This document shows, piece by piece, positions 1 through 34,829 of a stretch of 34,829 nt of DNA. A program made the position numbers and the translations under genes. The notes under the pieces were generated by a model, which made no database searches, was not told the DNA's origin, and saw only the letters and a program-made list of their open reading frames with translations. The stretch is taken from positions 1-34,829 of the forward strand of contig JACZSJ010000013.1 of assembly GCA_022574295.1 (NCBI GenBank), in the 5' to 3' direction. Position 1 is the stretch's first letter; each line of letters begins with the position of its first letter. This stretch comes from Pseudomonadota bacterium. GTDB lineage: Bacteria; Pseudomonadota; Gammaproteobacteria; Eutrophobiales; Eutrophobiaceae.

Positions 1-98
1 CGGGCGGGCTCGCCCGCGTCTGGGCGGACCGGTCGCTGGACCGGGTCGAATTCGAGCGGCTGCTGCCGGAGCGACGCCCTTTCCCCGGTGAGAGCCTA
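1..98. other. GC-rich foreign or misjoined edge sequence
   Basis: By direct count 75 of the first 100 bases are G or C, while the following sequence drops to under half and stays there. In the third forward frame these bases read as an uninterrupted, Arg/Leu/Glu-rich stretch (for example WADRSLDRVEFERLLPERR) that looks like coding sequence from a high-GC genome. The neighbouring lipoprotein gene on the minus strand stops being recognisable exactly where this sequence begins. A contig misjoin is the simplest explanation; a real recombination breakpoint is possible. I do not recognise the protein fragment. Confidence 0.6.
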
Positions 99-941
99 CG
101 GCTGATCTATCGCCTGACGAACCGGAAGCTGACTGGTGGCAGGATCTGCCATATTAAAACCCATATATGTGAAGGTATTCCCCCGTGCTTTCTCAATATG
201 CGTCTTGTCCTGTTTCTCAAGCCAGCTAAGCATTTCTCTGGGGATATCTCCCTGTATGATATCCAGTTCGCCACGTAATAATTTTAATATGCGCACCGTT
301 GGGTCTTTAACGGTAATAAAGTTTAATAATTGGTTATCACTTTGGCGTTTTAATAAAAGATCACCATCACTCGACCAGTCTTGTAACTCGACCGGGCCGC
401 TGCCGATGGGCTGTCGATTGAATGGATGATCTGAGGCTATCAATGCTGCTGGTAATATACCGATAACTAACCTTCCGGGAAATAAAGGGTCAGGACGCTT
501 TAGAATAAAATCGATGGTGTCCTCGTCAATCACTGTAATGCCTTCAATAACATCAATGGAACCTCGATGTGGAGAAGCGTTCTTGTTCTCCAGCACAAAA
601 TCATAAGTCGCTTTCACATCATCGGCCGTTAATCTTTCACCATGATGAAATTTTCTGCCGCTGTTTCCTAATGTAAAACGATATTGTTTAGGCCCAAGCA
701 TTTCCCAGATTGCGAGATCGGGAATGAATTGAAAATTATCATCGAAATCAACCAGACTACGATAAATTAGCCGTGTGATTCTGTAGGAAGTAGCATCTGT
801 TGAAAAGCGCGGATCTAGTGTAACGGGGGCTGATTCCAAGCCGAACCGGATCGCATGATTATCTTCTTGAGTACAGGCAGAAATAAATATTAGAGCGGCA
901 CATAAATAAAAAACGAAGGTTCGTCGTTTTTTATCCAGCAT
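96..941 (-). pseudogene. ABC transporter substrate-binding lipoprotein, family 5, C-terminally truncated
   Basis: This is the periplasmic binding component of a peptide/nickel-type ABC importer (SBP_bac_5 family). The N-terminus is a lipoprotein signal: a KKRR basic start, a hydrophobic stretch, and lipobox ISAC with the lipidated Cys at about residue 23. Family hallmarks follow: APVTLDPRF near the mature start, then FHHGERLTADDVKATYDFVL, and later YMGFN leading to PVRQAI. In intact members that last motif continues into AYAIDR and a further ~200 residues; family proteins are about 500 residues and this one is 281. The reading frame ends at a stop inside the GC-rich edge sequence, so the 3' part is missing from this window. 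It lies 18 bases downstream of rlmD on the same strand. No permease or ATPase genes are visible, so the substrate cannot be inferred. Confidence 0.85.
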
Positions 942-959
942 TCGTTTATTTTCCCTGTT

Positions 960-2297
960 TCATTTTTTTTGGCTAGTAAACACAGCAATGGATTCAACAT
1001 GCGTAGTATGAGGAAACATATCCATAATGCCTGCCTGTTTCAGGGTAAAGCCTTTTTCATTAACCAGTATCCCCGCATCTCGTGCCAGGGTCGCTGGATT
1101 ACAGGAAATATAAACAATCCTGTTTATTGATGACAGATCCATCTTCTGAATCACTTCCTGCGCACCAGTCCGCGCTGGATCCATAAGTAATTTATTAAAA
1201 CCATCATCTAGAAAATCTTCATTCATCTGGTCTTTGGCTAAATCAACGGCACGAAAGTCCACATTGTTTATATTATTAGAAGTGGCATTTTGTTTTGCAC
1301 GTTCAACCAATCCATAGTCACCCTCAATACCAAGTACCCTGAATGCCCTGCGAGCCAAAGGCAAAGTAAAATTACCGATTCCACAAAATAGATCGAGCAC
1401 CCGATCTTCACTATTCACTTCCAGTAATTCAAGGGCACGATGTACCATTACACGGTTGATTTCATAGTTGACCTGTGTGAAATCTGTCGGTAGAAATTTC
1501 AACGTGACATCAAATTCCGGGAGCGAATAAGACAATTCTTTCGGTTTTGTACCCTCCAACGGCATAACCGAATTCAACCCACCAGACTGACAATAGATAT
1601 CAATATTATGTTGTTCTGCAAATGCCTTGAGTTTACTAATATCTTCATCATTAAAATCGGCAAGATGTCTGAAGATCAGCGCCGTGACCTTATCGCCTAT
1701 AGCAACTTCAATTTGTGGGATTTGTCTGATTAAAGATAGCTCTGCAATTAACGACTGTAGCGGTCCAAGTAACAAGCCCACAGAAGGATGCAATACTTCA
1801 CAATGGTTCATATCCGCTACGAACGGACTGTATTTTTCCCGAAACCCGACCAGCACTCTTCCCTTTTTCTCAACATACTTAACGCCTAATCGAGCCTTGC
1901 GACGATAGCCCCATTGAGGTCCAGTTAATGGCGGGATAACGGACTCAGGTTCAACATTACCAATGTGCGTTAACTGTTCCATCAAGACGGATTGTTTGTG
2001 TTCAATCTGAAAATCGTGCTGCATATGTTGCAGACTACAACCACCGCATAAACCAAAGAATTCACATTTGGCCTCAATACGTTCTGCTGCCGGGTTCTTT
2101 ACTTCCAGTGTATGTGCTTCATCAAATTTTGAACGGCGCTTTTTATACTGGAACAGTACCTCTTCCCCTGGCAACGCCCCATTCACGAAGACCGTTTTAC
2201 CCTCGACATGCGCAATACCCCGGCCTTCATGAGAGAGAGACTCTATCTTTGCAGAGACAGGTTCCTGCGGAATTTTCTTACGCCGTCTTGCCATCAT
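960..2297 (-). CDS. rlmD: 23S rRNA (uracil-1939 C5)-methyltransferase RlmD
   Basis: RlmD (RumA) uses SAM to methylate U1939 of 23S rRNA. An N-terminal TRAM RNA-binding domain (about residues 10-68) is followed by a 4Fe-4S site with Cys78, Cys84, Cys87 (motif CEFFGLCGGC) and Cys166. The C-terminal Rossmann methyltransferase has DLFCGIGNFTLPLA at about 302-315 and DPARTGA at about 373-379. The nucleophile is Cys399 in YISCNPATLARD, and Glu435 near the C-terminus fits the general base. Length 445 matches the family (E. coli about 433). Two adjacent ATG codons could serve as start; neither has a clear Shine-Dalgarno. In Pseudomonas-type genomes rlmD lies next to cysM, as it nearly does here. No missing residues are seen. 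Confidence 0.96.
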   Translation of the reverse strand: MMARRRKKIPQEPVSAKIESLSHEGRGIAHVEGKTVFVNGALPGEEVLFQYKKRRSKFDEAHTLEVKNPAAERIEAKCEFFGLCGGCSLQHMQHDFQIEHKQSVLMEQLTHIGNVEPESVIPPLTGPQWGYRRKARLGVKYVEKKGRVLVGFREKYSPFVADMNHCEVLHPSVGLLLGPLQSLIAELSLIRQIPQIEVAIGDKVTALIFRHLADFNDEDISKLKAFAEQHNIDIYCQSGGLNSVMPLEGTKPKELSYSLPEFDVTLKFLPTDFTQVNYEINRVMVHRALELLEVNSEDRVLDLFCGIGNFTLPLARRAFRVLGIEGDYGLVERAKQNATSNNINNVDFRAVDLAKDQMNEDFLDDGFNKLLMDPARTGAQEVIQKMDLSSINRIVYISCNPATLARDAGILVNEKGFTLKQAGIMDMFPHTTHVESIAVFTSQKK

Positions 2298-2380
2298 AAA
2301 TAATGATTTAAAATGTCTAACTAGCTAAGTTGAATGATTCTGAGTTTAGGAATGAAAAGCGATAGCTACAGGGAAATTAA

Positions 2381-3151
2381 TTAATTCCAGGCACCTAGAA
2401 ACTCTAGTAAGTGAGGTTGGCCTTCTTCCTGTAACATGTCCCTGACGCGTTCGCATTCTGTTTCATAAGATGTCGCAGATCTTTGCCCGCGCATAAGTTC
2501 ATAACGGAGAAAAACCAGATAGGTATTTAGCACATCGGTCTCGCAATAATTTCGGATCCCCTCAATATTACCCTCGAGGTAGTTATCCCACACCTTGCTA
2601 CCATCCATACCCATCTTGCCAGGGAAACCTAACATACTGGCCACTTCTGTCAGGGGCGCGCTTGCGCGAGGATTGTATCCTGCAATCACATCCATCAAAT
2701 CAGTATGTCTCTCGTGAAAACGGCTGATGTAATTATTCCATTTAAAACTCTGATCATCGCCCCCCGTTTCCCAATAACGTGAAGCATTAATTCCATGCAG
2801 CAATGCACGGTAATGTAAGACCGGCAGATCGAAACCACTGCCATTCCAGGAAACCAGCATGGGTGTATAGCGGTCAATCCCATCAAAAAACCGTTGGATA
2901 ATATCTTCTTCAGGTGAACTAACATCGCCTAATGACCATACGCTTAATTTATCTGATGTCCTGAGGACTGTCGATATGGCGACCACTTTTTGTAGATGAT
3001 GTCGAAGAAATTCACTGCCACCTGTTTGTTGCCTGCGTTGGGCAAACATAGATTCGGCAACCTCTGCATCGGTCAATCCTTGCAGCGAATGAATTTTTCT
3101 TGCGGAATCTGTATCCGGGATGGTTTCAATGTCAAAAACGAGCAGATTCAT
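2381..3151 (-). CDS. Predicted 3'-5' exonuclease, PolB exonuclease-like (DEDD family)
   Basis: A stand-alone 256-residue protein resembling the proofreading exonuclease domain of family B DNA polymerases (Pfam DNA_pol_B_exo2-like). Exo I is FDIETIPD with Asp7 and Glu9. Exo II is SWNGSGFDLPVLHYRAL around residue 104. Exo III is RNYCETDVLNTY around residue 203. These give the DEDD acidic residues that bind two metal ions, so single-strand DNA or RNA 3' trimming is the expected chemistry; the biological substrate is not known to me. It sits between cysM and rlmD, 21 bases after the former and 83 before the latter on the same strand. The start is chosen because the Exo I motif begins at residue 6; no strong ribosome site is visible. 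Confidence 0.85.
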   Translation of the reverse strand: MNLLVFDIETIPDTDSARKIHSLQGLTDAEVAESMFAQRRQQTGGSEFLRHHLQKVVAISTVLRTSDKLSVWSLGDVSSPEEDIIQRFFDGIDRYTPMLVSWNGSGFDLPVLHYRALLHGINASRYWETGGDDQSFKWNNYISRFHERHTDLMDVIAGYNPRASAPLTEVASMLGFPGKMGMDGSKVWDNYLEGNIEGIRNYCETDVLNTYLVFLRYELMRGQRSATSYETECERVRDMLQEEGQPHLLEFLGAWN

Positions 3152-3172
3152 TTTTTTGTCTATTTTCTACAA

Positions 3173-4105
3173 TTATGATTTAAAGACACCAGTGGAAATA
3201 TAACGATCACCCCGGTCGCATATGATGGTAACGATCAGTGCATTTTCAAGCTCCGCTGATAGCTTCAATGCCGCAGCGATGGCACCGCCCGAGGATATCC
3301 CTGCAAAAAGACCTTCTTCCCGGCCCAAAGCAATGGTTGTCTCTTCTGCTTCGTTCTGATCAATATCAATAATTCTATCAACTCTTGCTTCATCATAAAT
3401 CCTTGGTAGATATTCCTTCGGCCAACGTCGAATGCCTGGAATACGAGCGCCGTCAGCTGGTTGCACTCCCACTATCTGGATTTCAGGATCTTGCTCTTTG
3501 AAATAACGAGAAGCCCCCATGATTGTTCCCGTGGTGCCCATAGAACTGACAAAATGTGTAATCTTACCGTGTGTATCACGCCAGATTTCAGGGCCCGTCC
3601 CTTCATAATGAGACAAAGGGTTATCCTCATTTGAAAATTGGTCGAGAACAATCCCCTTTTTGTCTGACTCCATTTCACGTGAAAGATCTATCGCTGCTTC
3701 CATACTACCCTCCTCAGGCGTCAAGATAATCTCCGCACCAAACGCCTTCATAACGACACGTCTTTCTTCACTCATATGCTCGGGCATAATCAGAATCATC
3801 CTGTAGCCTTTAATCGCAGCCGCCATCGCCAGAGCAATGCCAGTATTACCACTGGTCGCTTCTATCAGGGTATCACCAGGCTTAATATCTCCCCGTTCCT
3901 CCGCATGTTTAATCATACTTAACGCGGGCCTGTCTTTGACTGAACCTGCAGGGTTATTGCCTTCCAGCTTGGCCATGATGATGTTGCTGGTGTCGCCTGG
4001 CAGACGTTGAAGTCTGACCAGGGGCGTATTTCCTATATACGCTTCAATGGTCGGAAAATCTTCTTTATTTAACTTCTCAATTTTCGGTTTTCTGGTCACA
4101 CTCAT
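3173..4105 (-). CDS. cysM: Cysteine synthase B (O-acetylserine sulfhydrylase)
   Basis: A PLP-dependent fold-type II enzyme that makes cysteine from O-acetylserine and sulfide (or thiosulfate, typical of CysM). The PLP lysine is Lys57 in GSVKDR, preceded by the substrate loop GNTPLVRLQRLPG. The phosphate/asparagine loop is EATSGNTGIALAMA, the glycine loop is GTTGTIMGASRYF, and GISSGGA lies near the C-terminus. GIRRWPKEYLPRIYD around residue 225 is characteristic of CysM rather than CysK, and 310 residues is the right length. About 14 extra residues precede the usual start, but only the annotated ATG is available. The gene begins 6 bases after rimI, so the two are probably co-transcribed and coupled. 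Confidence 0.95.
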   Translation of the reverse strand: MSVTRKPKIEKLNKEDFPTIEAYIGNTPLVRLQRLPGDTSNIIMAKLEGNNPAGSVKDRPALSMIKHAEERGDIKPGDTLIEATSGNTGIALAMAAAIKGYRMILIMPEHMSEERRVVMKAFGAEIILTPEEGSMEAAIDLSREMESDKKGIVLDQFSNEDNPLSHYEGTGPEIWRDTHGKITHFVSSMGTTGTIMGASRYFKEQDPEIQIVGVQPADGARIPGIRRWPKEYLPRIYDEARVDRIIDIDQNEAEETTIALGREEGLFAGISSGGAIAAALKLSAELENALIVTIICDRGDRYISTGVFKS

Positions 4106-4111
4106 TTTCCA

Positions 4112-4600
4112 TTAATGATTTACTAACAAACGATCTGTGAGTTGTTTACCTAGTATCAAGGCATCTTCACGACCGAATTTGGCAGGATAATAATCTTTGC
4201 GACTGCCTACTTCGTCAAAACCTGATTTTTCATAGATTTTTAATGCCTGTCCGTTTGATGGTCGCACTTCAAGAAACATGACATCTGCGTGATGACCCTT
4301 TGCCAGTTCAATCAGATGATCAAGCATCTCTTTTCCCAGACCATTATTCTGCAAATCAGGCTTGATACAAAGATTCAGGATATGCGCTTCATCTGCAAGC
4401 ACAGACATAATCCCATATCCTGAGACACAATTATCTAACTCCATCAACCAGCAACAATAACCAGCACCTAGGCAGTCCCGAAAGATACCTGCAGACCATG
4501 GGAATTCATAGACAGCTTCTTCAATCATAATCACCTGTTTCAGATCTACTTCTGACATGGGACGAAATACGATTGTTGATTGTTTAAGTACGGCGCTCAT
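4112..4600 (-). CDS. rimI: Ribosomal protein S18-alanine N-acetyltransferase RimI
   Basis: A GNAT acetyltransferase that acetylates the N-terminal alanine of ribosomal protein S18. Family features are IEEAVYEFPWS near the start, the acetyl-CoA site LNLCIKPDLQNNGLGKEML, LEVRPSNGQALKIYEKSGF, and the end motif RKDYYPAKFGREDALIL. The ORF track starts 15 codons earlier, but I place the start at the ATG at 4600. It overlaps the stop of the upstream glycosylase as ATGA and has AGGA six bases ahead, and the shortened 162-residue protein aligns better with RimI (E. coli 148). Translation is therefore probably coupled to the uracil-DNA glycosylase gene. A close paralogue role cannot be excluded. Confidence 0.92.
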   Translation of the reverse strand: MSAVLKQSTIVFRPMSEVDLKQVIMIEEAVYEFPWSAGIFRDCLGAGYCCWLMELDNCVSGYGIMSVLADEAHILNLCIKPDLQNNGLGKEMLDHLIELAKGHHADVMFLEVRPSNGQALKIYEKSGFDEVGSRKDYYPAKFGREDALILGKQLTDRLLVNH

Positions 4601-5307
4601 GCTGTTTCCTGATAAACCCGCATTGCCAGTTGTAAATCCTGCCATGCTTTCCTTTTTTCACGTGGTGACCGCAACAAATAGGCAGGATGATAAGTCACCA
4701 CTACGGGTATTCCTGTATCAGCATACTGGTATCGACGGCCACGCATTTTCCCGATGGGTGTTTCTGTTTTCATCAGATTTTGGGCAGCGATACGACCCAC
4801 CGCAAGAATGATTTTCGGTTGTAATAAATCAATCTGTTTTCTCAGATAACTTGAGCAAGCGATAACCTCTTCCGGTTTCGGATCCCGATTATTTGGTGGA
4901 CGACATTTGAGGATATTTGCGATAAACACCTGCTCTCTTTGCAAGCCCAGAGCGAACAACATACTGTTCAGTAATTTGCCTGCACGCCCAACAAAAGGTT
5001 CCCCCTGTCTATCTTCCTCGGCACCCGGTGCTTCTCCAATAATTAACCAATCTGCCTGATGATCGCCTACACCAAATACCGTCTGAGTCCTTCCACGATG
5101 GAGTTCACATTGTTGGCATGATGCAACGCGTTGTTGCAAATCTCTCCAGGATTTACTTTCCTGGCTGGAGGTTTCCGGGACTCGAGCGGATGCTGTTTTT
5201 TCTTCGTCTGAGTTGGAGACAGGCTCATCAATGACCCTGTTTCTTGACCAATACACTTCCACACCCATGGTTTGAAGATAATATTCCTGTGTTTGCGTCA
5301 AACCCAT
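4597..5307 (-). CDS. udg: Family 4 uracil-DNA glycosylase (4Fe-4S)
   Basis: Removes uracil from DNA produced by cytosine deamination. The family-4 pattern is clear: cluster cysteines Cys64 and Cys67 (CQQCELH), Cys135 ([13 protein letters not shown]) and Cys151. The active-site loop is [24 protein letters not shown] and the C-terminal motif is [14 protein letters not shown]. The first ~50 residues are a polar, low-complexity extension starting [15 protein letters not shown], which resembles N-terminal tails of proteobacterial homologues. Length 236 is usual for such extended members. It lies 39 bases downstream of leuA and overlaps rimI by ATGA. Fe-S coordination is inferred from the conserved cysteines. 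Confidence 0.93.
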
Positions 5308-5346
5308 GATGTTATCTCAAATCTTTTAATCTCAAACCCTGTCATG

Positions 5347-6882
5347 TCAAACTTGGGGGTGTGCCCGTTCAGTCTGTTCCTGAGCTTTGTTCAAGGCGTT
5401 GATATAAGCCTTTGCAGAAGCAATGATAATATCCGTATCTGCACCTTGACCATTGATCGCCCTGCCATCCTTATCAACTCTGACAGTGACCTCGCCTTGC
5501 GAATCTGTTCCAGTCGTAATATTACTCACCGAGTAAAGTTCCAGTTTACAGCCACTATCCACAACCAACTCTATGGCCTTAAAAGTTGCATCGACCGGCC
5601 CACTTCCGTCAGAGGTGGCATGTTTCTCCTCACCATCAATCGACAAGGTCACTTTTGCGACAGGAATTTCACCTGTTTCTGAGGTTACTTTCATGGAGAC
5701 GAGTTTGATCCGCTCCATGGTGGCTTCATGAAAGGTGTCAGTGACCAATGCCTGTAAATCCTCATCGAAGATCTCATGTTTCTTGTCTGCAAGCTCTTTA
5801 AAGCGATTGAACGTTGCATTCAAATCTTCTTCACGTTCAAATTCGACCCCCAATTCAGATAATCTGGATTTAAACGCATTACGACCTGAATGCTTACCCA
5901 AGACCATTCTATTGGCATGCCAGCCGACATCTTCAGCTCGCATGATTTCGTAGGTCTCGCGATTTTTGAGTACGCCATCCTGATGTATGCCCGCTTCATG
6001 GGCAAAGGCATTCGCACCAACAATGGCCTTATTTGGTTGCACGGGAAAACCTGTCACACTTGAAACCAGACGTGAACAGTTCAAAATCTGTGTGGTATCC
6101 AAAGTCGTATCACAAGGAAACACATCCTGACGAGTGCGCACAGTCATGACAACTTCTTCCAATGATGCGTTCCCTGCACGCTCGCCCAGACCATTAATCG
6201 TACATTCTACCTGTCTGGCACCGTTCATGACTGCTGCCAGTGAATTACCCACAGCCAATCCTAAATCATTATGGCAATGCACCGAGAATATTGCCTTGTC
6301 AGAATTTGGTATTCTTTCAATCAATTGTTTGAGCAATTCACCAAATTGCTGCGGCAAATTGTAACCCACCGTATCCGGGATATTTACTGTGGTCGCTCCC
6401 GCATCAATGACGGCCTCCAGTACACGACATAAAAAATCAAGCTCTGATCGACCTGCATCTTCAGGCGAAAATTCAACATTGTCCGTGTAGTTACGTGCAC
6501 GTTTGACAGCATGCACCGCCTGCTCCACAACCTGATCTGGCGTCATGTGCAATTTCTCCTTCATATGAATAGGAGATGTCGCAAGAAAGGTATGGATCCT
6601 TGATGATCTGGCTGGTTTTAAGGCAGCCGCTGCCCGATCGATATCTTTATCTAGTGCACGTGCCAGTCCGCAAACCGTACTGTCCTGAATTACCTCTGCG
6701 ACCTGATATACGGCCTCGAAATCACCGGGGCTGGCGATGGGGAAACCAGCCTCAATAATATCCACTTTCATGCGCTCAAGCGCCCTGGCGATACGAACTT
6801 TTTCATCCTTGGTCATTGACGCACCGGGACTTTGTTCACCGTCACGAAGTGTTGTATCAAATATTATTAATTTGTCTTGCAT
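5347..6882 (-). CDS. leuA: 2-isopropylmalate synthase
   Basis: First committed enzyme of leucine synthesis, condensing acetyl-CoA with 2-oxoisovalerate. The TIM-barrel motif [15 protein letters not shown] starts at residue 8, with Asp9 and Arg13/Asp14 at the catalytic site. [14 protein letters not shown] gives the metal-binding His-x-His, and [15 protein letters not shown] follows. The last ~120 residues form the LeuA dimer/allosteric domain ([15 protein letters not shown] through to [15 protein letters not shown]), so leucine feedback inhibition is expected. Length 511 is normal. GGAG/CAGGA lies just ahead of the ATG. It is the last gene of the ilv-psd-pss-leuA run but has 284 bases in front, so it may also have its own promoter. 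Confidence 0.97.
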
Positions 6883-7108
6883 TATCCTGCTCCGAACCTT
6901 GCATCCATACTACCGTAAGGACGCGAAAGCTTAAACGAATTTGTCGTGTGTTAATGAACTACACACACATTGAAATCAAAAATTTTGAGGTGGTCTATTT
7001 TGCCCGACAGGGCAGCAAGCGTAGCAAAGCACCAAATGAATATCCGGTGTGTAAAAAGGGTTGAAATGTTTGACTGATTGTTTTCATTACAATACGAAAT
7101 ATAACGAC

Positions 7109-7127
7109 ACTTGCAACTATTGCAAGT
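7109..7127. other. Perfect 8-bp hairpin between pssA and leuA
   Basis: ACTTGCAA, loop CTA, TTGCAAGT form a perfect stem about 40 bases past the pssA stop codon. On the minus strand, the direction of pssA, no T-run follows, so it is a poor intrinsic terminator; it may be an operator, an RNA-processing site or chance. The rest of 6883-7166 holds no convincing gene. A smaller hairpin TGCCC-GACA-GGGCA lies at 7001-7014. Confidence 0.3.
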
Positions 7128-7166
7128 TCTTTAGACAAATGTTTTTCAATAAATCAACTTTGCCCA

Positions 7167-7952
7167 TCAACTTTGCTTGTCGGAAGATTCCTGAAGTTTT
7201 CTCGCTGCACGGTGCTTGCGGATAGACAGGAGTGTCATCACCGGACCCGATATGGCATAAACCAGGGCAATAGAAAACAATACCAGCGGTGGCTCACTGG
7301 CAATAAATACGAACAATAATACCAGCAATAATATCCTGACAAATGGGACACGGCCCTTAAAATCTATTTGCTTGAGGCTGTGAAACCGAATATTACTGAC
7401 CATCAATATTCCAGCGATCACCGTAAGTAGAAATGCGCAGATCGCCAGATTTTCGACATCTACATACTCCTGTGTTTCGCCCAGCCAAATCATCCCCGCG
7501 AGCAAGGCAGCAGCAGCAGGACTTGGTAAACCCTGAAAAAACCGCTTGTCCTCACTGGCAGCCTGGGTATTGAATCGTGCAAGTCTGAGTGCAGTTGAAG
7601 CTGTGTAAACAAAAGCCGCAAGCCAACCTAGTTTACCCATCCCGGACAAGACCCACTGATACATGATCAAAGAAGGTGCCAAACCGAATGAAATCATATC
7701 GGACAGACTGTCATACTCAACGCCAAAGTCGGATTGCGTGTTTGTTAAACGCGCAATCCGTCCATCCATACCATCCATCACCATGGCAATAAAAATAGCG
7801 ATGGCAGCACTTTCAAATTGTGAATTCATGGCTGAGACAATGCCGTAGAAACCAGCGAACAGGCCTGCCGTGGTAAACAGATTAGGAAGAAGATAAATAC
7901 CGCGACGCCGTTTCAAACTATTTCTGCCCTGGTTCCCAATGTTAACAGTCAA
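7167..7952 (-). CDS. pssA: CDP-diacylglycerol-serine O-phosphatidyltransferase
   Basis: Makes phosphatidylserine from CDP-diacylglycerol and L-serine at the inner membrane. The CDP-alcohol phosphatidyltransferase signature is complete: DGMDGRIARLTNTQSDFGVEYDSLSD around residues 59-84, with the conserved Asp residues of D-G-x2-A-R-x8-G-x3-D-x3-D. Several hydrophobic segments follow (TAGLFAGFYGIVSAM, WLAAFVYTASTALRLARF, ICAFLLTVIAGILMV, ILLLVLLFVFIA), consistent with a multi-pass protein. At 261 residues it fits the Gram-positive/alpha-type PssA group also common in proteobacteria. The only workable start is TTG, 20 bases after the psd stop. Two nearby ATG codons are out of frame, and one leads to a stop within six codons. 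Confidence 0.93.
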   Translation of the reverse strand: MTVNIGNQGRNSLKRRRGIYLLPNLFTTAGLFAGFYGIVSAMNSQFESAAIAIFIAMVMDGMDGRIARLTNTQSDFGVEYDSLSDMISFGLAPSLIMYQWVLSGMGKLGWLAAFVYTASTALRLARFNTQAASEDKRFFQGLPSPAAAALLAGMIWLGETQEYVDVENLAICAFLLTVIAGILMVSNIRFHSLKQIDFKGRVPFVRILLLVLLFVFIASEPPLVLFSIALVYAISGPVMTLLSIRKHRAARKLQESSDKQS

Positions 7953-7972
7953 TACCCATGATACATGTGCTT

Positions 7973-8683
7973 CTAAGCAGCATCTCCAGCAACGGCATTT
8001 TTCCCATGCGGGTTCTTGTCATTAATCATACTCACTGAGCTCCCATGAACAAGGTATGCAAGAACATCCTCACCTGAAGTAATCGTTTGACCGGGTTCAA
8101 CCTCCAGTTTTGAATTTTCAGGAATGTATATATCAACTGTGCCACCAAAATATAAATATCCACACCTTTGTCCCTGACCAAGCCGCTCACCAGACTGGAT
8201 GTAGATTCGAAAACAGGCCGCAGCACAAGGACTTAATCTGAATACAGTCACGATATCATCACCTTCATCCGTTCTAATCCAGAAAGCGAATTTACGTTGT
8301 CCATTTTCTTCCTTGCATTTTTCTGACCACTGCTCCATTACCTTACCTTCAACGGGACTACGCAGGGAGTATACATCCAGGCTAGACATCTTTATCCTGA
8401 TTCTTTTCGCCTGTCGATTGATCCCCTGTTGATTAAGCCAGGGATCATCCACTTCATCTATTAGAATAACCCTTCCTTCTACCGGGCTGAGAATGGCAAG
8501 CGGTAAAGATGGAATTGTTCGCTGCGGATCCCTTAATAGAAATAGAAAAAAACAAAAAATAATTGCCAGAACGAACGATACGATGCTGCTAACAAAATAA
8601 AAAGTCAGCAAAATCAACCCGGCCAGCACAAACAAAAGTAACCAACCTTCTTTGGCAATGAATGGATAACGATTACTGGGCAC
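7973..8683 (-). CDS. psd: Phosphatidylserine decarboxylase homologue lacking the processing triad
   Basis: By position (directly before pssA) and architecture this is the short-form Psd: two N-terminal membrane segments (about residues 13-50), FFLFLLRDPQR, then the decarboxylase domain. In active short-form enzymes three motifs form the self-cleavage triad: SPADG (Asp), HVNR (His) and FGS (Ser that becomes the pyruvoyl group). Here they read SPVEG (Glu69), VYSLRSP (Tyr105 at the His position) and YFGGT (Gly181 at the Ser position). All three are substituted, while the fold-defining surroundings, including VDIYIPENSKLEVEPGQTITSGEDVLAYL, are kept and the frame is intact. It starts at GTG with CAGG upstream. 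It is either inactive as a decarboxylase, or processed differently (a C-terminal HGSS at 213-216 exists). The symbol indicates homology, not proven activity. Confidence 0.8.
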   Translation of the reverse strand: MPSNRYPFIAKEGWLLLFVLAGLILLTFYFVSSIVSFVLAIIFCFFLFLLRDPQRTIPSLPLAILSPVEGRVILIDEVDDPWLNQQGINRQAKRIRIKMSSLDVYSLRSPVEGKVMEQWSEKCKEENGQRKFAFWIRTDEGDDIVTVFRLSPCAAACFRIYIQSGERLGQGQRCGYLYFGGTVDIYIPENSKLEVEPGQTITSGEDVLAYLVHGSSVSMINDKNPHGKNAVAGDAA

Positions 8684-8775
8684 GCATCAACCTGAATAAA
8701 TCAAAGTCATATAAGCAGGACAGGGCCTTGTCAATTATCTCCGTCATCAGACTATTGTAAATAAAGATTAAAATT

Positions 8776-9786
<1,011 letters not shown>

Positions 9787-9824
9787 CTAGTTCTCAAAAA
9801 AAATTAAAATGGAATAATATAAAT

Positions 9825-10313
9825 CTACTGAATGGCCTTATCACCACGTGCGATACCTGACACCCCGGAACGCACCACTTCGAGGATGACCCCATCTTCC
9901 AATGCACTGATAAAAGCATCCAGCTTATCACCAGCACCTGTCATCTCTATGGTATAAGTGTTTTCTGTGACATCAATAATTCGACCACGAAAAATATCAA
10001 CCAGTCGTTTGATTTCTTCCCGGTTTTCACCTCTGGCCTGTAATTTGATCAACATCAGCTCACGCTCAATGTGACGACTCTCATTCAAATCAATCACCTT
10101 AATCACATCAACCAGTTTATTCAGATGCTTGGTGATTTGCTCTATCACTTCATCTGAACCTGATGTCACCAAAGTCATGCGTGAGACAGTAGGATCTTCC
10201 GTTGGCGCAACCGTCAATGATTCAATATTGTACGCACGCGCTGAAAACAAACCGGCGACACGCGACAATGCACCTGTTTCATTCTCCATCAGTAATGAAA
10301 GTATGTGTCTCAT
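9825..10313 (-). CDS. ilvH: Acetolactate synthase small (regulatory) subunit
   Basis: Regulatory partner of the large subunit; its ACT domain binds valine for feedback control. The N-terminal ACT domain reads RHILSLLMENETGALSRVAGLFSARAYNIESLTV, followed by DPTVSRMTLVTSG. The C-terminal domain contains ELMLIKLQA and GRIIDVTENTYTIEMTG. Length 162 is the usual size of IlvH. The ATG is 2 bases after the ilvI stop, so translation is surely coupled and gives equal subunit supply. The symbol ilvH rather than ilvN is chosen by length. Confidence 0.95.
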   Translation of the reverse strand: MRHILSLLMENETGALSRVAGLFSARAYNIESLTVAPTEDPTVSRMTLVTSGSDEVIEQITKHLNKLVDVIKVIDLNESRHIERELMLIKLQARGENREEIKRLVDIFRGRIIDVTENTYTIEMTGAGDKLDAFISALEDGVILEVVRSGVSGIARGDKAIQ

Positions 10314-10315
10314 GA

Positions 10316-12043
10316 TCAGGCCAACTCTCTGTTCGGTGACAGGTGCATTTCATGATGTCCCTTACCTGCTGCAATCATCGGATAAACGTTCTCCGTCTTA
10401 TCAGTGATAAAGTCTATGAAGACTACTTTTTCTTTTTCCTGTAGTGCCTCTTTTAAAGCTGATTCTACATCGGCAGATTTTTCGATACGCAGTCCAATGT
10501 GGCCATAGCTCTCGGCCAACTTGACAAAATCAGGTAAGGCTTCCATGTAAGAATGTGAATAACGACTCTCATAGAAAAATTCCTGCCACTGTCTGACCAT
10601 CCCCATGTAACGATTATTCAAATTAATCACAGTGAACGATATTCCATATTGCAGGCAGGTAGAAAGCTCCTGCAGACACATGACAATACTGGCATCTCCT
10701 GTAATACAGACAACCGTTTCATCTGGAAAGGCTTTCTTAACACCCATGGCAGCTGGCAATCCAAAACCCATGGTGCCCAGACCACCTGAGTTGATCCACC
10801 GCCTTGGTTTATCAAATTTGTAATATTGAGCTGCCCACATCTGGTGCTGACCAACATCCGAAGTAACGTAGGCATCGCCCCTGGTCAGCTCATACAGCTT
10901 TTCTATGACGAACTGTGGCTTGATGATTTCACTGTTACGATCATATGCGAGGCAATTAATTCCTTGCCATTCCTTGATCTGGTTCCACCATGGTTTGAGG
11001 TCCTTTTCAGTCGGCAGATCTTTTCTGTTCTCAAGTAAAGCAATTAATTCACTTAAGACATGCTTGACGTCACCCACAATGGGAACATCCACTGGAATAT
11101 TCTTGGATATGGAAGATGGATCCACATCAATATGTATAATCTTTGCCGAGGGGCAAAACTGCTCCAGATCTCCCGTGACACGATCATCAAAACGAGCACC
11201 GATAGCGATCAACACATCACACTGATGCATTGCCATGTTTGCTTCATAGGTGCCATGCATCCCCAGCATACCGACGAACTGTTTGTCCGTGCCGGGATAC
11301 GCACCCAGACCCATCAGTGTATTGGTAATCGGGAAACCCAGGTGTCGAGTGAACACCGTTAATTCTTTATCGGCATTCGCCAGGATGGCGCCACCACCCG
11401 AATAGATCATTGGTCTTCTGGCGGTGGCAATCAAATCAGCCGCACGCTTTATCTGTCCAGTGTGTCCCTTCAGGACAGGTTTATAGGATCGCATGTCCAC
11501 ATGCTCAGGATATTCATATTCGCAACTATCTGCGGTGATATCTTTCGGGATATCCACGACCACAGGCCCGGGTCGACCCGTCGTCGCCACATAAAACGCC
11601 TTTTTGATGGTAGACGCCAGATCTTCAACATGCTTCACCAGGAAATTGTGTTTTACGCATGGGCGAGTCACACCAACAGCATCGACCTCCTGAAAAGCAT
11701 CATTACCGATCAGGTGTGTCGGCACCTGGCCCGTGAAAACAACCAGGGGACTAGAGTCCATGTAAGCGGTGGCAATACCTGTGACACAATTGGTTGCCCC
11801 GGGGCCTGATGTCACCAGCACCACACCGGGTTTCCCCGTGGCACGCGCATAGGCGTCGGCAGCATGTGTTGCCCCCTGTTCATGACGCACCAGAATATGC
11901 TCAACATCATCCTGCTTGTACAATGCATCATAGATATGTAACACGGCACCACCAGGATAACCAAACAAATGCTTGATTCCCTCGTCTTTCAGGGCGCGAA
12001 CGAATATTTCCGCCCCTCGAAGCACCTCTTTTGTTTTACTCAA
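10316..12043 (-). CDS. ilvI: Acetolactate synthase large subunit
   Basis: ThDP-, FAD- and Mg-dependent catalytic subunit condensing two pyruvates, or pyruvate plus 2-oxobutyrate. The catalytic Glu55 lies in LVRHEQGATHAADAYARATG, followed by TSGPGATN. The central FAD domain includes RPMIYSGGGAI and GARFDDRVTGD. The ThDP-binding domain has GDASIVMCLQELSTCLQYGI and NLNNRYMGMVRQWQ; GDAS replaces the common GDGS, a substitution I believe occurs in related enzymes. Length 575 is normal. The start is TTG with AGGA nine bases ahead: in-frame upstream codons reach a stop after ten codons without ATG, and no internal Met occurs before about residue 110. A 12-codon ORF (ATG at 12074, ending TAA) overlaps this start out of frame. 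Confidence 0.96.
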   Translation of the reverse strand: MSKTKEVLRGAEIFVRALKDEGIKHLFGYPGGAVLHIYDALYKQDDVEHILVRHEQGATHAADAYARATGKPGVVLVTSGPGATNCVTGIATAYMDSSPLVVFTGQVPTHLIGNDAFQEVDAVGVTRPCVKHNFLVKHVEDLASTIKKAFYVATTGRPGPVVVDIPKDITADSCEYEYPEHVDMRSYKPVLKGHTGQIKRAADLIATARRPMIYSGGGAILANADKELTVFTRHLGFPITNTLMGLGAYPGTDKQFVGMLGMHGTYEANMAMHQCDVLIAIGARFDDRVTGDLEQFCPSAKIIHIDVDPSSISKNIPVDVPIVGDVKHVLSELIALLENRKDLPTEKDLKPWWNQIKEWQGINCLAYDRNSEIIKPQFVIEKLYELTRGDAYVTSDVGQHQMWAAQYYKFDKPRRWINSGGLGTMGFGLPAAMGVKKAFPDETVVCITGDASIVMCLQELSTCLQYGISFTVINLNNRYMGMVRQWQEFFYESRYSHSYMEALPDFVKLAESYGHIGLRIEKSADVESALKEALQEKEKVVFIDFITDKTENVYPMIAAGKGHHEMHLSPNRELA

Positions 12044-12172
12044 TATTCTGTTTCCTGTCGATTTTAAATTTCATTAATGTAAACCTTGGAAAGTTACTTA
12101 TATTCTCGTCTCAGGTCAAGTTGTGCCATGCACAAAAAGAAAATCATTCAGCGGATTCAAATATAATTTGGC

Positions 12173-12207
12173 AAAAAAATAACTGAGAGTTCACCCTTCG
12201 AGCCAGT
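12173..12207 (-). terminator. Possible intrinsic terminator upstream of ilvI
   Basis: On the minus strand ACTG and CAGT can pair around an inner AGGG-TGAA-CTCT hairpin (with a six-base bulge), and TATTTTTTT follows at once. The stem is weak, but the T7 run sits where a terminator would need it. It lies between the hairpin element and ilvI, so it could end a small RNA made from 12.5 kb or attenuate the ilv transcript. Confidence 0.35.
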
Positions 12208-12516
12208 GATACCCAAACTATCTGGTGGTGATAAGCAATTATCGCCTTCGTTCTAAAACCCTGGACAGACAGAAAATTGCTCCTCGGCAATTGCTGGTAA
12301 ATTAGTTCCTGACATTTTCAACCGCCTATGTCCGTATAGGCGTCCTGCATTGCTCTACTAAGTTACATCCCTGTAACAATACATTTTCTGCATACAATCC
12401 ATCCATGGATATAAATGACTAGTCCTTCGGCTTTATGCCTTGAATATAATTGTCTCTCATCTTGCTGAAGCCTGCATTTCCAGATAGTTTGGGTATAAGC
12501 TAAGATACGCATCCAA
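12174..12516 (-). ncRNA. Candidate CsrB/RsmZ-like RNA with GGA-loop hairpins
   Basis: Read on the minus strand, consecutive hairpins show GGA in or near the loop. At 12397-12410 the sequence is ATCCATGGATGGAT. At 12362-12377 GTTACA-GGGA-TGTAAC closely matches the CsrA SELEX consensus RUACARGGAUGU. At 12323-12342 a 7-bp stem has loop ACGGAC. At 12275-12292 a 6-bp stem has loop CGAGGA. I count nine GGA triplets within the inverted-repeat element, eight of them preceded as A(N)GGA. A possible promoter (TTGTCT, 18 bases, TATTAA at 12523-12552) and the T7 terminator would give about 340 nt. All of this is inference; the competing reading is an interspersed MITE-type repeat. Confidence 0.3.
12209..12496. 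repeat. 288-bp element bounded by a perfect 17-bp inverted repeat
   Basis: ATACCCAAACTATCTGG at 12209-12225 is exactly the reverse complement of 12480-12496. The outer ends read TA-CCC and GGG-TA, as expected for Tc1/mariner- or IS630-type elements that duplicate TA. No transposase or long ORF lies inside. The interior holds hairpins at 12227-12246, 12275-12292, 12323-12342, 12362-12377 and 12397-12410. With its flanks it fills most of the 12044-12552 intergenic region separating the divergent ilvI and proS genes. A non-autonomous MITE or a multibranched RNA closed by a long terminal helix would both look like this. Confidence 0.75.
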
Positions 12517-12552
12517 AAATAATTAATAGCAGAGACGAATGCGCCAAGACAA

Positions 12553-14298
12553 ATGAAAATTTCTCAATACTTGATTGCCACGCTAAGAGAGGCTCCTGCC
12601 GAAGCCGAAATTATCAGTCACCAGCTGATGTTGAGGGCAGGCATGATCCGCAAGATTGCCTCCGGCATTTACACATGGCTACCACTGGGCTTACGTGTAC
12701 TCCGAAAGGTAGAGGCCATTATCCGCGAAGAAATGGATCGTATTGGTGCGCAGGAACTATTGATGCCAGGCGTGCAACCTGCAGAACTTTGGCAGGAATC
12801 AGGGCGCTGGGATCAATATGGGCCTGAGTTACTACGATTCAAGGATAGGCACGGGCGAGATTTTTGCCTGGGACCCACGCATGAAGAAATCATCACCGAT
12901 CTAATCCGGAAAGAAATAAGAAGCTATAAGCAGCTACCGGCTATTTTTTACCAGATACAAACCAAGTTTCGTGATGAAGTCAGACCACGTTTTGGCATCA
13001 TGCGCGCACGTGAATTCCTGATGAAAGATGCATACTCCTTTCATCTGACAGACGAATCATTACAGGAAACGTATGAACAAATGTTCGCCACCTATACCCG
13101 AATATTTGAACGTCTGGGCCTGAAGTTTCGCGTAGTACAGGCCGATAGTGGCAATATCGGTGGCAATGCATCCCATGAATTCCACGTGCTGGCGGACTCC
13201 GGGGAAGACCAAATCGTCTTTACCGAAAAGGGAAAATATGCCGCGAACATTGAACTCGCCGAAGCACCCAGGGCTGAAGGTACACGCGATGCCCCAAAAG
13301 AGACACTCAGCATTGTTGAGACACCCGAACAACATAGCATTGAAGATGTCAGCCATTTTCTAAAAATCGCAGCCAAGCAATGCATCAAGACGTTGGTGGT
13401 GAAAGGTCAGGCAGCCCAGGGCCAGAATGAACAACTTGTTGCATTGGTGCTCAGGGGAGATCACGAACTCAACAAGGTTAAGGCAGAAAAATTACCTGAG
13501 GTTGCAACCCCGCTTGAATTTGCCAGTGCCGAACAAATTAAAAAATCATTAAACTGCAACCCGGGTTCAATCGGTCCGGTCAATATTAATATTCCAGTCA
13601 TTGTTGATCACAGTGCGCTGCACGTTGCTGATTTCGTCTGCGGTGCAAATGAAGACGGGAAACATCTTACCGGCGTTAATTGGGGACGAGATTTACCTGA
13701 GCCACGGGGAGTGGATATTCGTAATGTTGTTAAAGGTGAGCCTGCACCTGATGGCTCGGGTGAACTTGATATTGCCCGTGGCATAGAAGTTGGACATATC
13801 TTTAAGTTAGGCAAAAAATATAGCACAACGATGAAAGCCACCTGTCTGGATGAAAATGGTGATGCCCAGACATTGACCATGGGGTGCTATGGAATGGGTG
13901 TTTCAAGAATATTGGCCGCCGCCATAGAACAGAATCACGACGATAACGGCATTATCTGGCCCGATGCGATTGCACCATTTCAGGTTTCATTAGTTCCGAT
14001 TAATATGCACAAGTCACAACGCTTACGCGATGCGGTCATGGATCTCTACAAGGAACTACAAGACGCTGGACTTGAAGTACTTCTCGATGACCGTAAAGAA
14101 CGTCCTGGTGTAATGTTCTCCGATGCCGAGTTAATCGGTATTCCCCATCGTCTTACTTTTGGGGAACGCGGACTCGATGCCGGCACAATCGAATACAGGT
14201 CACGAACTGACAGTGAAAATTCTGAACTCTCGTTAGCAGATGTCGTTGGCTTTATAAAAAAAAAATTAGCAAATAAGCAGATTGATTCGCCCACTTGA
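12553..14298 (+). CDS. proS: Prolyl-tRNA synthetase
   Basis: Class II aminoacyl-tRNA synthetase charging tRNA-Pro. It opens with [29 protein letters not shown], typical of the bacterial form. Motif 2 region [26 protein letters not shown] lies at about residues 138-163. The inserted editing (YbaK-like) domain occupies about residues 235-380, and motif 3 is [17 protein letters not shown] around residue 446. The C-terminal anticodon-binding domain has [25 protein letters not shown]. Length 581 matches the E. coli-type enzyme (about 572). The gene is divergent from ilvI and its promoter must lie in or beside the inverted-repeat element. It converges with acyP, leaving 31 bases between stop codons. 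Confidence 0.97.
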
Positions 14299-14329
14299 TT
14301 GACCTGTAAATTAAAGATACATACTTCTA

Positions 14330-14632
14330 CTAGCGAATAGCAAACCCTTCGAACTCCTGAAATGCAATAGTTTCATTCTCAACATCAAGAACCCGTGCCA
14401 TGGCTGGCCCGGATTTCAACCACTGTTTAAGCTTATCTAGTTGTTGCTCATCGCCAAAGGCCATGACCTCAACCCGACCATCCTGAAGGTTTCTTACCCA
14501 GCCTGTTAATCCGTATAAATCAGCCTGCTCCCGTGTCGATAGTCGAAAACAGACGGCCTGCACACGACCTGTCACCAGACAATGAAGCCCTTTAACGTCA
14601 GAAATATTTAATCCGCTTTTATCATTCAGCAT
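14330..14632 (-). CDS. acyP: Acylphosphatase
   Basis: Small enzyme hydrolysing acyl phosphates. The catalytic Arg is in GRVQAVCFRLSTREQA (the family usually reads GRVQGVxFR, so Gly is Ala here), and the catalytic Asn is in LTGWVRNLQDGRVEV. Length is 100 against a usual ~90, the extra residues being an N-terminal stretch MLNDKSGLNISD. The start overlaps the end of the upstream yihY gene by 11 bases, which suggests coupled translation. In Pseudomonas-type genomes acyP also lies near the YihY-family gene and proS. Confidence 0.93.
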   Translation of the reverse strand: MLNDKSGLNISDVKGLHCLVTGRVQAVCFRLSTREQADLYGLTGWVRNLQDGRVEVMAFGDEQQLDKLKQWLKSGPAMARVLDVENETIAFQEFEGFAIR

Positions 14633-15890
14633 ACTTCAGCGCTTTATTCACTGGTATTGCCAAGGCCACCGACAGACTTGCATCACTATCGGCGAACACA
14701 CCCTTTAAAGAGTTCTGCCATTTATTGGCAGGACTGCCCATATTACTTGGTAACTTGCACGGTAGTATTTTATACAAATCCAGGAGAGTTAATTCACCAA
14801 GATCTCTGATCAGACAATACTGCCCACTTGCGTTTCTACTAATCCAATTTGCCTTGATGAGTAAATCAAAAATCTCGTTCATGGATGTGTGGGTAATTCG
14901 AACGCCCAATTTTTTCAACTGCATCACTGACCTTCCAGTTCCCTGTTTTTGTGCCAACCACAATTCTCCAATGATCTGATAAGCATCCAGAAAACCCCAA
15001 CGAATTTCAGAATGATGTTTGCCTTTATCTTCCAGTCGGAATACCGAGAGGCTGTAACTGATCTGTGCACCGAGTAGAACGATTAACCATGAAACATATA
15101 TCCAGATCAAAAACATAGGTATGACTGCCATGGCACCATAGATCACCTGATAAGTAGGGACTGATTTTACATACAAACCAAATGCATATTTAGCCAATTC
15201 AAATAAAATGGCTGCAGTAACACCACCTGCAATCGCATGCCTGGTGTTCACGCTGGTATTCGGTACCAGGATATACAACAAAGTAAACGCGATACTTGTA
15301 GTAAAAAATGGCATTAATGCCAACAATCTGGATTTGATCATTACCGCACTATCAACACTCTCTATGAGTGGTAGTGCGAGCAAGTAAGATGTTGAATAAA
15401 AACCGATGCCTATCAATACTGGACCGAGTGTCAGGATTGCCCAATACACCAGAAATCTGCCAATCAAACTACGCCGTTTGCTGATATGCCATATATTGTC
15501 CAGTGCACTATTGATTGTGGACATCAGCATCAGGGCGATTATCACAAGCAGGATAATGCCCGTTGTCGTGAGCTGCGATGCCTTAATCGAAAAATTAATC
15601 AGGTAATCCCGAATCGTTTGACCGAAACTCGGAACAAAATTACTGAAAACAAACTCCTGAATGATCTCACTTAAATCCTTGAATACGGGCAAATTACTAA
15701 AAAAACTGAACATCACGGCTATTAAAGGCACCAGTGACAAAAGTGTCGTGTAGGCCAGCGAGGATGCTGATTGCATCGTCCGACGTGCGTAAAACTGCTG
15801 AAAAATATAGGGAACAAAACAAAATAGCCAGATTGCGCCAGATTTGAAGATTAAAAATAAATGACCGATTGACCTGTTCTCTAATGACAT
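14622..15890 (-). CDS. YihY/BrkB-family inner membrane protein
   Basis: A 422-residue multi-pass protein of the YihY family (once mislabelled RNase BN). The N-terminal ~275 residues contain about six membrane segments and the family stretch SLAYTTLLSLVPLIAVMFSFF, plus ALDNIWHI and YGAMAVIPMFLIWIYVSWLIVLLGAQISY. The C-terminal ~140 residues are soluble and look like a winged-helix-type domain, as in the long members. No enzymatic activity is established for the family. It is divergent from arsC with only 57 bases between the starts, and overlaps acyP at its 3' end. CAGG lies just ahead of the ATG. Confidence 0.9.
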   Translation of the reverse strand: MSLENRSIGHLFLIFKSGAIWLFCFVPYIFQQFYARRTMQSASSLAYTTLLSLVPLIAVMFSFFSNLPVFKDLSEIIQEFVFSNFVPSFGQTIRDYLINFSIKASQLTTTGIILLVIIALMLMSTINSALDNIWHISKRRSLIGRFLVYWAILTLGPVLIGIGFYSTSYLLALPLIESVDSAVMIKSRLLALMPFFTTSIAFTLLYILVPNTSVNTRHAIAGGVTAAILFELAKYAFGLYVKSVPTYQVIYGAMAVIPMFLIWIYVSWLIVLLGAQISYSLSVFRLEDKGKHHSEIRWGFLDAYQIIGELWLAQKQGTGRSVMQLKKLGVRITHTSMNEIFDLLIKANWISRNASGQYCLIRDLGELTLLDLYKILPCKLPSNMGSPANKWQNSLKGVFADSDASLSVALAIPVNKALKYAE

Positions 15891-15947
15891 CGCCTGAATC
15901 TTTACCTATGCTTCACCCATTCAAAAAAAATGCATTGAGGAATCGCT

Positions 15948-16293
15948 ATGAGCGTCACCATATATCATAATCCCCGTTGTTCAAAATCCAGACAAACACT
16001 GGACATCCTGAACCAACAAAATGTAGACCTGGAAATCATTGAATACCTGAAAACATCCCCGAACGCCAAGACTTTAAAACAAATATTGTCTTATCTGGAT
16101 ATCTCAGCGCGCGAACTCCTGCGCAAAGGCGAAAGTGCCTATAAAGATGCCGGCCTTGATGATACAAGCTTGTCTGAAGATGATCTGATTACAGCGATGG
16201 TTGAATACCCGATATTGATCGAACGACCAATTGTCGTAAACAACGGCAAGGCAGCTATTGGCAGACCTCCGGAAAGTGTACTTGATATACTCT

Positions 16294-16295
<2 letters not shown>
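15948..16295 (+). CDS. arsC: ArsC/YfgD-type arsenate reductase-like protein
   Basis: Thioredoxin-fold protein of the Spx/ArsC superfamily. The active-site Cys11 is in YHNPRCSKSRQTLDIL, and YPILIERPIVV precedes GRPPESVLDIL at the end. At 115 residues it matches the chromosomal YfgD type rather than plasmid ArsC (about 140), so a glutaredoxin-linked arsenate reductase role is plausible but not certain. The stop codon TAG is unusual: TA is the apparent target dinucleotide and G is the first base of the inverted-repeat element that follows. The protein ends where the family normally ends, so function should be unaffected. The gene normally precedes wrbA, as here. Confidence 0.9.
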
Positions 16296-17131
<836 letters not shown>

Positions 17132-17143
17132 ACAATCAACATG

Positions 17144-17854
17144 CTATATGTCCTGTATCAGTGACTTCACAAACGGGATAGTCAGTTTTCTTTTTTCAGC
17201 AAGTGTTGCCTGGTCGAATTTATCCAGCAACGCTAATAATGACGGTAAATCACGCCTGACATTCTTGACCAGATACGCCGCGACCTCTGCAGAGATTTCA
17301 AACGAACGTGTATCTGCTCTTTTCTGTAACAGACTGATCTTGTCCGTATCACTCAATGGTTGCAGGTGATAGGTCAGATCCCAAATGATCCTGGACTTTA
17401 GATCCTGTAGTTGAAATGCCAGATCCCTGGGCCCTTTTGCGCCTGTCATGAGTAAAGGTCTCTGTTGATCCCTTAATCGATTGTACAAATGGAACAGGGC
17501 TTGTTCCCACTCGGGCTGTCCTACGATGCAATCAATATCATCAACACAGACCATATGTAAATGATGCAAGCCTTCCAGCATTTCCGGACTGAGTTCTGCA
17601 TACTGGCTTAACGGAATATAAGCAACCTTCAGATCAGCCTGACTGGCAAGATTACATACTGCCTGAAGCAAATGAGACTTGCCGGTAGCGGCCTGTCCCC
17701 AGATATAAACACTTTGAAATGTTTCACCAAGGGCAATCGATCGACTGAGTTTACAGACCTCAGTGTTTGGTCCTTCGATGAAATGTCCGAAGTCTGCAGT
17801 TTCACGAAAGCCAAATTCAAGCGGGATTTGTACCCCCGAAAGTGGTTGATTCAT
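17144..17854 (-). CDS. hda: DnaA regulatory inactivator Hda
   Basis: AAA+ DnaA-like protein that, with the sliding clamp, stimulates ATP hydrolysis by DnaA after initiation. Walker A is GQAATGKSHLLQAV, Walker B is CVDDIDCI, and the sensor/lid region includes MTGAKGPRDL and the C-terminal ISAEVAAYLVKNVRRDLPSLLALLDKFD. The DnaA DNA-binding domain IV is absent, as in Hda. QIPLEF at residues 9-14 fits a QxxLxF clamp-binding peptide at the place where E. coli Hda has its own. I start at the ATG at 17854 (236 residues), 18 codons after the track start, because the longer form would overlap perM. It lies 10 bases after the perM-like gene. Confidence 0.92.
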   Translation of the reverse strand: MNQPLSGVQIPLEFGFRETADFGHFIEGPNTEVCKLSRSIALGETFQSVYIWGQAATGKSHLLQAVCNLASQADLKVAYIPLSQYAELSPEMLEGLHHLHMVCVDDIDCIVGQPEWEQALFHLYNRLRDQQRPLLMTGAKGPRDLAFQLQDLKSRIIWDLTYHLQPLSDTDKISLLQKRADTRSFEISAEVAAYLVKNVRRDLPSLLALLDKFDQATLAEKRKLTIPFVKSLIQDI

Positions 17855-17864
17855 AACGTACTGT

Positions 17865-18917
17865 TCACGTTGTGTAGAGGTTACTTTCCAGATAGCGTTC
17901 GTGGACATGCCTAAGCAATACCACGATGACTGCCGCCACTGGTAATGCGACCAACACGCCTACAATCCCGAATAATTGACCCCCCGCCATCACAGCAAAA
18001 ATGACTGCCACAGGATGTAAACCGATCCTGTCTCCGACCAATAGAGGCGATAAGACCATCCCTTCGATGATCTGACCGACACCAAAGACAATCAGGATGT
18101 ACACCAGATGAATGATGTCATGAAACTGCATGAACCCGGCGATGCCAGCGACACCAATACCGACAATAAAACCAAGATAAGGCACAAAACTGACCAGACC
18201 AGCCAACATGCCAATCAACAGGAAAAATTCCAGTCCAACTATCCACAACCCGACGCTGTAAAGAACTGCCAGCGCCAGCATCACGAGAAGCTGCCCACGT
18301 AGAAACTCAGCCAATACCTCATCACATTGCTTTGCTAATTTACTGACCAGTCTCTCATAGGGCCTCGGGATCAAATCATTTACCTTGCCAATCAGAATAT
18401 CCCAATCCCTGAGTAAATAAAAAGTGACGACCGGGATCAAGGTCAGATAAGCAAACCAGACAATCAGTGACTGACCAGACTGAGTTAATTTGACCAATAA
18501 ACGGCCCATGATGCCACTAATATCTTTTATGTTGTTGGCAAAGGCATCCTTGACGACAACCAAATCCAGACTGCCTGGCTCCAGTCCTAATATCACTATC
18601 AATCGTGGCAACATATTTTCCTGTATCCAGCTAATAAACTGAGGAAGACGTACCACCAGCCCTGTAATCTGCCTTTCCAGTTGAGGCAATATGAAAAGTA
18701 ACAAGATAAGTCCAGACATTATCATGGTTCCAAAAACAATCACGACGGATAAGGTCCTTGAGAGTCGGGTTTTTTCCAGCCGATCAACAAGTGGATCACC
18801 CAGATAAGCGAACAGCGCACCGACAATGAATGGCATCAATATGGGCGCCAAAAGATACAAGAGCCAACCTGAAAAAATTGTGCCTCCGAGCAGCAACCAT
18901 TTTTGTGCATCACTCAC
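17865..18917 (-). CDS. perM: AI-2E family transporter (PerM-like permease)
   Basis: Multi-pass inner membrane protein of the AI-2E exporter/PerM family, 350 residues. Hydrophobic segments occur at about residues 7-40, 60-85, 150-170, 205-260 and 275-335. Family motifs are PFIVGALFAYLGDPLVDRLE near the N-terminus, VSFVPYLGFIVGIGVA, and GQIIEGMVLSPLLVGDRIGLHPVAVIFAVMAGGQLFGIVGVLVALPVAA. The substrate is unknown for this branch. The start codon is GTG with AGGG upstream. It lies between the DUF2066 gene (10 bases) and hda (10 bases), a conserved gammaproteobacterial order that suggests one transcript. Confidence 0.92.
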   Translation of the reverse strand: MSDAQKWLLLGGTIFSGWLLYLLAPILMPFIVGALFAYLGDPLVDRLEKTRLSRTLSVVIVFGTMIMSGLILLLFILPQLERQITGLVVRLPQFISWIQENMLPRLIVILGLEPGSLDLVVVKDAFANNIKDISGIMGRLLVKLTQSGQSLIVWFAYLTLIPVVTFYLLRDWDILIGKVNDLIPRPYERLVSKLAKQCDEVLAEFLRGQLLVMLALAVLYSVGLWIVGLEFFLLIGMLAGLVSFVPYLGFIVGIGVAGIAGFMQFHDIIHLVYILIVFGVGQIIEGMVLSPLLVGDRIGLHPVAVIFAVMAGGQLFGIVGVLVALPVAAVIVVLLRHVHERYLESNLYTT

Positions 18918-18927
18918 TTGGCTAACC

Positions 18928-19971
18928 CTACTCTACTAGTCGATAACTCATTGCGCTGATCTGCTCCAGGGTATGCCCCAAATCAACTGCCTTTGATATC
19001 ACAAAAATATCTGCCCGGGTTGTCAGAAGATAAACCACACTGCCCAGCTTGACTTCTTTGACCTCGACATTGGTCACCGAATTGAGTGACTCGAGATAAT
19101 TTAATACCTTTGAGTATTGGTTATAGTCAGTAATATCATTGACGAGAATTTCTATTTCGTCTGAGCGAGTATAGGTGCCCGCCTGCCCATAGCGTTCTGC
19201 CAATACGTCAGCCAGGCCATCTATCCCTTCATCCAGTACAGTTTCCGATGCCGTTCCCTGGGTGATCCAGGTATATGCCTGATCATCAATGTAGGCTATC
19301 CAGTGAGCCTCCCACAATTCCGGTAAAACAGATTCAATCCTGCCTGTCAGGATGACATCTGCATGGTAGCGCCCGGATGCAGCAAGCACAGGTTCCTGAA
19401 AACCACCCCAGATATCGCTGGCCTGTAATTTGCCCGTGTCCTGCAGATCAAGGAGTGGATGAATCAGCACAATGCCTCTGGTTTTTGCCTGCGCTTCCAT
19501 CTTCTCCACATAGCCAGAAATATCACTCAAGCCCGTCAGACGGCGTCCACGGGCATCACCGACCGCCAACCAGACCAGGGTAGATGGACGTTCCCTGCCC
19601 CATTCCGGTATCGCAGCTTCGTGCAAGATCTTATCTAATGAAGACCTGTTGAATTGCGCCCATAGCGTGAGTTGTTGTTTACCTGCTTCATCCCTGGTTC
19701 GATATTCAAATTGTTGCACATACTGATCTGCATTCAGCAATAATTCGGTGACCCCGTTACGAGAAGGTACCTGACGGTCGCCCGTGAGTTTTATCAGCAC
19801 GACACGCAAGACTGCAGCCATGTTCTTTTTGCGACTACTTGCTGATTGATCTAACACCGGAACCTCAGCCTCATATAAACCAGTCACAACCACGGCCTGG
19901 ACCATTAAAGGGGAAAAAGATAAGGCGTAGAACAGGAGTATCATTAAAAAACTGCTTAAAAACACTTTCAT
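18928..19971 (-). CDS. DUF2066 domain-containing exported protein
   Basis: A 347-residue exported protein. The signal peptide MKVFLSSFLMILLFYALSFSPLMVQA probably ends after residue 26. The mature part begins VVVTGLYEAEVPVLDQS and contains ALIKLTGD-like text (VVLIKLTGDRQVP), YVQQFEYR, and LTLWAQFNRSSLDKIL, which I associate with DUF2066. The track start at TTG, 12 codons upstream, would place charged residues ahead of the signal, so I use the ATG. No function is established. It is divergent from purM, with 98 bases between starts, and heads the DUF2066-perM-hda run. Confidence 0.87.
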   Translation of the reverse strand: MKVFLSSFLMILLFYALSFSPLMVQAVVVTGLYEAEVPVLDQSASSRKKNMAAVLRVVLIKLTGDRQVPSRNGVTELLLNADQYVQQFEYRTRDEAGKQQLTLWAQFNRSSLDKILHEAAIPEWGRERPSTLVWLAVGDARGRRLTGLSDISGYVEKMEAQAKTRGIVLIHPLLDLQDTGKLQASDIWGGFQEPVLAASGRYHADVILTGRIESVLPELWEAHWIAYIDDQAYTWITQGTASETVLDEGIDGLADVLAERYGQAGTYTRSDEIEILVNDITDYNQYSKVLNYLESLNSVTNVEVKEVKLGSVVYLLTTRADIFVISKAVDLGHTLEQISAMSYRLVE

Positions 19972-20069
19972 AGCCCGCACGCTATTCAAGAGCTGATCAC
20001 AAGTCAAGGAATAACATTCTGGAATTTAGCATAGGAAATAAGGCTCAGGAATGAGGTTCAGGGATTGCG

Positions 20070-21149
20070 ATGACTCTAACTCCCCGATACCATTGCGACT
20101 TGAAAAGAAAGAACCCACAAAACCTCAGTTACCAGGATGCCGGCGTCAGTATCGAACGTGGTAATCGGTTGGTTGATCGAATCAAATCTTCAGCCTCATC
20201 CACACATGGCAAAGGCGTGATGGGAAACCTGGGTGGTTTTGGTGCCCTTTTTGACATCGGAGCCATGCAGTACAAGGATCCTGTACTTGTCTCGGGAACG
20301 GACGGTGTCGGCACCAAGTTAAAACTCGCCATTGAGATGAATCAACATAAGACCATAGGTATCGATCTGGTGGCGATGTGTGTGAACGATATTCTTGTCC
20401 AGGGCGCGACCCCTTTATTTTTTCTGGATTATTTTGCCTGTGCAAAATTGGATATTGATGTTGCAAGCGATGTAATAAATGGCATCGCACAGGGTTGCAA
20501 GATTGCAGAATGTGCCTTGATCGGCGGTGAAACAGCAGAAATGCCAGGACTATATGCCAGTGGAGAATATGATTTGGCAGGCTTTTGTGTCGGGGCTGTT
20601 GAACGTGATGAAATTATCGATGGTAGCACCGTTCAGGCAGGGGATATTCTGATCGGTATCGCCTCAAGCGGACCACATTCCAATGGCTATTCCCTGATCC
20701 GTAAAGTCCTCGAAGTTTCCAGTGATAATCTGACAACGGAATTTGCTGACACAACACTGGGAGAAATACTGCTCGAACCGACAAAAATATATGTCACATC
20801 TATTAAGCAACTACTAAAAACATGTGATATAAAAACCTTATCTCATATCACCGGTGGCGGATTATTAGAAAATTTGCCACGCGTCATTCCCGGCAATGTT
20901 CAGGTGGTCATAGACACAAGAAGCTGGATATTGCCCCTCGTGTTCGAATGGCTACAAAAAGAAGGGAATATCGAATCGCAAGAAATGTATCGCACGTTCA
21001 ACTGCGGTGTGGGCATGGTGGTTTGTGTTTCGGAAAAAGATAAAGATGCGGCAATCAACTGCTTGCAGGCGTCAGGTGAAACGGCATGGGAGATTGGCAA
21101 ACTGGAAGTAAAACAGGAGGGTAATGACATCGTCAGTTTTGTCTCCTGA
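20070..21149 (+). CDS. purM: Phosphoribosylformylglycinamidine cyclo-ligase (AIR synthase)
   Basis: Purine synthesis step five: ATP-dependent closure of FGAM to aminoimidazole ribotide. Family features are [31 protein letters not shown], the nucleotide/phosphate motif [43 protein letters not shown], and the end motif [15 protein letters not shown]. Length 359 compares with about 345 in E. coli; the extra ~15 residues are N-terminal. CAGGG lies ahead of the ATG. purN, which usually follows purM, is absent: the next gene is trmJ on the opposite strand after 23 bases. Confidence 0.97.
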
Positions 21150-21172
21150 AGATGTAAATTATTTAATCTTCA

Positions 21173-21922
21173 TCACTCATTCTTCTTTCCTTCAGTCGCC
21201 GTCTCCTGAACTGCTGCCAGAAATCCTCTTAAAATACTCACTTCATTTTCATCGAGATGGGCACGATTAAACAAAGATTTTAAACGCCGCATCAGTTTTC
21301 TCGGCTGTTCAGGATTTAAAAAATTGACATCAATCATACTTTGCTGAAGATGATCGTAAAAATAATTCATTTCATCTGCAGTGGCTAATTGTACTTTTTC
21401 TCTGTCCGTTTTTTCTGCCTCTAAACACTGCAAACCCTGAATAAATTCATAACATAATATTTGTATGGCTGATGCCACGTTCAGGGAACTAAAATCAGGA
21501 TTCGTAGGTATTTGCAAAATCACATTACAGTGTTCCAGTTCTTCATTACTGAGACCTGAACTTTCCCGGCCAAATACCAGGGCCACAGGACCGAGCATTA
21601 CCATTTCGTGTAATTTTGATGCATATTCACGTGGGGTGAAGACGGGAGATGAAATGGCGCGCGGTCTGGCCGAACTTGCGATAACTGTGACACATCCCTG
21701 TAAAGCCTCTTGTAGCGAGTTACAAACAACTGCATTTGTGAGAATATCGTCCGCACCTGCGGCACGCGCCGTTGCCTCTGCATTGGGATAAATCTTTGGC
21801 TTTACCAGATAGAGATTTTTATATCCCATGGCCTTCATGGCTCTTGCAGCAGCACCAATATTTCCGGGATGTGTGGTTTCAACCATCACTACTCTGATAT
21901 TGTCTACTAAATTTTCAACCAT
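21173..21922 (-). CDS. trmJ: tRNA (cytidine/uridine-32 2'-O)-methyltransferase TrmJ
   Basis: SpoU-class knotted methyltransferase modifying position 32 of several tRNAs. Motif 1 is VETTHPGNIGAAARAMKAMG, motif 2 is ALVFGRESSGLSNEEL, and motif 3 is PDFSSLNVASAIQILCYE. The C-terminal extension (about residues 165-249, ending GFLAAVQETATEGKK) is the dimer-stabilising helical part typical of TrmJ. Length 249 is as expected (E. coli about 246). It is divergent from suhB, the arrangement also found in E. coli. No iscR follows here; purM converges instead. Confidence 0.95.
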   Translation of the reverse strand: MVENLVDNIRVVMVETTHPGNIGAAARAMKAMGYKNLYLVKPKIYPNAEATARAAGADDILTNAVVCNSLQEALQGCVTVIASSARPRAISSPVFTPREYASKLHEMVMLGPVALVFGRESSGLSNEELEHCNVILQIPTNPDFSSLNVASAIQILCYEFIQGLQCLEAEKTDREKVQLATADEMNYFYDHLQQSMIDVNFLNPEQPRKLMRRLKSLFNRAHLDENEVSILRGFLAAVQETATEGKKNE

Positions 21923-22028
21923 TTACAGATTCCCGGTTTAATATTCCATTTCAATTGATGAGGTAATTTCCCAGAGTTCTATTACAATACCCGTTACTAT
22001 TATTTCCATCATTTTTTCGGAGTTGTTT

Positions 22029-22805
22029 ATGAACCCTATGCTCAATATTGCAATCCGTGCAGCGCGCGCCGCAGGAGATGTAATTATACGGCAAATTGAT
22101 CATGTACAGGATTTGCCTGTGACAAAAAAAAGCAGGAATGACTTTGTCACCGAAGTGGACAGGCAGGCTGAAATAGTCATCATTGAGACACTCCACAAGT
22201 CATATCCGAATCATGCGATTTTAGCCGAAGAAAGTGGTCGGCAAGGCGATAGTCCTTATTTATGGATCATAGATCCCTTGGATGGCACCACAAACTATCT
22301 ACATGGTTTTCCTCAATATGCGGTCTCGATTGCACTACAGCATCGCGGCGAACTCGATCAAGCCGTTATTTATGATCCCCTACGACAGGAGTTATTTACC
22401 GCAAGTCGTGGCGGAGGTGCGATGTTGAATAACAGACGTATACGTGTCAGCAAACAAAAACATCTGGAAGGCGCATTGCTTGGTACCGGCTTTCCTTTTA
22501 AAGAGCAGGAACGGCTGGATGAATATCTCAACGGTTTCAGAGCACTTTTCCCTATGACCGCTGGCTTTCGACGAGCTGGGGCAGCATCGTTAGATCTTGC
22601 CTATGTTGCCTGTGGCAGGCTGGATGGTTTTTGGGAACTTGGATTAAAACCCTGGGATATTGCTGCAGGTGCATTGTTAGTAAAAGAAGCAGGTGGAATG
22701 ATTAGTGATATTTGCGGTGACGAAAACTATATGAAAACAGGAAATATCGTTGCTGCAACTCCTGAGATTTTCAACATGATGACAAAGAAAATTAATTCTA
22801 AATAA
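22029..22805 (+). CDS. suhB: Inositol-1-monophosphatase family protein SuhB
   Basis: Mg-dependent, Li-sensitive phosphatase fold; in enterobacteria it also acts in rRNA antitermination complexes. Metal-site motifs are LAEESG (around residue 65), DPLDGTTNYLHG (around 84) and the late motif LKPWDIAAGALLVKEAGG. The N-terminus MNPMLNIAIRAARAAGDVI matches SuhB closely, which is why I start at the ATG at 22029 rather than the TTG two codons earlier; GGAG lies seven bases upstream. Length 258 is close to E. coli (267). The glycan cluster begins 70 bases downstream on the same strand. Confidence 0.95.
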   Translation: MNPMLNIAIRAARAAGDVIIRQIDHVQDLPVTKKSRNDFVTEVDRQAEIVIIETLHKSYPNHAILAEESGRQGDSPYLWIIDPLDGTTNYLHGFPQYAVSIALQHRGELDQAVIYDPLRQELFTASRGGGAMLNNRRIRVSKQKHLEGALLGTGFPFKEQERLDEYLNGFRALFPMTAGFRRAGAASLDLAYVACGRLDGFWELGLKPWDIAAGALLVKEAGGMISDICGDENYMKTGNIVAATPEIFNMMTKKINSK

Positions 22806-22875
22806 TAGCAATTAATAACTTCCTGAATTCCAGAGCAATGAAAATGCGGCTTGATTCTTGTTATTTCAGATTAGA

Positions 22876-24087
22876 ATGATTAAAAAAAACAGCTTGCTTA
22901 ACGTCTTGTTAGTCTCCACCTCTTTTCCAATTGAGGGCGGTGCGCAGAGCGGCATATTTGTGCAACACCTGGCGCACTACCTGTCAAAACAGCATTCGTT
23001 GATGGTATTGACACCCGACGATAATCACAATAACCATTCCAGACGGACGAACAAAACACGGGCCTACACACTTAAATTGTTTCGTTATGCCCCGATAAAG
23101 TGGCAGATATTGGCACACCAACCGGGGGGTATACCGGTAGCATTAAAAAAGAAACCATGGTTGTCCCTGCTAATCCCCTTTTTCATATGGGCATTGTTTT
23201 TTGCCTTACTAAAACAGGCCAGAAACGTGCAGATTATTCATGCAAACTGGTCAGTTATCGGGATGCTCGCTGGTATTGCAGGATTAATCATGCACAAGCC
23301 GGTGATAACGACAACCCGGGGGAGAGATATAACGCGGTTAAAACAAAGTCGCATCGACAGGCTCATCACGAGACTTTGTCTTGCTAGCAACCGATATGTG
23401 GTTTGCGTAAGCGCAAGCGTACATAATGAATTGTGTATGCTTTATCCTTTTGCGAGACATAAACTGAAGATCATCCATAATGGTGTGGATCAAGGTTTAC
23501 TTGATATACATCGCCATGCCAAATCCACCGACCATCCGTTAAAGCTCATCACAGTGGGAAGCCTGATACCACGAAAATCCATCAATACGATCATCACCGC
23601 CGTGGCCGATTGTGATAATTGTACTCTGACCATTATTGGCGATGGTCACGAACAGAAACAGCTTATGGCACAAACCCGGCAGTTGGGGATTGAGGAACAT
23701 GTGATATTTAAAGGGTCACTGGTACAGCAAGCAGTATTCAGTGAACTGGCGAAGGCCGATGTATTCATCCTGGCCAGTAAAAGCGAGGGCAGACCTAATG
23801 TCGTTATTGAGGCAATGGCGGCGGGTTTGCCCGTTATCGTTAGTAAAATTGACGCCGTTACAGACTTTGTAAAACCTGAAAAAACAGGCTTGCTATTTGA
23901 TATCGGGGATCCACACCAATTGGCACAATGCATTCAACAGCTTATAAATAATCCTGGATTACGTCTAACATTGGGCGAGGCAGGCAGACAATATATAATC
24001 AATCAAAAACTGACCTGGGAGAACTGTGCCGGGCACTATTCAGAGTTATATTTCAATGCTGTCGATACCGAAAAGCAGATTCCTTAG
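22876..24087 (+). CDS. Glycosyltransferase, GT4 family
   Basis: GT-B fold retaining glycosyltransferase, 403 residues. The N-terminal domain begins LLNVLLVSTSFPIEGGAQSGIFVQHLAHYLS, the acceptor-side signature of this family, and VITTTRGRDI follows. The C-terminal donor domain has TVGSLIPRKSINTI, IIGDGHEQKQL, and the E-x7-E region SEGRPNVVIEAMAAGLPVIVS. A hydrophobic segment at about residues 95-115 could bind the membrane. The TTG start of the track is replaced by the ATG six codons in. It opens the plus-strand glycan run, 7 bases before the AsnB-like gene. The sugar donor cannot be told from sequence. Confidence 0.9.
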   Translation: MIKKNSLLNVLLVSTSFPIEGGAQSGIFVQHLAHYLSKQHSLMVLTPDDNHNNHSRRTNKTRAYTLKLFRYAPIKWQILAHQPGGIPVALKKKPWLSLLIPFFIWALFFALLKQARNVQIIHANWSVIGMLAGIAGLIMHKPVITTTRGRDITRLKQSRIDRLITRLCLASNRYVVCVSASVHNELCMLYPFARHKLKIIHNGVDQGLLDIHRHAKSTDHPLKLITVGSLIPRKSINTIITAVADCDNCTLTIIGDGHEQKQLMAQTRQLGIEEHVIFKGSLVQQAVFSELAKADVFILASKSEGRPNVVIEAMAAGLPVIVSKIDAVTDFVKPEKTGLLFDIGDPHQLAQCIQQLINNPGLRLTLGEAGRQYIINQKLTWENCAGHYSELYFNAVDTEKQIP

Positions 24088-24094
24088 TTAGCCT

Positions 24095-25948
24095 ATGTGC
24101 GGATTCTTCTTTTTATATAACCCTACTGCAAACGACAGTCTATTATTGGAACGCTCCAAGGCTGCATTGCAGCGCTTACGTCATCGAGGACCTGACGATG
24201 AGGGCGTGACGGGCGGGACGAACTGGCGGATGGGGCACAGACGTTTATCCATCATTGATTTATCCAATAGTAAACAACCCATGAGCGATCCTGGTAGACG
24301 TTTCTGGCTCGCCTATAACGGAGAGACTTACAACTACAAGGAACTACGCCGATCACTGTTACCACATTGGCAGTTTCGAACCAATGGTGATACCGAGGTC
24401 ATCCTCGCCGGTCTTATCCATTTTGGTGAAGACTTCATACAACGGATGGAAGGGATGTGGGCATTCTGTCTATGGGACAATGAGAAAAAAACATTATTGT
24501 TGTCACGTGACAGGATAGGAAAAAAACCACTTTATTATCAGACTGATGAGCGGGGGCTTTGCTGTGCATCGGAACTCCCCACGCTTTCGTGTATCAGTGA
24601 TACCCGCCGAGAGGAAGATATGGATAGTACTGCAGATTACCTACGCTATGGTTTTTATTTGCCGGGTAAAACAGCATACAAAAATATTTGTGAAGTCTTA
24701 CCAGGGTACAACATTCTCTGGACGCCGGGTAAGACAATCAGGGAAAAACAGTACTGGAAACTGAATATTGCCAACACCGTACCCAAGGACAAGCGAGCCT
24801 CTATGGATTTATTGCGTAGTCACTTACAGGAAGCAGTCAAAAAACGTCTGGTTGCAGATGTGGAAGTCGGAGCGTTTTTATCTGGTGGCGTCGACTCGTC
24901 GCTAATCGTCGCTATTTTATCCGAGGAATTAAAGGTTAAACCCAAAACCTTTACTATTGGTTTCGATGACGATAGCCATGATGAAAGAGAATACGCCCGC
25001 GTTGTAGCAAATCTGTTTCAGACCGAACATAAAGAGCGTTGTTTACATGAATGGGACAGGGATCTACTTAAAAAACTTCTCTTCGAACATGTGGGGCAGC
25101 CATTTTATGATTCCTCACTGCTACCAACGGCAATGGTTTCACAACTGGCATCAGAGTCTGTCAAAGTGGCCTTGTCGGGTGATGGTGGTGATGAATTATT
25201 CAGTGGCTATCAGCGTTATCAGGCCCGGGCACTACTCAGGTTGTATACCAGAATGCCCAATTTTGCCCGAAGCGGTTTGAAAAGACTGATTCGCTCCATC
25301 CCTGAACCGTTTTCTCATCACAGTCGAAGTGTACTAAAGAAGGCGCACTTGTTTCTGGATACAGTAGACAAACAAGAGACTGAACGTCCTTATATTGCCC
25401 CTACGCTGTATTCCTCAGATAATTTTAGACAGTTGTCTCCTGAGCTTGCCAGCAAAGGCCACACACCACCACCCCTACCGGAATCATGCCATAACGACGA
25501 CATACTGGAGATGATGGTGGCCGATGCCCTGGTTTATTTGCCGCAGGATATCTTGCTTAAAGTCGACCGCGCCAGCATGGCGTATTCGCTGGAGACACGT
25601 GCTCCGTTTCTTGATCACAAGGTGATTGAGCTTGCTTTTTCAATGCCTGTCAATTGGCATCGGAACTGGTTTGGCGGAAAGAAACTGCTACGCGCTGCCT
25701 ATGCTGATCTATTGCCAGAGTCTATCTGGAAACGTCGTAAACAGGGATTCTCAGTACCCATTAATCATTGGCTCAGGAGCGAACTTGTGCCGGACATGAA
25801 ACAAATGCTTGGTGGCGAACTTGGATTTTTGAACAAGGAATTTATTGAACGACTACTCTCTGAGCATATTGCAAAGAGGCGTGACCATGGTCATCGCTTG
25901 TGGAGTATCTTTGTCTATCTGATGTGGTTGCAGAAAACGACAGCTTGA
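24095..25948 (+). CDS. asnB: Asparagine synthase-like glutamine amidotransferase
   Basis: Class II glutamine amidotransferase joined to an ATP-pyrophosphatase domain, 617 residues. Cys2 (MCGFFF) is the glutaminase nucleophile, with RLRHRGPDDEG, HRRLSIID and YNGETYNYKEL in the N-terminal domain. The synthase domain has FLSGGVDSSLIVAIL around residue 263, TIGFDDDSHDEREYA, and ALSGDGGDELFSGYQRY. Lying between glycosyltransferases, 7 bases after one and 20 before the next, it more likely amidates a sugar acid or similar glycan group than makes free asparagine; such AsnB paralogues are frequent in O-antigen and exopolysaccharide loci. That role is inference. The symbol denotes family only. Confidence 0.9.
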   Translation: MCGFFFLYNPTANDSLLLERSKAALQRLRHRGPDDEGVTGGTNWRMGHRRLSIIDLSNSKQPMSDPGRRFWLAYNGETYNYKELRRSLLPHWQFRTNGDTEVILAGLIHFGEDFIQRMEGMWAFCLWDNEKKTLLLSRDRIGKKPLYYQTDERGLCCASELPTLSCISDTRREEDMDSTADYLRYGFYLPGKTAYKNICEVLPGYNILWTPGKTIREKQYWKLNIANTVPKDKRASMDLLRSHLQEAVKKRLVADVEVGAFLSGGVDSSLIVAILSEELKVKPKTFTIGFDDDSHDEREYARVVANLFQTEHKERCLHEWDRDLLKKLLFEHVGQPFYDSSLLPTAMVSQLASESVKVALSGDGGDELFSGYQRYQARALLRLYTRMPNFARSGLKRLIRSIPEPFSHHSRSVLKKAHLFLDTVDKQETERPYIAPTLYSSDNFRQLSPELASKGHTPPPLPESCHNDDILEMMVADALVYLPQDILLKVDRASMAYSLETRAPFLDHKVIELAFSMPVNWHRNWFGGKKLLRAAYADLLPESIWKRRKQGFSVPINHWLRSELVPDMKQMLGGELGFLNKEFIERLLSEHIAKRRDHGHRLWSIFVYLMWLQKTTA

Positions 25949-25968
25949 CTATAAAGCAATGATTCCAT

Positions 25969-27096
25969 ATGGAACAAACCGAAAATAATAAAGCCAGGGT
26001 ACTGACCAGCTATTATCGTCCAAAACCCGGCGGGTTTTGCAAGCGCCTGTTTCGAGCCATCAATGCCCTGTTAGATCGCGGACATGAAGTTCACTATTTA
26101 TCGGTAGTCGCTTTCCCCATCAATCACCCTTCTTGTATGCATCATAAATTTCCGTGGCCAGAACGTTACACCGATACATTATTATTTTGGGCAGTATTTC
26201 ATCTGCTCGCACCGGTTTTTCTGCTCTATCTGGGGTTCAAATTAAAAATAACGCACTGTTTTGCGTTTACTCCCAATTACGCATTGATTATGCAACCACT
26301 GCGTCTTATCAAAGGCATACCGCTGAGCCTGTTTTTACGGGCGGATACGCTTGAAAATCATCAGATCAAAAAACGGCCACGCTGGATATTACAGACAGAA
26401 TTACTTATCGAGGCGATGGCGATTCAGGGAACTCGGCTCTATTGTGTGTCACAAACACTTTGCGACACGGTTATCGCAAGACATCGATGGGTCCACCCGG
26501 ACTCCTCCGGGATTTTGCGTAATAACGTCACCGAATCCGCAGTTCGTGAAACATTTAATATCAATACCCCATTACGTTTTGCCTGTGTCGGAATACTCGA
26601 AAAACGCAAAAATCAGGCATTCCTGATAAAATTGTTTTCCCGTATAAAGTCAGAAAATATACATTTATATCTGTATGGGAGGGGTCCCGATGAAGACGAT
26701 TTACGACAACGGGCTGAAGAATTGCATGTTAGCCATGTCGTGAGTTTTATGGGCTGGGTCGAAGTAGAAAAAATATGGTGCAATATCGATGTTCTGCTAT
26801 TCCCTTCGCTACATGAAGGCGCCCCCAATGCTGTCCTGGAGGCATTGGGACATCATATCCCCATCATTGCCAGTGATATACCCGAACACCAGGAAATCCT
26901 TCCGTCGATCTGCTTATTGTCATTATCTGATCAGGATGCCTGGCAAAAAACCATTACAAATCTATATTCCGATCCTGAAATCGGGCGATATAAATTGATC
27001 AAAGCGCAGCAAGATTCTGTTGAATATTTATGTTTCGACTGGGATGAAGCAATATGTTCCAGGGTGTTAAACTCTCCTTCAACAAGCACACTATGA
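25969..27096 (+). CDS. Glycosyltransferase, GT4 family
   Basis: GT-B fold enzyme of 375 residues. The N-terminal domain starts ARVLTSYYRPKPGGFCKRLFRAINALLDRGHEVHYLSV. A hydrophobic stretch at about residues 72-90 (LLFWAVFHLLAPVFLLYLGF) may associate with the membrane. The donor domain has ACVGILEKRKNQAFLIKL, LYLYGRGPDEDDL and the E-x7-E motif HEGAPNAVLEALGHHIPIIAS. The next gene, the flippase, starts within its stop codon (ATGA), indicating coupled translation. Substrate unknown; an internal transferase of repeat-unit assembly is the natural guess. Confidence 0.88.
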   Translation: MEQTENNKARVLTSYYRPKPGGFCKRLFRAINALLDRGHEVHYLSVVAFPINHPSCMHHKFPWPERYTDTLLFWAVFHLLAPVFLLYLGFKLKITHCFAFTPNYALIMQPLRLIKGIPLSLFLRADTLENHQIKKRPRWILQTELLIEAMAIQGTRLYCVSQTLCDTVIARHRWVHPDSSGILRNNVTESAVRETFNINTPLRFACVGILEKRKNQAFLIKLFSRIKSENIHLYLYGRGPDEDDLRQRAEELHVSHVVSFMGWVEVEKIWCNIDVLLFPSLHEGAPNAVLEALGHHIPIIASDIPEHQEILPSICLLSLSDQDAWQKTITNLYSDPEIGRYKLIKAQQDSVEYLCFDWDEAICSRVLNSPSTSTL

Positions 27097-28442
27097 AAAA
27101 CAACATCTCCATCAAACAATACTTGCTTGTCGGAGGAAGTTGGACTCTTGTCGGCAGACTGCTCATCGCGTTTATCAGCCTGCTATTATCGGCCTTGTTG
27201 GCAAAATTATTATCGCCGGGTGACATGGGTATATACTTTCTTGCCTTCAATCTTGCTACCTTCCTGGCTATTTTTGCGCGTATGGGTCTGGAAAATACGC
27301 TGTTGCGGTTCGTCTCCGAAGCCATAGGTCGCAAACAACAGGATTATATACCCCGGCTAATCCAGAGAAGTTTATTGCTGGTGCTCTTGGCTGCTGTGGT
27401 CATCGCCACAGGATTTTATGCCGGGATGGGGACGTGGCTGTCGGAACATGTTTTTCATTCGAATACCCTGGGAATGGTGATTGGTTATATTGCCATTTTG
27501 CTGATATTACTGGCCATCCAGTCTCTGCTTGTCGAGATTTTTCGTGCCTATCAGGATATCCCTATGACTGTGTTTTTCAATGGCCTGATAACTGCGAGTC
27601 TCGGCTTTATATTCGTGGCTCTCTACTGGCTTATATCAGGGCACGCGTCTTTGGAACAGTTGTTTCCCTGGATACTTGTGGCGACCACAGTCAATATTAT
27701 CCTGGCGATTTGGGTACTGTCGCGCAAGTTCCATATCTTCAAGTTGTCAGGTGAGTCAAGCATCAGTTACCGGGAGCTTGTCAATCATTCCTGGCCCTTA
27801 TTGTTTTTTTCCCTGACCCTCTTCGTCATGGCACAATCTGATCTGTGGATCCTCGCCGCCTTTCGATCTGATGAGGAGGTCGCGATTTACGGCGCAGCCG
27901 TACGCCTAGTTTCCCTGATAGGTCTATTCTTCACTATTATTGATGCAATTGTTCCACCGCTGATTGCCCGCTTGCAGGTGCAAGGGCAGAAACAACGACT
28001 CGAACGGATCCTGAGAACGACAGCTACGCTTGTTACCCTTCCCGTAATCGCGATTTTAATCCTGTTTATGCTCTTCGGTGATATGCTGCTTGGCTTTATC
28101 TTCGGGGATTATTATCGTTCGGGTGCCACTGTCCTAATCATTCTGAGTCTGGGGCAGGTAGTAAATGTCTATACAGGATCTTGTAGTTATACATTGGTGA
28201 TGATGGGACAACAAAGAATACTATTTTTGGTCTCAATAATTTCGGCTGCAATAAGTGTTTGCTGCGGCCTGATCTGGGTACAATCCTATGGTGCAATCGG
28301 CGTCGCGGTCGCCACGACTCTGGGCATGAGTGTGCAGCATATACTAGCGCTCTGTCTGGTTCGATATCGCTGCGGGATATGGACTCATGCCAGTATCAAG
28401 TTCATCCCCGATTACAAGAGTGTAAAGGAAATATTTTTATAA
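27093..28442 (+). CDS. Polysaccharide flippase, Wzx/MATE-like
   Basis: A 449-residue integral membrane protein with roughly 12-14 hydrophobic segments, of the polysaccharide biosynthesis/oligosaccharyl-lipid flippase type. The opening IKQYLLVGGSWTLVGRLLIAFISLLLSALLAKLLSPGDMGIYFLAFNLATFLAIFARMGLENTLLRFVSEA is typical: first helix, then PGDMG-IY loop, then an Arg-rich turn. It would move lipid-linked oligosaccharide across the inner membrane. The track starts 13 codons earlier, but the ATG at 27093 overlaps the previous stop as ATGA and removes a long overlap. No dedicated Wzy polymerase is seen next to it. Confidence 0.88.
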   Translation: MKNNISIKQYLLVGGSWTLVGRLLIAFISLLLSALLAKLLSPGDMGIYFLAFNLATFLAIFARMGLENTLLRFVSEAIGRKQQDYIPRLIQRSLLLVLLAAVVIATGFYAGMGTWLSEHVFHSNTLGMVIGYIAILLILLAIQSLLVEIFRAYQDIPMTVFFNGLITASLGFIFVALYWLISGHASLEQLFPWILVATTVNIILAIWVLSRKFHIFKLSGESSISYRELVNHSWPLLFFSLTLFVMAQSDLWILAAFRSDEEVAIYGAAVRLVSLIGLFFTIIDAIVPPLIARLQVQGQKQRLERILRTTATLVTLPVIAILILFMLFGDMLLGFIFGDYYRSGATVLIILSLGQVVNVYTGSCSYTLVMMGQQRILFLVSIISAAISVCCGLIWVQSYGAIGVAVATTLGMSVQHILALCLVRYRCGIWTHASIKFIPDYKSVKEIFL

Positions 28443-28486
28443 CGGGCTTGTTCCGAAGCACCTTTATTAAACTCAGGAGAAAAACT

Positions 28487-29254
28487 ATGCGCCTATTACC
28501 GTGGCGTGGCGGCTTGGTAAAAAGAGTCACATCATTTATGCCTCTATTTTTGCGTAATTTTTTGCGCAAGAACATAACCGCCTTTGAATACCATTTACGT
28601 TATTCCAGAGAAGAACGAAAAATAGCAAATCTACGTGATGGATGCCCCGAACGCGAAGTTGCCCCTGACTTGTCAGGAATACCACGTAGTCATCAGGGAC
28701 GATACCGCTTCAGTTGCCACAGGATACCTGGTGATGCGCGTGTACTTGATGCTGCATGCGGCATAGGCTATGGGGCTTATATCCTGGCAACAGAAAGTCG
28801 CGCTGCTTCCATAACTGCCCTAGACATATCGAAACAGGGTATAGCCTATGGCAGGCGTCATTATTCTGCCCCTGAAATTGATTTTGGCGTTACCGATATT
28901 ACTGCCTTGAACCTGAAGGAAGACACCTTCGATGTCATTGTATCGTTTGAAACAATCGAACATGTTAAAGCACCAAAGTCGGTCTTACGCTCTTTTCATG
29001 AATCACTAGCTGAAGATGGAATACTAATTGTGTCAGTTCCCAATGAAGTACTTCTTCCTTTTAATCGCGAAACCTATGTGCATCATGAGCGACATTATAC
29101 GCCTGATGAACTGTGTAAATTGGTCGAATCTTGTGGCTTCAGGGTTGAAAGGATTTTTGCTCAAGGGGATGATGACATGATCCGAGAGGGAGAGAACGGA
29201 AAAACTATTCTCGTTGAGGCGCGTAAGGCACGCCATCATTCAACAGAAAAATAA
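28487..29254 (+). CDS. SAM-dependent class I methyltransferase
   Basis: A 255-residue Rossmann methyltransferase. Motif I is RVLDAACGIGYGAYILA, followed by the acidic end of strand 2 in ITALDISKQGIAYGRRHY, VTDITALNL and FDVIVSFETIEHVKAPKSVLRSFHESLAEDGILIVSVPNE. The ORF in the track begins 228 bases earlier, overlapping the flippase gene out of frame; I start at the ATG at 28487, which has AGGAG seven bases ahead and gives a normal length. In this position it probably methylates a sugar or the glycan end, which can serve as chain terminator, but that is inferred only from context. The next gene begins 8 bases later. Confidence 0.88.
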   Translation: MRLLPWRGGLVKRVTSFMPLFLRNFLRKNITAFEYHLRYSREERKIANLRDGCPEREVAPDLSGIPRSHQGRYRFSCHRIPGDARVLDAACGIGYGAYILATESRAASITALDISKQGIAYGRRHYSAPEIDFGVTDITALNLKEDTFDVIVSFETIEHVKAPKSVLRSFHESLAEDGILIVSVPNEVLLPFNRETYVHHERHYTPDELCKLVESCGFRVERIFAQGDDDMIREGENGKTILVEARKARHHSTEK

Positions 29255-29262
29255 GGCACAGT

Positions 29263-30456
29263 ATGGAAAAAACAGCTTTGGCTAATATGATTATTCCGCT
29301 TGCAAAAATCCCTACTGCATTTCCAGTTTCTGATGTTGCGCTGTTCTTACCGACGGCATGTGATGATGGTGGTACGCAGCGCGTGATGATCTGTCTGGCA
29401 AACGGATTCTCTCAACAGGGTCTTGCTGTAGATTTATTGGTCGTGAGTGAGGAAGGGCCGTTCCTCAAGGATGTCTCCGAGGCCGTTCGTATTGTGGATC
29501 TGCGTCCAATTCAGGGATGGTTCCACTACAAAAAGCCTTATTATCTTTATTATTTTCAACTGGTGTTACAGTTGGCTACGTATTTGCGGCGTATACGCCC
29601 CCGCTGCCTTTTGTCGGCACTAAATATTTACAATTTTATCGCCATTGTTGCCCATATTTTTGTTCTATCCTCAACTCGGCTCTATGTTTCCGAGCGTACT
29701 ACCATCAGCAAAGTTGCGTGGCCGGGTAAGGCAATTTTTCAGCATTTACTACCCTTGACGATGCATTGTCTTTATCGTCGAGCGGACAAAATCCTTGCTG
29801 TGTCTGAAGGTGTGGCGGACGATCTTGCCCGGTTTGCCCGGTTAAGACGAGACAGCATCTGCACCATTTACAATCCTGTCCCGGTTGATTATATTGCGGC
29901 CAAGGCAAAGCAGCCTTTAGCACACCCCTGGTTTGCCCCGGGGCAGCCGCCCGTGCTGCTGGGCGTCGGATGTTTATGTGTGGCAAAGGATTTCCCCAAT
30001 TTGCTCCATGCCTTCGCCTTGATTCGAAACAAACGACCGGTTCGCCTGGTTATTTTAGGTGAAGGGGGACTACGCACTGAACTCGAAGCCCTGGCAAAAA
30101 AACTCAATGTGGCAGATGATGTGATATTTCCAGGATTTGTTGCTAACCCCTATGCTTGGATGCATCGGGCAACCGTTTTTGTTCTGTCTTCTGCGTATGA
30201 GGGACTTTCCAATGCCTTGCTCGAGGCCATGGCATCAGGTACGTCGGTGGTGTCTACCGATTGTCCCAGTGGTTCTGCTGAAATTCTTGAAGGCGGGAAG
30301 TGGGGACACCTGGTATCTATAGGAGATCCAGCAGCTCTGGCTCATGCGATCATAGAAACCCTGGACACACCGAAGGCGGTGGACGTTACCGAACGGGCGC
30401 GGGATTTCAATGTTGAAAATTCCGTACAGGGGTATATGGCAGCTATGGAACTCTAG
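29263..30456 (+). CDS. Glycosyltransferase, GT4 family
   Basis: A 397-residue GT-B enzyme. The acceptor domain contains LPTACDDGGTQRVMICLANGFSQQGLAVDLLV, then ERTTISKVAWPGKA, IYNPVPVDYI, and the donor domain LVILGEGGLRTELEALAKKL, VIFPGFVANPYAWM and YEGLSNALLEAMASGTSVVSTDCPSGSAEIL. The phosphate-contact position of the usual GRLxxxKDF motif is Cys here (GCLCVAKDF). AAGG lies seven bases before the ATG. It closes the plus-strand glycan run; 246 bases with no convincing gene or terminator separate it from the convergent GT2 gene. Confidence 0.9.
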   Translation: MEKTALANMIIPLAKIPTAFPVSDVALFLPTACDDGGTQRVMICLANGFSQQGLAVDLLVVSEEGPFLKDVSEAVRIVDLRPIQGWFHYKKPYYLYYFQLVLQLATYLRRIRPRCLLSALNIYNFIAIVAHIFVLSSTRLYVSERTTISKVAWPGKAIFQHLLPLTMHCLYRRADKILAVSEGVADDLARFARLRRDSICTIYNPVPVDYIAAKAKQPLAHPWFAPGQPPVLLGVGCLCVAKDFPNLLHAFALIRNKRPVRLVILGEGGLRTELEALAKKLNVADDVIFPGFVANPYAWMHRATVFVLSSAYEGLSNALLEAMASGTSVVSTDCPSGSAEILEGGKWGHLVSIGDPAALAHAIIETLDTPKAVDVTERARDFNVENSVQGYMAAMEL

Positions 30457-30702
30457 AATGCACACACTAATATTTAAAGATATAGTAATAAAAGAACAAA
30501 TGCTTAGCGGACTTCTTCTTAAAAAGAAATTCTCCTCACCCGAACCGTTTATGACATCAATTTTGCAAGAATAGTTAAGTCGAAATAGCAAGACTATGCG
30601 GCATTTACAACACACCTGGCCATAAACTTCGGGATCAAAACCATACCACATAAGCACCAGCTGGATCCGAATCCAAATCGTAATGGCGACATTGTTTTTT
30701 TA

Positions 30703-31566
30703 TCATTCATCTTTGATTGATGATCGTTGATACAGCAACATGGTAATTTGTTCAGATATCAAACCCATTAGAAAAATAGTAAACGACGTCGTAAACAGCA
30801 AGGCACTCATATTAGTAAAACGCTCCATTGTAATATAGGTATACAGGTAATAAGCCAGCCCGGTACAAAAAAACAGAAAACTAGTCGGAAAAAATATTTT
30901 TAACGGTGAATATAGAGTGCCGATCCTGAACAGGATTAATAAGAATCTCACGCCATCTTTGAACAATTTAATATGACTCTTTCCTATTCTGTCGTTTGTT
31001 TCAATCGGGACATATCCAACACTATAACCGGATCGAAAAAATGCCATGGTGCATGTTGTTGGATAAGAAAAACCATTGGGGTAAAGATATAGGAACTCTC
31101 TGAAATATTGAGCTTTAACTGCCCGGAAACCTGAGGTTAGATCCTCAACTTTTTGTCCCACCATAAAAGTTGCAAACCAATTATAGAAAGTATTGGCGCA
31201 TAACCTCCCCACACTAGCATGTGACAAAGAAGATCTGGCACCAACCACCATATCGAACCCTTGGTCCAGTTTATCGAGTAATTTCTTTATATCTTCAGGA
31301 TTATGTTGGCCGTCAGCATCCATAAAAACGAGAATATCAGCTTCAGACGTTCTAGCACCTGTTTTTATTGATGCACCATTCCCTTTTGAATATGGATGTC
31401 GCACCAGGGTGAAGCCATTGCCTTTAACTAACTGTTCAGTGTCATCGTCAGAACCATCATCAACCACAATAATCTCAAATTCCGGATGGTATTTTCTAAG
31501 CTCTGGTAATAGCTTAGCCAAGCCATGAGACTCATTCTTTGCTGGAATTATAATACTCAGCTTCAC
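30703..31566 (-). CDS. Membrane-anchored GT2 glycosyltransferase (DPM1/polyprenyl-phosphate type)
   Basis: A 287-residue family 2 glycosyltransferase. The GT-A domain opens KLSIIIPAKNESHGLAKLLPEL, has IIVVDDGSDDDTE, the metal-binding DAD in VFMDADGQHNPEDI, and DLTSGFRAVKAQYF. Two membrane segments at about residues 222-240 and 252-275 anchor the C-terminus. This layout suits transfer of a sugar to undecaprenyl phosphate, giving a lipid donor for a GT-C enzyme such as the one encoded upstream on the same strand. The start is GTG with a strong GGAGG ribosome site five to seven bases ahead. The substrate is not predictable. Confidence 0.9.
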   Translation of the reverse strand: MKLSIIIPAKNESHGLAKLLPELRKYHPEFEIIVVDDGSDDDTEQLVKGNGFTLVRHPYSKGNGASIKTGARTSEADILVFMDADGQHNPEDIKKLLDKLDQGFDMVVGARSSLSHASVGRLCANTFYNWFATFMVGQKVEDLTSGFRAVKAQYFREFLYLYPNGFSYPTTCTMAFFRSGYSVGYVPIETNDRIGKSHIKLFKDGVRFLLILFRIGTLYSPLKIFFPTSFLFFCTGLAYYLYTYITMERFTNMSALLFTTSFTIFLMGLISEQITMLLYQRSSIKDE

Positions 31567-31739
31567 TCTTCCACCTCCAAGTTATATTGCCACGGCGAAT
31601 TGTATTAATGCGTTAAGTTGATTCTTTATAAATCATATATTTTGTTCCGCAACCTGTATCCGAACACCGTATATTTACCACTATTATATAAAACACCCTA
31701 CCTATGATTACACTATAACTTCCCTTTCACCAATCATTA

Positions 31740-33572
31740 CTAAGGCACTATCTTTATTCTCTGAATTTTGTGACTAATCACATCATCATACAACTTAGCT
31801 ATATCCTTATCTTTAGGAAATTGCTTATGGGCGATCTCCATATGTTTCAACATTAATGGATAATCACCAATATCACCATATAATTTGGCAAGTATAAGAC
31901 TCAGTTTACCTTTTGAATTGTTTGACTGTAAAAATCGATTGCGTAATAAAGCATCTGCAAAGACAATTGATCTTTTCGGATCTGACCAGTTATAAGTATC
32001 TGCATTACTAAGATATAGAGTAAACTCGTTCAGAATGTCTGGATGAACTCTCTGGCTTGCAAACGCATCTTCCATTTCTCGATAAAATTCTTCGGATAAA
32101 CCTTGATTTGTAATATGTTTAGTAATCAGTAGATTGAAATAGTGATTTGCAAAAGGTCTTATGGTATGTTTTATGTTTTGCAAAACAATTCCAGCCTCCG
32201 CAAATTTTCCGACCTTCATTAACTCTTTAGCCAGTTTATCATTTGCACGATAAGACCGGGGATGATGTCTGATTTCAGTTTCTATATGCTCCCCAGCAGT
32301 AGACCATTGATGATTTCTTATTAAGGTCAGTGTCATTAACAAAATCAATATGAATATACCGATTAATCTAAAAGCTGGTCGCAATTTTTCCTGACGTTGA
32401 TACAGCACCAATACACACCATGACATACCCATTATCACCCCGATACCAGGCAAATAATTCCGGTGCTCAAAGGCGATTTCAAGAGAAAGAAAACTGGATT
32501 CTATGATATGACCCACAAGAAACCACAATATGGAAAAACTCAATATTGGCACGCGATATCGCAAAATAATTGCAATCAGAAATACAGCACCCCATGCAAT
32601 AGTACTTAACAACGTGCTCACTGGATGCAACCATCCTGTTGATAATGAAAAATCATCTAGATATAAACCCATTCGGGCAAGATCGGGTAATAGCAAACTA
32701 TGAACGTAAGTCCAGAGCACTCGTGATTCGGTCATTAACCGTTGTCCCGGCGTAAAATCCCGCCCATGATATGAGCCCAAAATAAAGTCAGGATTGCTTA
32801 ATAAATACACCACGGTAGCAAAGATAGACAGAACAAGTATCTGATGGAGTCTGCGTAATAGTGCACTCATTGCGCCAAAGCGAAACAACGTGATTTCGGC
32901 AACAAGACAAAGCAGCGGTAAAATAACTGCATTTTCCTTACTTAGCATGCCTAATGGCCAACAAATAAATAAACCTGTAAAAAGTGCCAGATGCCCTGTT
33001 GCTTGGGTATTTTCAAATTGAGACAATCTGCATCTTAAATATGCAGCAAATCCCAACAAGGTAAATAGTGCTGATAATTGTGCCATCCGTTGAACCGAGT
33101 AAAGAACAGTACTGACATTAAGGGGGTGGATTACCCAAATTACGGCTGTTAACAGGGCAATCCAACGACCATATTCTGGTTTAACTGGATGATAGATGTT
33201 GTTGTCAAGTAGTCTGTCCGCACGAAATATCCAGCTCAGAATCAGGAAGATAGTCCAGGCGGTAAACAGATGGATGAGCAGATTTACAAGTTTAAAGCCA
33301 TATGGTTCAAGACCACCGATGAAATAGTTCATTGCAAAACTCAGCTTTGCAACAGGGCGGGATGATAATATATGTGTCCGCCCATCGGGGCCAATGAATA
33401 ACTGCGACAGATTTTCGAACGAGAAGCTTTCGACATGTATCTGCTTGTTTTCGACGATACTTCCATAATCATCGAGAACAAAGCTACCATCAAGTCCTGG
33501 CAGATAAATAAGGTAGGTGATTAAACAAATAGATGAAAAAAGAACGAGGTCTGTAATCCGTTGTCTATGCAT
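31740..33572 (-). CDS. TMTC/GT-C-like multi-pass membrane protein with helical (TPR-like) C-terminus
   Basis: A 610-residue protein. About ten hydrophobic segments fill residues 5-430. The first periplasmic loop has DGSFVLDDYGSIVEN, the acidic pair expected of GT-C transferases that use lipid-linked sugars. GRTHILSSRPVAKLSFAMNYF, IHPLNVSTVLYSVQRMAQLSALFTLLGF, LSKENAVILPLLCLVAE and EHRNYLPGIGV are recurrent in a proteobacterial family I know as TMTC-like TPR proteins. The last ~180 residues are helical repeats consistent with degenerate TPRs (KLAKELMKVGKFAEAGIVLQNI). I start at the ATG at 33572 with AGAAGG upstream, not the TTG 24 codons earlier. Glycan transfer to protein or polymer is an inference. 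Confidence 0.8.
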   Translation of the reverse strand: MHRQRITDLVLFSSICLITYLIYLPGLDGSFVLDDYGSIVENKQIHVESFSFENLSQLFIGPDGRTHILSSRPVAKLSFAMNYFIGGLEPYGFKLVNLLIHLFTAWTIFLILSWIFRADRLLDNNIYHPVKPEYGRWIALLTAVIWVIHPLNVSTVLYSVQRMAQLSALFTLLGFAAYLRCRLSQFENTQATGHLALFTGLFICWPLGMLSKENAVILPLLCLVAEITLFRFGAMSALLRRLHQILVLSIFATVVYLLSNPDFILGSYHGRDFTPGQRLMTESRVLWTYVHSLLLPDLARMGLYLDDFSLSTGWLHPVSTLLSTIAWGAVFLIAIILRYRVPILSFSILWFLVGHIIESSFLSLEIAFEHRNYLPGIGVIMGMSWCVLVLYQRQEKLRPAFRLIGIFILILLMTLTLIRNHQWSTAGEHIETEIRHHPRSYRANDKLAKELMKVGKFAEAGIVLQNIKHTIRPFANHYFNLLITKHITNQGLSEEFYREMEDAFASQRVHPDILNEFTLYLSNADTYNWSDPKRSIVFADALLRNRFLQSNNSKGKLSLILAKLYGDIGDYPLMLKHMEIAHKQFPKDKDIAKLYDDVISHKIQRIKIVP

Positions 33573-33610
33573 TAATGATGTACCTTCTGTTTGGATTAAT
33601 ATTAATACAT

Positions 33611-33628
33611 GCCTGTAAGGATACAGGC
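33611..33628. other. 7-bp hairpin upstream of the TMTC-like gene
   Basis: GCCTGTA, loop AGGA, TACAGGC form a perfect stem 39 bases ahead of the chosen start codon. On the minus (gene) strand the downstream bases are AT-rich without a T-run, so terminator function is unlikely; a leader hairpin or operator is possible. Confidence 0.3.
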
Positions 33629-33760
33629 CTCTAAAATCTGGCAAGGCAGCAAACCCAGAAATAATTAATGCAATGTTAGAACATATTTCCTGATGTAGTT
33701 AGTAATTCATCAAAAGATGAGAGCGAAGGTTTTTATATATTAAAATCCAATTTTACATAA

Positions 33761-34231
33761 TCAGCCATCGTCAACTGTAACGAGTAAGCCATACTTTTCC
33801 AGTAGAACATTGTGAACACCTTTAATTTCCTTTAATGCTGCCAAGTAACGAGCTCTTTCCTTAATTGAGAATTCCTCAGTAGCGGAATCCATAGTACCGG
33901 CGATTTCCTGATAAATTATTTCACGGTCAGGGTTTCCGGCCAGTAGCCTTGAATACAATCGAAGTTTCACATAGCCATCGTCAGCACTGTAAATAAAATT
34001 CCACCATATTTCATCAATCTCATCATCAAAAATTGACACCAGTGTCTCAGAGCGTAATTTTTTAGCATCATCAAATCGTTCATATAAAAGCAACGTTTGA
34101 TGTTTGAAACGATAATCACGTAATTTCACTATGTCTGAATCTAGATACAGCCAATAAGCAAACCCAGAACAGATAAAAATCGAACAAGCCAGTATAAGAT
34201 AGCTTACACATAATCCATCTTTGTTTAACAT
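33761..34231 (-). CDS. Hypothetical single-pass membrane protein
   Basis: I do not recognise this 156-residue protein. One hydrophobic segment near the N-terminus (LCVSYLILACSIFICSGFAYWLYL, about residues 7-30) is followed by ~125 mostly helical, charged residues predicted to be periplasmic or cytoplasmic depending on orientation. Text such as LRDYRFKHQTLLLYERFDDAKKLRSETLVSIFDDEIDEIWW suggests paired helices. There is no cysteine pattern or catalytic signature. It starts 15 bases after the beta-helix gene and precedes the TMTC-like gene by 188 bases, all on the minus strand, so a role linked to them is likely but unproven. Confidence 0.65.
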   Translation of the reverse strand: MLNKDGLCVSYLILACSIFICSGFAYWLYLDSDIVKLRDYRFKHQTLLLYERFDDAKKLRSETLVSIFDDEIDEIWWNFIYSADDGYVKLRLYSRLLAGNPDREIIYQEIAGTMDSATEEFSIKERARYLAALKEIKGVHNVLLEKYGLLVTVDDG

Positions 34232-34246
34232 TATTTAATATCTTCG

Positions 34247-34829
34247 TTATTCATACTCAGAATTTTTTAAAGGTAGATATGCGCTTTTTTGAATATTATT
34301 GACAGAATAATCGCCAACAACAATGTCCTTATCCGTAATTCCAAAAAGACGGTCACCATGTAATTCACCGCCTTTACTATAACGCGGATTTTTACGATAT
34401 AGCGCGATGGCATTTCCTGGTTCAAGTGAAAATTCAATATTTTCGATCTGTGCAATCGACTGGTCTTTGACAGCAATACCAAGCTGGCAATTTTTGAGCT
34501 GGCTGTTTTGTATTGTTACCTGGCTGGCCTCACCAACAGAGATACATTTATCTCCACTGCCGACTATATTGACATTATCGATCATAGTTTTCGAATTCAT
34601 TAAATCAATGGCGTCGTTGCCAATATTGAAGAACTTTGAGTCAGATACGGTTACATCAACAATATCCATATCCAGGGCATCAAATGCAGTATTTTTAAAT
34701 TCACAACGTTTTATAGTCCCCTGACTGTACGCAATATGAACGGCATCATCACCGATACTATTATTACTGATAGTGCAATTTTCTAACCGAAAAGAATCAA
34801 CATCATGAATCTTTAACTGGCCGGGGTAA
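34247..34829 (-). CDS. Right-handed parallel beta-helix protein, 5' part outside the window
   Basis: The frame is open from the window edge to the stop, so the ATG chosen by the track (34669) is internal and the gene is partial. About 194 residues are visible. They repeat a ~22-residue rung with Asp-Ala and Asn/Cys ladders: FRLENCTISNNSIGDDAVHIA, GTIKRCEFKNTAFDALDMD, FFNIGNDAIDLMNSK, NIVGSGDKCISVGEASQ, LKNCQLGIAVKDQS. A terminal non-repeat part has YRKNPRYSKGG. This is the pectate-lyase-like right-handed beta-helix fold. Similar C-terminal halves occur, as I recall, in CotH-kinase-type surface proteins. Glycan binding or cleavage is plausible beside glycan genes, but no catalytic residues can be assigned. 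Confidence 0.75.
   Translation of the reverse strand, partial: YPGQLKIHDVDSFRLENCTISNNSIGDDAVHIAYSQGTIKRCEFKNTAFDALDMDIVDVTVSDSKFFNIGNDAIDLMNSKTMIDNVNIVGSGDKCISVGEASQVTIQNSQLKNCQLGIAVKDQSIAQIENIEFSLEPGNAIALYRKNPRYSKGGELHGDRLFGITDKDIVVGDYSVNNIQKSAYLPLKNSEYE

Follow-up and report, generated by a model that had tools for sequence, protein, structure and literature searches.

A conserved phosphatidylserine decarboxylase homologue without its self-processing residues between ilvC and pssA in Gammaproteobacteria

The gene psd* (Table 1) encodes a homologue of short-form phosphatidylserine decarboxylase (Psd) in which all three self-processing residues are replaced, and it belongs to what is almost certainly a dead, conserved protein family of single origin. 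The family descends from an active short-form Psd, and its His and Ser were lost once, in an ancestor within the Gammaproteobacteria. To our knowledge it is still unsettled how bacteria set the phosphatidylethanolamine (PE) fraction of the membrane and keep phosphatidylserine (PS) scarce, and the conserved dead Psd encoded between ilvC and pssA offers a candidate for a missing regulator of this balance. This ancient pseudoenzyme family, annotated as psd, appears to be undescribed; no description of a Psd pseudoenzyme was found in the literature searched, which did not extend to subscription papers, where an earlier mention is possible. The gene was studied within a stretch of 34,829 nucleotides, referred to here as the window.

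Table 1. Position of psd*, its altered and signature residues and its neighbours in the window
Feature	Coordinates	Strand	Remarks
leuA, downstream neighbour	5347..6882	-	
pssA, type II CDP-diacylglycerol--serine O-phosphatidyltransferase	7167..7952	-	TIGR00473 125.6 bits, cut-off 107
psd*, short-form Psd homologue, catalytically dead	7973..8683	-	236 aa, GTG start
Gly181, replacing the cleavage-site Ser that is turned into pyruvoyl	8141..8143	-	codon GGC (8143-8141), alignment
GERLGQGQRCG motif (165-175), holding R167 and G169	8159..8191	-	R167 111/111, G169 99%, Q170 92%
D139-E140-G-D142 acidic loop, signature	8258..8269	-	100/100/99% in dead clade
Glu112, signature	8348..8350	-	111/111 in dead clade, 3/20 elsewhere
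Tyr105, replacing the catalytic His (E. coli His144)	8369..8371	-	codon TAC (8371-8369), alignment
Glu69, replacing the Asp of SPADG	8477..8479	-	codon GAA (8479-8477), alignment
Two hydrophobic helices, predicted membrane anchor	8534..8653	-	residues 11-30 and 33-50, AlphaFold2 model
ilvC, upstream neighbour of psd*	8776..9780	-	neighbour conserved in nearly all loci

Loss of the processing residues

The replacement of Asp, His and Ser by Glu69, Tyr105 and Gly181 had been proposed in a first-pass annotation of the sequence and is borne out by the codons and by alignment with 18 catalytic short forms, in which the three columns are invariant. The nearest relative, from an independent MAG (L033, 78% identity), has Glu, Phe and Gly at the same positions. 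The cleavage site of the window protein reads Gly180-Gly181-Thr182 and holds no Ser. A different Ser at the cleavage site and sequencing error at the triad codons had been named among the grounds for doubting the first-pass reading. The alignment shows no such Ser in the window protein, and a migrated nucleophile can be ruled out, as neither Ser, Thr nor Cys is conserved at or beside the cleavage site in the relatives. Three sequencing errors, or a pseudogene, are excluded by the independent relative together with a dN/dS of 0.11 and the deep conservation of the gene.

Matching residues by their spacing to the conserved Pro110 places Tyr105 at E. coli His144 and Asp103 at Asp142, and Gly181 corresponds to Ser254. 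The position of E. coli Asp90 is taken by Glu69, but an Asp is present at that of Asp142. In the E. coli enzyme the pyruvoyl group is formed from Ser254, mutants of His144 neither decarboxylate PS nor make PE, and Asp90 and Asp142 are interchangeable in maturation (PMC7952604). What decides the matter is thus the absence of Ser and His and not that of Asp, since Asp142 can stand in for Asp90 while His144 mutants do not decarboxylate PS. The description of the remaining protein as intact was too generous, as psd* has lost further positions at which the active forms do not vary, namely F98, N100, N107, the ENERN block at 127-132, Q148-A150-G151-L152 and R155-R156.

Homology to Psd is nevertheless clear from the Pfam match (PF02666, 62.5 bits against a cut-off of 22). 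With short-form Psd (PRK05305 / NF003678-NF003685, PF02666) psd* shares homology from end to end, a pair of hydrophobic helices at the N-terminus and its place before pssA; unlike short-form Psd, it lacks the triad His and Ser and the substrate-contact blocks, carries a new signature and scores far under the cut-offs. It falls below the threshold of every curated short-form equivalog model (NCBIfam), the best being NF003680 with 129 against 262 bits. The N-terminus, (M)PSNRYPFIA, is common to the relatives. As a Psd homologue that fails the features defining the active enzyme, psd* should not be filed as a decarboxylase, and many other genes named psd by homology are probably not decarboxylases either.

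An AlphaFold2 model of psd* (pLDDT 74), built from an alignment that is shallow because it comprises the window protein and the fetched related loci, predicts a beta domain along with the two hydrophobic helices of the N-terminus. Foldseek searches with this model, to be read with the same confidence and alignment depth in mind, gave EIIA-Glc as the best match in the PDB and placed an annotated viral Psd second in a viral library. The model of an active control (L036, pLDDT 84) had as its best match PsiD, which we take to be a member of the Psd family. The predicted fold of psd* is consistent with a barrel derived from Psd. A sequence search of the PDB with the window protein alone gave no match, and a profile search returned weak matches, E. 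coli Psd among them (E=2).

Extent, descent and signature of the dead clade

A profile built from 24 relatives was used to search 369 genomes sampled across the Gammaproteobacteria and found matches in 125 of them. Alignment of 131 short-form sequences separated 18 with the full Asp-His-Ser triad, 2 that lack the Asp (Ser-His-Ser) and 111 that are broken. His and Ser occur together in none of the 111, and the window protein has neither. The His column is H in 20/20 non-broken short forms and Y or F in 95/111 broken ones; the Ser column is S in 20/20 and in 14/111 respectively, never alongside His in the latter, and is Gly, Ala or Arg in 86/111. The triad Asp is kept in 84 members of the dead clade and was lost chiefly in the window's own family. 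The first-pass annotation had raised the question whether a clade shares Glu, Tyr and Gly. A clade of such proteins exists, but it is defined by the loss of His and Ser, and the exact triplet is no marker of it.

In a tree calculated without the Asp, His and Ser columns the 111 broken sequences form one clade (SH-aLRT 100). A more careful tree, which comprised 49 broken sequences among a total of 93 and from which both the catalytic and the signature columns were removed, recovers the dead clade at 100/100 with a bootstrap not yet fully settled. The window protein lies inside the supported dead clade in both trees. Three catalytic-type sequences (L104, L108 and L122) join the dead clade at 100/100 in the 93-sequence tree and are its closest relatives. 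Beyond the Gammaproteobacteria, the 13 highest-ranking matches from the sample of the phylum (L208-L220) all have Asp-His-Ser and are without the signature described below.

Three of the non-broken sequences depart from the usual pattern. L034 (6001-6648) and L035 (5479-6144) are the Ser-His-Ser short forms, in which Ser replaces the Asp of SPADG and His and Ser are retained. In Mesosutterella porci (L037, 5953-6894) the C-terminus of a short-form Psd of the active type is extended by a long tail, some 90 residues rich in Ala, Glu and Pro.

The dead clade has a signature of its own, comprising E112, D139, E140, D142, R167 and G169, which is complete in 109/111 members, rare elsewhere and present in full in the window protein. 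Among the 20 non-broken sequences two have all six residues, L104 and L108, which also have the full triad and are the sole Psd found in their own genomes; L122 has four of the six. Because the closest active relatives carry the signature fully or partly, it arose before catalysis was lost, and it is what persisted afterwards. This distribution of characters suggests that a second, non-catalytic function probably preceded the loss of catalysis. The three sequences would then represent an active intermediate that is still living, and the family would be a clear example from nature of a protein that gained its second function before it lost catalysis.

Locus, retention and the second decarboxylase

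In nearly all fetched loci the gene order is ilvH-ilvC-psd*-pssA, usually followed by leuA, and in the window, too, psd* has ilvC on one side and a type II pssA on the other. Active short forms of the class are found at this place in the operon, before pssA, as well. In many relatives the site is empty: ilvC lies directly before pssA and then leuA, and psd* is missing. In one genome (G202; locus L155, G202:C10:97900-103900, psd* at 2756-3382) psd* is all that is left of the ilv-pssA-leuA operon between uracil-DNA glycosylase/rimI and proS, which flank the operon in the window also; ilvB, ilvH, ilvC, pssA and leuA have gone from the site and pssA is on another contig. In two further genomes (G111 and G238) psd* is still behind ilvC and pssA has been relocated. 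Since psd* persists where the operon or pssA has left, it is kept for itself and not through linkage alone, and since many lineages have lost it, it must be of use without being indispensable.

Comparison of the window with L033 gave a dN of 0.12 and a dS of about 1.1 for psd*, hence a dN/dS of about 0.11, with 0.055 for pssA; both ratios are approximate as dS is near saturation. Together with the invariant new residues this agrees with the earlier proposal that the gene is retained by purifying selection without its triad. Apparent fusions of 570 aa in three loci proved on inspection to be long open frames that run into ilvC in another frame. In two loci of one genus (L138 and L149, from G386 and G179) the pssA 3' of psd* is split over two open frames, by either a frameshift or a real break.

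The pssA adjoining psd* is the only strong PS synthase found in the genome, and by inspection its catalytic CDP-alcohol phosphatidyltransferase motif is intact (DGMDGRIAR...GVEYDSLSD). Another PF02666 gene of the genome, at G000:C115 (198 bits), encodes a long form of 295 residues that keeps CPVDG, DYHRIHMP and FNMGSTV and with them the Asp, the His and the cleavage site GST. This product is a long-form Psd like that of E. coli (PDB 7CNW series) and falls in the same Pfam family as psd*; unlike psd*, it keeps these features and presumably makes PE. To judge from these motifs, the long form is very likely the PE-making enzyme of the genome. It had been suggested that the cell must have a second Psd or lack PE; the first alternative holds, and PE synthesis need not be missing because the second Psd is intact.

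The same pairing recurs across the class. Of the matching genomes in the class sample 110 were classified, and another Psd is present in 90/94 of those with a broken copy compared with 0/16 of those with an intact copy (Fisher p 7e-16, with no correction for phylogeny; the dead copies are one clade, so that this amounts to about one evolutionary event). The likely history is that an active short form stood alone, a long form was gained, and the short form then either died and was kept or was deleted. A dead copy and a type II PssA with no catalytic Psd found were seen in G252 and G350, which are of the same genus and concordant, and in G226, G275 and G009 (100% complete); here PE may be made otherwise or be absent, or the assemblies may miss a gene.

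Candidate functions of psd*

The explanation that we favour overall, and to which we give about even chances, is that psd* is a pseudoenzyme whose second function came first and which acts as a sensor or scaffold at the step from PssA to Psd. In the active short-form ancestor, E112, D139-E140-x-D142 and R167-x-G would already have served a second function, a non-catalytic one. Once a long-form Psd had taken over decarboxylation, the short form would have been freed from catalysis and retained the second function only. Today psd* might be a membrane-anchored protein that senses phospholipid headgroups or serves as a scaffold, linking the synthesis of PS by PssA with its decarboxylation by the long form, with an ancestral contact to PssA retained. 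We can propose only tentatively that an ancient pseudoenzyme family with a control or scaffold function that arose in the active enzyme and outlived catalysis now controls the PS-to-PE step; if true, bacteria have a dedicated controller of this step.

A role of psd* with PssA or in the handling of PS, which is suggested by ancestry, predicted membrane anchoring, operon context and retention, is likewise somewhat short of an even bet. Operon position is weak evidence for PssA as partner because it was inherited from the active ancestor. Partial covariation of rates is 0.46 between psd* and pssA and 0.47 between psd* and leuA, so there is no excess for pssA. Two PssA residues, K199 and N71, separate genomes with psd* from those without it inside the family, but not class-wide, and type II PssA is itself too widespread to tell genomes apart, being present in 341/369. 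The loss of the substrate-contact blocks speaks against simple binding of PS in the old mode. The first-pass annotation had suggested a new role as a PS-binding protein, a regulator of PssA or another chemistry; retention without the triad fits a new role, but no result singles out PS binding or regulation of PssA.

The strongest rival, which we consider unlikely but worth serious thought, is that the invariant acidic cluster of E112, D139, E140 and D142 with R167 and H213 binds a metal, a nucleotide or a lipid headgroup, and that psd* serves as a lipid carrier or a novel enzyme with no part in PS decarboxylation. Charged residues invariant in the clade do lie in three loops, the modelled fold is nearest to duplicated-hybrid-motif proteins (EIIA-Glc) and weakly resembles M23-like metallopeptidase folds, and psd* persists where pssA has moved away; against this, psd* has no known catalytic motif.

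In kind psd* resembles dead paralogues known among pyruvoyl enzymes. The AdoMetDC prozyme of trypanosomes is, like psd*, a dead paralogue in a pyruvoyl-decarboxylase family that is retained beside the active enzyme, but it belongs to a different family, and the mechanism by which the prozyme activates is proven, whereas any partner of psd* is proposed only (PMC5201418). By this precedent psd* would form a mixed oligomer with the long-form Psd and activate or stabilise it, which is improbable. Dead copies are almost confined to genomes with a long form and E. coli Psd is a dimer of heterodimers (PMC7952604), but in the many genomes whose site is empty the long form does its work with no psd* present. 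The signature also arose where no long form was found (L104 and L108), so that binding to one cannot be what it evolved for. Its being older than the long form in the closest active relatives makes a prozyme-like activator less likely than a sensor or scaffold between PssA and Psd. A comparison of another kind is offered by PanZ, which we take to be an acetyltransferase-fold protein and which, unlike psd*, is no dead paralogue of its enzyme PanD. As maturation factor and CoA-dependent regulator of PanD, PanZ/PanM is an accessory controller of a gammaproteobacterial pyruvoyl decarboxylase (PMC4410942, PMC3496974).

Slow decay of a functionless, drifting remnant held by its place in the operon is largely refuted and very improbable: psd* evolves fast relative to its neighbours, has been lost repeatedly and is variable at the dead catalytic positions, but the low dN/dS, residues invariant across about 50 family codes, a single ancient death and retention after the surrounding operon was dismantled all oppose it. 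That psd* is still a decarboxylase, matured by another residue or mechanism, is scarcely credible, for although E. coli Psd can do without either Asp90 or His147 and still cleaves, if slowly, when His144 is missing (PMC7952604) and Thr182 adjoins Gly181 in the window protein, there is no Ser at the scissile position, Thr182 is found in 9/111 only, E. coli H144 mutants cannot decarboxylate PS (PMC7952604) and the genome has an intact long form.

Elsewhere in the window, an open frame of 634 aa with a TTG start (31740-33644, minus strand) gave no Pfam match at 1e-5; it lies near polysaccharide-type genes encoding an asparagine synthase, a flippase and a glycosyltransferase.
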